The position numbers and the translations under genes are program-made. Of a stretch of 64,000 bases of DNA, positions 1 through 64,000 are shown piece by piece; positions within the stretch are counted from its first letter, which is position 1; every line of letters starts with the position of its first letter. The stretch is from assembly GCF_024158605.1 (NCBI RefSeq), contig NZ_JAMZGM010000005.1, positions 1-64,000 of the forward strand. Direction: 5' to 3'. This DNA is from Sebaldella sp. S0638 (GTDB lineage Bacteria > Fusobacteriota > Fusobacteriia > Fusobacteriales > Leptotrichiaceae). Below the pieces are notes generated by a model. It made no database searches, was not told the origin of the DNA, and saw only the letters and a list, made by a program, of their open reading frames with translations.

Positions 1-110
1 CCAAGCAAGTCTTTTAATGCTTCTTGAATATCCTTGGTATCTTTGATATCATACATTTCTATCATTTGGGCTATCAAAGTCTGTTTTGGCGTTAACTGCT
101 TCTTTTTCAT
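1..110 (-). CDS. IS256-family transposase, N-terminal fragment
   Basis: This minus-strand frame starts with ATG at 110-108 and runs off the left edge of the window, so only about 36 residues are visible. They read as a basic, Lys/Gln-rich start followed by a helix ending in a QEALKDLLG-type stretch. This matches the N-terminus of IS256 (mutator-type) DDE transposases, where a similar 'D(M/I)QEALKD(L/I)' segment precedes the catalytic part. A good AGGAGG ribosome site lies 8 bases upstream of the ATG. The catalytic DDE residues are outside the window, so whether the transposase is intact is unknown. The family call rests on this short segment and is moderate. Confidence 0.55.
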   Translation of the reverse strand, partial: MKKKQLTPKQTLIAQMIEMYDIKDTKDIQEALKDLL

Positions 111-172
111 AATAAAGTCCTCCTGTTTTTAGTTTATCATAAAAAGATTTTTTTATTTACAGACTTTTTATC
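1..172 (-). mobile_element. End of an IS256-family insertion sequence (partial)
   Basis: The first 110 bases encode the N-terminus of an IS256-type transposase on the minus strand. About 50 non-coding bases follow, ending near 160-175, where a TPR reading frame begins abruptly in the middle of the protein. That arrangement suggests the outer end of the element lies at about 160-175. The terminal inverted repeat and target duplication cannot be confirmed because the other end is outside the window. Confidence 0.5.
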
Positions 173-594
173 ACAGGCTCAAGCTGCATGAATATGACTT
201 AGCCATAAAATATTATAATATATTTCTATTGTCAGAGCCGGATGATATTGTATCAAAAACTAATTTAAGCGCTGTTTATTTTATAAAGAAAAATTATCAA
301 TTATCTGAGAAATATTATAAAGAATCTATAGAAGCAGGTAGTGAAACGGCGTTTAATAATCTCGCAGTTTTATACCATGAACAAAAAAAATGGGATTTAG
401 CAGAGAAATATTATAAATTAGCAATTGAAACAGGAAATCTTGAAGCAATAGCTAATTTAGGCGATTGTTATTTTGAGCAAAAAAAATATGAATCAGCTAA
501 AAAATATTACGAGATGAGTCTTGAGAATGAAACTAATAATAAAAAAGCAGAAATAATAAACAAATTACAAGAGATAAAGAAAGCAGAATATTAA
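172..594 (+). pseudogene. TPR/Sel1-like repeat protein, 5' end missing
   Basis: The frame is open from just beyond the IS-like end to a TAA at 592-594. It encodes at least three tetratricopeptide-type units: residues like 'ALA.KYY...' at the start, then 'FNNLAVLYHEQKKWDLAEKYY' and 'AIANLGDCYFEQKKYESAKKYY'. Repeat-like sequence continues upstream of the only plausible start (TTG at 229), and no ribosome site precedes that codon. The natural N-terminus is therefore missing. The simplest reading is that the neighbouring insertion sequence cut the gene. TPR proteins are protein-protein interaction scaffolds; no specific role can be given. A short functional protein starting at 229 is possible but less likely. 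Confidence 0.6.
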
Positions 595-804
595 TTTAAT
601 AAGAGAAGGCATGAAGCAGTCTTGCTTTTAGGAATGATTTAGTCTTCAGTACAAGTCCGCTGTTTGGTGAGATCTCTCGTTATTAATTTTGTGTATTTTG
701 CATATTTTCGGAGGAATATTTTCCCTGCAGTCATAATTCTAAAAAGACAGCAGGGATAGAATTCCAAATAATAATAATTTTTTCATATATTTTCTTTTGT
801 TAAA

Positions 805-1563
805 TTATTTTTTTGTTTCTTTTTCAGAGCTAACCAGTGCTTTACACTGTTTATCGCCGCTTTCTTTTTTACAATTTTTTTCAGCCTGTTTTTCTGCATC
901 TTTCAGACTTTTATTTGAAGAACCTGAGTAAACTTTATTTGATTCTCCTTTAGCTAATGCGCCATAACCAGTTTGAAAGGCGTAGAAATAACAATTGGGA
1001 TTATAAGTGCATCCACCGTTTACAAGAGCTGTATTTTCAGTAGATCTTTTTCGAAGTCCGTTCGAAGTTTTTCCTGTCTGACCTGTATCAGGATTATAGG
1101 AAACCGCTCCCCAATAGACATATCTGGCTTTTTCATCAGGGTAACCAATTAATGCAACATGGCATGTCTTTCCTGATTTTTGACACATAGCAACTGCCTT
1201 ATTCCAAGCCTCACTTTGAGTATTAGAAGCCCCATAACCCCAGTTTTTCTCATCTTCAGAAATTGCTATTATCATATAAGTAGAACTTGCCCAAGTTGAG
1301 ACACAATTGCTGCCGCAGCCTTTTAAGGCGGCTGCCTCTGCTTCTTCGCCATTTTTATAATTCCATGATGAGTAAAAAGCCCTTGTATGCGGATTAATTG
1401 CTATTCCTCCATAATAAGTAGTTCTGGTGCTGCCGGGACAATCTTGTCCAAAAGTAACATATCCTCCGTTAGGGCAAGTACATATTTGTGCTCCGCACCC
1501 TGCTAAAGATTGAATACTTAAAACTATAAATAACATTATAGTAAACAATAAAAGTTTTCTCAT
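805..1563 (-). CDS. DUF4189-domain lipoprotein
   Basis: This 252-residue protein starts at ATG 1563 behind an AAAGGAG site. It has an N-terminal hydrophobic segment and a lipobox ending in LAGC (Cys22), so it should be an envelope lipoprotein. The mature part holds two or three Cys-rich units with the pattern 'GGIAINPHTRAF...SWNY..GEEAEAAALKGCG..C', which is the DUF4189 signature: an 'A(V/I)A.(D/N)P' strand, then a helix with 'A...AL..C'. Such proteins are secreted or periplasmic and have no known activity. The C-terminus is Lys/Glu-rich. The region upstream has no obvious partner gene, and the divergent gene at 1853 is probably unrelated. Confidence 0.7.
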   Translation of the reverse strand: MRKLLLFTIMLFIVLSIQSLAGCGAQICTCPNGGYVTFGQDCPGSTRTTYYGGIAINPHTRAFYSSWNYKNGEEAEAAALKGCGSNCVSTWASSTYMIIAISEDEKNWGYGASNTQSEAWNKAVAMCQKSGKTCHVALIGYPDEKARYVYWGAVSYNPDTGQTGKTSNGLRKRSTENTALVNGGCTYNPNCYFYAFQTGYGALAKGESNKVYSGSSNKSLKDAEKQAEKNCKKESGDKQCKALVSSEKETKK

Positions 1564-1852
1564 ATGCTTCTCCTTTAAAAAAATTAATTAATTTTTTAAC
1601 TATAAATAGATTATAATTCATTTACTGAATAAAAGCAATGAAATATTACTAGCATTAGAGTATTAAAAATGCAGCAGAAATGTGATGTTTAATCATGCTT
1701 AAACATTTTATGGGATTGTTTTTCATTGCAATAAAATTGAATTCAGGGTAAAATGAAGAATGAATTAATTAAGGAGTGCAGAGAAGAAAGTTAGGAATTC
1801 AGAACACAGATGAATTTTTAGATAACTGAAAAAGAAAAAATTAGGAGTGGTT

Positions 1853-2083
1853 ATGTTTAAAGTTTTGTTAGAAGGAATTTTATGGATATTTATAGAAAGA
1901 AAAGCTATAAAAAAGACAATTAAAAATGGTAATGAAAAAATAAAAACTTTATTGACTGAAAAAAATGAAAGAATAGAAAAAGATCCGTATATTGAAATTA
2001 TTAAATATAAGGAATTGTTAGATAGGGAAATTATTACAGAGGATGAATTTCAGTTAAAAAAGAAAGAGCTGTTGAATTTGTAA
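1853..2083 (+). CDS. Small protein with C-terminal SHOCT domain
   Basis: About 76 residues. ATG at 1853 is preferred over GTG at 1847 because the TAGGAG ribosome site at 1841-1846 is correctly spaced only for the ATG. The N-terminus is a short hydrophobic segment followed by a basic, charged helix. The last 30 residues match the SHOCT (short C-terminal) domain: 'IIKYKELLDREIITEDEFQLKKKELL', with the usual 'L...G.ITEEEF...K..LL' pattern. SHOCT domains are oligomerisation or nucleic-acid-associated tails found on many bacterial membrane and cytosolic proteins. A specific role cannot be assigned. Confidence 0.6.
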   Translation: MFKVLLEGILWIFIERKAIKKTIKNGNEKIKTLLTEKNERIEKDPYIEIIKYKELLDREIITEDEFQLKKKELLNL

Positions 2084-2311
2084 TTTAGATGGTTGAAAGA
2101 TAATAATTATATGACTAGAAGGCAGATGTGGTTTAGAGTGCAGTATGGCGGTATAATTAGTAGTTATAAGTTAACTCGCTTTGATAAGTGGTAATTATGA
2201 AAAATATAAGAATGATATAACTCTGAATTATTAATGACAATGTCACTGATTCCGGTAAAATTTACGAAATTAACTAAAAAATATTAAAAAGAAAAAAGAG
2301 GAGAAGAGAGT

Positions 2312-2503
2312 ATGGAAAAATTTGAATATCAGGTTTTAGAGTTTGGAAGATCAAATTTTATATCTATGGCTATAAAAGATATCCAGCCAACATTGAATAA
2401 ATTGGGAGCAGATGGCTGGGAAGCAGTAAGTACAGTAACAGTAAACCGCCATGAAGGAGCAACGCATCTGATAGTTTTTACGCTTAAACGAAAGATAATC
2501 TAA
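2312..2503 (+). CDS. DUF4177 protein
   Basis: A 63-residue protein with ATG at 2312 behind a GAGGAGAAGAGAG site. The sequence follows the DUF4177 pattern: 'FEYQVLEF' at the start, 'LNKLGADGWEAVS' in the middle and a final beta strand ending in 'FTLKRK'. The family is a small alpha/beta protein of unknown function, often next to membrane or SHOCT proteins, as here (SHOCT protein 230 bases upstream). Nothing in the sequence indicates a catalytic site. Confidence 0.75.
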   Translation: MEKFEYQVLEFGRSNFISMAIKDIQPTLNKLGADGWEAVSTVTVNRHEGATHLIVFTLKRKII

Positions 2504-2665
2504 AAATTAAATACTATGCAAAGACGTTTTATGTTAAAGACATTCATATTCTCGAACAAGAGCAATAATATTAAACGAAAAAGTAAAGAATATATATTTT
2601 TAAAAGATATTCAGTCAGAGTATTCCTGTACGAAGCAGAGCTAATATTGAATATAAGTAAAATCC

Positions 2666-2705
2666 TGCCTTTTCAGATTCTGCTGTCTTGAAAGGCATTT
2701 TTTTT
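2666..2705 (+). terminator. Intrinsic terminator after the DUF4177 gene
   Basis: The stem TGCCTTT/AAAGGCA (2666-2672 with 2690-2696) encloses a loop with an inner CAG/CTG pair and is followed by a run of T. It lies 160 bases past the DUF4177 stop and would end that transcript. Confidence 0.65.
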
Positions 2706-3067
2706 AATATAATTTTTTTGAAAAAATCATATATTATCCAAATGTAAAATAAAATTATAATTTATTTGAATAAATATTTATTTTAAATGTAAAAAATATG
2801 ATATAATAAATTCAGAAAATGATCTTATATTCAGTATATGAGTATGGATTGAAAAGTAAACAAAGTAAGTAAAAAAACGTAATATAAATATAACCATATT
2901 AAATTTATGAAAGGTGGCTGGGCCAATGTACTAAAATTTCAAATAATACATTTTATCAAAAAAATTTTAGGAGTGATCGATTTGGGAATTACATACGGAT
3001 TTAAAATAACCCCGCCTTTTTTTGCTTTACTATTTCAAAACAAAATAATAGTAAAGGATATTTTAAT
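2706..3067. other. Gene-poor spacer upstream of the DUF1062 gene
   Basis: A/T-rich and non-coding as far as can be seen. An open frame at 2907-3116 has no family resemblance and overlaps the DUF1062 gene. A TTG at 2981 behind an AGGAG could start a 44-residue leader-like peptide, but nothing supports it beyond the ribosome-site match. Confidence 0.3.
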
Positions 3068-3640
3068 ATGGAAAAAATTATTTGGAGAGTGGAATATACT
3101 TCACTTCCAAGAATAAAAAAATATTGTAAAAAGTGCGGAAGAAAAAGCGAATTTTTATCATCTAAATTATTTAGGGTAAATGCCAATCAGAAGAATCTCG
3201 ATGTATGGCTTATTTATAACTGCTCAAATTGCAAAACTACATGGAAACAAGAGTTATTTTCAAGAGTGAAACACAATTATTTTTCCAATGAAATACTTGA
3301 TAAATTTTCTGGAAATGATAGTGATTTAGCTCATTATTACACTATGGACTGTAATCATTTAGCAAAAGCAGGATTTGAAATATTGCCTCCGAGTTATACT
3401 TTAACAGGGAAACACATTGATATCTATACCAACAATGGTTTTAAGAATAATTTTGAAATACACCTGATATCGGATTATCAGTTTGATATTAAAGTAATAT
3501 CTATTTTGAAAGATAAACTGAGGATTTCTAACAGCCGGTTAGATTATTTAATTAAAAATAACAAGATTTTTTGTAATATGAATAAGAAAATTAAAAAATG
3601 TAAATTACAAAAAGAACAGATAATATATTTGACATTATAG
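3068..3640 (+). CDS. DUF1062 zinc-ribbon protein
   Basis: This 190-residue protein matches the DUF1062 family throughout its N-terminal half: 'LPRIKKYCKKCGRKSEF', then 'FRVNANQKNLDVWLIYNCSNCKTTW'. The two CxxC pairs (CKKCG and CSNCK) should form a zinc ribbon. The 'FRVNANxKxLDVWLIYxC' run is the family's most conserved block. The C-terminal half is less conserved and ends in a Lys-rich helix that may be an HTH-like segment. The family is cytosolic and its function is unknown. The ribosome site is AAAGGA about 9 bases before the ATG. The gene is monocistronic. Confidence 0.8.
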   Translation: MEKIIWRVEYTSLPRIKKYCKKCGRKSEFLSSKLFRVNANQKNLDVWLIYNCSNCKTTWKQELFSRVKHNYFSNEILDKFSGNDSDLAHYYTMDCNHLAKAGFEILPPSYTLTGKHIDIYTNNGFKNNFEIHLISDYQFDIKVISILKDKLRISNSRLDYLIKNNKIFCNMNKKIKKCKLQKEQIIYLTL

Positions 3641-3642
3641 TC

Positions 3643-3680
3643 AATTAAAAAATGAGAGTCTTAATTTTAAGGCTCTCATT
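3643..3680 (-). terminator. Intrinsic terminator for the minus-strand VOC gene
   Basis: The stem AATGAGAG/CTCTCATT (3651-3658 with 3673-3680) is followed, on the minus strand, by a run of six T. It should stop transcription from the gene at 3758-4150. The plus-strand side lacks a clear T-tract but may also stop the DUF1062 transcript. Confidence 0.6.
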
Positions 3681-3757
3681 ATCATATTTAAAAAATGAAA
3701 AATGCTGTTTTTTATTAGAATTCTTTTTACTTTAAGATAGTATTTTTAGAGTCGTTC

Positions 3758-4150
3758 CTAAACTGTATTGGTATCATTTAATTCAAATAAATTACCATCA
3801 GGGTCTCTAAAATAAACACAACGCATTCCCCAGTCTTCAATGTATTGCGGTTCACCTAAAAATTCCACACCCGCTGTTTTCAGTTTTTCGTAGTCTTCGT
3901 CTAAATTATCAGAAGGTATCACAGCCACAATAGTATCAGGCTGAGCCTTAGTATTCGGCTGCTTGTATCCCTCGAACATTGTCATATGATTCCCGTCAAA
4001 GATGGCAAAACATGGAGTTTCTCCTTCCTTCACAGCAAAAGATGTATACGGTCCGTTTCTGTCGCCCCAGGTTGCTGCTAATCCTAATTTCTGAGTGTAA
4101 AAATCAAAACATTCCCCGTAATTCCCCCGCACCAGAATTCGAACTGTCAT
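3758..4150 (-). CDS. VOC-superfamily (glyoxalase/bleomycin-resistance) protein
   Basis: This 130-residue protein has the paired beta-alpha-beta-beta-beta modules of the vicinal oxygen chelate fold. The N-terminal module contains 'FDFYTQKLGLAATWGD', and the C-terminal one 'DNLDEDYEKLKTAGVEFLGEP' and the hallmark 'CVYFRDPDGNLFELND', whose final Glu is the usual metal ligand. Members include glyoxalase I, dioxygenases and antibiotic-binding proteins; the substrate here cannot be told from sequence. The start is uncertain. The best ribosome site (GAGGAG) is about 27 bases before ATG 4150, and the frame stays open upstream, so translation may begin at a non-ATG codon near 4174. Confidence 0.75.
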   Translation of the reverse strand: MTVRILVRGNYGECFDFYTQKLGLAATWGDRNGPYTSFAVKEGETPCFAIFDGNHMTMFEGYKQPNTKAQPDTIVAVIPSDNLDEDYEKLKTAGVEFLGEPQYIEDWGMRCVYFRDPDGNLFELNDTNTV

Positions 4151-4212
4151 TTCATTAAATCTCGTTTTATCAATCTCCTCTTTTATAGAATTCTGTATAA
4201 AATAAAAAAAAT

Positions 4213-4560
4213 TTAGATAGATTCCAATTTTATTAATTTAATAACTAAGATATCATCTTGGGAAGAGACCGTTTCCCCGCTGATTTTTACTTTTTTATCT
4301 GATAAGTTATATATTTCATTTTCATAGTTATGATTATTGATTTTTAATATTGTGTATGTTTGTTCGTTATAAGTGACAGGACTGTCCAAAACAATATAAA
4401 TATCTTCACATGTAGTGCATAGATCTGTTCCGTCGTTATCAGTATAGCAGCAGCCATACAGTTCAAAATTAATTTTACCTGTACCGGAAATAACATCTTT
4501 AGGTTCTCCGGGAGAGAGTGAAGTCAACAATAAGAATAGCATTGAAAGTATCATTTTCAT
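4213..4560 (-). CDS. Secreted hypothetical protein
   Basis: 115 residues with a clear signal peptide (MKMILSMLFLLLTSLSPG). The mature part contains a Cys cluster (CC...C..C, around residues 36-50) in an otherwise acidic, beta-rich sequence. I recognise no family. The Cys pairs could form disulphides, which suits an exported protein. It ends in 'DDILVIKLIKLESI', typical of an OB- or beta-sandwich-like edge strand, but that is only an impression. It lies between the VOC gene and another minus-strand hypothetical with short gaps and may share a transcript with them. Confidence 0.5.
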   Translation of the reverse strand: MKMILSMLFLLLTSLSPGEPKDVISGTGKINFELYGCCYTDNDGTDLCTTCEDIYIVLDSPVTYNEQTYTILKINNHNYENEIYNLSDKKVKISGETVSSQDDILVIKLIKLESI

Positions 4561-4612
4561 AGTTTTACCGCCTGTATAAAAAATTTATAAATCTATAACT
4601 CATAAAGCTGTA

Positions 4613-4963
4613 TTAGCCTTTAAAAGAATTCGCATTATCTAAAAACTCCTGAAGGTCATTGAATTTTGTATGTTCTTTTATATGATCATCAATGGTTTTC
4701 TGGGAGATATTTTCTAAATCATCATGTGTAAAAATATTAACAGCTCCAAAAAAGTCATTAATATTGGTAAATTCACCGTTAGTACAAGAGTTGATAAATT
4801 TTGGCGGAAAAAGAATATTAAAATCAATTCTTATTATATTATTTTTAGCAGGAACATCAGGATGAAATTTTTCATCTAACTGTTGTTTAAGCTGTTTTTC
4901 TATATTGAAATCAAGTAAATCGGAAAATTTTGAGTCCTTATTATATTTTGCTTTGATAGGCAT
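4613..4963 (-). CDS. Hypothetical cytosolic protein
   Basis: 116 residues with ATG at 4963 behind a good AAAGGAGGA site, so the gene is probably expressed. No signal peptide, membrane segment or recognisable motif is visible. It is charged and helix-rich, with a C-terminal 'IDDHIKEHTKFNDLQEFLDNA' helix. It is the first gene of a minus-strand group (4963 down to 3758) whose members do not share an obvious pathway. Confidence 0.45.
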   Translation of the reverse strand: MPIKAKYNKDSKFSDLLDFNIEKQLKQQLDEKFHPDVPAKNNIIRIDFNILFPPKFINSCTNGEFTNINDFFGAVNIFTHDDLENISQKTIDDHIKEHTKFNDLQEFLDNANSFKG

Positions 4964-5217
4964 TTTATTCCTCCTTTATTTAGTTATAACATTATAACAC
5001 GAATTCAAATATAGATAAACAGGAAGAAAGAAGGGAAAATAATTTTATAGTTCATTTTCCAGTATTTGAGCAGATTTATTATCTTAATATTTTTGCTGCG
5101 GAAGCTTTAATACCTGATGTTTACAGAATAGACCGCTGATATTCCTGTGTGACAGGCTGGCACTGTGTTAATCTGTATGTTATAATAAGAAAAATATTTA
5201 AGGAGGAAAGAGGAAAT

Positions 5218-5592
5218 ATGAAAAAAAAGTTAATAATTTTAGCAGGAATGTTTATGTTTTTTCAGTATAGTTTTTCTCTGAGCTGTTTGTTCAGGGGATA
5301 TTTAATGGAAAATGACAAAGTATATTATGAAAGCAAGGAGAAAAAAGAGTTGGAAAAAGCGGATTATTCTACCTTTGAAATCATAAGGTCTGTAAATTAC
5401 AGTATTCTGGCAAAAGACAAGAATAATGTGTATTATCAGGGAGAAATTCTTAAAGATATAAATCCGAAAACATTTAAAATAATAAAAGAAATAACTCCGC
5501 CGATAAGGCCGGTATGGGGTTACGGATGCGGAAGTTCCGGGTATATACTGGAAGATAATGGTGTAAGATATGAGCTTAAAGAAGTATTTTAA
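5218..5592 (+). CDS. DKNYY-family exported protein
   Basis: About 124 residues. ATG 5218 is chosen because the AAGGAGGAAAGAGG ribosome site immediately precedes it. A signal peptide (MKKKLIILAGMFMFFQYSFS) is followed by DKNYY-type repeats: 'DKVYYES....LEKADYSTFEIIRS' and 'AKDKNNVYYQGEILKDINPKTFKII'. The DKNYY family is built of short beta units in exported proteins of unknown function, common in Leptotrichiaceae. Two Cys near the C-terminus (GYGCGSSG) are not part of the repeat. A second DKNYY gene lies at 6903, with a hydrolase between them. Confidence 0.65.
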   Translation: MKKKLIILAGMFMFFQYSFSLSCLFRGYLMENDKVYYESKEKKELEKADYSTFEIIRSVNYSILAKDKNNVYYQGEILKDINPKTFKIIKEITPPIRPVWGYGCGSSGYILEDNGVRYELKEVF

Positions 5593-5653
5593 AAATTTTT
5601 GAAGAGAAAGCTGTATTTATAAATTTTAGCAAAAAAATTAATGGGGAAGAAAA

Positions 5654-6376
5654 ATGATAAAACAAAAATTGATAATTGAAGGAATACCGGCTATATTATG
5701 GGGAGATCATAAAGAAAAAATCTTTATAGCAGTACATGGAAATATGTCTCATAAAGAAGATGAGGTAATTGTGCAGTTCGCAGAAAAGGCTGCTGAAGCG
5801 GGATATCAGGTACTAAGCTTTGATCTGCCTGAACATGGAGACAGAAAAAATGAAGAGACATTATGTAAAGTTCAGAATTGTGAAAAAGATCTGACCGGAA
5901 TAATAAAATATGTAAGGGAAAGATATGAAAATATAAGCTTATTTGCCTGCAGCATGGGGGCTTATTTCAGCCTTTTGGCATATAAAAATGAAAAATTAAA
6001 TCAGGCATTGTTTTTATCACCTGTTGTAAATATGGAAAAAATCATTGAAAATATGATGTTATGGTTTAATGTAAGTAAAGATGAATTAGAGAGAAAAAAA
6101 GAAATAGCGACACCTGTGGGTCAGATACTGTATTGGGATTATTACTGCTATGTGAAATCCAATCCTGTTTCTGTCTGGAATGTTCCGACTTCTGTTTTAT
6201 ACGGCTCAAAGGACGAAATAACAGAATATGATATAATATCTGAATTTGCAGAGGTTTTTAGCTGCGACTTAATGATTATGGAAAACGGTGAACATTATTT
6301 TCATACAAAACAACAAATAGACTTTTTTAATGAATGGTTAAAAAATCGATTATATATTAGTAAAATAAATATATAA
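5654..6376 (+). CDS. Alpha/beta hydrolase
   Basis: A 240-residue single-domain alpha/beta hydrolase. It shows the oxyanion-hole strand 'FIAVHGNMSHKED' and 'VLSFDLPEHGDR'. The nucleophile elbow is A-C-S-M-G (residues about 96-100), a variant of GxSxG in which the first Gly is Ala. The acid is in 'LYGSKDEITEYD', and the catalytic His in 'MENGEHYFHTKQ'. The complete Ser-Asp-His triad predicts a working esterase, thioesterase or peptidase-like enzyme; the substrate is unknown. There is no signal peptide, so it acts in the cytosol. It follows the first DKNYY gene by 60 bases and may be co-transcribed with it. Confidence 0.8.
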   Translation: MIKQKLIIEGIPAILWGDHKEKIFIAVHGNMSHKEDEVIVQFAEKAAEAGYQVLSFDLPEHGDRKNEETLCKVQNCEKDLTGIIKYVRERYENISLFACSMGAYFSLLAYKNEKLNQALFLSPVVNMEKIIENMMLWFNVSKDELERKKEIATPVGQILYWDYYCYVKSNPVSVWNVPTSVLYGSKDEITEYDIISEFAEVFSCDLMIMENGEHYFHTKQQIDFFNEWLKNRLYISKINI

Positions 6377-6493
6377 ACGACGGGAAGAATAGTATAATAC
6401 AGAAATATAAAAAAGAAGCCCTTACCAGACTTCTGTGAATCTATTTATTGATATACAATACATTCTGTTAAAATCCTGAATAAGTATAAAAAA

Positions 6494-6700
6494 TTAATCA
6501 TAGTCATGCCAAGGCATACAATGTCTGCATTTAGTCTTATAGGTAGGATGCCTTTTTACTTCCTCATCCAAAGAATCAGCACTAAAAATATAATGAGATT
6601 TTAGGTCTTCGATCTGACAATTTTTTCGGATATGGTTTAAATCATGACAAATTCCTGTAGAAATGTCTAAAAGATATCTTTTTGTTAAATTATGAATCAT
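6494..6700 (-). CDS. Small Cys/His-containing hypothetical protein
   Basis: About 68 residues. The ATG at 6700 is preferred over GTG 6709 because an AAAGGTG site is correctly spaced for it. The pattern 'KRYLLDISTGICHDLNHIRKNCQIEDLK' followed by 'C.HCMPWH' near the end resembles small bacterial proteins that keep a Cys...Cys..Cys set like a minimal metal-binding knuckle. The ligands would be C20, C30 and the C-terminal CRHC pair. No function is known. The gene stands alone, facing away from the second DKNYY gene. Confidence 0.5.
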   Translation of the reverse strand: MIHNLTKRYLLDISTGICHDLNHIRKNCQIEDLKSHYIFSADSLDEEVKRHPTYKTKCRHCMPWHDYD

Positions 6701-6902
6701 AAAAATCACCTTTCTGTATGATAAATTTATAAGATTATACTTAAAATAAGATACTATGAATTATTATAACATAAATTTATTATAAATAAAAAATAAAAAA
6801 ATACTATGTTATTGTAAGTATTTAAATATTTGAGATAGAAAGTGGAGATTGTAAATCAAGTGGAAATTTACATATTACTTTATGACAAAAAAGGAGTATA
6901 AA

Positions 6903-7385
6903 ATGAAAAATAAGTTATGGGTTATAATCGGAGTATTAGTTTTTTCATGTTTTATTTTTTCAAATACATATCTGAAAGCAGAATATTCAGAAAAAAATTA
7001 TACTGCAAAAACAGAACCAGAAGTAAAAGAAAGCGTTGTATATCCGTATAATTGTTTTGAAGTGGGATATTTTACAGATAATAATGAGATATTTTATTAT
7101 GACGGAGTCGTATCAAAAAAACTTATGAAAGCAGATATAAAAACATTTAGACAAATTCATTCTTCAATAGGTAGGGATGAGAAAAATGTCTATTATGGCA
7201 CGCAGATAATCAAAGGTTTGGACAGAAAAACCCTGGAGATATATTCTGACATCATAGAGTTAGAGGAAACAGAACCTGCAATCGGCTGCTATCCTGTAAT
7301 AGATATCAGATTTAAAGATAAAAACGGTGTATATATAATAAAAGAAGAAAACTCCGGGAAAATGAAACTGATAAAATATGAATAA
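6903..7385 (+). CDS. DKNYY-family exported protein (second copy)
   Basis: About 160 residues. ATG 6903 follows an AAGGAG site. A signal anchor or signal peptide (MKNKLWVIIGVLVFSCFIFSN) precedes DKNYY units: 'FTDNNEIFYYDG...LMKADIKTFRQI', 'GRDEKNVYYGTQIIKGLDRKTLEI' and 'FKDKNGVYII'. It is a diverged paralogue of the protein at 5218, with the same layout of signal peptide, Cys-containing start and two or three units. Exported, function unknown. A Cys within the leader (SCF) is not in a convincing lipobox. Confidence 0.65.
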   Translation: MKNKLWVIIGVLVFSCFIFSNTYLKAEYSEKNYTAKTEPEVKESVVYPYNCFEVGYFTDNNEIFYYDGVVSKKLMKADIKTFRQIHSSIGRDEKNVYYGTQIIKGLDRKTLEIYSDIIELEETEPAIGCYPVIDIRFKDKNGVYIIKEENSGKMKLIKYE

Positions 7386-7503
7386 TAATGAAAATGAATA
7401 CTTTTATTTAAATATAACAATGTTATTATGTTGTTTTTATATAAAAAACATGATAAAATAAGGAACAATAATTTGAAATTCATATACAAATAAAGGAGGA
7501 AGT

Positions 7504-7887
7504 ATGGAAGATGTATTTAGCGAAAAAAAAGTATTAGAAATGGAAATGGACGAAACACTTACGAAGCAAATAAGATTCATAGGAATAATCCAGCAGGTAA
7601 TGGGTGTTCTTAATATAATCAGCGGAGCTTTTATGTGTTTGACAATAATTGGCGCAGCAGCGGGAGTACCAATTATTATGGGAGGAATAAGCGTATTTAA
7701 ATCTGGCGGATTTATGAGCGATACAGCTCTGAATAACAGCGGGTCAAGTCTGAAAGAAGCACTTGGTAATTTGGCAAAAGGACTGAAACTGCTCTTGATC
7801 GGATTTATAATATGGATAGTTTTATATATATTATTCTTTGTTGTAGTAATGATATTAGGAGTATTTGCATCAGCATCCGGATATTAA
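7504..7887 (+). CDS. DUF5362-family membrane protein
   Basis: 127 residues with ATG just after AAAGGAGGAAGT. Three hydrophobic segments are visible: residues about 27-60 (two short spans in 'IIQQVMGVLNIISGAFMCL' and 'GAAAGVPIIMGGISVF') and 98-125. The arrangement and the 'G.P(I/M)I..G...L' turn match DUF5362 inner-membrane proteins. Role unknown; it is a stand-alone gene with its own terminator. Confidence 0.6.
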   Translation: MEDVFSEKKVLEMEMDETLTKQIRFIGIIQQVMGVLNIISGAFMCLTIIGAAAGVPIIMGGISVFKSGGFMSDTALNNSGSSLKEALGNLAKGLKLLLIGFIIWIVLYILFFVVVMILGVFASASGY

Positions 7888-7892
7888 AATTT

Positions 7893-7926
7893 AAGAATCC
7901 GTTTTTACAGGATTCTTTTTTTGTGC
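7893..7926 (+). terminator. Intrinsic terminator
   Basis: AAGAATCC/GGATTCTT stem (7893-7900 with 7909-7916), 8-base loop and a T run; it ends the DUF5362 transcript. Confidence 0.85.
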
Positions 7927-8071
7927 CTGATTTTGAAGAATAATACTATGATTTTTAAAGTTTATAATAAATGATGAAAGAGAAAAAAGTTTTCTGAAAC
8001 TTAATAAATTTGTATACAAAAATAAAACTTTATGCTAGAATATTTGTATATAAAAAAATGAGGTGGCTTCT

Positions 8072-8263
8072 ATGAAAACCAGTAAGAAAAATCTAATAAT
8101 ATCGGCAGTTTTAATATTTAGTGCCTTAAATTGGGGGATTGTGGGAGTATTTGGATTTGATCTGATAGAAGTATTATTTGGATGGTTTAGTAATTACAGC
8201 CGTTTGATATATGTATGTATAGGAATAACAGGTATATATTGTATAAAATATTTAATGGAATAA
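8072..8263 (+). CDS. DUF378 (YuzA-like) membrane protein
   Basis: 63 residues. ATG 8072 is used because the AGGTGG site at 8061-8066 is 5 bases upstream; a GTG at 8063 lies inside that site. The sequence shows the DUF378 signature 'ALNWGIVGVFGFDLIEVLFG' and a second helix 'LIYVCIGITGIYCI', giving two membrane spans. The family is widespread in bacteria and uncharacterised. Monocistronic, with a terminator 8 bases downstream. Confidence 0.85.
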   Translation: MKTSKKNLIISAVLIFSALNWGIVGVFGFDLIEVLFGWFSNYSRLIYVCIGITGIYCIKYLME

Positions 8264-8270
8264 TCAATCG

Positions 8271-8295
8271 GAATCTTTTTAAAAGATTCTTTTTA
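8271..8295 (+). terminator. Intrinsic terminator after DUF378
   Basis: GAATCTTTT/AAAAGATTC stem (8271-8279 with 8281-8289), very short loop, followed by TTTTTAT. Confidence 0.65.
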
Positions 8296-8564
8296 TATTT
8301 CTATATATAAGAGAAACATGCTGTATAAAAATTTGATGGAATGATCGATTAAAAAAATTGGAAGATTCTGTTTATATAGGTGAAAAAAATTCAGTAAATA
8401 ATTTAAATTTTATTTATATAAACAAAGTAAAAATAAATTTTTAAAAAATTGACACAGTCTATTTATTTTGCTATAAATAAATTACCAATTGATAAATGTC
8501 TGGTTTGTACAGACACAGAAACACAGTAAAAAAGAAAAGAAAGTTATTAATAGTATTATTTTGA

Positions 8565-9713
8565 CTGGTAGCAGCACCAAATCAGGATGTAGTTTATGGT
8601 TTCGGTCTTTTTTCACTGGAAAAAGAGCCGGTAGTAATACAGATTCCGGATTTTAAAGACAGATACTGGCTTTATCAGATTGGAAACCAAAGAACTGATG
8701 AATTATCAGAAATAGGTTCTATGTATAAAAGCAAACCTGGATTTTATCTGTTAGCAGGGCCTGGCTGGAAAGGTGAAACACCTAAGGGAATCACAGGTGT
8801 TCTTCATATGGATACTAATTTAGGATTTATTACACCGCGTGTTTTTGTAACGGATGATCCAAAAGATAAAGCAGCTATACAGCTAATGGTAAGCCAGATT
8901 ATGATGTATCCTTTGAGCCAGTATGATGGAAAGATGAAGACCAAAGACTGGAAAAATACCACTCCAAAAGTACCAGCAGCAGAACCAAGCGGAAGCGGGG
9001 AAACACAATGGGTTATACCTGAAAAATTCGTAGAGGAACTGCCGTTGATTTTAAAAGAAGTACCGCCTATGGACGGGGAAAAAGACCTTTATGCAGGAAT
9101 ACAGCAGGTTTTAGACTATATAAGTAAAAATCCGCAGGCAAAAAAAGTATTTACAGATGCAGTATTAAAGGCTGATAAAGAAATTCTGGCACCATTATTT
9201 GAACCTCATAATTATGGAACAGAACTGCCGAATAACTGGCATACTTTCTTAAACGGATCAGATTTTAAAAGGGATTATATGACAAGAGTAGCTGTGGCAA
9301 AATCTAATATATTCGCTAATAAATATAAAGAAACAGCTTATTTTACACTTGAATTTGATTCTAATAAAGTATTATTAAACGGAAGCAGTAAATATACACT
9401 AACGTTCAATAAAGGACAAGTACCCCCTGTAGATGGTTTCTGGTCATTAACAGCGTATGATCAGTATCACTTTTTCATTCAGAATGAAATATCGCGTTAT
9501 TCAATCGGGACAAAAACTAAAAATCTAAAATATAATAAAGATGGTTCATTGACATTATATATTTAGGCTGAAAAACCGTCAGCAGACAAAGTAAGCAACT
9601 GGCTGCCGGTAAAAGACGGAGAACGTTTCATGTTATTTATACGTTCATACTGGCCTAAAAATGAAATATTAAGCGGAAGTTGGACACCTCCGGCAATACA
9701 AACAGTAAAATAA
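8565..9713 (+). pseudogene. DUF1254/DUF1214 protein, truncated and interrupted by stops
   Basis: One reading frame carries most of a DUF1254 plus DUF1214 protein from 8565 to a TAA at 9711-9713. The start of the homology ('VAAPNQDVVYGFG') is preceded in frame by TGA at 8562-8564, and the N-terminal helices of the family are absent. Near the C-terminus TAG at 9564-9566 interrupts 'DGSLTLYI-stop-AEKPSADKVSNWLPV', after which the frame continues through the family's final motif 'RSYWPKNEILSGSWTPPAIQ'. Homologues have a Gln at the TAG position, so a single CAG-to-TAG change explains it. These proteins are usually periplasmic and of unknown activity. A shorter product from ATG 8721 to the TAG is possible but would lack both ends. 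Confidence 0.8.
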
Positions 9714-9720
9714 ATATATA

Positions 9721-9768
9721 AGTGCAGTTTTTACCTGAAAATTATGGTAAAAAAACTGCACTTTTTTT
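9721..9768 (+). terminator. Strong intrinsic terminator
   Basis: A 15-17 bp stem (AGTGCAGTTTTTACC with GGTAAAAAAACTGCACT) followed by eight T. It outlives the decayed DUF1254 gene and insulates the beta-glucoside operon. Confidence 0.9.
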
Positions 9769-9878
9769 ATGCAGCTAAAATTGAAAATACAGAATAAAAG
9801 AACATTGAAAAGTTCGCTGTATACAAATAATAAGTGCTGTAAAATAAGTTGCCGAAAGATAAAGAAATAAAAATAAAT

Positions 9879-9907
9879 TTGACAAAAATATATAAATTGG
9901 ATAGAAT
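9879..9907 (+). promoter_or_regulatory. Sigma70-type promoter of the beta-glucoside operon
   Basis: TTGACA at 9879-9884, a 17-base spacer and TAGAAT at 9902-9907, about 60 bases before the antiterminator start codon. Confidence 0.65.
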
Positions 9908-9965
9908 TATAACATAAAGTGGAAATTTGCAGCAGGAAAGAAAATATTTTTATAGAAGGTATAAT

Positions 9966-10811
9966 ATGAAGATATTAAGAATATTAAATAACAATGTTGT
10001 CACTGTGAAAACCGAAGCCGGAGAAGAAGTAATCGTTATGGGATGCGGTATGGCTTTCGGAAAAAAGCGCGGTGATGTGGTAGACGAAAGTAAAATAGAA
10101 AAAATATTCACACAAACAAAAAACGATAAAAACCTGTATAAAAAACTGGAAGATACTATAGAAAGAATACCTGCTGAATATATTGATATTACTGAAAAAA
10201 TAGTGAAGCTAGCAGAAGAAAAGCTGCAGATGAAACTTAGCGATACAATATACATAACTTTATCAGACCATATATATTTTGCAGTAAAAAGGTTCAATGA
10301 CGGTCAGTCGCTCAAGAATATTTTATTCTGGGAAATAAAAAGCAGTTATAAGGATGAGTATCTGATAGGGCAGGAAGCGTTAAAAATAATACATAATATT
10401 GTGAATATCTCACTCCCTGATGATGAAGCAGGTTTTATAGCACTTCATATAGTAAATGCCGAGTTAAATGAAAACATGATGAATGTGATGATTATAACCA
10501 AACTGATAAAAGAAATAACCAATATAGTAAAATATTATTTCAATGTGGAGCTGGATGAGGAAAATCAGACATATTACAGATTTATTGTTCATCTGAAGTT
10601 TCTGGCACAGAGACTTCTTAACAATGTTCCATGTAATCACAGTAATGATGACGAACTTTTTAATGTAATAAGAGCAAGTTACAAAGAATCATTCGCATGT
10701 ATGGTCAAGATTTTTGAACATATCAAAAAGAATTATAATTACAGTTTTTCAAAGGATGAAATGGTATATCTGAGTATTCATATAGAAAAGCTGAGAAAAG
10801 AATGGAATTAA
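9966..10811 (+). CDS. bglG: BglG/LicT-family transcriptional antiterminator
   Basis: 281 residues from ATG 9966, behind AGAAGGT; an upstream in-frame ATG at 9927 lacks a ribosome site. The N-terminal 55 residues are the CAT RNA-binding domain ('ILRILNNNVVTVKTEAGEEVIVMGCGMAFGKK'). They are followed by two PTS regulation domains with the phosphorylatable His in 'ITLSDHIYFAVKR', 'GFIALHIVNAE' and 'YLSIHIEKL'. Family members bind a ribonucleic antiterminator when the sugar is present and the PTS EII has dephosphorylated them. A RAT plus terminator lies directly after this gene and before the EIIBCA gene, so it should control the downstream PTS and hydrolase genes. Confidence 0.92.
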   Translation: MKILRILNNNVVTVKTEAGEEVIVMGCGMAFGKKRGDVVDESKIEKIFTQTKNDKNLYKKLEDTIERIPAEYIDITEKIVKLAEEKLQMKLSDTIYITLSDHIYFAVKRFNDGQSLKNILFWEIKSSYKDEYLIGQEALKIIHNIVNISLPDDEAGFIALHIVNAELNENMMNVMIITKLIKEITNIVKYYFNVELDEENQTYYRFIVHLKFLAQRLLNNVPCNHSNDDELFNVIRASYKESFACMVKIFEHIKKNYNYSFSKDEMVYLSIHIEKLRKEWN

Positions 10812-10827
10812 CAAATAGAATATAGAT

Positions 10828-10862
10828 GGATTGTTACTTAAGAACATTTTTGAGGCAAGACC
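10828..10862 (+). promoter_or_regulatory. RAT (ribonucleic antiterminator) for the BglG-family protein
   Basis: The sequence begins GGATTGTTACTTAAG and ends GAGGCAAGACC, the two conserved halves of LicT/BglG-type RATs (GGATTGTTACT...GGCAAAACC). It overlaps the left arm of the terminator at 10855-10920, the classical mutually exclusive arrangement. Confidence 0.9.
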
Positions 10863-10920
10863 TGAATTATAATATATAAATTTAGTATAGATTTATATGT
10901 TTTAGTTTTGGTCTTTTTTT
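10855..10920 (+). terminator. Regulated terminator upstream of the PTS gene
   Basis: AAGACC (10857-10862) pairs with GGTCTT (10910-10915), followed by T7. The left arm is shared with the RAT, so binding of the antiterminator prevents this hairpin and lets transcription reach the EIIBCA gene. Confidence 0.85.
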
Positions 10921-10934
10921 ATTAATAAATTTAA

Positions 10935-12884
<1,950 letters not shown>

Positions 12885-12908
12885 TAAGTTAAAATTTAAT
12901 ATAAATAA

Positions 12909-14369
<1,461 letters not shown>

Positions 14370-14402
14370 CCCAAAAATATTCTGAGGATGGTGAGGAAGA
14401 AA

Positions 14403-15182
14403 ATGAAAAAAATATTGGTTTTATTAATTATATTAATTTCTTGGGGAGCAGCGGGAGAAACTCTGAAAAATGTATCAGGAAATAAAAATAATACAGTAAC
14501 AATTTATTTTGCCAGACACGGTAAAACATTATTTAATACTTTTGACAGAGTGCAAGGCTGGGCCGATTCACCTCTTACCGAACCGGGTATAGAGGTAGCA
14601 AAATATCTTGGAGAAGGACTGAAAGATATAAAATTTTCGGGTTATTATTCCAGTGATGCAGGACGCCAGAGAGAAACAATGGAAGTAATTCTCATGCAGA
14701 TGGGGATAAGGGATTATAAATTAATTGAAAAAAAAGGATTAAGAGAAGTGTTTTACGGCGGGTTTGAAGGTGACTTTAATTCTGCGGCCAAGGAGGCAGC
14801 AGCAAAAGGAATGGGTATGACTACTGAAGAATATCTGAAAAATTTTGATAAAATAGATATTTCCAGAGTAGTGGACGCTATAGCAAAGGAAGACCCAAAA
14901 GGTCTGGCAGAAAATTACAGTCAGGTAAAAACAAGAACACAGAACGCATTAAAAGAAATAGCTGAAGAGACAGCGGCAAAAGGCGGGGGAAATGTGCTGG
15001 TTATCTCTTCCGGCATGTCTATTCAGGTCATGATTTCTGACATGACAGATAATCCTGATAAAAATAAAGGATTATCAAATGCAGCAGTGGTAAAAATCAC
15101 GTATAAAAACGGAAAATTTACCGTAGATGAAATTGGAAGTATGAAGTATGTAGAAAAGGGGAAAAAATTTCTGGAAAATTAA
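14403..15182 (+). CDS. Exported histidine-phosphatase-superfamily protein
   Basis: 259 residues from ATG 14403 (GTGAGGAAG site); ATG 14388 is in frame but too close to its own purine run. A signal peptide (MKKILVLLIILISWGAAG) is followed by the phosphatase core. The phospho-accepting His is in 'YFARHGKTLFN', with 'QGWADSPLTEPG' and the acid in 'GLREVFYGGFEG'. The second catalytic His, normally in S/AHG, is replaced: the sequence reads VISSGMSI, with Ser at that place. The protein may be weakly active or a binding protein. It lies 18 bases after the GH1 gene and is probably the last gene of the beta-glucoside operon; its role there is unknown. Confidence 0.75.
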   Translation: MKKILVLLIILISWGAAGETLKNVSGNKNNTVTIYFARHGKTLFNTFDRVQGWADSPLTEPGIEVAKYLGEGLKDIKFSGYYSSDAGRQRETMEVILMQMGIRDYKLIEKKGLREVFYGGFEGDFNSAAKEAAAKGMGMTTEEYLKNFDKIDISRVVDAIAKEDPKGLAENYSQVKTRTQNALKEIAEETAAKGGGNVLVISSGMSIQVMISDMTDNPDKNKGLSNAAVVKITYKNGKFTVDEIGSMKYVEKGKKFLEN

Positions 15183-15209
15183 TTAATAAGAAAAAAATAA
15201 ATTTTATGC

Positions 15210-15237
15210 TTGATTTTTGGAATATATGTGGTATAAT
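15210..15237 (+). promoter_or_regulatory. Promoter of a candidate small RNA
   Basis: TTGATT (15210-15215), 16-base spacer, consensus TATAAT (15232-15237). No open frame follows, but a compact structured RNA with a terminator does. Confidence 0.65.
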
Positions 15238-15242
15238 TAACA

Positions 15243-15311
15243 CATGAGTTTAAAACCTCATAACCCCCCCTTTATGAGACAGAAATAATGTAGTATTTCT
15301 GTCTCTTTTTA
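15243..15311 (+). ncRNA. Candidate small RNA with C-rich loop
   Basis: A predicted transcript of about 68 nt lies in the gap between the convergent histidine phosphatase and ROK genes. The 5' part can fold in two ways around CTCATA and TATGAG, presenting a loop of seven consecutive C (about 15264-15270). The 3' part is a textbook terminator: GAGACAGAAAT pairs with ATTTCTGTCTC (15276-15286 with 15295-15305), then T5. The promoter, compact size and own terminator are the hallmarks of a trans-acting sRNA. The C-rich loop could pair with G-rich Shine-Dalgarno sequences, as is known for RsaE-like RNAs. This is a prediction; the terminator may also serve the upstream operon. Confidence 0.5.
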
Positions 15312-15315
15312 TATA

Positions 15316-15341
15316 ATAAAAAAGGACAGAAAAAACTGTCC
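15316..15341 (-). terminator. Intrinsic terminator of the ROK regulator gene
   Basis: GGACAG/CTGTCC stem (15324-15329 with 15336-15341), 6-base loop, and on the minus strand a run of T. Confidence 0.7.
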
Positions 15342-15369
15342 GTACATATAATAATCATTAATAAATCTT

Positions 15370-16395
15370 TTAAGGATAAAGAAATTCCAGAGCATGATCT
15401 ATAGTTCCTAAAAGCCCCAGATCTTTACTTTCCATTTTGGTAATAACCGGAAGATGCATTTTGTCAATGAAAGTCTCAAGTAATGAATTTATCTCATAAA
15501 TATCCTCGTGTGAAATGAGTTTACATTCTATGAATAAAATCTCCGGATTTAGTGTAGGAATTAACTTTAGGATAAGTGATGAAATAAACTTTATCTTTTC
15601 ATGGGGATTTTTTATTTTTTCCAAAAAATATTCTTCCATACCATCAAAAGTAATCTTGCTTTTGGAATCAAAAATGTGATCATCAAAAGCCAGATAGGAA
15701 AATTCGCCGATAAAGCTGGATTTTCCTGTATAAAGTTTATCATTAAGAATAACACTTCCGCCGACTATGCTTTTATTTTCATCTCCAATATGAAGATATA
15801 TTAAGTTGTTATAATCCTGATATTCCCTTTTGTTATGAAGGTTTTTCACTACAAGGTTAATATCATTTTCCAGAATTACCGGTATATCCAGCTTGGATTC
15901 AAGATATGAACCCAGTTTCTGGTTATTTAGCGAAGGTGTTATTGTAGTTTCCACTATTTTAGAAGCATTTTCTATAATACCCGGTATACCTATGGAAATA
16001 AATTTGATATGGTTTTTAAGATTATTTTCTCTTATATATTTCGAGATAATCTCACCGATTTTTTCTTTAGTAAAATTCTTAGTAGTAGAAATTCTTTTTT
16101 GCGTTTTTTTCTCAATATTTCCGATTATATTAGTAATTAAAAAGATAATACTGTTTCTGTGAAAGAATATACCAAGCAGTTTACCGTAATTTCTGTTCAG
16201 ACGGTAATATGTCGGAGGTTTTCCTTCAGTTCGTCTTCTGGTAGTAGAGTCTATCTCTAAAATTTTTTCATCAATAAGATCATTAACATACTTATTAATG
16301 GTAGGCAGGCTTAATTTAGTAAGCTTTGAAATTTGAGGTTTAGTTAATACATCATAGGTTTTGATCAAATTAATAATATTTTCCTTATTGTTCAT
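15370..16395 (-). CDS. ROK-family transcriptional regulator
   Basis: 341 residues. The N-terminal winged helix (residues 1-75) includes 'LTKPQISKLTKLSLPTINKYVNDLIDEKIL', then 'TEGKPPTYYRLN', the usual ROK repressor layout (NagC/XylR type). The C-terminal part has ROK folds ('FISIGIPGIIENASKIV', 'VILENDINLVV', 'GGSVILNDKLYTGKSSFIGEFSYLAF'), but the zinc-binding CxCGxxGCxE motif of ROK kinases is absent. It should therefore be a sugar-sensing DNA-binding protein, not a kinase. The target is unknown; the beta-glucoside operon is convergent with it. The ribosome site is unusually G-rich (AAAGGGGAAAGGGG), which makes it a possible pairing partner for the C7 loop of the sRNA candidate at 15243. Confidence 0.85.
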   Translation of the reverse strand: MNNKENIINLIKTYDVLTKPQISKLTKLSLPTINKYVNDLIDEKILEIDSTTRRRTEGKPPTYYRLNRNYGKLLGIFFHRNSIIFLITNIIGNIEKKTQKRISTTKNFTKEKIGEIISKYIRENNLKNHIKFISIGIPGIIENASKIVETTITPSLNNQKLGSYLESKLDIPVILENDINLVVKNLHNKREYQDYNNLIYLHIGDENKSIVGGSVILNDKLYTGKSSFIGEFSYLAFDDHIFDSKSKITFDGMEEYFLEKIKNPHEKIKFISSLILKLIPTLNPEILFIECKLISHEDIYEINSLLETFIDKMHLPVITKMESKDLGLLGTIDHALEFLYP

Positions 16396-16566
16396 TTTTT
16401 CCCCTTTCCCCTTTAGCCTTTTAACATGGGGGTAATGATAAATAATAAAAAGCTAAAACCATATTTTAAATAAAAATGTCGATCATATCCTATTATAACT
16501 TATAAAGTCATAAAAATCAATATACTAAGCTGGTTGTAAAGTAAAAAATGTTGAATTAAAGAAAAT

Positions 16567-16881
16567 CTAAATAATCAAACTTATTAAATAAACACTAAGC
16601 ACAGAAATCAGTATGTTAAGCCCTAAATTAACCTTTTTGTAAGCAAGAACAAAAGCTATGAAAGCTCCTATAAAAGAAGTAAACATATTTCCCGTGGATG
16701 TAAATATATCAGGAAATATAAGAGAACTAAGCGCTGCAAAAGGCAGAGCCTTAAAAAAAGTCCTTACTTTGGGTGAAGAAGTATCCACTTTTATAAATAA
16801 AGGAATAAGTCTCAGAAAAATTGTAGAACATGATAAAATAATAACAATAAAAAAAATCTTCTGGTTAGTCATATTTTTCAC
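16567..16881 (-). CDS. azlD: AzlD, branched-chain amino acid exporter small subunit
   Basis: 104 residues, almost all hydrophobic, with four membrane spans and the AzlD core 'FLRLIPLFI' then 'FFKALPFAALSSLIFPDIF'. Together with AzlC it forms a two-component exporter for branched-chain amino acids and analogues. Its start overlaps the end of azlC by 17 bases, which indicates translational coupling. Confidence 0.88.
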   Translation of the reverse strand: MKNMTNQKIFFIVIILSCSTIFLRLIPLFIKVDTSSPKVRTFFKALPFAALSSLIFPDIFTSTGNMFTSFIGAFIAFVLAYKKVNLGLNILISVLSVYLISLII

Positions 16882-17587
16882 CTGTATCTTCCTTATAAAA
16901 TAAATTCGTATATATAACAGCTGCCAGAAGTATGGAAAGATTTATTTTCCAGCCGTTTGAAAGCATATTTATAACTGGAACATATATAAACATCAGCTTT
17001 ATTATAATAACAAGTATAACAACACGTATATATTTTATTTCTTTTTTCAGGGAAGGTACAATAAGTCCCAGAAATAATGCATACAATATTATATTAAGGC
17101 TGTTTGACAAGGTCTGCGGCAGTACATCGCCAAACAAAGAGCCGGCAAGTGTTCCAAATCCAAACGAAAGATACGGCAGTGTATTTAATCCCAGCATATA
17201 AAAAGGATTACTGTTAGAATAAAAAGAAAGATACGATATTGTTTCATCTGTAAGACCCAGCCCTATAAGAGCCTTAAACTTGAACGAAGCTTTATCCTCC
17301 AGTTTTTGGTAAATAAGCAGATTCAGCAGAGAATATCTGGAATTCAGTATAATAACTGCCAGAATAATCTCGAAAATTCTGGAAGTACCATCAAACATTA
17401 ACTTGGTACTAATGAATTGTGAAGCTCCGGCATAGTTAACCAGAGACATAAAAAAAGACAGTAAGGAGTTCATCCCGGAATTTTTTGAGAAAATTCCAAA
17501 GGAAACCCCGAGCGGAATATAACCAATCGCAATACTGCTGCCTGTAAGAAGACCGAGTTTAAAATTTTTTAAATTAGTAGTTGACAT
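16865..17587 (-). CDS. azlC: AzlC, branched-chain amino acid exporter large subunit
   Basis: 240 residues from ATG 17587, behind GAAAGGGAG. The frame stays open for 78 further codons upstream, but that extension has no ribosome site and is antisense to the next gene. The protein has the AzlC signature 'IAIGYIPLGVSFGIFSKNSGMN', 'SLVNYAGASQF' and 'LILNSRYSLL'-type segments, with seven or so membrane spans. It is the channel-forming partner of AzlD. The gene pair is divergent from the DUF1439 lipoprotein gene with only 55 bases between the start codons. Confidence 0.9.
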   Translation of the reverse strand: MSTTNLKNFKLGLLTGSSIAIGYIPLGVSFGIFSKNSGMNSLLSFFMSLVNYAGASQFISTKLMFDGTSRIFEIILAVIILNSRYSLLNLLIYQKLEDKASFKFKALIGLGLTDETISYLSFYSNSNPFYMLGLNTLPYLSFGFGTLAGSLFGDVLPQTLSNSLNIILYALFLGLIVPSLKKEIKYIRVVILVIIIKLMFIYVPVINMLSNGWKINLSILLAAVIYTNLFYKEDTGEKYD

Positions 17588-17642
17588 ATACTCCCTTTCA
17601 ATATTAAAATCTATATGTACATTATAAAGGTTTGGTGATAAA

Positions 17643-18155
17643 ATGAAAAGATTTTTTTTATTAATGATCTCATTAATAACAGTAATGCTGCTGGTGGTTT
17701 CCTGTGAAAAAGGGGAAAAAACAGTGAAAGTTCCTTTATTTTTAGTGAATAAAGCTGTTGCTAAAGAATTCCCGGTTGATAAAAATCTGGTTTTGGCAAG
17801 GGCGCTTCTTGAAAATCCCAAAGTATCATTCAGTGATGACAGACTTATTATGAACCTGGATTATCAGATATCACTTGCAGGGAATAAGATGGAGGGTAAA
17901 ACAAAGGTCAGCAGCACAGTATCATATAACAGTGATACAAGAGACGTTTATCTTACTGATTTATCAGTGGATGAAATAAAGAATAAAGACGGTTCTCTTG
18001 TGGAAAAAGGCAGAGTTTATGATATAATAAACGATCTTCTGGCAAATTATCTTGCTAAAAAACCTGTTTATGAAATGGAAGAAAAATATAAAGATTACGA
18101 AATTCTTGGTATAAAAATAGAAAAAGGAAGCCTTTATGTAACAGTAAAGAATTAA
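17643..18155 (+). CDS. DUF1439 (YceB-like) lipoprotein
   Basis: 170 residues. The N-terminus ends in a lipobox (LLVVSC, Cys21). The mature part 'FLVNKAVAKEFPVDKNLVLARALLENPKVSFSDDRLIMNLDYQISL' matches the DUF1439/YceB pattern: an amphipathic start with 'FPV.K......L.NP.V', then long beta strands. The fold belongs to the TULIP/SMP-like lipid-binding group by family resemblance, so a lipid-handling role in the envelope is plausible but unproven. Monocistronic, with a bidirectional terminator downstream shared with panF. Confidence 0.75.
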   Translation: MKRFFLLMISLITVMLLVVSCEKGEKTVKVPLFLVNKAVAKEFPVDKNLVLARALLENPKVSFSDDRLIMNLDYQISLAGNKMEGKTKVSSTVSYNSDTRDVYLTDLSVDEIKNKDGSLVEKGRVYDIINDLLANYLAKKPVYEMEEKYKDYEILGIKIEKGSLYVTVKN

Positions 18156-18156
18156 A

Positions 18157-18201
18157 AAAAGAACCATGTGAGTCAAACAAATGATTCATATGGTTCTTTT
18201 T
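18157..18201. terminator. Bidirectional intrinsic terminator
   Basis: AAAAAGAACCAT paired with ATGGTTCTTTTT around an inner TGA.TCA stem; it has A and T runs on both sides and serves the DUF1439 gene (+) and panF (-), which converge here. Confidence 0.9.
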
Positions 18202-18203
18202 GA

Positions 18204-19691
18204 TTAGAAAAAGTATTTCAATTTTTCCTCAGGTTCCGGTTTTCCCAGAAGAGAGCCAACTATAAAACATAATATGGAAATTATAATAGCGGGAACAATC
18301 TGATTTGTCTCAAAAACTGTTATTTTCATATAGGAAAGATAAATAAATGATACAACACCGCTGAGCATAGACAATACAGCTCCTGTGGAATTGGCCTTTC
18401 TCCAGTACAAACCAAAGAGAATAGGGCATAAAAATGATGCCTCAAGTCCCCCGAATGCAAAAAGGTTAATATAAACCAGCAGTTTCGGCGGGTTAAGCGA
18501 GAGAAAAAACACAATAAACCCTATAACTAAAGTAGTCATGGTACTAATGGTTCTTATCTTTTTTTCATTTATCATTTTTGATTTTGAAAAATAATTAAGA
18601 TACAGATCTTTTACTATTGCTGATGAAGCGATAATAAGCATAGTATCAATAGTAGACATAATTGCAGCAAGCGGTCCGCCAATAAAAATTCCAACAAGTA
18701 CAGGGTTCAGATATTTCAGGCTGACCATAGGGATCAGCTTATCTCCCACCTCTGCGCCGGGCATAAGCGGAATAGACATAAATCCTATCATATGTGTAAT
18801 TATCATTAGGAATCCTACTACAAGAGTTCCTATAAACATAGCATTATGCATAGACTTGGAATCTTTGAATCCCATACATCTTACAGTAGTCTGCGGAAGT
18901 CCGAGAATAGCCACGCCTACAAGCACCCAGAATGAAAGAAGGTATGGAATAGGAAGATTTCCGCCTGAATCAGGTCTTAACAGATCAGGATTTATTGCCG
19001 CTACATCTTTTACGATATTTCCCATACCGCCGCCTACCTGATACAGCTTTAAAAATAAACATACTGCCGCAATAATCATAACTACACCCTGTATGGCATC
19101 AGTTATTGCCACAGTTCTAAAACCGCCGAATGCGGTATAAATAATAACAATCAGGCAAAATAAGACAAGTCCTGTAGTATAGTTATATCCGGTAACAGTT
19201 TCTATAAGCCGTGCTCCTCCTATAAACTGTGCAATCATTGATGCTATGAAAAAAACAAGAGTAAGCAGAGCACCGCTTATTACTACAATATCGCTGCTGT
19301 ATCGGGCTTTTAGATAATCTATAATAGTGACACCGTTAATTTTTCTTGAAATAATTGCCAGTTTTTTCCCGAGAATTCCCAGAGTCAAAAAAGCTGTGGG
19401 GGTCTGTATACATGCAAGAAAAACCCATCCAAGCCCGATATTATATGCAATGGCCGGTCCGCCTATAAAAGAACTGGCACTTACGTAACTTGCAATAATA
19501 GTCATAGCAAGGACAAAACCTCCCATGCTCCGGCTTCCCATGTAATATTCCTCAAGAAAGCTCAGATTTGAACGTCTTTCCATTAATTTTACCCTGTAGG
19601 CTATATAGAGCATAATCATCAGGTAAAAAATTATAGGCAGTATAATAAGTAATTTATTGTTTGTCAATTTTTTCACATCCCGACTTTTCAT
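18204..19691 (-). CDS. panF: Sodium/pantothenate symporter PanF
   Basis: 495 residues with about 13 membrane segments, of the sodium:solute symporter family. The order of motifs is that of PanF: 'YYMGSRSMGGFVLAMTIIASYVSASSFIGGPAIAY', 'AFGGFRTVAITDAIQGVVM', 'ILGLPQTTVRCMGFKDSKSMH' and 'GPLAAIMSTIDTMLIIASSAIVKDLY'. It takes up pantothenate with sodium at the inner membrane. The YhdT gene upstream overlaps its start by 38 bases, the usual yhdT-panF pairing. coaBC, the next steps to coenzyme A, is divergent 430 bases away. An internal start (GTG at codon 6 or TTG at codon 9) would shorten the overlap. Confidence 0.92.
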   Translation of the reverse strand: MKSRDVKKLTNNKLLIILPIIFYLMIMLYIAYRVKLMERRSNLSFLEEYYMGSRSMGGFVLAMTIIASYVSASSFIGGPAIAYNIGLGWVFLACIQTPTAFLTLGILGKKLAIISRKINGVTIIDYLKARYSSDIVVISGALLTLVFFIASMIAQFIGGARLIETVTGYNYTTGLVLFCLIVIIYTAFGGFRTVAITDAIQGVVMIIAAVCLFLKLYQVGGGMGNIVKDVAAINPDLLRPDSGGNLPIPYLLSFWVLVGVAILGLPQTTVRCMGFKDSKSMHNAMFIGTLVVGFLMIITHMIGFMSIPLMPGAEVGDKLIPMVSLKYLNPVLVGIFIGGPLAAIMSTIDTMLIIASSAIVKDLYLNYFSKSKMINEKKIRTISTMTTLVIGFIVFFLSLNPPKLLVYINLFAFGGLEASFLCPILFGLYWRKANSTGAVLSMLSGVVSFIYLSYMKITVFETNQIVPAIIISILCFIVGSLLGKPEPEEKLKYFF

Positions 19692-19947
19692 TTTCGAAAT
19701 CTTCGTCTAAAGGTATATCTTTAAAAAAGTATTTCAGGCAAAAATAAACTAAAGTGGAAAAAACCATAAATCCTAAAATACATGAATAGAAAAACCAGCT
19801 TGGAAGACCAAAAATATAGGTATATTCTTCAGTTTTTGCGTTTCCCAGTCCGAAACCAAACAGACACCACCATAAAAAATAAAAGATATACAGTATACAG
19901 GTAATAATAACCTCTTTCTGAATTTGCTTTCTTATGCTTTCTTTCAA
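19654..19947 (-). CDS. yhdT: YhdT-family (DUF997) membrane protein
   Basis: 97 residues. The start is a TTG at 19947, supported by a CGGAGGTG site just upstream. Two membrane spans: 'IITCILYIFYFLWWCLFGFGLG' and 'WFFYSCILGFMVFSTLVYFCLKYFF'. 'YFLWW...YG' and 'GLPSWFF' are characteristic of YhdT. The family nearly always precedes panF, as in E. coli, and is thought to be a small accessory subunit of the symporter. It is translationally coupled to panF by overlap. Confidence 0.85.
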   Translation of the reverse strand: MKESIRKQIQKEVIITCILYIFYFLWWCLFGFGLGNAKTEEYTYIFGLPSWFFYSCILGFMVFSTLVYFCLKYFFKDIPLDEDFENEKSGCEKIDKQ

Positions 19948-19950
19948 AAC

Positions 19951-20380
19951 ACACCTCCGTTAAATATGATATTTAATAACAAATGTTATTTAAGTGATTA
20001 TACATGATATAATCCCAGATATCAAGTATATTAAATATCAGGAAATATTACAGCAAAAGATAAAAGTTTTATCATAAAACTTCCTCGGACAGAATCAGCA
20101 GTTAAAACAGAATGATTATACTACAGCGGATTAGAGTATTAATTTTATTTTTATACACAAAATATGTAAAATAAATAAAGTTTATATAAAAAAAACCACA
20201 GTAAAAATTTTTCATAAAACTTGCAAATATTCAAAAAATGAAATAAAATGATATATGAAATTTCTAATATTCTGACATCAAGAACAGTGAAGCAGAATTT
20301 TGTATGTTAATGAAAAATAAGAGATATCAGGATTTTGATAAATTAATAAAAAAGTTAACTGTACCGGAAAGGATAAAATA
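19951..20380. other. Divergent promoter region between yhdT-panF and coaBC
   Basis: A 430-base A/T-rich non-coding stretch. Near 19970-20040 it holds a cluster of TTAAATATGATATTTAA-like palindromes (19964-19980) and ATATCA/TTAAATATCA repeats that could be operator half-sites for the yhdT side. No RNA structure or frame was seen. Confidence 0.35.
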
Positions 20381-21565
20381 ATGAAAAATATCTTAATCGG
20401 GGTAAGCGGAGGTATTGCAGCCTATAAAGCTGCAAATATAGTTTCAGGTTTGAGAAAAAGGGGATATGACGTAAAAGTAGTAATGACAGAAAATGCAGCT
20501 AAAATAATAACACCGCTAGCGTTTGAATCATTATCGAAACATGATGTGGCAGTGGATATGTGGGAAAGAAATTTTAATGTAAATGTAGAGCATATTGCAC
20601 TTGCCGACTGGGCTGATATTATACTGGTGGCACCTGCCACATATAATATAGTGGGAAAGGTGGCAGGAGGTATCGCTGATGATATGCTTTCCACTGTTAT
20701 TTCAGCATTTAATAAAACTGTTTATTTTGCGTTGGCAATGAATGTGAGAATGTATGAAAATCCAATACTGGCTGAAAATATAGAAAAATTAAAAAAATAC
20801 GGATATAAATTTATAGAAGCAGATGAAGGTCTTCTGGCTTGTAATGTAACTGCCAAAGGCAGACTGAAAAATGAGCAGGAGATCATAGAAATAATTTCAC
20901 AGGAGATGGAAGGGGCAGAAAAACGTGATGATTATAAACCGCTGGCAGGTAAAAAAGTATTGATAACAGCAGGAAGAACAGAGGAACCATTAGACCCTAT
21001 AAGATATTTTTCAAACAGATCTACAGGTAAAATGGGATATGCTCTTGGAGAAGAAGCAGAAAAACTGGGAGCCGAAGTCATGATTGTAAGCGGGCCTGTG
21101 AGTATAAATAAGCCTGAATGTGTGAATGTAATAGAGGTAAGAACAGCGGAAGAGATGTATAAAGAAGTAATGAAGCATGAAGCAGAACAGAATATTATTA
21201 TTGCCGCGGCAGCAGTGGCTGATTACAGACCTGAATACACAGCAGATAAAAAGATAAAGAAGAGCGACACATTAACGGTTAATTTTGTGAGAAATAAAGA
21301 TATCCTGCTGGAGCTGGGAAAAATAAAGAAAGACAAAATTCTTGTTGGTTTTGCTGCAGAAAGTGAAAATCTAACTGAAAATGCAAAAGAAAAACTTCAG
21401 AAAAAAAATCTGGATATGATTGTGGCGAATTCTGTGGATAATTTTGGAACTGACGATAATAAAATTACAATAATAGGAAAAGATTTTGAGACAGATTTTG
21501 AAAAGATGGAAAAAATGAAAGCAGCAAAAGAGATATGGAAAACTATCAAAGAAAGATTATTATAA
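20381..21565 (+). CDS. coaBC: Bifunctional phosphopantothenoylcysteine decarboxylase/synthase
   Basis: 394 residues. The N-terminal flavoprotein decarboxylase (CoaC, about 1-180) starts 'ILIGVSGGIAAYKAANI', has the catalytic His in 'VEHIALADWAD' and the Cys loop 'EGLLACNVTAKGRL'. The C-terminal CoaB ligase (about 188-394) shows 'KVLITAGRTEEPLDPIRYFSNRSTGKMGYALGEEA', 'AAAVADYRP' and 'KIKKS'. It condenses 4'-phosphopantothenate with cysteine and decarboxylates the product, on the path to coenzyme A. The usual PxMNxxM motif reads LAMNVRM, with the Pro replaced. Cytosolic. It lies opposite the pantothenate symporter and ends with its own terminator. Confidence 0.95.
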   Translation: MKNILIGVSGGIAAYKAANIVSGLRKRGYDVKVVMTENAAKIITPLAFESLSKHDVAVDMWERNFNVNVEHIALADWADIILVAPATYNIVGKVAGGIADDMLSTVISAFNKTVYFALAMNVRMYENPILAENIEKLKKYGYKFIEADEGLLACNVTAKGRLKNEQEIIEIISQEMEGAEKRDDYKPLAGKKVLITAGRTEEPLDPIRYFSNRSTGKMGYALGEEAEKLGAEVMIVSGPVSINKPECVNVIEVRTAEEMYKEVMKHEAEQNIIIAAAAVADYRPEYTADKKIKKSDTLTVNFVRNKDILLELGKIKKDKILVGFAAESENLTENAKEKLQKKNLDMIVANSVDNFGTDDNKITIIGKDFETDFEKMEKMKAAKEIWKTIKERLL

Positions 21566-21581
21566 AATCATAAAATAAAAA

Positions 21582-21617
21582 TGTTACTTCCGTCTGATGC
21601 ACGGAAGTAACTTTTTT
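21582..21617 (+). terminator. Intrinsic terminator of coaBC
   Basis: GTTACTTCCGT/ACGGAAGTAAC perfect 11-bp stem (21583-21593 with 21601-21611) and T6. Confidence 0.95.
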
Positions 21618-22365
21618 GATATTATCTATTATTCTAAGAAGGGGCTTAAGCAGCAGTCTTTTTATAAACTGCACTTACAAACCGAATACAATCTATTTTA
21701 AAAATCATTATGCTTATGTTACAATTCATTTTGTAAAACCGTTATTTTATTCCTTAAGTGCTGTGACTATAATTATTTATAGAATACAACTCTAATAAAT
21801 TAAATATGTCTAACTAAACAGTTTATTTTTATTTATTTAAAGTTTCCTGCAAGTGGCGGTTTTATAATTATATATTATGATGAAATTCTGAAGGTATAAT
21901 GCGGGTTTTATTACATATCAAAATTTAAAAATATTGCTAAAAACTTTTATTCCACTACAAATGTTTACTTTAATATACTGATCGCTATAAAAAATAATAC
22001 TAGATAAGTTAATATTTTAATTTTTAAGATTATAACAGATTAAAGCAAAAAAATCCGGCAGTTTTTATGGTTTGACAAAAATCAGCAGCATATGATTTTA
22101 AAGCAAATTGAAACAAAAAAATGTAAATATTAATACTATTTATTATATAAACATAATATTTTTATAACATTAAATATTATAAAACTATATTATATAAAAC
22201 ACTAAAATTGAAACTGAATTACTAAAAAAATGTTTTTATAAATAAAATCATTACAAACTGCTTTTTGCTTTTAATATAATCCGTTATATAGTGTTACATT
22301 TTACCAGAAGGCAGTTAAAATCAAAACTTTTGTTTCAAAGTACTCCTTTCTCTAAAATTTTTTAG
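21618..22365. other. Non-coding A/T-rich stretch left of the recombination sites
   Basis: No reading frame of note on either strand and no tRNA-like structure. The only notable element is a 16-base exact copy of the core of the recombination sites described at 22366, found at 21864-21879. Confidence 0.5.
21864..21879. repeat. Third, degenerate copy of the dif-like core
   Basis: ATAATTATATATTATG is identical to the central 16 bases of the site at 22366-22391. The outer arms differ (GGTTTT on the left, ATGAAA on the right), so only the right arm keeps a TTATG-plus-A/T pattern. In such A/T-rich DNA a chance match of 16 bases is unlikely but not impossible. Confidence 0.4.
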
Positions 22366-22391
22366 GTTAACATAATTATATATTATGTTAA
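22366..22391 (+). repeat. Left inverted, dif-like recombination site (IRL)
   Basis: A 26-bp near-palindrome with arms GTTAACATAA and TTATGTTAA around an asymmetric A/T centre (TTATATA). Its reverse complement is found without mismatch at 22603-22628. The arm TTATGTTAA is the same as the conserved half-site of bacterial dif sequences, the substrate of Xer-type tyrosine recombinases, and a recombinase gene begins 490 bases downstream. Confidence 0.75.
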
Positions 22392-22412
22392 TCTAAGCAA
22401 AGGAATTAATAC

Positions 22413-22442
22413 TTGACAAATTAAATGATAAAATTATACAAT
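22413..22442 (+). promoter_or_regulatory. Promoter inside the potentially invertible segment
   Basis: TTGACA (22413-22418) with TATACA (22435-22440, 16-base spacer) or TACAAT (22437-22442, 18-base spacer). It currently reads rightward toward the recombinase gene. A weak hairpin (CCTTAA/TTAGGG near 22564-22578) followed by T-rich DNA may limit read-through. Confidence 0.5.
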
Positions 22443-22602
22443 ATTGTAGATATAAAAAGTTTTGATTTTTGGATTGATATTTTTGGTAAAAGTTTATAAA
22501 TTAACAAATGAGTATAATTGCAAAACAATTAAAAAGTATAGTTGATAAGCTAGAAATATTTTTCCTTAAAATTTAGGGCTTTTTATTTTTTATCTAAATG
22601 AG

Positions 22603-22628
22603 TTAACATAATATATAATTATGTTAAC
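22603..22628 (-). repeat. Right inverted, dif-like recombination site (IRR)
   Basis: Exact inverted copy of the 26-bp site at 22366-22391; the centre reads TATATAA here against TTATATA there, so the two sites are in opposite orientation and bracket 211 bp. A TATAAT box at 22647-22652 lies 17 bases beyond TTAACT (22624-22629), so a second promoter would have its -35 inside this site. Confidence 0.75.
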
Positions 22629-22879
22629 TATTTTGTAGTTTTGTGTTATAATCATAAAATAAGGCTTTAGAGAAAATATTAATCAATTAATACTAAAAAA
22701 AGTTTTTTCTCAAAAAACAAGGAAAAAATTTCTGAAACTATTTAAATTAAAGAGTTTGAAATACTTTTTACGGGTATAAAGTTTTTCAAAATAATATGGA
22801 ATAAAATAATTATAATAGTGTAATCTGAGTTAAACAATTTTAATTATGAAAATAACACAATAGCAAGGGATAAAAAATT

Positions 22880-23671
22880 ATGGATAAAATTATTGAAGAT
22901 TATAAAATAACCCTTCAGAGGAAATTTTTTTCACAGACTACTATTAACGCCTATATAACAGATATTACAAAATTTTTAGAATTTCTCCCGGAACAGAATC
23001 TGGAAGTGATTCCAATAGAAATAATGAATTACAGAAAATATATGAAAGAGAATTATAAAGTCAGCACTGTAAACAGGAAAATAACAACCCTGAATAATTT
23101 TTTCAGGAGTCTGGATATAGATGTGAGATTAAAAGTGGAGAGAGTGCATAAAAGGAGAATTAAAGATGATTTTCTCACAGATAAGGAGTATAGAAGGCTG
23201 CTGAAATTTGCTATTAACGAAAAAATCAGGATAACTATGATAATTCTGGCAAATACCGGAGTAAGGGTGTCAGAACTAAAGTATATTCAGGTGGAAAATC
23301 TTAAAACAGGCGTGGTAGAAATAGAAAATAAAGGAAAAATAAGAACTATAATACTTTCAAAAAATCTGATAAATACACTAAAAAAATATTGCAGGGAGTA
23401 TAATATAAAAAAGGGAAGCATAATCGGAGTAAGCAGAATATATGTACACAATTCGCTGAAACGAAGTGCTGCCAATGCCCGGGGCGGATTAAGGAAAAGC
23501 AAGGTACATGCACATGCCTTCAGACATTTATTCGCAGTGCAGTTTTTGAAAAAGAATAATAATATAGCGGCACTCGCAGATATACTGGGTCATTCATCGC
23601 TGGAGACCACACGGATATACACAAGTCTGAATAAAAGACAGTTTCAGGAGATGCTGGAGGATATAATATAA
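22880..23671 (+). CDS. Tyrosine recombinase/integrase (Xer-like)
   Basis: 263 residues. The N-terminal SAM-like core-binding domain is at 1-85 ('SQTTINAYITDITKFLEFL', 'STVNRKITTLNNFFR'). The catalytic domain is at 95-263, with all key residues visible: Arg129 (NTGVRVSEL), a Lys near 153 in the beta-hairpin, His212 and Arg215 (HAFRHLFA), His238 (LGHSS) and Tyr247 (RIYTSL). It is therefore probably active. It is shorter than XerC/XerD (about 300 residues) and resembles stand-alone recombinases. The two inverted dif-like sites upstream are the obvious substrates. The ribosome site AAGGGA precedes ATG 22880, and a terminator follows. Roles in DNA inversion, dimer resolution or element mobility are all possible. 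Confidence 0.9.
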   Translation: MDKIIEDYKITLQRKFFSQTTINAYITDITKFLEFLPEQNLEVIPIEIMNYRKYMKENYKVSTVNRKITTLNNFFRSLDIDVRLKVERVHKRRIKDDFLTDKEYRRLLKFAINEKIRITMIILANTGVRVSELKYIQVENLKTGVVEIENKGKIRTIILSKNLINTLKKYCREYNIKKGSIIGVSRIYVHNSLKRSAANARGGLRKSKVHAHAFRHLFAVQFLKKNNNIAALADILGHSSLETTRIYTSLNKRQFQEMLEDII

Positions 23672-23750
23672 AAATATAAACAGACAGGAAATATCGAACA
23701 GGATGTTTTTATATTAGATCTGAGAGTACAAAAAACTAAATATAATATAA

Positions 23751-23781
23751 AACAACGGTTTTCGTATACTGTTGTTTTTTA
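23751..23781 (+). terminator. Intrinsic terminator of the recombinase gene
   Basis: AACAACGGT/ACTGTTGTT stem with one mismatch and T6. Confidence 0.75.
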
Positions 23782-23785
23782 TTTT

Positions 23786-23835
23786 CCAAAATAAAATCAC
23801 CCGGCTTGATCTGAGATCAAAGGCACAGGTGATCT
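23786..23835 (-). terminator. Intrinsic terminator of the alcohol dehydrogenase gene
   Basis: ATCACC(C)G/C(A)GGTGAT outer stem and TTGATCT/AGATCAA inner stem, followed on the minus strand by TTTATTTT. Confidence 0.65.
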
Positions 23836-23841
23836 GATTTA

Positions 23842-25020
23842 TTATAAAGAATTTTTTAGTATTTCAAGTACATCTTTTTCGCCGATCATGTGATAGTAGC
23901 CAAGTGTACCGTTTCTTGCAGCACCTTTAGCCATAATATCAATCTTGGAAGCATCCACATTTTCCTCCTGAAGTTTCGACGGCATATCCAGTGAATTAAA
24001 GAAAGCTCTTAATTTTTCTATTGTCTCATATGCAGCTGCCTTATCATCACTGCTTGCAACATTAAATACATTTTTCCCGAGATTCAGGAACTTTGTAAGA
24101 GGAAGCGATTCTTCTATATCCTTGTCCAGATAATATTTCAGAACATTCGGAAAAAGTATGGCAAGTCCTGCACCGTGAGTAATATCATAGATAGCGCTGA
24201 CTTCATGTTCAATACCGTGTGAAGCCCAGTCGCCATGTTTTTTACCATATGTAACCAGATTATTAAGAGCAAGAGAGCTTGTCCACATGAGGTTAGCTCT
24301 GGCATCATAATTATCAGGCTCTAAAATGGCCGTTTTGGCATAATTAATGACATTTATCATCATAGCTTCAGTTAGTCTGTCCGGAAGCCCTTCGTCGTTA
24401 TGTGACGTAAAATACTGCTCTAGAAGGTGGCTTACGATGTCAGTAGCGCCTGCTGCAGTCTGATACTTTGATACTGTAAATGTAAGTGTCGGATCTTCAA
24501 ATGTGAAAGCCGGTACAAGAAGAGGATGACCAAAAGCCAGTTTTTCCTGTGTTTCCTCATTTGAAATAACAGCGCCGCCATTCATCTCCGAACCTGTAGC
24601 AGCGAGAGTCAGTATAGAACCTATAGGGAGAACGTTTCTTACTTTTGCCTTTCCTATGAGAAAATCCCACGGGTCTCCTGTATATCCCACGCCAGCTGAA
24701 ATAGCCTTGGCACAGTCAATAACACTTCCGCCTCCGACAGCAAGGATAAAATCAAGGTCATTTTCCTTTATTATTCTGATCCCTTCTCTAACACTTGATA
24801 TGCTGGGATTAGGTTTTACCCCTGAAAGTTCTTTGAAAAATATATTTTTATCATTTAAAAGTGTAACAATTTTATCGTATAATCCGGTTTTTTTTATACT
24901 ATCTTTTCCATATAAAAACAAAACCCTTTTTCCATGAAGAAGGATTTCTTTTGGAAGTCTTTCTAATTCGTCTTTTCCGAAAATTATTTTAGTCGGAATA
25001 TTGTAAGTGAAGTTAAGCAT
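23842..25020 (-). CDS. Iron-containing alcohol dehydrogenase (BdhA/YqhD type)
   Basis: 392 residues with the group III alcohol dehydrogenase layout. The N-terminal Rossmann part has 'GKRVLFLYGKDSIKKTGLYDKI' and 'FILAVGGGSVIDCAKAIS'. The helical metal-binding half carries the ligands Asp and His in 'ATDIVSHLLEQY' and two His in 'HGIEHEVSAIYDITHGAGLAIL'. It is closest to NADPH-dependent butanol dehydrogenase/YqhD-like aldehyde reductases, which reduce aldehydes to alcohols. Cytosolic, probably for redox balance in fermentation or aldehyde detoxification. ATG 25020 sits behind AGGAGGTAAC. Monocistronic. Confidence 0.92.
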   Translation of the reverse strand: MLNFTYNIPTKIIFGKDELERLPKEILLHGKRVLFLYGKDSIKKTGLYDKIVTLLNDKNIFFKELSGVKPNPSISSVREGIRIIKENDLDFILAVGGGSVIDCAKAISAGVGYTGDPWDFLIGKAKVRNVLPIGSILTLAATGSEMNGGAVISNEETQEKLAFGHPLLVPAFTFEDPTLTFTVSKYQTAAGATDIVSHLLEQYFTSHNDEGLPDRLTEAMMINVINYAKTAILEPDNYDARANLMWTSSLALNNLVTYGKKHGDWASHGIEHEVSAIYDITHGAGLAILFPNVLKYYLDKDIEESLPLTKFLNLGKNVFNVASSDDKAAAYETIEKLRAFFNSLDMPSKLQEENVDASKIDIMAKGAARNGTLGYYHMIGEKDVLEILKNSL

Positions 25021-25325
25021 TTGTTACCTCCTGTTAGTCTTTATTATAATATAAAATTATAACATATAAAAGGCAAAATGTGTACAAAAGTATCTTTAAA
25101 GTGTACTAAAAAGTATACAGATAAAATAAAAACAGGATAAAGCCGGAAAACAGCTGAGATAACAGGTATTTTAAAGAGGAATTCAGAAATATTAAATAAA
25201 TAAAAGCATTTATACAGCAAGAATGGTTGAAAATTATATGAAATAAAGTTATAATCATAGGGTACATATGTAACAGGGGGAGTATTCACCTGATACAAAC
25301 AGTTAATACAGAAAGGAAGGGAGTA
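25021..25325. other. Divergent control region of the dehydrogenase and DUF2145 genes
   Basis: Non-coding. A TATAAT on the minus strand about 40 bases before the dehydrogenase ATG has a TTGTAC 20 bases upstream, a long spacer of the kind used by MerR-type activators. Two imperfect direct repeats, GTGTACAAAAGTAT and GTGTACTAAAAAGTAT (about 25080-25117), lie in the same place and could be regulator sites. Confidence 0.35.
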
Positions 25326-26081
25326 TTGAAGTATCTAAAGTTAATTTTTTTATATTTTCTTGTTTGTTTTTCGGCAATGTCAAGCAGTAATGCATGCAGA
25401 ACAGAAAAAATGGACAGGGAAACTGCATTGAGAACAATGAAACTATATGGCAGAGTAATGGAGTATCTCGAAGAAAACAGTGTAGAAATGGCATTTATTG
25501 GAAGAAAAGGACTGGAAAACAAATATGTAGAGTATACGCATATGGGAATTCTCTGGAAAGATGGTAATGACTGGAAAGTGACTGATCTCCTGCAACCTTG
25601 TGAAGGAAAAAATCCTGTGCTTTATGATGAAGGAGTAGCGGAATTCTTCATGTATTCGAAGGTTTCCACTGTGAAACTTCTGATTCCTTCGGGAAAAACA
25701 CAGAGTGAAATAAAAGAAATATTTCAGAATAAGGAAGCAGATATGTTTCTGGGAGAAAAATATAACCTTATTTCTAATGTATGGGAAGTAAAATATCAGA
25801 ACTGTACACAGTATATATTGGAAGTATATTCATATTTGAAATCAGGAAAACAGTTTACTACAAGGGAAGAAGCAGTGAGGTGGTACAGAGAAAACGGATA
25901 CAAGCCAGAAAAGCTAAATGTATCAGTAGTAATAAGAAACATAGCACGAATGCACAAACATGTGGCACTGGACGACAGAAAAAACGGTAAAAATCTTGAG
26001 ATTTCCACAGTAGATGCAAACTTCGATTTCATAAAAAGGTTTGAACCAAATGCAGTGGAAAAAGTATTTACAGGGGAGTAA
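25326..26081 (+). CDS. DUF2145-family exported protein
   Basis: 251 residues. The start is a TTG at 25326 with an excellent AAGGAAGGGAG site. A signal peptide (LKLIFLYFLVCFSAMSSSNA) is followed by the DUF2145 pattern 'FIGRKGLENKYVEYTHMGILWKDGNDWKVTDLLQPCEG', 'LYDEGVAEFFMYS' and 'NLISNVWEVKYQNCTQYILEV'. DUF2145 is related to the permuted NlpC/P60 (papain-like) group, so the His in YTHMGI and the Cys in YQNCTQ may form a catalytic pair; that is inference. It acts outside the inner membrane. The small exported protein at 26087 follows immediately. Confidence 0.75.
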   Translation: MKYLKLIFLYFLVCFSAMSSSNACRTEKMDRETALRTMKLYGRVMEYLEENSVEMAFIGRKGLENKYVEYTHMGILWKDGNDWKVTDLLQPCEGKNPVLYDEGVAEFFMYSKVSTVKLLIPSGKTQSEIKEIFQNKEADMFLGEKYNLISNVWEVKYQNCTQYILEVYSYLKSGKQFTTREEAVRWYRENGYKPEKLNVSVVIRNIARMHKHVALDDRKNGKNLEISTVDANFDFIKRFEPNAVEKVFTGE

Positions 26082-26086
26082 ATCAT

Positions 26087-26449
26087 ATGAAAAACAGGGT
26101 ATTTAAAACAGCAGTATTAATATTTATTCTGTCGGGAACAGCAGTTTTTTCAAATATAATTAATGAAAAATTAGATAGTTCCCGGATGGTACTTACATTT
26201 CCGTTTGTACTAATGGCGAGACCGTTTGTCATGAGCAGCGGAACAGAATACGAAATTCTGGGTTCTCTTCTTGAAAATGAAGATATAAAGTCTGCTTTGG
26301 CAGCACAGGGAGTAAAGGAAACCGACAAACTCACGGCAGATGAAACAGAATACGGAGTTTTTATTTCAAAAAATAATAAAATTCTGCTGTTTGTAACAAG
26401 TGATGAAGAAAATTTAAAGATTTTCGGAAAAATGAAAAGAGAGAAATAA
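26087..26449 (+). CDS. Small exported hypothetical protein
   Basis: 120 residues with a signal peptide (VFKTAVLIFILSGTAVFSN). The rest has no recognised motif: a hydrophobic stretch 'MVLTFPFVLMARPFVM', then an acidic helical part. It begins 5 bases after the DUF2145 stop (GGGGAG site), so the two are surely one operon and may act together in the envelope. The groESL promoter follows 60 bases after its stop. Confidence 0.55.
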   Translation: MKNRVFKTAVLIFILSGTAVFSNIINEKLDSSRMVLTFPFVLMARPFVMSSGTEYEILGSLLENEDIKSALAAQGVKETDKLTADETEYGVFISKNNKILLFVTSDEENLKIFGKMKREK

Positions 26450-26476
26450 AAATTTGTAAAATATTCAAAAAAGTAC

Positions 26477-26507
26477 TTGAAAAAAATAAAAAAATGTATT
26501 ATTATAT
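26477..26507 (+). promoter_or_regulatory. Probable groESL promoter
   Basis: TTGAAA (26477-26482) and a TATTATTATAT -10 region ending about 26507, immediately before the CIRCE element. The exact -10 hexamer cannot be fixed. Confidence 0.5.
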
Positions 26508-26509
26508 TT

Positions 26510-26536
26510 TTAGCACTCTAAGTAAGTGAGTGCTAA
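26510..26536. promoter_or_regulatory. CIRCE element (HrcA operator)
   Basis: TTAGCACTC, nine bases, GAGTGCTAA: a perfect match to the CIRCE consensus. It lies between the -10 region and the groES ribosome site, so HrcA should repress groESL here until heat or misfolding stress. Confidence 0.97.
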
Positions 26537-26566
26537 AAAGAAAAAACTATGATAAGGAGGGTTAAC

Positions 26567-28472
<1,906 letters not shown>

Positions 28473-28480
28473 TAAAAGAA

Positions 28481-28514
28481 AAATGATGACTGTGAAAGCA
28501 GTCATCATTTTTTC
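28481..28514 (+). terminator. Intrinsic terminator of groESL
   Basis: AAATGATGACTG/CAGTCATCATTT stem and T-rich tail; the hairpin also overlaps the last codons of the minus-strand Rep gene. Confidence 0.9.
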
Positions 28515-29602
28515 TTAAATATTTTTATGCTTTTTTCTCCGTCATCAAAGTACTGTGCCTGAATTTTCAGGATATCATCTTCATATTCAAAGTTCTGATT
28601 TCTGTAGATAGTGGATATATCATTCCACATAAATAAAAATGAATTATTTAATGCATAGGAATTTTCAAATATTAATGATTTATACTGGTTAAAGGAGTCG
28701 ATTTTTGTGATATTTGTAATAAGTGTATATTGATTTTGATATTTTGATATATTTCCTTCCATTTTATCTATGAAGTAGGACTCAAATGTAATATCAGTAC
28801 CTTTATATCCGTTTTCATATTCGGAAAGCATCTTTTTGATTACTTCAAGAAATTCTTCATATGATATGGAATTCATACCAAAAAGAATTTGGTTAAAAAG
28901 AGTTTCATATCTGTCAACCACATCAAAATATCTCAATATATTATTTATTTTTTCAAATTTACTCTCTGTAAGAGAAAAGAAATCAAATCCTGTAACTTTT
29001 GCATTTCTTTTATTGCTTTTCTTTACTTTATTGTAAAAAAACTTTGTCTGGGAGATTTTATTAATTTCATTTAATGACGGCTGTAATACATATTTTTCAA
29101 AGTCATAGATTCTTTTGTAGCTGTCTTTGAGGTGTAGAGTTTCTTTTAGTTTGTCTATTTCGATTTTTGTGTAAGGAAAGTCTGAAAGTTTGTTGAGTAA
29201 AAAATTATATAAATGTATAGAAGAAAATGAAGAAAATGAAAAAAATACATTTATATTTATTTCTGCTAAAAAGTGCTGTTTATTAAAAGTGTTTATAAAG
29301 TCACTGGAAAATGTAAGTTCTATTTTCTCATGATTGATAACCCGGTAAGCAGATATAATGGAAAAGCTTCCTAAATACTCTGATTTTGAGGTTATGATAT
29401 TGTAGCTAATGTTAAGGTTCTTAAAATCATTCAGAACATTAAAGATTTCATCATTTGAAAATAAGTTCGTTTTATTTTTCAGACTGACAATGGAACAATT
29501 AAAAATTTTCTGGTTTTTGAATTCATTATTGTCTAAAATGAATTTCATAATTTTTTTGTCATAGAAGTTAATTGTCCGATTTAGATCAAGAAAATTTATC
29601 AT
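28505..29602 (-). CDS. Rep_3-type initiator replication protein
   Basis: 365 residues. The central part is a tandem winged-helix initiator (Rep_3/RepB type): 'IELTFSSDFINTFNK', 'FSSFSSIHLYNFLLNKLSDFPYTKIEIDKLKETLHLKDSYKRIYDFEKYVLQPSLNEINK' and 'TKFFYNKVKKSNKRNAKVTGFDFF', which is the family order (strand, 'S..LY..L', helix 'Y....FK..VL..A..EIN', 'F.Y......R.V....F'). Such proteins bind iterons and start plasmid replication. Here it sits alone among chromosomal genes, which suggests a plasmid remnant or a domesticated DNA-binding regulator. The C-terminal 140 residues match nothing I know. Short inverted repeats lie upstream (29617-29675). Confidence 0.7.
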   Translation of the reverse strand: MINFLDLNRTINFYDKKIMKFILDNNEFKNQKIFNCSIVSLKNKTNLFSNDEIFNVLNDFKNLNISYNIITSKSEYLGSFSIISAYRVINHEKIELTFSSDFINTFNKQHFLAEININVFFSFSSFSSIHLYNFLLNKLSDFPYTKIEIDKLKETLHLKDSYKRIYDFEKYVLQPSLNEINKISQTKFFYNKVKKSNKRNAKVTGFDFFSLTESKFEKINNILRYFDVVDRYETLFNQILFGMNSISYEEFLEVIKKMLSEYENGYKGTDITFESYFIDKMEGNISKYQNQYTLITNITKIDSFNQYKSLIFENSYALNNSFLFMWNDISTIYRNQNFEYEDDILKIQAQYFDDGEKSIKIFKKK

Positions 29603-29745
29603 AATTTTATCACCTTTTTATAGACGAATACGAATATGGATAAATTCGTTCAATGCTATTATACTATATTTTAATAGTATTTGTAAAGTAAAATAAAAAA
29701 AACAGACGAAAGAACAAAATGTCTTATTGTATTAAAAGTAAAGGG

Positions 29746-29772
29746 GTAGTAAAATAATAGTAGTAAAATAAT
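29746..29772 (+). repeat. Tandem 13-bp direct repeat, possible operator
   Basis: GTAGTAAAATAAT occurs at 29746-29758 and again at 29760-29772, just before TATAAT at 29782-29787 of the PTS operon. A related GTAGTAATTTACTA palindrome appears on the minus strand at about 32909-32923, inside the same operon. Both could bind the operon's regulator, which is not in the window. Confidence 0.45.
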
Positions 29773-29819
29773 TACCCGCCGTTATAATAAATATATTTAA
29801 AAAGTGAAGGGGTGAAATA

Positions 29820-30254
29820 ATGATTAATGAAAATGTAGTAGCTCTGAAAGAAGAGTGTAAAACTCCCGAAGAAGCAGTGGCAAGAGCAGGTGAGCTTCTG
29901 ATGAAAAACGGTAATGTGACACAGAACTATGTGGATGCTATGCTGAAATCTTATAAGGTAAATGGAGCATATATAGTAATTGCCCCAAGGTTCGCAATGC
30001 CGCACGCAAGACCAGAAGAGGGAGTTTTGAAAGCAGGATTTTCTATACTTACTTTAAAGGAACCTGTAGAATTCGGAAGTGCTGAAAATGATCCTGTAGA
30101 TCTTATTATAGGTCTGGCAGCTAATAACAGCAATGAACATGTGGAAGTCATTCAGAAAATAACAGAAATTTTTTCTGACAAGGAAAAAAGAGAAACGATA
30201 TTTAATGCAGAAAGTAAAGAAGAAATAATTAATTTATTCAAGGAGGAGCAGTAA
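29820..30254 (+). CDS. PTS EIIA, ascorbate (UlaC/SgaA) type
   Basis: 144 residues of the mannitol/fructose/ascorbate EIIA fold. The phospho-accepting His is in 'APRFAMPHARPEEGV', with 'DPVDLIIGLAANNSNEHVEVIQ' downstream, typical of UlaC-like proteins. It receives phosphate from HPr and passes it to the EIIB encoded next. The stop overlaps the EIIB start (TAATG), so the two are translationally coupled. First gene of a six-gene operon. Confidence 0.88.
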   Translation: MINENVVALKEECKTPEEAVARAGELLMKNGNVTQNYVDAMLKSYKVNGAYIVIAPRFAMPHARPEEGVLKAGFSILTLKEPVEFGSAENDPVDLIIGLAANNSNEHVEVIQKITEIFSDKEKRETIFNAESKEEIINLFKEEQ

Positions 30255-30523
30255 TGAAGGTACTGACAGTATGCGGGTTAGGTATGGGAACAAGTCTTAT
30301 ATTAAAGATGAATGTGGAAAGTATACTTAACGAAAATAAGGTAAAGGCAAATATAGAACATATGGATGTTTCAGCAGCAAAGAGTACAGATGCGGATTTG
30401 ATAGTAACGAGTTATGAGCTGGCAGGGAATCTGGAAGGACACAAAGCAAAACTTGTGGTAATAAAAAACTTCTTTGATAAGGAAGAAATAACAGCAGCAC
30501 TAAAAGAAGCAGCAATCATTTAA
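30254..30523 (+). CDS. PTS EIIB, ascorbate (UlaB/SgaB) type
   Basis: 89 residues. The P-loop-like start 'VLTVCGLGMGTSLILKMNVE' contains the phosphocysteine (Cys7), and the remainder fits the small lactose/ascorbate EIIB fold. It phosphorylates the sugar during import through the EIIC encoded 35 bases downstream. The ribosome site is AAGGAGGAG inside the end of the EIIA gene. Confidence 0.9.
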   Translation: MKVLTVCGLGMGTSLILKMNVESILNENKVKANIEHMDVSAAKSTDADLIVTSYELAGNLEGHKAKLVVIKNFFDKEEITAALKEAAII

Positions 30524-30558
30524 TATAGATAAAAAAATTTAAAGAGGGAGAGTGAAAA

Positions 30559-31881
30559 ATGTTAACACAGATTTATGATTCAATCATCAAGCCGCTGACA
30601 TGGATTGCCACCAATATTTTTGGTGAAGCGTTCATTTTGGTGGGAATAATAGTTTTACTAGGATTAGTTCTCCAAAAAAAATCAATCAGTGCAATAGCAA
30701 GCGGAACAATAAAAGCAATGATCGGATTCCTGATAATAGGTGCAGGAGCCGGGATAGTAGTTGGAGCATTGGTAATTTTTCAGCCTATGTGGCAGGAAGT
30801 ATTTGATCTACCACCACAAAATTTAGGTTCGTTTATTGGTCAGGCAGGTTTTATTGATAAATACGGGAGTGTGGTAACTTTCTCCATGGCAATGGGATTC
30901 CTGATAAATATCTTACTGGCAAAATTTACAAAATTTAAGTATATTTATCTTACAGGGCATATGATGTTCTGGACAACAATGATATTCGCAGGAATAATGG
31001 TTAACACTGCACCGGAAATAGCAGCATGGAAATTAATACTGGTACTTTCTGTATTCATGGGAATATACTGGACATTACAGCCGGCATTGGTACAGCCGTT
31101 TTTGAGAAAGATAATGAACAGCGACAACATAGCTTTAGGACATACATCAGCATCTGTGGCAATACTTGGTGCAATATTTGGTAAATTTCTAGGTAACAAA
31201 GAAAGAGATTCTGAACATATAAAACTTCCTGAAAAACTGGAGTTTTTGAGAGATTCAAACATAGTAACAGCATGTACAATGGGACTGTTATTCTTAATAG
31301 GAGCGGTTATACTTTCTACTAAAAATACTGAAGGGGCTAAGGCATTAATAGCTCAGTCAGGGCAGACAAACTTTTATGTTTATTCAATAAAGCAGTCATT
31401 TATGTTTGCAGGTGGAATAGCAGTAGTATTAATGGGTGTAAGAATGTTCATAGGAGAAATAGTTCCGGCATTTAACGGTATCGCGGAAAAACTGGTACAG
31501 GGTGCAAGACCGGCTCTTGATTGTCCGGTAGTATTTCCTTATGCACCAAATGCAGTAATACTGGGATTCCTTGGAGCATTCGTAGGAGCTTTATTCTGGC
31601 TTGTAGTGCTTGGTAAAACAGCAGGTTATGTATTCGTTCCTACTATGATAGTTCTTTTCTTCCATGCAGGTACAGCCGGGGTATTCGGGAACTCTACAGG
31701 AGGAATAAGAGGAGCAGTAATAGCAGGTTTCATAACTGCAACAATAGTAGCAATAGGTCAATATTTAATGGTTACATTCCTTATTACACACACTATACCT
31801 GATACAGCAATGTGGGCTGCAGATTCTGACATGTTTATTTTAGGAGTTATATTTAAGTTCATTGCCCAGGTTATAGGATAG
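30559..31881 (+). CDS. PTS EIIC, ascorbate (UlaA/SgaT) type
   Basis: 440 residues, polytopic, with the UlaA signature order: 'EAFILVGIIVLLGLVLQKKS' and 'GTIKAMIGFLIIGAGAGIVVGAL' at the start, 'GHTSASVAILGAIFGKFLGNK' in the middle and 'FVPTMIVLFFHAGTAGVFGNSTGGIRGAVIAGFI' at the end. It translocates the substrate at the inner membrane. Ascorbate is the best-known substrate of the family, but the neighbouring hydrolases are not the ula enzymes (UlaD/E/F/G are absent), so another sugar acid, lactone or related compound is more likely. Confidence 0.92.
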   Translation: MLTQIYDSIIKPLTWIATNIFGEAFILVGIIVLLGLVLQKKSISAIASGTIKAMIGFLIIGAGAGIVVGALVIFQPMWQEVFDLPPQNLGSFIGQAGFIDKYGSVVTFSMAMGFLINILLAKFTKFKYIYLTGHMMFWTTMIFAGIMVNTAPEIAAWKLILVLSVFMGIYWTLQPALVQPFLRKIMNSDNIALGHTSASVAILGAIFGKFLGNKERDSEHIKLPEKLEFLRDSNIVTACTMGLLFLIGAVILSTKNTEGAKALIAQSGQTNFYVYSIKQSFMFAGGIAVVLMGVRMFIGEIVPAFNGIAEKLVQGARPALDCPVVFPYAPNAVILGFLGAFVGALFWLVVLGKTAGYVFVPTMIVLFFHAGTAGVFGNSTGGIRGAVIAGFITATIVAIGQYLMVTFLITHTIPDTAMWAADSDMFILGVIFKFIAQVIG

Positions 31882-31906
31882 AATAGTAACCGGGAAGAGG
31901 TGAAAC

Positions 31907-32899
31907 ATGAGTTTTATAAGAACTTTTTTTAAGGATATAAATCCCGAAGATTTGGGATTTACATATTCACATGAACACATAGTATGTATACCGGAGTATT
32001 GGAAAGAAAGAAATCAGGATGATTTATTACTTGATGATCCTGAAAAATCAAAATTGGATGTTCTGGATTTTAAAAATCTGGGAGGAAAAACAATAGTAGA
32101 TGCTACAGCAATAGATTACGGAAGACAAGTAGAAGCAGTAGCAAAAATATCTGAGGAAACAGGAATTCAGATAATAGGTACGGCAGGATTTAACAAAAGT
32201 TTTTTATGGAAAGCACATTTAACAGATCATTTGAAAAAAGTCGTAGGTGATTATTCTACTTACGGTGAGTGGATAGAGGACAAGAGTATAAACGAGCTTG
32301 CAGATTTTGTTATCAATGAAGTGGAAGTAGGATTGGAAGGGACTAACTTTAAAGCTGGTCAGGTAAAATTTGGTACATGGTATAATTCTATTTCGCCTCT
32401 TGAAGAAAAAACAATAAGAGCAGTAGCAAGAGCACATAAAGCTACAAAAGCTCCTGTACATTCACATACAGAAGCTGGAACAATGGCTCTGGAACAAATA
32501 GAAATACTGGAATCTGAAGGAATAGACATAGGAAATGTTTCCTTCGGGCATATGGACAGAAACCTTGATCCATATTATTATCAGGAAATATTAAAAAAAG
32601 GCGCATATCTGTCTTTTGACGGAATTGGGAAAATAAAGTATGCTCCTGAAAGTGCAAGAATATCAGCAATTATAGATCTTTGTAAGAAAGGATATTCTGA
32701 TAAGATTTTGATAAGCGGTGACACTGCGAGAAAATCTTATTATAAGCACTATGACTATGGTTTAGGTCTGGAATTCATCATAAAAAAATGGATACCAAGA
32801 TTTATAATAGAAGCAGATAATGCAGGATTAGACGGAGAAAGTCTGATCAAGAAATTTTTTGTCGAAAACCCTAAAAAATGTTTTACTTTTAAAGTGTAA
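31907..32899 (+). CDS. Phosphotriesterase-family lactonase
   Basis: 330 residues of the amidohydrolase superfamily. Metal ligands are visible: 'YSHEHIV' (HxH), the bridging Lys in 'GQVKFG', His in 'VHSHTEAG', His in 'FGHMDRN' and Asp in 'ISGDTAR'. This is the phosphotriesterase-related (PHP/YhfV) branch, some members of which are known to open phosphorylated sugar lactones. With a PTS just upstream, hydrolysis of a phospho-lactone made on import is a reasonable but unproven guess. The ribosome site is AAGAGGTGAAAC. The long binuclear-centre motif set is complete, so it should be active. Confidence 0.85.
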   Translation: MSFIRTFFKDINPEDLGFTYSHEHIVCIPEYWKERNQDDLLLDDPEKSKLDVLDFKNLGGKTIVDATAIDYGRQVEAVAKISEETGIQIIGTAGFNKSFLWKAHLTDHLKKVVGDYSTYGEWIEDKSINELADFVINEVEVGLEGTNFKAGQVKFGTWYNSISPLEEKTIRAVARAHKATKAPVHSHTEAGTMALEQIEILESEGIDIGNVSFGHMDRNLDPYYYQEILKKGAYLSFDGIGKIKYAPESARISAIIDLCKKGYSDKILISGDTARKSYYKHYDYGLGLEFIIKKWIPRFIIEADNAGLDGESLIKKFFVENPKKCFTFKV

Positions 32900-33015
32900 T
32901 AAAAATAGTAAATTACTACCCAACCTAAAATTTTGATATAGAGAAAGAACAGGAGAAAACTACCGTTTCTCCTTTCTTTGAATTTAAACAGTTTTATCAG
33001 GAAACGGAGTGTATT

Positions 33016-33747
33016 ATGAAATATCAGGAACAAAACTCTAAAGAAATAAAAGAAATTATAGAAAAAGTGAAAACAGCAATTCTGCCGCTGGGAGCAGTGG
33101 AAGCACACGGGCCGCACCTTCCTTTGGGAACAGATAATTATCTTTCAGAGAGAATTGCCGAAAAGCTTGCTGAGAATGTAGACTGCATGGTTTTTCCAAC
33201 ACTGCCTTACGGACAGGTATGGAGTCTTGAGGAATTTCCGGGGAGTATAACTATAAGCAATGAAACTCTTATAAATATGCTTTATGAAATCGGGAAAAGC
33301 ATGTACAAAAACGGTTTTAAGATATTCGGGATAGTAAACGGGCATCTTGGAAACGGAACAGCAATAAAAGAAGCACAAAGAAAATTATTTTCCGAATTTC
33401 CGGATTTTAAGACATTTAACTTTTTTTATACAGGGACTGACAAGGTTATACAGGAAGTCAGGGAAACGCAAAAGCTGCATAAGAACTATTTTCACGCAGA
33501 CGAACTGGAAACTTCTTATATGCTTTATCTTGCAGAAGAGCATGTGGAAATGAAAAAAGCAATTAACGGAAATCCGAATTATCCTGAAAATATAGATATA
33601 ACACCTGTAAGATGGACTGAATTCACAGATACGGCTGTAATGGGTGACGCTACAATTGCTACAAGGGAAAAAGGAAAGAAAATCGTAGATACTGCTGTAA
33701 AAAATATGAGTGAAATTATAAAGAAAACTTTGGAAGAAATGAAATAA
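33016..33747 (+). CDS. Creatininase-family amidohydrolase
   Basis: 243 residues. The N-terminal motif 'AILPLGAVEAHGPHLPLGTDNYLSERIAE' supplies the Glu, His and Asp metal ligands. 'FGIVNGHLGNGTAIKEA' and 'HADELETSYML' complete the family's binuclear site. Creatininase relatives hydrolyse cyclic amides or formamides (creatinine, FAPy intermediates in flavin synthesis), so this one may cleave a lactam or amide in the pathway of the surrounding PTS operon. It is 116 bases past the lactonase and 13 before the SIS gene. Cytosolic. Confidence 0.85.
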   Translation: MKYQEQNSKEIKEIIEKVKTAILPLGAVEAHGPHLPLGTDNYLSERIAEKLAENVDCMVFPTLPYGQVWSLEEFPGSITISNETLINMLYEIGKSMYKNGFKIFGIVNGHLGNGTAIKEAQRKLFSEFPDFKTFNFFYTGTDKVIQEVRETQKLHKNYFHADELETSYMLYLAEEHVEMKKAINGNPNYPENIDITPVRWTEFTDTAVMGDATIATREKGKKIVDTAVKNMSEIIKKTLEEMK

Positions 33748-33760
33748 CAGGAGGACTAAT

Positions 33761-34492
33761 ATGTTTAAATATAAGAATGAAATTTTGAAAATAATAGATG
33801 AAGTTTTTGAAACACAGGAGGAGAATATGGAGAAAGCTTCTGATATGATCGTAGAAGCAGTGGAAAAGAAAAATTCCATATATATTTTCGGGTCGTCGCA
33901 TGCAGGAATTCTGTCAGAAGAGGCTTTTTACAGAGCAGGCGGTTTTGCACTGATAAATCCTATTTTTTCTCCCAATCTGATGTTAAATGTAAAGCCCATT
34001 ACTTTTACAAGTGATCTTGAACAGCTTGAAGGCTACGGAAAAATCTTTTTCCAAAGCCAGAATCTGAAAAAAGATGATGTACTAATTATTCACTCTGTAT
34101 CAGGAAGAAACCCGGTTTCTATAGAAATGGCAGAAGAAGCAAAAAAGGCCGGATTAAAACTAATTGTTATTACAAATATGAAATATAGTAAATCTGTTAC
34201 TTCAAGACATAAAAATACAAAAAAATTATATGAATATGCTGATGTAGTTTTGGATAACTGCGGCGTAATCGGAGATGCCACTGTAAAATTAGAGGGGCTT
34301 GAACAGAAAGTAGCACCGTCTTCTACAGTAATAGGAGCTATAATGTTAAATTCCATAATTGTGGATATAACTGAGAAACTGCTGGCTAAGGGACTGGATG
34401 CACCTATATTTTTCAGTGCAAACAGAGACGGCGGGATGGAGCATAACGAAAAAATATTTGAGGAATATAAAGATTTGATTCATTATATGTAA
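33761..34492 (+). CDS. SIS-domain sugar-isomerase-like protein (UPF0309 type)
   Basis: 243 residues with one SIS domain. The N-terminus 'KASDMIVEAVEKKNSIYIFGSSHAGILSEEAFYRAGGFALINPIF' is the UPF0309 signature, and 'DDVLIIHSVSGRNPVSIEMAEEAKKAGLKLIVITNM' is the SIS phosphosugar-binding loop. It should bind or isomerise a phosphorylated sugar or amino-sugar. UPF0309 proteins often accompany phosphotriesterase-like and PTS genes, as here. Last gene of the operon; ribosome site GGAGG. Confidence 0.85.
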   Translation: MFKYKNEILKIIDEVFETQEENMEKASDMIVEAVEKKNSIYIFGSSHAGILSEEAFYRAGGFALINPIFSPNLMLNVKPITFTSDLEQLEGYGKIFFQSQNLKKDDVLIIHSVSGRNPVSIEMAEEAKKAGLKLIVITNMKYSKSVTSRHKNTKKLYEYADVVLDNCGVIGDATVKLEGLEQKVAPSSTVIGAIMLNSIIVDITEKLLAKGLDAPIFFSANRDGGMEHNEKIFEEYKDLIHYM

Positions 34493-34600
34493 ACTAAAGG
34501 ACACAAAACAACAGAGGTAAAAAATATTATCATAAAAAAATATATTCTGTGCTATAATTAGAATAATCAATATAAATTATGAAAGGTATCAGAATATAAA

Positions 34601-34804
34601 ATGGAAATGAAAGACATTATTGAAAAAGTAAATCATTACTCACGGCTTTCGAGAACCAGAGAGCTTACAGAAGAAGAAAAAGAAGAACGCATAAAATACA
34701 GAAATCTCTACATGACTAATTTTAGAGCCAATTTCAAAAATCATCTTGACAGCATAAAAGTAAAATATGTGGATGAAAACGGCAATGAAATCAAAGGAAA
34801 CTAG
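34601..34804 (+). CDS. DUF896 (YnzC-like) protein
   Basis: 67 residues. 'IIEKVNHYSRLSRTRELTEEEKEERIKYRNLYMTNFRANFKNHLDSIKVKYVDENG' is the full DUF896 pattern, a two-helix hairpin and a conserved charged tail. Cytosolic, function unknown, linked to SOS control in Bacillus. A TATAAT at 34552-34557 lies about 45 bases before the start. The membrane protein gene downstream may be co-transcribed. Confidence 0.9.
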   Translation: MEMKDIIEKVNHYSRLSRTRELTEEEKEERIKYRNLYMTNFRANFKNHLDSIKVKYVDENGNEIKGN

Positions 34805-34837
34805 TAAGAAATCATAAAAGTAACGAAAGGTGAGGAT

Positions 34838-35275
34838 ATGAAAAAACCACTGTTGTTAAATGTGATTAGTATTGTACTTATGATAGCGGGGATATTCTGT
34901 GCAGGTATTGCGTTATTAGCGCTGGTAAAACTTACACCTGAACAGTTGGCTCAGTCATATGGTACGAAGAATTATATGGTACATATCGGGTATAGTCTTG
35001 TTTTGGGAATATTATTATTTGTTTCGGGATTTTTTCTTTTCAGGGGAAAAGAGCTGGGACGGAAAGTATTTGTCGGTTCAGTTCTGCTGATGGCGGTATA
35101 TGCGGTAGTAACCCAAGGTATCTGGGGGATACAGGTTCTGGGAATTCCTATTTTGATAGTTATTTTTCTTTATCAATACTGGGGAATCAAGGATTATTTT
35201 GCTAAATCCAATGAATATGAAACAATAAGCGAAGTAAAAAGCAGTAAAAAATCAGGCAGAAAGAGTAATAAATAG
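34838..35275 (+). CDS. Four-helix membrane protein, unknown
   Basis: 145 residues with four hydrophobic spans: about residues 8-29, 49-67, 79-92 and 96-112 ('LGIPILIVIFLYQYW'). A charged Ser/Lys-rich cytosolic tail follows. No family is recognised with confidence. ATG 34838 has an AAAGGTGAGG site. It lies 33 bases past the DUF896 gene and has its own terminator. Confidence 0.6.
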   Translation: MKKPLLLNVISIVLMIAGIFCAGIALLALVKLTPEQLAQSYGTKNYMVHIGYSLVLGILLFVSGFFLFRGKELGRKVFVGSVLLMAVYAVVTQGIWGIQVLGIPILIVIFLYQYWGIKDYFAKSNEYETISEVKSSKKSGRKSNK

Positions 35276-35302
35276 CATTTGGAAGATATAAAGTTCAAAA
35301 TA

Positions 35303-35348
35303 AAATTCACTTTTAATATTAAGATGTGTAGAAGTGGATTTTTTTATT
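35303..35348 (+). terminator. Intrinsic terminator
   Basis: AAATTCACTT pairs with AAGTGGATTT (one G-T pair), followed by T7. Confidence 0.75.
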
Positions 35349-35644
35349 TGAAGAATTGATAAATTATAAAAAAGATATTCAGTAATTTTTTCAGCATAGG
35401 CAGCAAATGCAGTATTTTCAGTTTTTCCGTATGAAAAAATAGATAAGTAATAAAAATTTGATTTTACATATATAATAAATATATAGATATAAAAGAGATT
35501 TTTTTTATAAGTGAAAACAGAACATTAAGGCGAAAAAAAAAGTATACAGATAAAATTTTGACTATTTTATAGTAGAAATTGCAGTTTAAATTATGGTATA
35601 ATAACTTTAAAACGATAAAAAATGAACTTGAAAGGAGTTTTGTG
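35349..35644. other. Upstream region of asnS
   Basis: Non-coding, A/T-rich. A TATAAT lies near 35597-35602 and the GAAAGGAG ribosome site just before ATG 35645. No T-box motif (no AGGGTGG-type antiterminator bulge) was seen, so asnS is probably not T-box controlled. Confidence 0.4.
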
Positions 35645-37033
35645 ATGTTGCTCGAAATTAGGGAAATATACAAGAAACATGCTGAATTATTAAATAAAGA
35701 GCTAGAATTGAACGGATGGATAAGAAAGAGAAGAGACCAGAAAAATTTTGGCTTTCTTGAAATAAATGATGGAACTTTTTTTAATGGAATTCAGGTAGTT
35801 TTTGATGACAGTCTGGCAAACTTTGATGAAATATCAAGATTAAGTATATCTTCTTCGGTAAATGTAAAGGGGATTCTGGTACAATCAGAGGGAAAAGGAC
35901 AGTCTTTTGAAATAAAAGCAAAAGAAATAACTGTTTATAATAAAGCTGATCTGGATTATCCGCTGCAAAACAAAAGACATACATTGGAATATCTGCGTAC
36001 AATAGCTCATCTGAGACCAAGAACCAATACATTTATGGCGGTATTCAGAGTTAGGTCGCTTATGTCTTACGCTATACACAAATTTTTTAATGAAAGAGGA
36101 TTTGTGTACGTTCATACACCGATAATAACAGGAAGCGACACTGAAGGTGCAGGGGAAATGTTCCAGCTTACTACAATGGATCTGCAGAATATCCCGAAAA
36201 ATGACAAAGGTGAAGTAGAATATAAAGATGATTTCTTCGGAAAACAGGCTAATCTTACAGTAAGCGGACAGCTAAACGTAGAAACTTTCTGTATGGCATT
36301 CAAAAATACATATACATTCGGACCTACATTCAGAGCAGAAAACTCTAATACACCAAAGCATGTATCGGAATTCTGGATGATGGAACCGGAAATTGCATTT
36401 GCTGATTTGGAAGTAAATATGGATGTTGCAGAAGATATGATGAAATATATAATAAAATATATACTGGAAAATGCACCGGAAGAAATGCAGTTTTTCAATC
36501 AGTTCATAGACAAGACGCTTCTTGACAGATTACACGGACTGATAAATTCTGAGTTTGGAAGAATCACTTATACAGAAGCAATAGAGATTTTGAAAAATGC
36601 AGATAAAAAATTCGATTATGCCGTGGAATGGGGAATAGATCTTCAGACAGAACATGAAAGATATCTTGCTGAGGAGCATTTCAAAAAGCCGGTATTTGTC
36701 ACTGACTATCCTAAGGATATAAAGGCATTTTACATGAAGATGAATGAAGACGGTAAAACTGTAAGAGCGATGGATCTTCTTGCTCCGGGAATAGGAGAGA
36801 TAATAGGGGGAAGCCAGAGAGAAGACAATTATGAAAAACTGGAACAAAGAATAAAAGATATGAACTTAAATGAAAAAGATTACTGGTGGTATATGGAACT
36901 TAGAAAGTACGGAAGTGTTCCTCATTCAGGTTTTGGTCTTGGGTTTGAACGGGCTATTATGTATGTAACAGGAATGTTAAATATAAGAGACGTAATTCCG
37001 TTTCCTAGAGGACCGAAAAGCCTGGAATTTTAA
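35645..37033 (+). CDS. asnS: Asparaginyl-tRNA synthetase
   Basis: 462 residues from ATG 35645; upstream in-frame codons lack a ribosome site. The N-terminal OB anticodon-binding domain ('[24 protein letters not shown]') is followed by the class II catalytic core with motif 1 (near '[22 protein letters not shown]'-like), motif 2 '[25 protein letters not shown]' and motif 3 '[27 protein letters not shown]'. Charges tRNA-Asn with asparagine in the cytosol. Confidence 0.98.
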
Positions 37034-37081
37034 TATTATTATTCAAGTTTTAAAATTATAGATTTTAGAGGTGTGCTTTAT

Positions 37082-37576
37082 ATGTCAAAAAGAGAAGATT
37101 ATATATCTTGGAATGAATATTTTATGGGCTTGGCATTACTATCGGGGAAAAGAAGCAAAGATCCTACCACACAGGTAGGGGCCTGTATTATAGATGAAGA
37201 TAAGAAAATAGTGGGAATCGGGTATAACGGTTTTCCGCTGGGAAGTTCCGATGACAATATGCCGTGGGGTAAACAGGGGGATTTTCTGGAAACAAAGTAT
37301 CCTTATGTAGTACACGCAGAATTAAATGCGATATTAAACAGTATAAAAAGCCTTAAAGGCTGTGTAGTATATGTAACACATTTTCCTTGTAACGAATGTG
37401 CCAAAGCAATAGTTCAGTCAAAAATAAGCAGAGTAATATATCTTTCAGACAAGCATAAAGATAAAGATTCCTTTAAGGCTTCCAAGAGAATTCTTGAGAA
37501 TGCCGGGGTAAAAATTGAGAAAATCAGTTTTGGTAATAAAAAAATAATTTTAGATTTTGATGAAACAAATTTATAA
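37082..37576 (+). CDS. Deoxycytidylate (dCMP) deaminase
   Basis: 164 residues from ATG 37082; GTG 37073 overlaps the GAGGTG ribosome site. The zinc site is 'VVHAELNAIL' (His and catalytic Glu) with 'THFPCNECAKAI' (two Cys). The N-terminal 'RSKDPTTQVGACIID' and 'GYNGFPLG' are typical of ComEB/dCMP deaminases. It turns dCMP into dUMP for thymidylate synthesis. It follows asnS by about 50 bases and precedes a GNAT gene. Confidence 0.9.
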   Translation: MSKREDYISWNEYFMGLALLSGKRSKDPTTQVGACIIDEDKKIVGIGYNGFPLGSSDDNMPWGKQGDFLETKYPYVVHAELNAILNSIKSLKGCVVYVTHFPCNECAKAIVQSKISRVIYLSDKHKDKDSFKASKRILENAGVKIEKISFGNKKIILDFDETNL

Positions 37577-37598
37577 ATTTATTTGATGGGGAAAATAT

Positions 37599-38090
37599 AT
37601 GATAAGACTACTTAAGAGTAAAGATGTGGAGGAGGTCATGCGGATATGGCTGGACTCTACTTTAGAAGCACATCCTTTTATTTCAGAGGAATATTGGCTT
37701 GAAAATTATAAAATGGTAAAAGATACTTATATACCATTATCTAAAACTTATGTTTTGGAAGATAACTCCAAAATAAAGGGATTCATCAGTATAATTGATG
37801 AATTATTTATTGGTGCTTTATTTGTGGAGGTACTGCATCAGGGTGAAGGTATCGGAAGAAGATTAATTGAATTTTCCCAAAAAAGACATAAGGAACTGGA
37901 TCTGACAGTATATAAGGAAAATGAAAGAGCAGTTGCCTTTTATAAAAAAATGGGATTTAGAATAAGAAATGAACAGATAAATGAAGACAGTGAAAAAGCA
38001 GAGTTCAGAATGTACTGGGAGATGGAAAATAAACAGGAAATAATAGCAGAGCCCGGACTGGTATATATGAATATTGAAAGGAAAATATGA
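37599..38090 (+). CDS. GNAT-family N-acetyltransferase
   Basis: 163 residues. The acetyl-CoA loop is 'VLHQGEGIGRRLIEFSQKR' (the Q/RxxGxG/A motif), followed by 'LTVYKENERAVAFYKKMGF', the usual C-terminal part of the fold, close to YjaB-like enzymes. The acceptor is unknown. It overlaps the next gene (TetR-type) by four bases (ATGA), so the regulator may control it. Confidence 0.88.
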   Translation: MIRLLKSKDVEEVMRIWLDSTLEAHPFISEEYWLENYKMVKDTYIPLSKTYVLEDNSKIKGFISIIDELFIGALFVEVLHQGEGIGRRLIEFSQKRHKELDLTVYKENERAVAFYKKMGFRIRNEQINEDSEKAEFRMYWEMENKQEIIAEPGLVYMNIERKI

Positions 38091-38695
38091 ATAAAGATGA
38101 ATTGTATAGAGATCTTGAACAATATTTTTTAGAGAAAGGTATCAGTGAAGGCAGTTTTAAGGAATTTTCCGAACAAAGAAAAATATCACGTACAAGTCTG
38201 AATTATTACTTCAAAAATAAGGATTATATTTACATAAAAATTTTGAGTAAAATTCTAAAAGATTTTGAAAAGAAATTTTTTGTAATAATAAATGATGAAA
38301 AAGTATCTTATTATGAAAGAATAGATATTTTGCTGGACATGTACTTTAATATAACAAAAAAGAATATAAAACTATACCCGTATATACAGCATTTAAATGA
38401 AATAGAGAAGAAACTGAAAAATAAAAAAGATGCTAATGCTGATGAAGTAATCGAAATTATAAAAAAAATCTGTGATAATTTTATAGATGTCACAAATAAA
38501 GAAATTGAGGATGGAAATATCATAATAAATTATCCGAAAAACTATTTGTTTCTGATAATCTCTACATGTCTGTTTCCTTTTACGACACCATACATAATAG
38601 AAGCAGTTATAAATATAAGCATGGAAGAATTTTATGAAAAACATTACGAATATATGAAGTATATTTTATTAAAAGAAATAGAGATAAATAAATAA
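38087..38695 (+). CDS. TetR-family transcriptional regulator
   Basis: 202 residues. The N-terminal helix-turn-helix 'GSFKEFSEQRKISRTSLNYYFKNKDYIYIKIL' (about residues 20-50) follows the TetR rule of a helix, 'S..T.Y.YF..K' and a linker. The ligand-binding helices after it are diverged and unusually Lys/Ile-rich. It is translationally coupled to the GNAT gene and probably autoregulates that pair. A terminator follows. Confidence 0.8.
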   Translation: MNKDELYRDLEQYFLEKGISEGSFKEFSEQRKISRTSLNYYFKNKDYIYIKILSKILKDFEKKFFVIINDEKVSYYERIDILLDMYFNITKKNIKLYPYIQHLNEIEKKLKNKKDANADEVIEIIKKICDNFIDVTNKEIEDGNIIINYPKNYLFLIISTCLFPFTTPYIIEAVINISMEEFYEKHYEYMKYILLKEIEINK

Positions 38696-38705
38696 TATAA
38701 AAATG

Positions 38706-38738
38706 ATAAGAGTGCCGTGTGAGCGCTCTTATTTTTTA
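38706..38738 (+). terminator. Intrinsic terminator of the GNAT-TetR operon
   Basis: AAGAGTGC/GCGCTCTT stem (one G-T pair), 7-base loop, T6. Confidence 0.85.
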
Positions 38739-38743
38739 GTAAA

Positions 38744-38776
38744 AAAATACCTGACTTAATCAAAATCAGGTATTAT
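38744..38776 (-). terminator. Intrinsic terminator of the proline-rich lipoprotein gene
   Basis: AATACCTGA/TCAGGTATT stem with a run of T on the minus strand. Confidence 0.75.
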
Positions 38777-38830
38777 TTATTTATAGTTTTACGTTATTGG
38801 TCTGAATTTCCGCATAAACTGCACTATATC

Positions 38831-39076
38831 CTAAGGAATTCTAGGCGGCGGCCCCGGTGGTATCGGACGAGGTACCGGTCTAGGCGGCGGTCCTGGTGGT
38901 CTGGGAGGTACCGGCGGTCTAGGTGGCCCTGGGTATCTAGGCGGCGGAGGTGGTGGTACAGGTCTGTAATATGGGTAATACGGTCTTGGGCCATAGTAGC
39001 CGTCATTAGTAACGGTACATCCAATTAACAGAGAAAAGACCAAAATTAACGTAAAAAATTTAAAAATCTTTTTCAT
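38831..39076 (-). CDS. Proline-rich lipoprotein
   Basis: 81 residues. Signal peptide with lipobox LIGC (Cys20), then 60 residues dominated by Pro, Arg and Gly in runs such as PPPPPPR, PGPPRPP and PRPPGPPPRP. The DNA is far richer in G/C than its surroundings. Such tails are extended and bind peptidoglycan or SH3-like partners in other lipoproteins. An AAGGAGG site precedes ATG 39076. No family assignment; the frame is supported by the leader and ribosome site, while a shadow frame on the same strand has neither. Confidence 0.7.
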   Translation of the reverse strand: MKKIFKFFTLILVFSLLIGCTVTNDGYYGPRPYYPYYRPVPPPPPPRYPGPPRPPVPPRPPGPPPRPVPRPIPPGPPPRIP

Positions 39077-39308
39077 GCTATTCCTCCTTAAATTTCTATA
39101 TGTCTATTGTAATACTTATTTTTTGGAAAGTAAAGTGTAAATTTTTTTGTGTAAATTATATAAAATTCTTTATAAAATGGAAAAATATAAAAAAAAACTT
39201 TGAAATCATAAAGAAATGTAGTAATATAAGGGAGAGTGAATAGATTTTTGTAAGTACATTTATGGGGTTATATTGGCAGCAGATTATTCTGATTTTAAGG
39301 AGGTTAGA

Positions 39309-41273
39309 ATGAAATTAGCAGGAATACTGTTATTGATGATCTTTGCCACAGTAGTATCTATGGCACAGGAAAGTGTAAGAAAACAGGATGATTTTTATGA
39401 TGCCGTAAACGTAAAATGGCTGGAAGAAACTAAGATACCAAAAGGTTATTCTTCATGGAATAATTTTAATATTCTGGACAAAAAAGTTTCAGACGACCTG
39501 AGGGGAATCGTAGAGGAAAATGTCAAAAAAAGAAATACGTTAAAGAACGGAACTAATGAACAAAAACTGGCAGATTTTTATACAAGTGTACTTGATTATG
39601 AAAACAGGGATAAAGAAGGGGTAAAACCTGTAAAGTATCTGCTGGATGAAGTAAATAAACTATCAGACAAAAAGGATATTGCTCCTTTGGCAGCTTATTT
39701 ATTTAATCAGAACATGGAGGTATTTCTTTCTGTTTATATAGGGCCGGATTATAAAGACAGCAGTATAAATATATTATATTTAGATTCTGCCGGTCTGGGA
39801 ATGATGGACAGAGATTATTATCTGGAGAAATCAGGTAAGGATCTCGAGATACAAAAAGCATATAAATTATTTTTGAAAAAAATGTTTATGTTAAGCGGAT
39901 ATGGTGAAGATGACTCTGTTAAAAAAGCTGAAAATGTTTTTAACTTTGAATCAAAGCTTGCATTTTCTATGCTGAAAAGAGAAGAGACGAGAAATCCGGA
40001 TAAAATATATAATCCATACACTATAGCCAAACTGGAAAAAGAATTTCCAGACTTTAACTGGAAGGCTTATCTGGGAAATACACAGTTATTGAAGGCTGAT
40101 AAGATAGTAATTACAGAGCCGGCATATCTGAAAGCATTAAATAAAGCATTTAGGGATGAGGATATAAAAGTAGTAAAAGAGTATATGGAATCTGTTATTT
40201 TACGCGAAAATTCTTCTTTATTATCAAGAGAATTCGAAAATACAGCTTTTGAATATTCTAAGGTATTTTCAGGAATAGATGAGATGCTTCCTGATGATGA
40301 AAGGGCATTTGACCTTTTGAATGAATCATTAGGTGAACTTTTGGGCAGTATTTATGTAAAGGAATATTTTTCCGAAGACGCAAAGAATGATGTATCATCT
40401 ATGATAAAAGAGATTATAACTGTGTATGAAGGCAGAATAAAAAATCTTTCATGGATGTCTGATACAAGTAAGAAACAAGCTGTGAAAAAACTGGAGACAA
40501 TGACAATAAAAGTAGGATATCCAGATAAGTGGGAAGACTATTCAAGTATTCAGATCAAAAATTATAAAAGCGGAGGCTCATTATATTCCAATGTAAAAAG
40601 TATAGGGGATTTTGAAAGAATAAAAGCCCTGAAAGATTTGAATCAAAAAGTGGATAAAAGCAGATGGGGTATGACACCTCAGACTATAAACGCTTATTAT
40701 AATCCTACAGCTAACGAAATAGTATTTCCAGCAGCGATATTACAGGCTCCGTTTTATGACTATAATGCTTCAAAAGCTAAGAATTACGGAGGAATCGGGG
40801 CGGTAATAGGTCATGAAATTACACATGCATTTGATGATGAAGGATCTAAGTTTGATGAAGCAGGTAATCTAAAGGACTGGTGGACACCGGAAGACAGAAA
40901 AAATTACGAAAAGAGGACAGAGGCTCTTGCAAAGCAATATTCCAGATATAAAGTAGGAGACGGGAAGATAAACGGGAAACTTACTTTAGGAGAAAATATT
41001 GCTGATCTTGGCGGAGTTTCAGTAGCACTGGAGATAGTAAAAACTGAAAATCCCGATAATCTGGGAGAATTTTTTGAAGCATATGCTGTTATATGGAGAA
41101 ATCTCGTAACCAAAGAGAGAGAAAGCTATCTGATAAAAATAGACCCTCATTCTCCGGGCAAATACAGAGTAAATGGAATTCTTACCAATATTGATGACTT
41201 TTATAATGTGTATAACATAAAAAGCAGTGATGAGATGTACACAAGACCAAATGACAGAATAAAAATATGGTAA
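39309..41273 (+). CDS. M13-family zinc metallopeptidase (PepO/neprilysin type)
   Basis: 654 residues from ATG 39309 (AAGGAGG site). A signal peptide (MKLAGILLLMIFATVVSMA) makes it periplasmic or surface. It starts with the family's 'QDDFYDAVNVKWLEETKIP' pattern. The catalytic zinc site is 'GAVIGHEITHAFDDEG' (His502, Glu503, His506), with the third ligand in 'LGENIADLGGV' and the substrate-binding 'NAYYNPTANEIVFPAAIL' before it. The C-terminus ends in the typical 'RPNDRIKIW'. It should cleave small peptides in the envelope. Full length for the family. Confidence 0.95.
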   Translation: MKLAGILLLMIFATVVSMAQESVRKQDDFYDAVNVKWLEETKIPKGYSSWNNFNILDKKVSDDLRGIVEENVKKRNTLKNGTNEQKLADFYTSVLDYENRDKEGVKPVKYLLDEVNKLSDKKDIAPLAAYLFNQNMEVFLSVYIGPDYKDSSINILYLDSAGLGMMDRDYYLEKSGKDLEIQKAYKLFLKKMFMLSGYGEDDSVKKAENVFNFESKLAFSMLKREETRNPDKIYNPYTIAKLEKEFPDFNWKAYLGNTQLLKADKIVITEPAYLKALNKAFRDEDIKVVKEYMESVILRENSSLLSREFENTAFEYSKVFSGIDEMLPDDERAFDLLNESLGELLGSIYVKEYFSEDAKNDVSSMIKEIITVYEGRIKNLSWMSDTSKKQAVKKLETMTIKVGYPDKWEDYSSIQIKNYKSGGSLYSNVKSIGDFERIKALKDLNQKVDKSRWGMTPQTINAYYNPTANEIVFPAAILQAPFYDYNASKAKNYGGIGAVIGHEITHAFDDEGSKFDEAGNLKDWWTPEDRKNYEKRTEALAKQYSRYKVGDGKINGKLTLGENIADLGGVSVALEIVKTENPDNLGEFFEAYAVIWRNLVTKERESYLIKIDPHSPGKYRVNGILTNIDDFYNVYNIKSSDEMYTRPNDRIKIW

Positions 41274-41286
41274 AAAATATATAATA

Positions 41287-41325
41287 AAAGAGAGAAAATA
41301 CTTGGTTAGGAGTATTTTCTCTTTG
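41287..41325 (+). terminator. Intrinsic terminator of the M13 peptidase gene
   Basis: AAAGAGAGAAAATACT/AGTATTTTCTCTTT, 14-bp stem, 8-base loop. Confidence 0.85.
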
Positions 41326-41388
41326 TTTACTTAATTATAAAATAAAGTTTTAAGACAAAAAGGCTGATTTTTGGTGTTGCCATTTGTT

Positions 41389-41592
41389 TCACTTTTTAAA
41401 AAATCTTACCAGAAATACAGTGTATAGAATGAAAAATAAGATAATTATGAACAATATAATACTTTTGAAAAATTCACCGGCAAAAGTACCTATAATAATT
41501 CCCAAAAGAAGAAAAACGGTTTTTATCAGTCCGTAATCAACAATTGTAAATTTTTTGGCTTTCTCCAAGAAAGTTTTAAACAAATATGTCAC
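41389..41592 (-). CDS. Small membrane protein
   Basis: 67 residues with two membrane spans ('LIKTVFLLLGIIIGTFAGEFF' and 'SIILFIIILFFILYTVFLV') after an amphipathic start. It resembles short conserved proteins often named 'permease of phosphate ABC transporter', which is a label without experimental basis. GAGGTG before the ATG. It lies 70 bases downstream of the Hsp20-like gene on the same strand. Confidence 0.5.
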   Translation of the reverse strand: MTYLFKTFLEKAKKFTIVDYGLIKTVFLLLGIIIGTFAGEFFKSIILFIIILFFILYTVFLVRFFKK

Positions 41593-41661
41593 CTCGCTTC
41601 CAGTCTAAAAAGGGAAAATTATAATTCTATAATGTTTTGTCATATACCGTAAATTCCCGTA

Positions 41662-42042
41662 TTAATCATAAAAACAAAAAGACTTCGGAATAGTAAGTGT
41701 AAATATTCCATTAAAAAGCTTGGTTTTTATGTTATTAATATCAGAATTTTCAGGAATTGTCATAGTTTTTTCATAAGATTTCAGATATTTTTCATAGATT
41801 TCATTATTATTATCGGAATCAGTTTCGCAATGATCTCCGCAGTTTATAATCAGCTTTTCATTTTCTACCTTAACAGAAAAATTTTCTATATCTGTTTCTG
41901 ATGTAATAACTTTGATGTAATGGTTACTAACATCCTCAGAAGTAACAACAGAAGGAACAGAATATTTCAGATTAAAGAAATCAGCTTTTTTATATATTTT
42001 CTCAAAAAAAATCGAGTTATCGACTATATTTTTTTTATTCAT
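41662..42042 (-). CDS. Hsp20/alpha-crystallin-type small heat-shock protein
   Basis: 126 residues from ATG 42042 (GAGGTG site); GTG 42051 overlaps that site. The alpha-crystallin domain is visible from about residue 45: 'FSVKVENEKLIINCGDH', then after a loop 'YEKTMTIPENSDINNIKTKLFNGIFTLTIPK', which is the ACD pattern ending in the G.L.I.P strand. An ATP-independent holdase for unfolded proteins in the cytosol. The N-terminus is short and unlike other Hsp20 proteins. Confidence 0.7.
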   Translation of the reverse strand: MNKKNIVDNSIFFEKIYKKADFFNLKYSVPSVVTSEDVSNHYIKVITSETDIENFSVKVENEKLIINCGDHCETDSDNNNEIYEKYLKSYEKTMTIPENSDINNIKTKLFNGIFTLTIPKSFCFYD

Positions 42043-42344
42043 AATTATCACCTCTTGAATTTATTATATCCGGATACTGTAAATGCAGATAAAAGTATGA
42101 AAGTGCAGACTAAATCAAATTCTTTTTTGTAATTTCACGTAATTATAGCCTTGTATTCTTAAGTTAACCTTAGATTTACCATTACATTGTATTTGGAATT
42201 TTTTTAAACAGTGAAAAGGTGTATGGATGCTATGAAAAAAAATACAGGTTTGTGTATTTTAATATTATCATACAGAGAGATTATAAAAATATCGGAAATA
42301 TGATAATATATAACAAGAAAATAAAAATGGAGGAGTGTGGAGAA
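42043..42344. other. Spacer between the Hsp20 and acyltransferase genes
   Basis: Divergent, A/T-rich, non-coding. Frames that extend the acyltransferase upstream to 42219 have no ribosome site. Nothing else was recognised. Confidence 0.35.
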
Positions 42345-43283
42345 ATGAATATAGATATTCTTAGAATAATAGCCCTGCTGGATATAATTCTTATACATAC
42401 GCTGAAATCTCAGAATAACTTTGATATTTTGAATTTTATGTTTACTTTTGTATCCATAGGAATAAATCTTTTTATAATGATAAGCGGATATCTGCTTCTG
42501 GATAAAGAGGAAAATCCTTTGATTTTTTATAAAAAGAGATTTTTTTCCATAATTCCCCTTTATATTATCTGGAGTATTGTCTATATTATTTATTATAAAG
42601 AAAATCCTTTGTATATAATATCAGGTTACAGATACGCAGCAGGACATCTGTGGTATATTCCCATGATTACAGGACTTTATATTATTACGCCGTGGCTCAG
42701 AAAAGTGTTGAAATACTGCGGGAAAGAAACAGGGATTGTGGTATTAATGTGGTTTATTGTGAATATTCTGAATCCTGCGCTTATATTTTTCAAGCTTCCT
42801 TTTTTGAATCTTTCGGCATTTCCTATAACAGGTTTTTTGGGATATTATATTTTAGGGTACTATATAAAAAAGTATAAAGATAAAATACATATAAATTATT
42901 ATAGAATTATTTATATTTTAGGTTTTATCTTTACATTTGCAATATCATGGTATTTTATGAAAATAGTGGGTAAAAAAAATGTGTTTTTTTATGATAAAAA
43001 TTCTATAAGTGTATTTTTTATGAGTATTGGTTTTTTCATAATTATGATAAAAGCAGACTTGGGATATATAAAAGGAAAAGCAGCGGCGGCAGTTAAGTTT
43101 TTATCAGTACATTCATATTTTGTATATCTTGCGCATCTTTTATTTTATGAAATCGGTATGTATATTACAAAGAATTTTTATATGGTAACTTTATTTTGTA
43201 TAAGTGCAAGCTATTTTACCGCATACATATATTCAAAAGCTGAAAAAATATTAAAAAAAATCCTTTGGCAGCAAAAGGATTAA
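42345..43283 (+). CDS. Acyltransferase-3 family membrane protein
   Basis: 312 residues from ATG 42345 with a strong GGAGGAGTGTGGAG site. It starts 'NIDILRIIALLDIILIHTLKSQ', the family signature in which the conserved His is the likely catalytic residue. 'GINLFIMISGYLLLDKEENP' and 'GHLWYIPMITGLYIITPWLRK' follow, with about nine membrane spans. Such proteins O-acetylate surface polysaccharides or peptidoglycan components. The substrate is unknown and no polysaccharide genes are nearby. Confidence 0.88.
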   Translation: MNIDILRIIALLDIILIHTLKSQNNFDILNFMFTFVSIGINLFIMISGYLLLDKEENPLIFYKKRFFSIIPLYIIWSIVYIIYYKENPLYIISGYRYAAGHLWYIPMITGLYIITPWLRKVLKYCGKETGIVVLMWFIVNILNPALIFFKLPFLNLSAFPITGFLGYYILGYYIKKYKDKIHINYYRIIYILGFIFTFAISWYFMKIVGKKNVFFYDKNSISVFFMSIGFFIIMIKADLGYIKGKAAAAVKFLSVHSYFVYLAHLLFYEIGMYITKNFYMVTLFCISASYFTAYIYSKAEKILKKILWQQKD

Positions 43284-43368
43284 ATTAATTATTAAAAAAT
43301 AAAAAGTGTAAAAAAAATACTCAGTATAGTATAATATAAAAATAAAATACATTTATAAGGAGGCATAT

Positions 43369-44199
43369 ATGAAAAAGTTAGTTATATTATTTGCAGTTAT
43401 GTCGGTACTTGCATATTCTGATACTTATAAAAAAGAAAATAAAACTATAAGAAACAGCGCCGGTTCGGTAAAAATAGACGGTAAAACATATGATTCAGTG
43501 GCTCAGGACAGAAGGGTAAGATTCGTAATACTGCATTATACCGCAGTGGATAAAGATCAGTCAATAAATATACTTACAAAACAGCAGGTTAGTTCTCATT
43601 ATCTGGTAACAGATGATCCGTCGGAACCGGTTTATAACTTAGTGAGCGAAGATAACCGTTCATGGCATGCAGGTGACAGCAGCTGGGGAAGACTCAGCAA
43701 TCTGAATGACAGTTCTGTGGGAATAGAAATAGTAAATATGGGCTATACAGCTGTTAACGGAGAGATGTCATTTTATCCGTTTACAGATGATCAGATAAAA
43801 AAGGTTGCTGTTCTGCTGAAAGACATAATAGCCAGATATAATCTGGAGCCTACGAGTATTCTTGGCCATTCTGACATAGCACCTCAGAGAAAACAAGATC
43901 CGGGTCCTTTATTTCCATGGGAAGAATTATATAAGGATTATCAGATAGGAATGTGGTATGATGAGGAGACTAAAAACAGCTTTATGACTTTTTATACTAC
44001 AGCGGTTACGCCTTTGGAAGTGCAGAACCAGCTTGAAAAATTCGGATATAAAGTAAACAAGACAGGGCAGTATGATAAACAGACAACTAATGTAATAAGA
44101 GCTTTTCAGTTCCATTTCAGACCTGCAAAATATGACGGAGTAATGGACAGCGAGACTTATGCTATACTGCTTGCGCTAAATCTGAAATATAAAAAATAA
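43369..44199 (+). CDS. N-acetylmuramoyl-L-alanine amidase (AmiD-like)
   Basis: 276 residues. A signal peptide (KKLVILFAVMSVLAYS) is followed by an Amidase_2 domain: zinc ligands in 'VRFVILHYTA', 'NRSWHAGDSSWG', and 'SILGHSDIAPQRKQDPGPLFPW'. A C-terminal peptidoglycan-binding domain (about 205-276) has 'VQNQLEKFGYKVNKTGQYDKQTTNVIRAFQFHFRP'. It cleaves the bond between muramic acid and the stem peptide in the periplasm. The start has an AAGGAGGC site. Monocistronic with its own terminator. Confidence 0.93.
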   Translation: MKKLVILFAVMSVLAYSDTYKKENKTIRNSAGSVKIDGKTYDSVAQDRRVRFVILHYTAVDKDQSINILTKQQVSSHYLVTDDPSEPVYNLVSEDNRSWHAGDSSWGRLSNLNDSSVGIEIVNMGYTAVNGEMSFYPFTDDQIKKVAVLLKDIIARYNLEPTSILGHSDIAPQRKQDPGPLFPWEELYKDYQIGMWYDEETKNSFMTFYTTAVTPLEVQNQLEKFGYKVNKTGQYDKQTTNVIRAFQFHFRPAKYDGVMDSETYAILLALNLKYKK

Positions 44200-44205
44200 C
44201 ATATA

Positions 44206-44234
44206 AAAATACTGTTCAAAAGGGCGGTATTTTT
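44206..44234 (+). terminator. Intrinsic terminator of the amidase gene
   Basis: AAAATAC/GTATTTTT stem around GTTC..GGGC, T-rich tail. Confidence 0.6.
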
Positions 44235-44433
44235 CTTTTGGAGAAATTTTTTTCGAGTATTGCAACACAAATATAAAACAAAAACTTATTTTTTTAAAAA
44301 AATTGTGATATAATATTCTGTACGAAAATTAACGGAATATAAAACAAAAGGATAAAGGTTCCTTTTCTCGCTTATTTTTTTACGATCATGAGAGAGATGA
44401 TTTTATATATTCAAAAAGGCAGAAAGGAAAAAA

Positions 44434-46248
44434 ATGAAAAAGATAAAAAATATAGCAATTATAGCACACGTAGACCATGGTAAAACAACACTGGTAGATG
44501 CGCTGCTTAAGCAATCCGGGACTTTTTCCGCACATGAAAAAGTAGAGGAAAGAATAATGGACAGCAACGATCTCGAAAGAGAAAGAGGAATTACAATATT
44601 TTCTAAAAATGCTTCGTTAAATTACGAAGGGTACAAAATAAATGTGATAGATACTCCGGGACACGCGGATTTCGGCGGAGAAGTTCAGAGAATACTAAAA
44701 ATGGTGGATTCGGTTCTTTTATTAGTAGACGCTTTTGAAGGAGTAATGCCGCAGACAAAGTATGTTTTGAAGCAGGCATTGGAACACGGGCTTTGTCCTA
44801 TAGTTGTCATTAATAAAATAGACAGACCTAATTCTACACCTGATCAGGTAGTAGATATGGTATTTGATCTGTTTGTGGATCTGGGAGCGAATGAAAAGCA
44901 GCTTGATTTTCCGATAATTTATGCTTCAGCTAAAAACGGGTTCGCAAAGAAGGAACTGGAAGATGAAAGCAAGGATATGAAACCTCTTTTTGACACTATT
45001 CTTGAACATGTAAGCGATCCTGACGGGGATGAGAATGAGCCTCTTCAGATGCTGGTAACAAATATAGAATATGATGAATATCTGGGGAAACTGGGGACAG
45101 GAAGAATATATAACGGATCTTTGAATAAAAATCAGGAAGTAACACTGATAAAAAGAGACGGGGAACAGATTAATTATAAAGTAACAAGAATTTTTGGATA
45201 CGTAGGACTGAAAAAAACAGAGATGGAAACAGCTGTATGTGGGGATATTATCACAATAGCTGGTCTTGATAAAATAGATATAGGTGAAACAGTAGCCGAG
45301 AGAGAGAATCCTAAAGCCCTTCCGGTAATAGATATAGATGAACCGACACTGGCTATGACATTTTCGGTAAATAATTCTCCTTTTGCAGGAAAAGACGGAA
45401 AATATGTCACTTCGAGAAACCTTGTAGAAAGACTGGAAAAGGAACTTCAGCATAATGTAAGTATGAGAGTGGAGCCTACTGACTCGCCTGATTCTTACAT
45501 AGTAAAAGGAAGAGGAGAACTTCAGCTTTCTATTCTTTTGGAAAATATGAGAAGAGAAGGATATGAAGTTCAGGTATCTAAGCCGGAAGTAATAATGAGA
45601 ACAGTAAACGGCGTAAAGGAAGAGCCTATCGAACTGGCAATAATAGATGTAGCAGATGAATTCGTAGGTGTAGTAATAGAGAAAATAGGTGTAAGAAAAG
45701 GTGAAATGATAAATATGATTCAGGGAACTGACGGATACACAAGGCTTGAATTTAAAGTTCCTGCCAGAGGTCTGATTGGTTTTAGAAATGAATTTCTTAC
45801 TGAAACAAGAGGAACAGGTATTTTGAATCATTCATTTTATGACTATGGAGAATATAAAGGAGAGCTCGTAACAAGAAGAAGAGGGGTTCTTATTTCAATG
45901 GATGCAGGAACAAGCGTGGGTTATTCACTAAATAATCTTCAGCCGAGAGGAATTCTGTTTATAGCTCCGGGAGTGGATGTTTATGAAGGAATGATCGTAG
46001 GAGAACATTCGAGAGAAAACGATCTTGTAGTTAATGTATGCAAAGGTAAAAAACTGACAAATACAAGAGCAGCTGGAAGTGATGATGCATTAAAGCTGGC
46101 GCCGCCGAAAGAGTTTACACTTGAGCTTGCTTTGGAATATATCGAGGATGATGAATTAGTAGAGATAACTCCAAATTATATAAGGCTCAGAAAAAAATAC
46201 CTTACTGAAAATGAAAGAAAAAAAGCTTCAAAAAATAGAGAGCAATAA
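44434..46248 (+). CDS. typA: Ribosome-associated GTPase TypA/BipA
   Basis: 604 residues, full length. The G-domain motifs are '[16 protein letters not shown]' (G1), 'ERERGITI' (G2), '[12 protein letters not shown]' (G3), 'NKIDRPNS' (G4) and 'SAKNG' (G5). The rest follows EF-G-like domains and the TypA-specific C-terminus ('[27 protein letters not shown]'). Binds ribosomes and helps 50S assembly and stress adaptation. Its leader (about 44340-44433) contains an AAAAGGA/TCCTTTT hairpin of unknown use. Confidence 0.98.
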
Positions 46249-46251
46249 AAA

Positions 46252-46295
46252 AGAAACCGGTTATGCTGAGAAAAACAGCTGTGCCGGTTTTTTTA
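46252..46295 (+). terminator. Intrinsic terminator of typA
   Basis: AAACCGG/CCGGTTT stem enclosing a second CTGAG...CAGCTG hairpin, then T7. Confidence 0.85.
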
Positions 46296-46307
46296 TTATT
46301 AGTTTTT

Positions 46308-46898
46308 TTATTTCTTTTTGAAAAATCCTCCGATGAGATCCATTGCGTCATCCATTATGCTTCCGTCTTTGTCTGCATCAAGAAAGTTCGTAAGCATACC
46401 CATAAGGTCGCCGTTCGAACCGCCGCCAAGAAGATTAGAAGCCATGGAAGTCAGATTAGAAATTCCATCTGCATCAAGATTCTGTTCTTTTTTTGTTTTT
46501 CCAAGGAATTCCAAAACAAGCGGAGCGAGCATAGCCATAAGATTAGTAGATGATCCTAGATCAAGTCCGCTGCTTTTACTGACAGAATTCAGTACATTTT
46601 CTTTGTTGTCCCCAAACATATGATTAAGTATTGCAGCGCCGTTTTCTCCTTTGTAATTGGCAATCATGGAAGTAACATCATTAAGTTTAGAACCGTCGTG
46701 ATCTCTATCCAATGCACCTGCCAGAGACTGAGCACCTTCTTTTGTATTCGTATTTTTATTTAATGCTTCCAGCATAGCAGGTAAAGCTACAGATACTGCT
46801 GACAGAATTCCTTTTTTATCATTGTTTCCCAGAGAATCCTGGATTTGATCCATATTAGATCCTAAAAGCCCTGAAAACATGCTAAGTATGTCACTCAT
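46308..46898 (-). CDS. DUF937 protein
   Basis: 196 residues, Gly/Asn/Asp-rich. It matches the DUF937 pattern: 'DILSMFSGLLGSNMDQIQDSLG' at the start, 'ALPAMLEALNKNTNTKEGAQSLAGALDRDHDGS', 'GAAILNHMFGDNKENVLNSVSKSSGLD' and a C-terminal 'FLDADKDGSIMDDAMDLIGGFFKK'. Two D.D.DG.. segments resemble EF-hand-like calcium loops. The family is cytosolic with unknown function (YidB-like members). ATG 46898 behind GGAGGT. Alone on the minus strand. Confidence 0.85.
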   Translation of the reverse strand: MSDILSMFSGLLGSNMDQIQDSLGNNDKKGILSAVSVALPAMLEALNKNTNTKEGAQSLAGALDRDHDGSKLNDVTSMIANYKGENGAAILNHMFGDNKENVLNSVSKSSGLDLGSSTNLMAMLAPLVLEFLGKTKKEQNLDADGISNLTSMASNLLGGGSNGDLMGMLTNFLDADKDGSIMDDAMDLIGGFFKKK

Positions 46899-47062
46899 TT
46901 TTGTACCTCCGATATTTTAATTTGTATATCTAAAGACATATTACTATATATTTTATTATTTTTCAATAAAAATAAAATATTTTAGAGAAAAGAATTGAAA
47001 AAAAGTAATATATGAAGTATTATTTTAAGTGGAAGTAAAAGATAAAGGGAGAGTGTATATGT

Positions 47063-47701
47063 ATGGATATAGTAAAAAAGTGGCATGCTTTGACTATGGC
47101 AGAAAAATTGAAAAAAAATCTGAAAAAAAGAAATATTGAAATGTTTTATCTGGAAAAAAAGGAAGAACTTACAGACTTGATAAAAACTTTTGTAAAAGAA
47201 AATGAAACTGTATCTTACGGAGGTTCTGTCACACTGAAAGAAACAGGGGTTCTGGATTTTTTCAGAAGGGGTAATTATGAATTTTTAGACAGGGATGCTT
47301 ATGAAACAAGAGAAGAAAAAGATGAAATTTACAGAAAGACTTTTAATGCGGATCATTATTTTTTGAGTGCCAGTGCAGTGACTATGGACGGCGAAATAGT
47401 GAATGTAGACGGAAATGGAAATAGAATAGCGGCAATGATTTTCGGCCCTAAAAAAGTTTTTGTGATAATAGGGATGAATAAAATAACTGCTGATATAAAA
47501 GAAGCCGAGGAAAGAATAAAACTTTATGCAGGGCCTATGGATGCAAAGGTTCTTTCCAAGCAGACACCGTGTACAATTACCGGAGAATGTGCAGACTGCA
47601 ATTCACCAGACAGAATTTGTAATAAATATCTTGTTTACAGAAGAGAAATGAATCCTGACAGAATGAAGGTAATTCTTATAAATGATAATCTGGGATATTA
47701 A
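47063..47701 (+). CDS. LUD-domain protein (lactate-utilisation LutC-like)
   Basis: 212 residues. The LUD fold is visible in 'VKENETVSYGGSVTLKETGVLDFF', 'ADHYFLSASAVTMDGEIVNVDGNGNRIAAMIFGPKKVFVIIGMNKI' and 'AGPMDAKVLSKQTPC'. A Cys cluster near the end (CTITGECADCNSPDRICN) is typical of a subgroup thought to bind a metal or iron-sulphur centre. The lut operon partners (LutA, LutB) are absent here, so lactate oxidation is not implied. Start ATG 47063. Confidence 0.85.
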   Translation: MDIVKKWHALTMAEKLKKNLKKRNIEMFYLEKKEELTDLIKTFVKENETVSYGGSVTLKETGVLDFFRRGNYEFLDRDAYETREEKDEIYRKTFNADHYFLSASAVTMDGEIVNVDGNGNRIAAMIFGPKKVFVIIGMNKITADIKEAEERIKLYAGPMDAKVLSKQTPCTITGECADCNSPDRICNKYLVYRREMNPDRMKVILINDNLGY

Positions 47702-47722
47702 TAAAAATCAGATAAAATAAGA

Positions 47723-48625
47723 ATGAAGGGAACTATTTTTAAAGTGCAGAAAATAAAAGACAAAATATTAATGGGAAATATTTATGCTGTAATTACTTTA
47801 TTTGCATGGGATTTTACATATATAGTAGGGAAATTTTTGTTAGAAGAACTGGAACCTGTTCAGATTTTGCTTTTCAGGTTCGTTTTAGTGGTGGCTTTAA
47901 GTGCATTACTGAATATAAAAGAATATCATAAAAAAAGTTTTAGAGAGGAAAGTAAGTTTATAATAACGGGTTTTTTGATATTTTTATATTTTATCATGGA
48001 AAACAGCGGGCTAAAGCTTACTAATGCCTCGAATATAGGATTTATACTCGGGACTTTGCCGTTTTTTTCATCAATAACAGCACATTTCTTTACAAAAGAT
48101 GAAAAAATAGAAAAGTCATTGATTATAGGATTTTTAATTTCAATGTGCGGTGTAGCTGTGATCTCATTCTCAAACGGAATTTCCGTGAGAATAAAAGGTG
48201 ATCTGCTGATGCTTGCCGCTGTGATTGTATGGAGTTTTTATTCACTTGCACTGAAAAAATATAAATTTGGGTACTCTACATATTATGTAACTAAGAAAAC
48301 TTTCAGCTATGCTTCTGTTTTTCTGATTATTTACATTTTAGCCGCAGGAGAAAAATTTCCTGATCTTCATAGTATAACTCCAGGTTTATTCTGGGGGATT
48401 GCATATCTTGTAATAGTAGCTTCGTTTTTGGGATTTATATTCTGGGGCAAGGCAATAAAATATATAGGAATAGTGAAAACTTCAAATTATCTGTTTTTTT
48501 CACCTGTAAATGTAATGATATTCTCATATATTTTTCTCAGGGAAGAAATAGGAGTAAGAAAAATAATCGGTGGAAGTCTGATTTTATTGGGAAGCTTTAT
48601 ACTGAAATATAAAAAGAAAAAATAA
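47723..48625 (+). CDS. EamA/DMT-family membrane transporter
   Basis: 300 residues with ten membrane spans arranged as two EamA repeats ('AVITLFAWDFTYIVGKFLLEELEPVQILLFRF' and 'DLLMLAAVIVWSFYSLALKKYKF'). The family exports or imports small metabolites such as amino acids. The start is uncertain. ATG 47723 has only a weak site; GTG near 47741 or ATG 47771 (MGNIYAVI) are alternatives, and the first 16 residues are hydrophilic and not part of the family. Confidence 0.82.
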   Translation: MKGTIFKVQKIKDKILMGNIYAVITLFAWDFTYIVGKFLLEELEPVQILLFRFVLVVALSALLNIKEYHKKSFREESKFIITGFLIFLYFIMENSGLKLTNASNIGFILGTLPFFSSITAHFFTKDEKIEKSLIIGFLISMCGVAVISFSNGISVRIKGDLLMLAAVIVWSFYSLALKKYKFGYSTYYVTKKTFSYASVFLIIYILAAGEKFPDLHSITPGLFWGIAYLVIVASFLGFIFWGKAIKYIGIVKTSNYLFFSPVNVMIFSYIFLREEIGVRKIIGGSLILLGSFILKYKKKK

Positions 48626-48654
48626 ATATATTTATTTGAAAGAGGTGTTTTACA

Positions 48655-49065
48655 ATGGAAAAAATATGGGATTTGATAAAAAATACAGGAACCTGTGTTT
48701 TGGCAACGTCGCTTAATGATAAACCAAGAGCATCAATAATGGAACATACTGTAATAGATAATAAAATTGTTTTCAGTACAGTAAGCGGGAGCATTAAAGC
48801 GAAAAATCTGGAAAAAAATAATCAGGTAAGTATATCTGTAATGAAGAATTTTGAATATGTGACATTAGATGGTATTTTGGAAACTTCCACAGAAGAAGAG
48901 ACAGAAAAATATCTGAAAATTCTGAAAGAAAAACATCCGGAATTAATAGAGCTTGAAAAGAGCGGTAAACTGGGGAAATTTGTTTATTATACTCTAAAAA
49001 ATATTACAGCATATTATGGTGATATGTCAGGAGAATTCAAAGAACCCTTAATAGTAAAATTGTAG
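48655..49065 (+). CDS. Pyridoxamine 5'-phosphate oxidase-like flavin protein
   Basis: 136 residues of the split-barrel flavin-binding fold: 'IKNTGTCVLATSLNDKPRASIMEHTVIDNKIVFSTVSGSIKAKNLEKNNQVSISV' is the FMN-binding half. It is probably a small reductase or haem- or flavin-handling protein and not a true PdxH, which is longer. The ribosome site is AAGAGGTG. It follows the EamA gene by 30 bases, so they probably share a transcript, which ends at the terminator at 49107. Confidence 0.82.
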   Translation: MEKIWDLIKNTGTCVLATSLNDKPRASIMEHTVIDNKIVFSTVSGSIKAKNLEKNNQVSISVMKNFEYVTLDGILETSTEEETEKYLKILKEKHPELIELEKSGKLGKFVYYTLKNITAYYGDMSGEFKEPLIVKL

Positions 49066-49106
49066 AAATAAAAAAACAGAAATTTTGAAAATACAGAAAA
49101 GTTATG

Positions 49107-49153
49107 AGAACCTCGGTGAATTCAGCGTGCTGAATCGTTTCGAGGTTTTTTTT
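49107..49153 (+). terminator. Intrinsic terminator
   Basis: AACCTCG/CGAGGTT outer stem with ATTCAGC/GCTGAAT inner stem and T8; ends the LUD-EamA-PNPOx group. Confidence 0.92.
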
Positions 49154-49352
49154 GTACAGAAAATGAAGTATTTGAAAGAGTATTTATAAGAGGATAAATG
49201 AAAATGGATTCAAAAAGATTATAATTTATGAACTTAATAAGTTTACACGATTTCTGGATAAGGAAAATATATATGGAAACAAGAGTATATTTTCACATAA
49301 AATTATATTATAAAATAAGAAAAAAAATTTAAGCCTTATAGCAAAAGCAATG

Positions 49353-49387
49353 AATTCTGGGTTCCAACCAGAAATTTTTTTTATTTT
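49353..49387 (+). terminator. Intrinsic terminator
   Basis: TTCTGG/CCAGAA stem (49355-49360 with 49368-49373), GTTCCAA loop and T8. No gene is visible just upstream, so it may serve as a back-up to the terminator at 49107 or belong to a lost gene. Confidence 0.75.
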
Positions 49388-50569
49388 TTTAAAAAACAGA
49401 AGTGTTTTGCATATATTGACAGAGGGCTATTATGGATGTACAATTTATTATCAAGGAAATAAAGCAGAGATTACATTGTAAAAAATTAACAGAGAAGAAA
49501 AAACAACTGTCAGGGTAAAATGAAAGGAGATGAAAAAGCGGATAGTGTGAGTATAGTAACAAATAAAATTATAAAATGAAAGTGACTGGTGATGTAAAAA
49601 AATTATATGTATTAATCTGACTGTCATTAAAAAGATAACACATGAAATAGTGTCAGGAAAGACTAAAAATTCTGCGGAACAGGAAAATATCTGATTTGGT
49701 TATGAATTCTGTGAGAGATACAGGGTTAATAGGGGACAGATATACATATAGCTGATACAAAGGAGAGGGATTTAGTCCAAATTACCGGAAATATGTGGAA
49801 AATCCAAGAATAAATTTTATTTGACATAAACTATATAAGCAGAAGCAATACAATGTTATTTGGAAATATTTGGAGAACAACGATAAAGCATACATATAAT
49901 AAGTATGTGTATGAAATAATAATATATACAGTTAATATGAAACAAAAGGTAAATGACAGTTCCAGAGGATTTTAAAATAAAGGAGAAAAATTTGAAAATA
50001 TGGATTGTAAGAGAATAACTATAAAGCCGGCAGAAGTGACTTTATAGAAGTTTCTAACTGGAACTGAAGAAAGTAAAATTTAGAAAAATAAAAAAAGCTG
50101 AAATTAATTCAGAAAAAGCAGGTGTTATAGAAGAAATTGATTAAGAAACAAGCGGGTAATTGAACAAAAATATCAAAAAAGCAAAGGCTGGTGATTTATT
50201 CAGAACAGACAGCAGAGTTTGCAGTAAACTTAGGTAAAGTTTATCAGATGTCACGGGTTTAAGAATAACAGCAGTGTATAATGGGAGTTATGGGTATATA
50301 TTGAAGATTGTTTTCAGATTTTATAATAGTAAGGTAATATGAGAAACTACCATAAAGAAATAATAGATAAATCAGGAGAAATAATTAGTTTTTGACAAAA
50401 CAGGGGTTAGATAAGAGCGGAGTATAATTAGGAAGGTCAGAAAATTCAGCATCAAAAAATATTTCTGACTTTAGATATAAAAATCAAGAAAGAATTCAAA
50501 ACCAAAAATAAAATTATAAATAATGTTTTACAGAAGTAAAGTATTAATTTCTTCTGTTTCCGGGAATAG

Positions 50570-50601
50570 ATACCGGCTGTTTTTAAAGCAGCCGGTATTT
50601 T
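50570..50601 (+). terminator. Orphan intrinsic terminator
   Basis: ATACCGGCTG/CAGCCGGTAT perfect 10-bp stem and T-rich tail at the end of the gene-free stretch; probably the relic terminator of a decayed gene. Confidence 0.85.
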
Positions 50602-50916
50602 AAATACAGAATCTGTAAAAAGATAGAATGAAATACTTTTGGGATAAAATTTTATTGTGATAATTTTACTTTTTTAGAATTAATTTTAAAAACAATAGAA
50701 TAATAATTTTTTTACATATTAATATTTTCACATTCAAAAAATAAAAAAATAATATTATTTTTGGAAAAGGTACAAATTTATAGTATTTAAAAGGAGCATA
50801 AGAAATTTATATTAAATATGTAATACAAAAAATGTGAAAAAAATCATTTTTTGTAAGACGAAAATCAAAATTTTCATTATAAATATTGGGTTTTAGTATA
50901 TTTGTAAACAAAAATA

Positions 50917-50945
50917 TTGACAAATTTTTTTAAAAGTAGTACAAT
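50917..50945 (+). promoter_or_regulatory. Promoter of the autotransporter gene
   Basis: TTGACA (50917-50922), 17-base spacer, TACAAT (50940-50945), about 60 bases before the ribosome site. Confidence 0.75.
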
Positions 50946-51010
50946 ACGGTGCTAAGCATTTTCTAAGGCATTTCGAAAGTGACATTTCTATAATTTTTTG
51001 AAGGAGAAGA

Positions 51011-54000
51011 TTGGATATATTAAGGAAAGGAAACATGATATTTATGATGAAAAATAAAGATAAACTATTATTATTTTTAGCATTGAACGCAATTGCACCT
51101 TTTGCAAATGCAGAATCAAAATATGACAAATTGTATGATAAGATGATTAAGAATATAAATGAGGAAAAATCTAATGAAGATTCGTATAATTTATTGACTC
51201 GAATACTCAATCAAAGGAATAAAGAACTAAAAGATCTGTACATGCAGAGCGATTATGTAGTAAAACCGGAGTATTTAGAATGGCAGGTATTTTTCAGCGG
51301 TTTATACAGTAATGTAAAAAGAGGAGATAACACGCTGGAGAATGCGGAGTATTACTCTATGCCCAAAACAAGCATGGGAATAAATACAATTGAGAAAGGT
51401 CTGTATAATTCTATTATGAGCAGTGGTGTAAGTAATGAAACACTGGAAATGATATTAAACGGAAATACAGATGCTTATAATAACCTTACTGAGGAACAAA
51501 AAGCGATAGTATCCGGTATTTTTGGAGGAAGCGGAGTAAAAGGAAACTTTAAACCGTTCCAGAATTTGCAGGATAATAAAGTAATAGATCTGGGAATAAA
51601 TATGAAGATTAACGGACCAACAAAGAATATATCCGATATAAATATTTCTGGAATGAATGTTCCTTCAATAAATTTGAATCAGCAGTCATTTGATGCACCA
51701 GATGTATTAAATGTGCCTGAAATAGAGATACTTTCATTTAATCCGACTATACCGCATATAACAACATTGAATTTTAATTCTATACCTGTACTTACTCTAA
51801 ATGGTACAGGAGGAGGAAACGGAGGAACAACAGGTTTCTTCCCTTATGGAGATGACAGCGGATCAAATTCGATAATATCACAAATGGATATTACAAGCGG
51901 AACTATAAATGTAAGAACAAATATTTCTTCACAAGTCGGTTGGTCAACTACAAATCCGGGATTTTATGACTATACCTTAGATAATGTAATAGGGGCTCCG
52001 TCGGCTGGTCTTGAGTATAATCAAAGAGGGACTTATGATCCTATATTAGGAACATGGACTTATGAGGATGCAGTACTTCCATCGGGAATATACACAGACT
52101 CTATTAATAATAATCCGCAGGGTTATACAAATCAGGTACAGGGATTATTTAAAGTAATAGATAACCCTATAACAAGATATGGAACTGCCGGCGGGAACGT
52201 TAATGATCTGAAAGTAACATTAGAGGGCGATGTAGTAGATGCTGATTATCTGGTTCAGATACTTCACTATGATGAACACTACAGCGGTATGCAGGATCCT
52301 GTAACAGGAGAATGGAAAAACTATACTCTTGACGAGCTTGAAGAAAGAAACTGGATCACAGCTGCTGAAAAAGCAGAATTAGGAAGCAAGTTTCTGGACA
52401 CTACACTAGGACATACTACAGATAACAGATGGTTTCAGTATGTAGAAAACAACAGTTCATGGAATCTGAAAGGTTCAAATGTCGTAGCTGTAAATATTCA
52501 GGCTCACAGCGGATATCAGGATGCCAATAGTATATTTATGAACAGAGGAGAAATAATAGGACTGAATGAAGCAAGTACTGTTAATAATCTTGTAGGAAAA
52601 CAGGTTGCCTTTATGTTCACGGAAGGTGCGAGCCAGAGAAAACAAGAAGGTTTTGATAATACAGGACTGATAGAAATGAGAGCGCCTGAAAGTGTACTAT
52701 TTTTAATGACAAATAATGCATATTCATATAATTACAGCGAATCACAAGACAGCAATGGAAATCATTATATAGATGAAAATCCGGGAAAACATATATTAAT
52801 GAATAACGGCGATATGAAACTTTATGGAAATAATAATATAGGGGTGTATACACACAATGCCCCCCAGTTAGGTAAATATGAATCGGGATATTACTATTCA
52901 AATGGAACTTGGAATACATCAAAATCAATAAACAGTGGTTTGCAGAGAACAGAAATCAGATTATATAATCCTATAACTGTACTCGGAGATCAGAGTATAG
53001 GTGTAGATATAGAAAGAGAACTTAATTTTGCCAATTCTAAAATAAAGGTAGATGTGGGAACAGAAGATCCAAGACAGGCTGCGGCAAGCTCTACAGGGGT
53101 GGGCGGACTTGAAAACAGCGGTAATAGTGCCGGAGGAAATTCTGCATATACAGACAGTTCCGCAGGGATATATGTAAATATGACTAGTAATGTAATAAAT
53201 TATAATAAATATATAGTCGATCAGATTAATCCAGCAAATAATGTAAATATAGGCGGAACAATGGTGGATAATGTCCAGTTTACTCTGTCAGACTATCTTC
53301 TGAATATTGGTAATTACTCAAGAGGAGGAGTAGGTTTAAGGGTAGAAGAGTACGGGGATGTTATTTTAGGAAATTCATCAGACTCTACTACAAACCATGA
53401 AATAAACCTTTTAGCTGGCAGTGAAGGAAATGCAGGAATATACATACGCGGATCTAATTCATCAACAATAACATATGAACCGGATCCGATCTGGAATCCG
53501 GGATATACAGAAACTATTGATGTATTAGGATTCATAGGGTCAAGAGTAGTAACTGACGGCATGACAATGAATATTGACGGAAATAAACAGGTAGGAGTCC
53601 AGCTGGAAGAATACGGATATTTTTACCATAAAAACGGAACTATAAATGTAAATGGAACAAACAATACAGGAATTGCAGTAAAGCTAAGAGGTACAGGAGA
53701 AGTAAGCGATACTGGAACGCTGGCAGTTTCGGCCGGGAATCTGGGTGTATATAATGAAAGTACATTTAATATGACAGGCGGAAGCATAACAGCAAGCGGA
53801 ACAGAAGCTGTAGGAGTATACAGTGAGATAAATAACACTGATACCAACCTGAGCGGCGGAACTATAAAAGCTGAAAACGGCGGAATAGGACTCTATGCAG
53901 GTGCTAATTCAACAATAAATCTTAGTGAAGGAGTAAACTTAGTAGCCGGGAATAAAGGATTATTATTCTATAACTATGACGGCGGTATTGCTTCTGGAAA

Positions 54001-57000
54001 ATACAGTGTAACAGGAAATGTAAAAGCTACAGTGGAAGAAGGCGGAATAGCTTTCTATCTGAAATACGGAACAAACCTTGAAAACTACCTGAATACTTCA
54101 TTTACAGGGATATCAGGAGGAAGACTGGGATTAACAATGAAATCAGGGTCTATACTGTATATGCTTGAAGGAACAGGAAGTACACTGTCACTTACAACTC
54201 TTGACGGAATGGTTACACCTGTAATGGATCTGGCAAATAACGTAAGTATAAATACAGACAGTGCAGCTGACTATATACCGATATCTATGAATAAAGGTGC
54301 ATTAATACTGGACAGAGACATTAATATGGACGGAAATGATCTTTATGAAAAAGCTCAGTTTGCCTTATTGTCAGTGACACTGAACAGCGGAAAAACAATG
54401 ACTGGAAATCTGGAAAAACAAATAGGAATTGCACAGAGAAACTACGCAGGAAGTTCTGGAAGAAATGAAATAACACTAAAAAATGACGGATCAATAATTT
54501 TTAGCGGGGAAAAAGCCGTAGGAATGGCCGCTGATTATGGTCATATAGTAAATAATAATATAATAAAAACTACAGGAAATGATTCAGTAGGAATATATTC
54601 AGCTAACGGGTCGGTAACTGAAAATAACGGTGAGATAACAATTGCCGGTAATAACACAGCAGGAATATACGGGGCTAACTATCTTGACGGTATAACGACT
54701 TCAGTAGGTTTAGGTTATGGAGATGACAAAATCAATATAACAAATGCCGGTAAAGTAACAGCTGCAGGGCCGGGAAGAGTTTACGGCATATATGCTTCAA
54801 ACAGAACAGGAACACAGGGAGATAATACAGTAACGCTTAACAGCGGATCAGATATAAATCTTCAAAATTCATCAGGCGGAATAGGAGTGTATATAAATAA
54901 CGGAATTCTTAACGGAACGGGTGTACTCAGCGTAGGTTCCGACAGTATTGGAATATATGCTAAAGACAGTACGGTAAATCTTTCAGGATTAACTTTAAAT
55001 ATGACTGGAAATAACATACTAGGTTTCTATCTTGACGGAAATACAAACTTTAACGGTTCGGGGAATATAAATATTTCAGGAAATAATATAGCTGTGTTTA
55101 ACATATTATCAAACGGAACATTTAACCAGAACTTTAATATATCATCAACAGCAGGTTCTACATATACAATAGGAAATGTAAAGAACGGAACATTCCATTA
55201 TAATGGTACTGCTGATCTGGCAAGTAACGGAAGCCTTATAAACGGAAAAGATTCGGCTGTGCTTCTTGATACAGGTTCAACACTGGTGTCAACAGGTGAT
55301 AATGTAATAGGTGCTGTGCTTGAGGGGCAGTATAATTCCACACTTCCAGGAGGATTTACATCAGGAATAGATGCTGAAAACAGAGGTACAATGGTACTTG
55401 GAAATAACTCGGCCGGTCTGTACGGAAGCAACGGAACAAGACTGAAAAATATTGGTTCAATATCACTGGGTGACAGCTCTATGGGACTTCATACAAATGG
55501 AATTGGTTCAAGTGCGTCAAATAACGGGAATATAGCATTAGGAAATCTGTCTGTAGGGATTTACGGGCAAAACAGCACAAATCTTGAAAACCTGTCAAAT
55601 GGTGTAATTACAGGAAGTGGAAGAGAGACTGTAGGAATTTATGCTGACGGTTCAGCTCCTCTGACAATAGCAAATGACGGAAGAATAGAATTGAGCGGGG
55701 ATAAATCAATGGGGATTTATTCAAAAGCTGACGGAGGAACATCTGTTACTAATAACGGATCAGTGATAATAGGAAACTCATCTGATAATAATAATCCGGG
55801 AGTAGGTATTTACAGCGGAAACTTAGCCGATACAGTAATAAATAACGGAACAGTATCAGCTGGAAATTCATCTGTAGGTATATATATAAACGGAGGAACT
55901 TTAAATCAGAATAATATTGTTAATATAGGTGATAACGGAACAGGAATATACGCAGCAGGAGGAACGGTAAACTTAAATGCCGGCTCATCATTAAATGTAG
56001 CGAATAATCAGTCAATAGGTGTTTATGCATTAAACGGAACAAATGTATCAAACAGCGGAATAATGACACTTGGAAATAACAGTTTCGGCTATGTGCTTAG
56101 ATCAGGTTCAGTACTCACAAATAATGCTGATGTAACATCGGGTGACGGAAGTATTGTTGTCTTTGGAGACGGTGCAGGAAATATAGTAAATAACAATTCT
56201 GTTACACTGGGCGGATCAAACGGAGTAGCATTTTACACAGTAAACGGAGGAAATATACAGAATGGCGGAGATCTAACAGGGACAGCCGGAACAGCAAATG
56301 TAGGTATTTATAATGAAAACGGAATAATTAACAATACAGGTAAAATACGTGTAGGAGATTCTGTAATCAGGGATTTTGAAGATTCAGCAAAGAACAGTTA
56401 TGCCATAGCAATATACGGGGACAAAACAGGAATAACAAATACAGGAGATATAGAACTCGGATATTACGGAGTGGGAATTTACAGTAAGGATAATAAAGAA
56501 TCAGGACTTCCGACTGTAAACTCAGGTAAAATAACTTCAAGTTCAGAAGGTGCCATTGGTATATTCGTAGAAAACGGAGTGCTTCAAAATACAGGAGATA
56601 TAGAACTTTCAGGAGATAATTCAATAGGAATTTATGCAAATAAAAAAGCAGAGATCAATAACAGCGGAACTATAATAATGGGCGGTAATGATTCAACAGC
56701 AATTTATATGAATATATTATCAACATTAAATAATACAGGTACTATCTACATAAACGGAAATGACAGCGAAGGAATAATCATGAAAGGCGGATCACAAATC
56801 CTGAATCAGGGAACAATAAATATTGGAGCCGGAGTAAGCGGTTCGGTTATGGTCTCATACGGGGAAACAAGTTATCCGGTACCGAGTATTATAAATGCAG
56901 GAGTAATAAATGTATCAGAGAATTTTGAGTTAAAAGGAATAGATATTTCTATAAAAGTAAATCCTGATACAATAACTGAAGCAACAGTAACTGAAGATCT

Positions 57001-58360
57001 CGGAGCATCATTTGTATCAGATGCAGTACAGTTCAATGCACCATCATTTAATACAACAGAGCCTATTGGAATACTGGGAGGATTCGCAGAAGGAACACAT
57101 GCGGAAGTTTATAAATTCAAAGATGTATTTAATCCTATGACAACAGGAGGAGGACCGGATTCAGGACTTGTAAAAGTAAGAAGTAAGTCACTAACATGGT
57201 CTGCAACCCCTGTATTAAATGAAAGAGGAAATGTAGATATATGGATGCAGAAAATACCGTATGATAACTTTACAAGCGGATTATGGTATCAGGATTTCGG
57301 ACTTGCACTTGATACAAAATATGTAGGTTCAACAGGAAATATGGGTCGTATATTTGATAAAATAGATCTTATAGAAACAGAAATGGATTTTAGAAAGACT
57401 ATGTCAAGTCTCGCAGGAGATATATATTCAAATATGAATCAAAGAGAACAGACAATAGCGGATATATTTGAAGATTCACTGGGAATACTGCAAAATTCAA
57501 AAAATAATACTAAAGAAAATGTAAAGGTAAATGTAATTGCCGGAACAGGTAAATTAAAAGAAGATACAGAAGGGGTTCTCGGATATGATTATACTTCTAC
57601 AGGAGTACAACTTTTGAGAGAAGTAGAGAGAACATATAAACATACATTCGGATACTCACTGGGATATCTTCATACAGGATTTGAATTCACAGACAGTAAT
57701 GACAGTGAGGAAAAAGTAGATACAATTCAGTTAGGATTACATAATAAATATAATACAGATAACTGGATATTGAAAAATGATCTTACTGGAAGAGTAAGTT
57801 TCCATAATATGGAAAGAAACATAGACTGGACACATTCAGGAAAATCTGAAATGACAGCAAGATATGAAAGCTACAGTCTGACAAGTGACAATATACTCGG
57901 AAAAGAACTGGAGCTTGGAAAAAGAGCAAGTATAATGCCTTATGGAGGAGTTAAGGTAATGTACGGTGTAAGACCGACATTTAGTGAAAAAGGTCTTGAA
58001 GCACTGGAAGTAGACGGTAATGACGCATGGAGCGTAAAGCCGAAAGCAGGAGTGGAACTAAAAGGGGAATATCCTTTAGGAAGCAAAGAAAGCTGGAAGC
58101 TGAAAGGGTCTCTTGATTTATCATATGAGTACGAACTTGCTGACTTTAATGAAAGAGAATATGCACGACTTACAGCAGCGGAAGATTCTTATCATAAACT
58201 GGCAAAGCCGGAAGATGAAAAAGGAGCTTTCAGAACAAAAGCCACATTAGGAGTGGAAGTAGAAGACAGATACGGAGTATTCCTGACTGGGGAATATAAA
58301 ACAGGTGATGTAGGAAAAGATGACTACAGAGCAGGAATTAACCTAAAAGCAGTATTTTAG
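51011..58360 (+). CDS. Giant autotransporter adhesin (type Va)
   Basis: About 2440 residues. TTG 51011 has a strong AAGGAG site, but ATG 51035 or 51044/51047 gives a cleaner signal peptide (MKNKDKLLLFLALNAIAPFANA). Residues 30-75 are charged and helix-forming; 80-270 are low-complexity and Asn-rich. The passenger from about 480 to 1990 is a beta-helix of many 18-22-residue units of the form 'GNNSVGIYA.NGT..NNSGTI..G'. The C-terminal 300 residues are the beta-barrel autotransporter domain, ending in 'INLKAVF' with a final Phe, as in outer-membrane barrels. It would be secreted through its own barrel and displayed as an adhesin, like the large fusobacterial autotransporters. The receptor is unknown. 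Confidence 0.93.
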   Translation: MDILRKGNMIFMMKNKDKLLLFLALNAIAPFANAESKYDKLYDKMIKNINEEKSNEDSYNLLTRILNQRNKELKDLYMQSDYVVKPEYLEWQVFFSGLYSNVKRGDNTLENAEYYSMPKTSMGINTIEKGLYNSIMSSGVSNETLEMILNGNTDAYNNLTEEQKAIVSGIFGGSGVKGNFKPFQNLQDNKVIDLGINMKINGPTKNISDINISGMNVPSINLNQQSFDAPDVLNVPEIEILSFNPTIPHITTLNFNSIPVLTLNGTGGGNGGTTGFFPYGDDSGSNSIISQMDITSGTINVRTNISSQVGWSTTNPGFYDYTLDNVIGAPSAGLEYNQRGTYDPILGTWTYEDAVLPSGIYTDSINNNPQGYTNQVQGLFKVIDNPITRYGTAGGNVNDLKVTLEGDVVDADYLVQILHYDEHYSGMQDPVTGEWKNYTLDELEERNWITAAEKAELGSKFLDTTLGHTTDNRWFQYVENNSSWNLKGSNVVAVNIQAHSGYQDANSIFMNRGEIIGLNEASTVNNLVGKQVAFMFTEGASQRKQEGFDNTGLIEMRAPESVLFLMTNNAYSYNYSESQDSNGNHYIDENPGKHILMNNGDMKLYGNNNIGVYTHNAPQLGKYESGYYYSNGTWNTSKSINSGLQRTEIRLYNPITVLGDQSIGVDIERELNFANSKIKVDVGTEDPRQAAASSTGVGGLENSGNSAGGNSAYTDSSAGIYVNMTSNVINYNKYIVDQINPANNVNIGGTMVDNVQFTLSDYLLNIGNYSRGGVGLRVEEYGDVILGNSSDSTTNHEINLLAGSEGNAGIYIRGSNSSTITYEPDPIWNPGYTETIDVLGFIGSRVVTDGMTMNIDGNKQVGVQLEEYGYFYHKNGTINVNGTNNTGIAVKLRGTGEVSDTGTLAVSAGNLGVYNESTFNMTGGSITASGTEAVGVYSEINNTDTNLSGGTIKAENGGIGLYAGANSTINLSEGVNLVAGNKGLLFYNYDGGIASGKYSVTGNVKATVEEGGIAFYLKYGTNLENYLNTSFTGISGGRLGLTMKSGSILYMLEGTGSTLSLTTLDGMVTPVMDLANNVSINTDSAADYIPISMNKGALILDRDINMDGNDLYEKAQFALLSVTLNSGKTMTGNLEKQIGIAQRNYAGSSGRNEITLKNDGSIIFSGEKAVGMAADYGHIVNNNIIKTTGNDSVGIYSANGSVTENNGEITIAGNNTAGIYGANYLDGITTSVGLGYGDDKINITNAGKVTAAGPGRVYGIYASNRTGTQGDNTVTLNSGSDINLQNSSGGIGVYINNGILNGTGVLSVGSDSIGIYAKDSTVNLSGLTLNMTGNNILGFYLDGNTNFNGSGNINISGNNIAVFNILSNGTFNQNFNISSTAGSTYTIGNVKNGTFHYNGTADLASNGSLINGKDSAVLLDTGSTLVSTGDNVIGAVLEGQYNSTLPGGFTSGIDAENRGTMVLGNNSAGLYGSNGTRLKNIGSISLGDSSMGLHTNGIGSSASNNGNIALGNLSVGIYGQNSTNLENLSNGVITGSGRETVGIYADGSAPLTIANDGRIELSGDKSMGIYSKADGGTSVTNNGSVIIGNSSDNNNPGVGIYSGNLADTVINNGTVSAGNSSVGIYINGGTLNQNNIVNIGDNGTGIYAAGGTVNLNAGSSLNVANNQSIGVYALNGTNVSNSGIMTLGNNSFGYVLRSGSVLTNNADVTSGDGSIVVFGDGAGNIVNNNSVTLGGSNGVAFYTVNGGNIQNGGDLTGTAGTANVGIYNENGIINNTGKIRVGDSVIRDFEDSAKNSYAIAIYGDKTGITNTGDIELGYYGVGIYSKDNKESGLPTVNSGKITSSSEGAIGIFVENGVLQNTGDIELSGDNSIGIYANKKAEINNSGTIIMGGNDSTAIYMNILSTLNNTGTIYINGNDSEGIIMKGGSQILNQGTINIGAGVSGSVMVSYGETSYPVPSIINAGVINVSENFELKGIDISIKVNPDTITEATVTEDLGASFVSDAVQFNAPSFNTTEPIGILGGFAEGTHAEVYKFKDVFNPMTTGGGPDSGLVKVRSKSLTWSATPVLNERGNVDIWMQKIPYDNFTSGLWYQDFGLALDTKYVGSTGNMGRIFDKIDLIETEMDFRKTMSSLAGDIYSNMNQREQTIADIFEDSLGILQNSKNNTKENVKVNVIAGTGKLKEDTEGVLGYDYTSTGVQLLREVERTYKHTFGYSLGYLHTGFEFTDSNDSEEKVDTIQLGLHNKYNTDNWILKNDLTGRVSFHNMERNIDWTHSGKSEMTARYESYSLTSDNILGKELELGKRASIMPYGGVKVMYGVRPTFSEKGLEALEVDGNDAWSVKPKAGVELKGEYPLGSKESWKLKGSLDLSYEYELADFNEREYARLTAAEDSYHKLAKPEDEKGAFRTKATLGVEVEDRYGVFLTGEYKTGDVGKDDYRAGINLKAVF

Positions 58361-58378
58361 GAAGCATATTAAAATAAC

Positions 58379-58415
58379 AGGGACTGTTGTATTATTTATA
58401 CAGCAGTTCCTTTTT
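58379..58415 (+). terminator. Intrinsic terminator of the autotransporter gene
   Basis: AGGGACTGTTGTAT/ATACAGCAGTTCCT stem with G-T pairs, T5. Confidence 0.85.
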
Positions 58416-58698
58416 GAGAAAAAGTATTTTTATTAATAAATGTAATGTAAATACTGAAGTTTTTTATATAGCCGTAATTACTGGTAAAGCAGGATAAAAC
58501 AGGGTTTTTGATGCTCGAAGACAGTGATTTCCGTACAAAAAATAAAAAAATATAAAAATAAACGTGGAAATAAATAAAAATATATAGTATAATAGATAGT
58601 AAATGATAAATTTTAATAAAATGCATACTAGATCGACATCAGGCAGCAGCATTAACACAAAGATAAAAACTAACATATCTAAAATATTTTTATATTCC
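58416..58698. other. Spacer before rpmF
   Basis: A/T-rich non-coding sequence. Minus-strand frames here are low-complexity Phe/Ile/Leu shadows without ribosome sites. No RNA or repeat was recognised. Confidence 0.35.
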
Positions 58699-58727
58699 TT
58701 GACAAAGCTATGTTTTTTTATTATAAT
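58699..58727 (+). promoter_or_regulatory. Consensus promoter of rpmF
   Basis: TTGACA (58699-58704), 17-base spacer, TATAAT (58722-58727): identical to the sigma70 consensus, as expected for a ribosomal protein gene. Confidence 0.9.
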
Positions 58728-58801
58728 ATCTTGTGAATTATATAAAAATATTTAAAAGATGTTGATTATATATATGTTTTATAGGAAGGAGAAGATTAAG
58801 A

Positions 58802-58987
58802 ATGGCAGTACCTAAGAAGAGAACTTCTAAAGCTAAAAGAAATATGAGAAGATCACATGACGGAATTTCTACACCTAATATTATAATAGAGGCAGACGGA
58901 ACAGTTAGAAGACCTCACAGAGTTAATCTTGAGACTGGTGTATACAAGGGTAAACAAGTAATTGAAATCCAAGATGATACTGAGTAA
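58802..58987 (+). CDS. rpmF: 50S ribosomal protein L32
   Basis: 61 residues. 'AVPKKRTSKAKRNMRRSHDGI' is the diagnostic L32 N-terminus. The usual zinc Cys pairs are missing (the middle reads 'STPNIIIEADGTVRRPHRV'), so this is a C-minus, zinc-free L32. It heads the fatty-acid cluster, as in many bacteria, although plsX, which commonly follows, is not present. ATG 58802 lies behind AAGGAGAAG. Confidence 0.97.
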   Translation: MAVPKKRTSKAKRNMRRSHDGISTPNIIIEADGTVRRPHRVNLETGVYKGKQVIEIQDDTE

Positions 58988-59005
58988 AATATTGAAAAAT
59001 ACATG

Positions 59006-59032
59006 AGGCAAGATATTAATCTTGCTTTTTTA
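59006..59032 (+). terminator. Intrinsic terminator after rpmF
   Basis: GCAAGAT/ATCTTGC stem (59008-59014 with 59019-59025), short loop and T6; it separates rpmF from fabH transcription at least in part. Confidence 0.8.
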
Positions 59033-59201
59033 AATATACAGATGTATAATAAAAAACCAGTGTTTTTTATCAGTTTTTAATTTGAAAAAATAAATACACA
59101 TATATTAAAACACACTGAACTGTCTGATTTTTTGCTGTTTAGCCATGAACGGACAGAGGGTGCTGATGTTGTGCATAAAAATAATTTAGTAGGTGATAAT
59201 A

Positions 59202-60182
59202 TTGAAAATAGGTATATTGGGAATAGGGTCATATCTGCCCGAAAGAATTCTGACAAATAAAGAAATGGAATCTATCGTAGACACAACAGATGAATGGATT
59301 ACTACAAGAACTGGTATAAAAGAGAGAAGAATAGCTGCAGATGATGAAGCAACTTCGGATCTGTCATATAAGGCAGCATTAAAAGCAATAGAAGATGCAG
59401 GAATTGATAAAGATGAAATTGAACTTGTGATAGTAGCCACAACAACACCTGATTACTCAATGCCTTCTACAGCAGCAATAGTTCAGGATAAGTTAGGAAT
59501 AAAAAAAACTGCGGCTTTTGATATGGAAGCAGCATGTACAGGATTCGTATATGCATTGACTACAGGATACAGCTTTATCAAAGCAGGAATTTATAAAAAA
59601 GTCCTTGTCATCGGAGCAGATGTTTTTTCAAGAATCCTTGACTGGGAAGACAGAGGAACATGTATTTTATTTGGAGACGGAGCAGGAGCAGCCGTATTAG
59701 GTGAAGTGGAAACAGGAGGATATCTCGGAGGAGATCTTCAGGCTGACGGAGCAGGGGCTTTGGAACTGGTAGTGCCTTCAAGCGGCTCAAGAAAGCCGTT
59801 TAGAGAAGATGTTCTTACTAACAGAGAACAGTTTGTAAAAATGAACGGAAGAGAGATTTTCAAATTCGCAGTAAGAGCATTTCCAGAAACTTCGGAAGCT
59901 TCATTGAAGAAAGCAGGACTGGAAATAGAAGATATAGATTTATTTATACCTCATCAGGCTAATATCAGAATAATAGAATCTATAGCAAAGAGATTTAAGC
60001 AGCCTATGGAAAAATTCTATGTTAATCTGGATAAATACGGAAATACCTCAGCAGCAACAATACCAATTGCTATTGATGAAGCCAGAAACGAAGGGAAAAT
60101 CAAAAAAGGGGATAAGCTTCTTCTTGTAGGATTTGGAAGCGGACTGACTTATGGTTCATGTGTTTTAGAGTGGTCTAAATAG
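59202..60182 (+). CDS. fabH: 3-oxoacyl-ACP synthase III (KAS III)
   Basis: 326 residues. The start is TTG 59202, since AGGTG at 59191 is spaced for it; GTG 59193 overlaps that site. Catalytic residues are Cys112 (EAACTGF), His (FIPHQANIRI) and Asn (YGNTSAA). It condenses acetyl-CoA or a branched starter with malonyl-ACP to begin fatty acid synthesis. First fab gene of the cluster; about 130 bases separate it from the next gene. Confidence 0.97.
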   Translation: MKIGILGIGSYLPERILTNKEMESIVDTTDEWITTRTGIKERRIAADDEATSDLSYKAALKAIEDAGIDKDEIELVIVATTTPDYSMPSTAAIVQDKLGIKKTAAFDMEAACTGFVYALTTGYSFIKAGIYKKVLVIGADVFSRILDWEDRGTCILFGDGAGAAVLGEVETGGYLGGDLQADGAGALELVVPSSGSRKPFREDVLTNREQFVKMNGREIFKFAVRAFPETSEASLKKAGLEIEDIDLFIPHQANIRIIESIAKRFKQPMEKFYVNLDKYGNTSAATIPIAIDEARNEGKIKKGDKLLLVGFGSGLTYGSCVLEWSK

Positions 60183-60312
60183 TATTTTGCAGATTTGGGA
60201 AATTAATTAATTCATATTATGGTAGCGAATTTATCATAAAAATCTGACTGATGTTTTATAATAATATATAATAAAAAAGTAAATATTCAGAATGAATTTT
60301 TAGGAGGAACGT

Positions 60313-60735
60313 ATGGGAAAGAAAATTTTTTTTGGAATAGGTTTAATATTATTAGGGATACTGTATGGATTACAGGTATTCGGAATGATAAACGGAGATA
60401 CGATAAAATATATACTTAATTATCAGATAATTCTTATTTTGGTGGGGGTATTCGTAGGAATAGCCAAAAAGAAAACATCAGGATGGATAATAACAGGTGT
60501 AGGCGTGTATCTTTATATAAAAGAATTTTTTGAAGGATTTACTAATATAGGAATTACTGCGGGGCTGCTTATAGTAGGAACTGCTATTACAGTTTCAGGA
60601 ATAATGGACAGAAGAAATAAAAATGAAAAAGCAAATGAAAATGTGAATATCAGCATAAAAAGCAGTAATATAAGCAAAGATGCCGAAGATATAGAGGAAG
60701 AAGACGATACCAAGGAGGAAACATGGGAAAAATAG
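60313..60735 (+). CDS. LiaF/DUF5668-like membrane protein
   Basis: 140 residues. Four membrane segments in the first 98 residues ('IFFGIGLILLGILYGLQVFGMI', 'YQIILILVGVFVGIAKKKTSGWIITGVGVYLYI', 'ITAGLLIVGTAITVSGI') match the LiaI/LiaF-like transmembrane region. The C-terminal 40 residues are highly acidic and soluble. The family takes part in envelope stress sensing. It sits between fabH and fabD, overlapping fabD by 13 bases, so it is co-expressed with fatty acid synthesis. Confidence 0.7.
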   Translation: MGKKIFFGIGLILLGILYGLQVFGMINGDTIKYILNYQIILILVGVFVGIAKKKTSGWIITGVGVYLYIKEFFEGFTNIGITAGLLIVGTAITVSGIMDRRNKNEKANENVNISIKSSNISKDAEDIEEEDDTKEETWEK

Positions 60736-61628
60736 CATTTGTATATCCGGGTCAGGGTTCACAGCAGGTAGGAATGGGACTGGATCTTTATGAAAATGCA
60801 GGGATAAAAAAAGATATAGACAATATTTTTGATTCAATAGATAATAAAGAGCTGAAGGAAGTTATGTTTAACGGACCTGAGGAAGAACTGAAAAATACCA
60901 GAAATGCACAGCCGGCAATAGCGCTGTTATCTGTAATTCTGACAAAGCTGGTTAAGGAAAAAGGGATAATTCCTGATTATGTGGCTGGTCACAGTCTGGG
61001 TGAATATACAGCATTATACGGAAGTGAAGTTCTTAGTGAAACAGATATAATGAAATTAATCTCTAAAAGAGGAGAAATAATGGCTGGTTCCGGAATAGAA
61101 GGAACTATGGCTGCGATTCTCGGACTGGAAGCCTCAGAAGTAGAGAAAATCTGCGGTGAGATAGACGGAGTTATAGAAGCGGTGAATTTTAACGATCCTA
61201 AACAGACAGTGGTAGCCGGAGATAAGAATACAGTGGAGGGTAATCTGGATACCTTTAAACAGAAAGGTGCCAAAAGAGCTATACTTCTTGCTGTATCAGG
61301 ACCGTTTCACAGTTCGCTTATGAAACCTGTTGCTGAGAAAATAAAAGATGAGTTTTCAAAATTCACTTGGAATACTCCTAAATGTCCTCTTATTGCTAAT
61401 ACAACGGCAACTGAGCTTGAAAACACAGAAAATATACAAAATGAATTATTTAACCAAACTTTTGGTCCGGTAAAATGGGTTGATACAATAAACAAACTCG
61501 CTGAAAACGGAGTAGAAAAAATTTATGAGATCGGCCCGGGAAGTGTTCTGAAAGGTATGATCAAAAAAATAAACGGGAATATAGAAGTAGTTAATATTTC
61601 AAAACTGGAAGATTTAGAAAATTTATAA
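60723..61628 (+). CDS. fabD: Malonyl-CoA:ACP transacylase
   Basis: 301 residues. Catalytic Ser91 is in 'VAGHSLGEYTAL', and the start 'IAFVYPGQGSQQVGMG' with the later 'SGPFHSSLMKPV' (catalytic His) completes the FabD pattern. It loads malonyl groups onto ACP. ATG 60723 is preceded by AAGGAGG inside the end of the LiaF-like gene, which makes them translationally coupled. Confidence 0.97.
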   Translation: MGKIAFVYPGQGSQQVGMGLDLYENAGIKKDIDNIFDSIDNKELKEVMFNGPEEELKNTRNAQPAIALLSVILTKLVKEKGIIPDYVAGHSLGEYTALYGSEVLSETDIMKLISKRGEIMAGSGIEGTMAAILGLEASEVEKICGEIDGVIEAVNFNDPKQTVVAGDKNTVEGNLDTFKQKGAKRAILLAVSGPFHSSLMKPVAEKIKDEFSKFTWNTPKCPLIANTTATELENTENIQNELFNQTFGPVKWVDTINKLAENGVEKIYEIGPGSVLKGMIKKINGNIEVVNISKLEDLENL

Positions 61629-61635
61629 TAAATAA

Positions 61636-61676
61636 AAACTGCATTTGACATAATATTGTTTTATGCAGTTTTTTTG
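61636..61676 (+). terminator. Intrinsic terminator of fabD
   Basis: AAACTGCAT/ATGCAGTTT stem with T7. A second hairpin TCAGATTT/AAATCTGA with T9 follows at 61714-61739. Confidence 0.85.
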
Positions 61677-61713
61677 TGATTTTTAAAATTTTTTATTTTT
61701 CGTTTTAAAACTG

Positions 61714-61739
61714 TCAGATTTTAAATCTGATTTTTTTTT
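61714..61739 (+). terminator. Second intrinsic terminator
   Basis: TCAGATTT/AAATCTGA stem and nine T; back-up terminator between fabD and the regulator gene. Confidence 0.75.
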
Positions 61740-61782
61740 GAAAACATTTTGAATATTTAGAAAAAAATATAGATAATATTTT

Positions 61783-61876
61783 ATTTTATCTAGAAATTTC
61801 ATGAAAAATATTTGTGAAAAATATCGGGGAATACACATATGAAAACTATTTTATGAAATTTTGTTCTAGATAAAAT
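61783..61876. promoter_or_regulatory. Large inverted repeat upstream of the DUF2087 regulator
   Basis: ATTTTATCTAGAAATTTCAT at 61783-61802 is mirrored by ATGAAATT-TTGTTCTAGATAAAAT at 61853-61876, about 50 bases apart. The right arm covers the -35 position of a TATAAT at 61888-61893, just before the regulator's ribosome site. This suits an autoregulatory operator with looping between two half-sites. Confidence 0.6.
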
Positions 61877-61912
61877 GATATTATATCTATAATTTAGGAA
61901 GAAGGTGAAGAA

Positions 61913-62668
61913 ATGAAAGAAGAGATTTTCTGGAATTCAGATATAAAAGACATAAAAAAAGGGTATGTAGAAAATGAAGAATGCTTTGAATGCCTGTTAT
62001 GCGGAATGAAAACCGAAAAAGGCATAATATATAAAGAGGATAATACACTTCGTGACGCGGAAAAAGAGATGAAGTTTCATATATCCAAAGTTCATGTATC
62101 TGTCTTTGATTATCTTATAAATCTGAATAAAAAATTAACAGGAATATCAGAACAGCAAAAAAAACTTTTGAAATTATTTTATCAGGGAAAAAATGATAAA
62201 GAAGTGCAAAAAGAAACAGAAACCGGGAGTATGTCTACTATCAGAAACCATAGATTTACACTAAAGGAAAAAGAAAGACAGGCGAAGGTATTTTTATCAG
62301 TAATGGAACTTTTGAGAGAAAGAGACCAAAATGCTGCTAAATTTATAGAACCACATAAAACAGCAAGATTCGTAGATGACAGATACAATATAACAGTAGA
62401 TGAAAATCAGAAAATGCTGGAAAAATTCTTTGAATTTCAGGACGGGAAAGCTGTGAAGCTGAAAAGATTTCCCGGAAGGGAAAAGCAAAGAGTAGTCGTA
62501 ATAAGGGAGCTTTCCAAAAGTATAGAATCAGGAAAAAAATATTCTGAAAAAGAAATAAACAGTGTAATAAAAAAATTCTTTGATGATTATGTAACACTGA
62601 GAAGATACCTTATAGAATACGGTTTTCTGGATAGAAAAAAAGATGGAAGCGAATATTGGTTGAAATAA
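61913..62668 (+). CDS. DUF2087 transcriptional regulator
   Basis: 251 residues in three parts. Residues 1-65 form a putative zinc-binding segment ('CFECLLCGMKT...MKFHISKVH', two Cys pairs and two His). Residues 72-135 are a LuxR/GerE-type HTH ('ISEQQKKLLKLFYQGKNDKEVQKETETGSMSTIRNHRFTLKEK'). The C-terminal DUF2087 is 'VKLKRFPGREKQRVVVIRELSKSIESGKKYSEKEINSVIKKFFDDYVTLRRYLIEYGFLDRKKDGSEYWLK'-like, with the family's RRYL and DGSEYW motifs. It lies inside the fatty acid cluster between fabD and acpP, with an inverted repeat over its promoter. I infer that it regulates itself and possibly the fab genes. The signal is unknown. Confidence 0.82.
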   Translation: MKEEIFWNSDIKDIKKGYVENEECFECLLCGMKTEKGIIYKEDNTLRDAEKEMKFHISKVHVSVFDYLINLNKKLTGISEQQKKLLKLFYQGKNDKEVQKETETGSMSTIRNHRFTLKEKERQAKVFLSVMELLRERDQNAAKFIEPHKTARFVDDRYNITVDENQKMLEKFFEFQDGKAVKLKRFPGREKQRVVVIRELSKSIESGKKYSEKEINSVIKKFFDDYVTLRRYLIEYGFLDRKKDGSEYWLK

Positions 62669-62845
62669 ATATGCAAAAATGATATAATCTTTCAGTATGA
62701 AATTTAACGCATTATGAAAGTCGCTTTATATGTTGATATTCGGAAGTAATTCTGTATTATCTGTGATAATTATAAAAATATAGGTAAAAGCAGTTTTATC
62801 CTGTAATACCATATATTTTTTATATATTATTTGGATAAATATCGC

Positions 62846-62874
62846 TTGATTTATTAAAATGACTTTGCTATAAT
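62846..62874 (+). promoter_or_regulatory. Promoter of acpP
   Basis: TTGATT (62846-62851), 17-base spacer, TATAAT (62869-62874); transcription would start only about 15 bases before the start codon region, giving a very short leader. Confidence 0.8.
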
Positions 62875-62895
62875 GCTAACATGGAGGTGGATTGT

Positions 62896-63117
62896 ATGTT
62901 AGATAAAATAAAAACAATAGTTGCAGAACAATTAGGTGTAGATGAAAGCCAAGTAACAGAGGATGCATCTTTTATAGATGATTTAGGAGCTGACTCATTA
63001 GATACAGTAGAATTGATTATGGCTTTTGAAGAAGCATTTGACGTGGAAATTCCTGATGAAGATGCACAAAAAATTAAAACTGTAAAAGATGTAATTGATT
63101 ATATTGAGTCAAAATAA
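62896..63117 (+). CDS. acpP: Acyl carrier protein
   Basis: 73 residues from ATG 62896, behind GGAGGTGG; an ATG at 62881 lies before that site. The phosphopantetheine Ser is in '[21 protein letters not shown]' (Ser34). Carries the growing acyl chain. It has its own strong promoter and terminator, consistent with the high level of ACP needed. Confidence 0.98.
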
Positions 63118-63134
63118 TATAGTTATCTAAGTAG

Positions 63135-63160
63135 AGGGGAAAAAAACACCCCTTTTTTTA
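63135..63160 (+). terminator. Intrinsic terminator of acpP
   Basis: AGGGG/CCCCT stem, A-rich loop, T7. Confidence 0.85.
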
Positions 63161-63366
63161 ATAATTGTACGAGTGTTATTTTTTCGGCGGGAATTTTTTG
63201 ACGGGAAAATATAAAAACAGGCAGTTTAAATTTTTGAAAGTTTAATAAATATGCCGATTAGAGGTTATTTTTAGAATAATGATATTATAACAAAGATTAT
63301 TTTATTTGAAAAAAAAACCAAAATAAAGTAAAATATAGTGAAATATAATTTTTGGTGAGGTGAAAA

Positions 63367-64000
63367 ATGAGACGAGTAGTTATTACCGGAGTTGGGCTAA
63401 TAACAGCTTTGGGAACTGGTACGGAAAAAACATGGAACTCTTTGTTGAACGGAGACTGCGGAATTAACACAATAGAATCTTTTGATACTAGCGATCAGTC
63501 GGTTCATATAGCAGCAGAAGTGCGTGATTTTAATCCGGAAGATTACATAGAAAAAAAGGAATTAAAAAAACTGGGAAGATTTTCGCAATTTGCAATTGCT
63601 GCTTCCAAAATGGCACTTGATGATGCAAAACTGGATATAAATGAATCTAATGCAACAAGAGTTGGTGTTATTATAGGTTCCGGTATAGGAGCTCTTGAAG
63701 TTATAGAAACTGAAATCGGAAAAATGATAGAAAAAGGACCTAAAAGAATATCTCCTTTTTATATACCGGCAGTTATTACAAATATGGCATCAGGAAATGT
63801 ATCTATATATACAGGGGCGAAAGGGCCTAACAAAGCAATAGTAACAGCATGCGCATCAGGGACACACTCTATAGGTGATGCTTTCCAGACTATTTTACTT
63901 GGAAAAGCAGATGCTGTAATTGCAGGAGGATCGGAAGCTACAATAACAAGAAGTGGAATCGGAGGATTTGCCAGTATAAAAGCATTATCGAATAACCCGG
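63367..64000 (+). CDS. fabF: 3-oxoacyl-ACP synthase II (KAS II), cut by window end
   Basis: The first 211 residues are visible from ATG 63367 (GTGAGGTG site). 'RRVVITGVGLITALGTG' is the FabF start, and the nucleophile Cys162 is in 'TACASGTHSIGDAF', followed by 'AVIAGGSEATITRSGIGGF'. The catalytic His pair lies beyond the window. Elongates acyl-ACP. Last visible gene of the fatty-acid cluster, 250 bases after acpP. Confidence 0.97.
   Translation, partial: MRRVVITGVGLITALGTGTEKTWNSLLNGDCGINTIESFDTSDQSVHIAAEVRDFNPEDYIEKKELKKLGRFSQFAIAASKMALDDAKLDINESNATRVGVIIGSGIGALEVIETEIGKMIEKGPKRISPFYIPAVITNMASGNVSIYTGAKGPNKAIVTACASGTHSIGDAFQTILLGKADAVIAGGSEATITRSGIGGFASIKALSNNP

Follow-up and report, generated by a model that had tools for sequence, protein, structure and literature searches.

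A tyrosine recombinase gene and a pair of opposed dif-like sites in Sebaldella sp. S0638 probably form a DNA inversion switch, in which the recombinase would flip a 209-bp promoter segment and thereby change the transcription of its own gene, a reading to which we give about two chances in three. The module lies in a stretch of 64,000 nucleotides, referred to here as the window (Table 1). Its anatomy is conserved in Sebaldella termitidis, paired sites recur among related recombinases, and the segment between the sites is reversed between two of these relatives. Inversion by the window recombinase is, taken by itself, likely.

Table 1. Coordinates of the module and its surroundings in the window
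Feature	Position	Strand	Remarks
Left part of the coaBC-alcohol dehydrogenase interval	21612..22365	.	754 bp, no gene seen
Third, degenerate site core	21864-21878	+	ATAATTATATATTAT, without outer arms; kept in S. termitidis
Conserved left flank	22251..22365	-	95/111 identical in S. termitidis, 5 gap columns
Left recombination site	22366..22392	+	27 bp, GTTAACATAAT-TATAT-ATTATGTTAAT; 26/27 identical in S. termitidis
Predicted invertible segment between the sites	22393..22601	.	209 bp; 181/209 against S. termitidis, gap-free, same orientation
Promoter-like site in the segment	22413..22442	+	TTGACA-18-TACAAT (11/12); faces the recombinase as sequenced; same in S. termitidis
Predicted panhandle RNA from the segment promoter	22452..22586	+	5' and 3' parts pair, then U-run; z -2.84 and -1.63
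Right recombination site, inverted copy	22602..22628	-	27 bp, perfect 11-5-11 arms; 27/27 in S. termitidis
Promoter-like site of the recombinase gene	22624..22652	+	TTAACT-17-TATAAT, TG before -10; overlaps right site
Tyrosine recombinase, PsrA/XerA-like, 263 aa	22880..23671	+	Intact; starts 251 bases right of the right site

Two opposed sites and an intact recombinase gene

The initial annotation had described two 26-bp sites as exact reverse complements with 211 bp between them, asymmetric centres pointing in opposite directions and a complete tyrosine recombinase to the right, and each of these observations was borne out. The copies at 22366-22391 and 22603-22628 match at 100% across a gap of 211 nt and are the only zero-mismatch places in the 4.27-Mb genome, with two further places at 3 mismatches. 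In 300 first-order Markov shuffles of the region 21566-22880 (gap 30-500), exact inverted repeats reached 18 bp against the 26 bp observed. Read as 11-5-11, the left site has arms that differ at a single position at the inner end of the site, and the centres are TATAT on the left and ATATA on the right. At its outer end the right site overlaps TTAACT (22624-22629), a -35-like box belonging to the recombinase gene. The third core farther left could be a decayed or cryptic site. A separate 15-bp exact inverted repeat, AAAATCAAAACTTTT, is found at 22317-22331 and 22455-22469 and is largely kept in S. termitidis; since one arm lies outside the segment and the other inside, a flip would convert it from an inverted to a direct repeat.

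The recombinase has all five of the residues R129, H212, R215, H238 and Y247 and matches the Pfam Phage_integrase family (E=1.5e-19). It does not reach the cut-off of any curated NCBIfam model; XerA_Arch scores best, with 138.7 bits against 220. An integron attC/attI reading was rejected by eye because both sites are full two-arm palindromes, and the protein scores 73 bits against an integron-integrase cut-off of 265. The module's neighbours, which we take from their translations to be coaBC and an alcohol dehydrogenase gene, make this a non-hsdS locus. Elsewhere in the window, an open frame of 2449 aa runs from 51011 to 58360 (+).

Conservation in Sebaldella and the alternative of resolution

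The source genome belongs to the Leptotrichiaceae, in the same genus as S. termitidis ATCC 33386 (G026), and recombinases at least 77% identical were found in four of 96 genomes of the order (G000, G003, G025 and G026). A search of relatives for the site pair beside the recombinase, as the initial annotation had suggested, found it in S. termitidis at 2.700 Mb, in the same place and orientation, next to an 85%-identical recombinase. The two species agree at 53 of 54 site positions, 181 of 209 segment positions and 48 of 52 positions of the right flank (22629-22680), and the stretch 22000-22250 matches at 130 of 215 with 46 gap columns; the sites are thus better conserved than either the segment or that stretch. 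These two loci are the complete ones known, and both are in one and the same orientation. The G025 recombinase is 88% identical, on a contig that begins inside the gene. In G024, of the same genus, the two neighbour genes are adjacent: the parts that match are separated by 181 bases, and the module is absent.

The initial annotation had also offered a self-contained Xer module like XerS/difSL or XerH/difH, that is, chromosome dimer resolution by a single recombinase. A site does adjoin the gene, and the arms resemble the XerD arm of dif, which reads TTATGTTAA. The module, however, has two inverted sites, and GC skew in the window shows no lasting flip, being positive throughout but for one 2-kb step. 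In S. termitidis the skew flips at 2.352 Mb, 350 kb from the module, and a dif-like match at 2,350,369 sits at that flip. This match is one of the two best-scoring in a scan of stretches between 2.31 and 2.75 Mb, the equal-scoring one being at 2,460,382. The 23-bp core of this match recurs without mismatch in the window's genome (C57:907-929). Of the five genomes searched, three carry the core (exact in G000 and G026, one mismatch in G003); it was not found in G024 or G025, neither of which is 90% complete. Nor does the recombinase appear to stand in for XerC and XerD, as the window's genome has 10 PF00589 matches, and among them are two long Xer-type proteins (307 and 312 aa), which a tree places on a separate branch from the window recombinase. 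XerS and XerH are stand-alone recombinases beside a dif-like site, as described in PMC5357621, and act at one terminus site, with 354-362 aa and one site each against 263 aa and two opposed sites in Sebaldella. Skew, the separate dif-like site, the other Xer genes and the module-free G024 leave this reading a negligible chance, and we regard it as ruled out.

Related recombinases on plasmids raise a different alternative. S. termitidis has a second recombinase copy, at 42-44% identity, on plasmid pSTERM02, which is identical letter for letter to the third contig of G026. There a single imperfect site (2821-2847) precedes the gene by 230 bp and matches at 18 of 22 arm positions, against 15 at the next best place. 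The G003 recombinase, at 77-78% identity, is encoded on a 15-kb contig (JAGOWQ010000032.1) that starts inside the right site. This contig is probably a plasmid, since it encodes a ParA-like ATPase (AAA_31) and shows similarity below cut-off to a replication initiator and to UPF0137. It begins 4 bases short of the right site's right arm, within the predicted 5-bp centre, which is suggestive only as a trace of recombination, given a coverage of 8.5 and the fact that hairpins can break assemblies. The other end of the contig has no site half, and GTTAACATAAT was not found elsewhere in G003. As a side observation, this probable Leptotrichiaceae plasmid (L050, 1-15029) has iteron-like GTATGTTACTTGAA repeats, a subtilase with an AAA ATPase next to it, and two frames that are presumably ThiF-like. 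A plasmid origin of the module is plausible from the sequences of the pSTERM02 and G003 homologues.

The module might then be a captured plasmid resolution system of the Cre/lox type, with the second site serving as operator or accessory and with no inversion. The single imperfect site on pSTERM02, the ParA-like ATPase and possible replication initiator beside the G003 homologue, the overlap of the right site with the recombinase promoter-like site and the empty spot in G024 all fit such a history. Resolution of this type, however, uses a single site on a circular replicon and needs direct sites on a dimer, whereas the chromosome has two opposed sites whose identity extends through the centre, an arrangement that both species preserve, and the segment is reversed between two relatives that have opposed pairs. 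We consider this alternative unlikely.

Paired sites and a reversed segment in the recombinase family

Pairs of sites were sought at 43 loci of related recombinases, 31 from viral collections (L154-L184) and 12 from plasmid or phage records; the window clade, other Xer matches and G074, G089 and G095 stood outside this survey. A pair was defined as an exact inverted repeat with arms of 15 bp or more, a separation of 60-700 bp and a position within 1.3 kb of the gene. By this definition 13 of the 43 loci have an inverted pair, with gaps of 184-338 bp, where 0.15 would be expected; as L162 and L164 are identical, these amount to 12 distinct loci. Long hsdS repeats beyond 700 bp (L100, L072 and others) were not counted as pairs, and a 15-nt AT-rich inverted repeat in G074, with a gap of 180, would pass the length cut.

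The paired recombinases, from Clostridial plasmids (L097, L098, L099 and L124) and viral collections (L161-L165, L169-L171 and L179), are 33-36% identical to that of the window in the three cases aligned, and their gaps compare with 209-211 in the window. The arms ACATAAT and ATTATGT are common to the window sites and many of these relatives: ACATAAT-N4-ATTATGT sites occur in L098, L099, L124 and L161 and as one site of L165, near-matches in L162-L164, L169, L170 and L179, and a different sequence in L097 and L171. Unlike in the window, where the pair is 5' of the recombinase, it lies 3' in all 13 paired relatives, with a possible client beyond it in several. Promoter-like sites scoring at least 10/12 are present in eight of the 13 segments against 1.8 expected from shuffles, and three reach 11 (0.2 expected); the other five have no strong promoter. 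The genes past the far site include SPFH (L161), Wzz (L124), a GGDEF response regulator (L170), a tyrosine recombinase (L171), a ParB_N protein about 800 bp away (L163), a below-cut-off methyltransferase (L165) and an annotated S-layer homology protein (L097); those of L098 and L099 gave no family matches. In the Subdoligranulum plasmid of L124, three copies of the site (3317-3618; one forward, two inverted) precede the Wzz-type chain-length gene, and from this arrangement a three-site switch is possible there.

In a 39-row tree (L158, L159, L164 and L176-L178 being set aside as likely near-copies, L179 as a partial protein and L182-L184 as weak), the window, S. termitidis, the G003 contig and pSTERM02 form a clade. 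This clade falls within a 26-row group (95/92) together with subclades of 13 and 9 rows; the next group contains PsrA and other recombinases, several of which lie next to hsdS genes. Four rows of the 13-row subclade are Clostridial plasmids and the rest viral or phage-collection contigs; the pair is just 3' of the gene in 11 of the 13, L167 ends 60 bp after the match, and MT836497 (L128) is without a pair. The 9-row subclade consists of viral-collection contigs, with an inverted pair in 0 of 9. The paired-site label (13 rows, the window and S. termitidis included) requires 4 changes on the tree against a shuffled mean of 11.2. The unpaired subclade is nearest to the window clade in the 39-row tree, with weak support (86/70); an 18-row tree joins the window clade to the paired subclade (93/93). 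Given an unpaired nearest subclade and the single imperfect site of pSTERM02, pairing may have arisen separately in Sebaldella. An ancestral one-site state was considered and is unsupported, as no convincing ACATAAT/ATTATGT site lies within 900 bp of the gene in the unpaired viral relatives. Neither the window protein nor L099 picked up relatives in scans of viral contigs; the pSTERM02 protein found 3 and an alignment 28. Six viral contigs (L076-L081) have TTAACATAAT-N5-ATTATGTTAA sites and no relative of the recombinase in the DNA searched; these look like XerCD-type dif sites, and we assume that the contigs are probably phages using host XerCD.

An inversion is indicated by L162 and L179. 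Their flanks are collinear (88/119 left of the sites and 278/379 right), and the segment aligns only when reversed, at 128 of 181 positions with a score of 186, against 77.5 forward and 97 for the best of 200 shuffles. Since everything but the segment is collinear, at least one of the two has inverted. Among the four segments compared, no clear match in either orientation emerged from the remaining five pairings; the reversal is therefore a single case.

The initial annotation's statement that the combination matches no system it could name was too strong, as the module resembles PsrA-like and other invertible-segment systems, though without a separate client found. PsrA of Streptococcus belongs to the same wider recombinase family (30-31% identity, similar length), which also includes S. 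dysgalactiae psrA, annotated as a DNA invertase, and is likewise a stand-alone invertase beside its own inverted repeats. One paper reportedly found spnIII recombination to be independent of all known pneumococcal site-specific recombinases. The PsrA of S. pneumoniae inverts DNA in vitro (PMC7096588), and inversion by PsrA has also been shown by knockout (PMC4948785). PsrA shuffles coding parts of hsdS genes, acting in vivo on the 15-bp IR1 and in vitro also on repeats of 298 and 85 bp, whereas Sebaldella has a 209-bp non-coding segment, 27-bp dif-like sites and no type I restriction hsdS locus. The cwpV switch of Clostridioides difficile is similar in that a site-specific recombinase flips 195 bp lying between imperfect inverted repeats of 21 bp (PMC2784873); it differs in having its promoter outside the segment, cwpV as client and an unlinked recV. 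Taken together, family, arms, spacing and the reversed relatives favour the inversion switch that the initial annotation had set beside a self-contained Xer module, and the other Xer genes and the separate dif-like site count against the latter. Another familiar case is fimS, a promoter segment flipped by the linked tyrosine recombinases FimB and FimE; unlike Sebaldella it has short repeats, two recombinases and a separate client operon.

Promoter-like sites, possible clients and the proposed switch

The score of the promoter-like site in the segment was reached by 3% of 200 shuffles of the segment, and consensus promoter-like matches in the stretch scanned numbered 28 against 19.0 expected (sd 4.5). 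The interval 22602-22654, with the recombinase gene's own promoter-like site, is identical in S. termitidis; the G003 contig reads TTAACT-17-TATACT. Because this site overlaps the right recombination site, bound recombinase should repress it.

In the proposed switch, the recombinase would bind the arms of the two inverted dif-like sites and exchange strands in the 5-bp centres, flipping the segment. In the state sequenced, the segment promoter would fire at the recombinase gene and add to the gene's own promoter; recombinase bound at the right site would block the -35 box of the latter. Once flipped, the segment promoter would fire leftward into the 754-bp geneless stretch, and the two states would thus differ in making more or less recombinase. 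With the recombinase gene on the right and 754 bp without a gene on the left, the recombinase gene would be the only protein gene to have its transcription altered by a flip; the main reading presumes that no distant client or RNA function is involved. A stronger version of it is a client-free switch, drawn from a plasmid-borne family, in which a flippable promoter addressed to its own invertase gene and an autorepressed second promoter give a bistable memory: the high-recombinase state would tend to flip and the low-recombinase state would hold. We put this version forward tentatively and think it rather doubtful.

The left side was searched for a decayed client gene, and the three minus-strand frames checked had stops throughout and no long frame. 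One might thus suppose a relic, a once-active switch that has lost its client and is now functionless, consistent with the absence of a client gene and of long frames on the left. The recombinase, however, is intact with its catalytic residues and 85% identical in S. termitidis, and sites and promoter regions are more conserved than the surrounding stretches, which makes a relic quite improbable.

With no gene or readable frame on the left, the choice is between a switch that addresses nothing but its own recombinase and one that works through an RNA or a tiny peptide. Read leftward, the conserved flank has in both species a Shine-Dalgarno-like AGAAAGGAG followed by TTG AAA CAA AAG TTT TGA, a five-codon mini-frame that begins 28 bp from the left site. 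Open frames start 28-61 bp beyond the far site in L098, L124, L161, L165, L170 and L171, so the mini-frame is positioned where a client would start. Within the segment, a 22-aa frame, MSIIAKQLKSIVDKLEIFFLKI, at 22508-22576 (+) is amphipathic-looking and lacks a good ribosome site; its S. termitidis version is MSIIVKRLKSIVDKLKIFFLKN, differing at 4 of 22 residues. A panhandle RNA is predicted in both species.

An RNA or short peptide, whether from the leftward flank and mini-frame, from a small RNA of the segment or from the 22-aa frame, may therefore be the client of the switch, besides or instead of the recombinase. The left flank (95/111) and the gap-free segment are well kept while the stretch 22000-22250 drops to 130/215, both small frames are kept in the two species, and the z values of the panhandle fold (Table 1) point the same way. 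Against this, the four matches in an Rfam search for structured RNA are all under gathering scores, and the minus-strand fold of the left flank is hardly better than shuffles (z -0.75). Of the 45 window pairs of the panhandle, one is changed on both sides in S. termitidis, four on one side and eight are broken, which is weak support for the predicted RNA, and the 22-aa frame has the shortcomings given above. We hold such a client to be a real possibility, if somewhat short of an even chance.

In the open-licence papers searched, no description of the Sebaldella module was found. The analysis links a small family of recombinases with a recurring site, ACATAAT-N4/5-ATTATGT, and connects it with inversion, in Clostridial plasmids and probably also in Fusobacteriota, including Sebaldella itself. 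Switches of this recombinase family could therefore be predicted from sequence. The plasmid homologues hint at the source of the module, and if it is true that the module feeds back only on its recombinase, it would be a natural minimal toggle.
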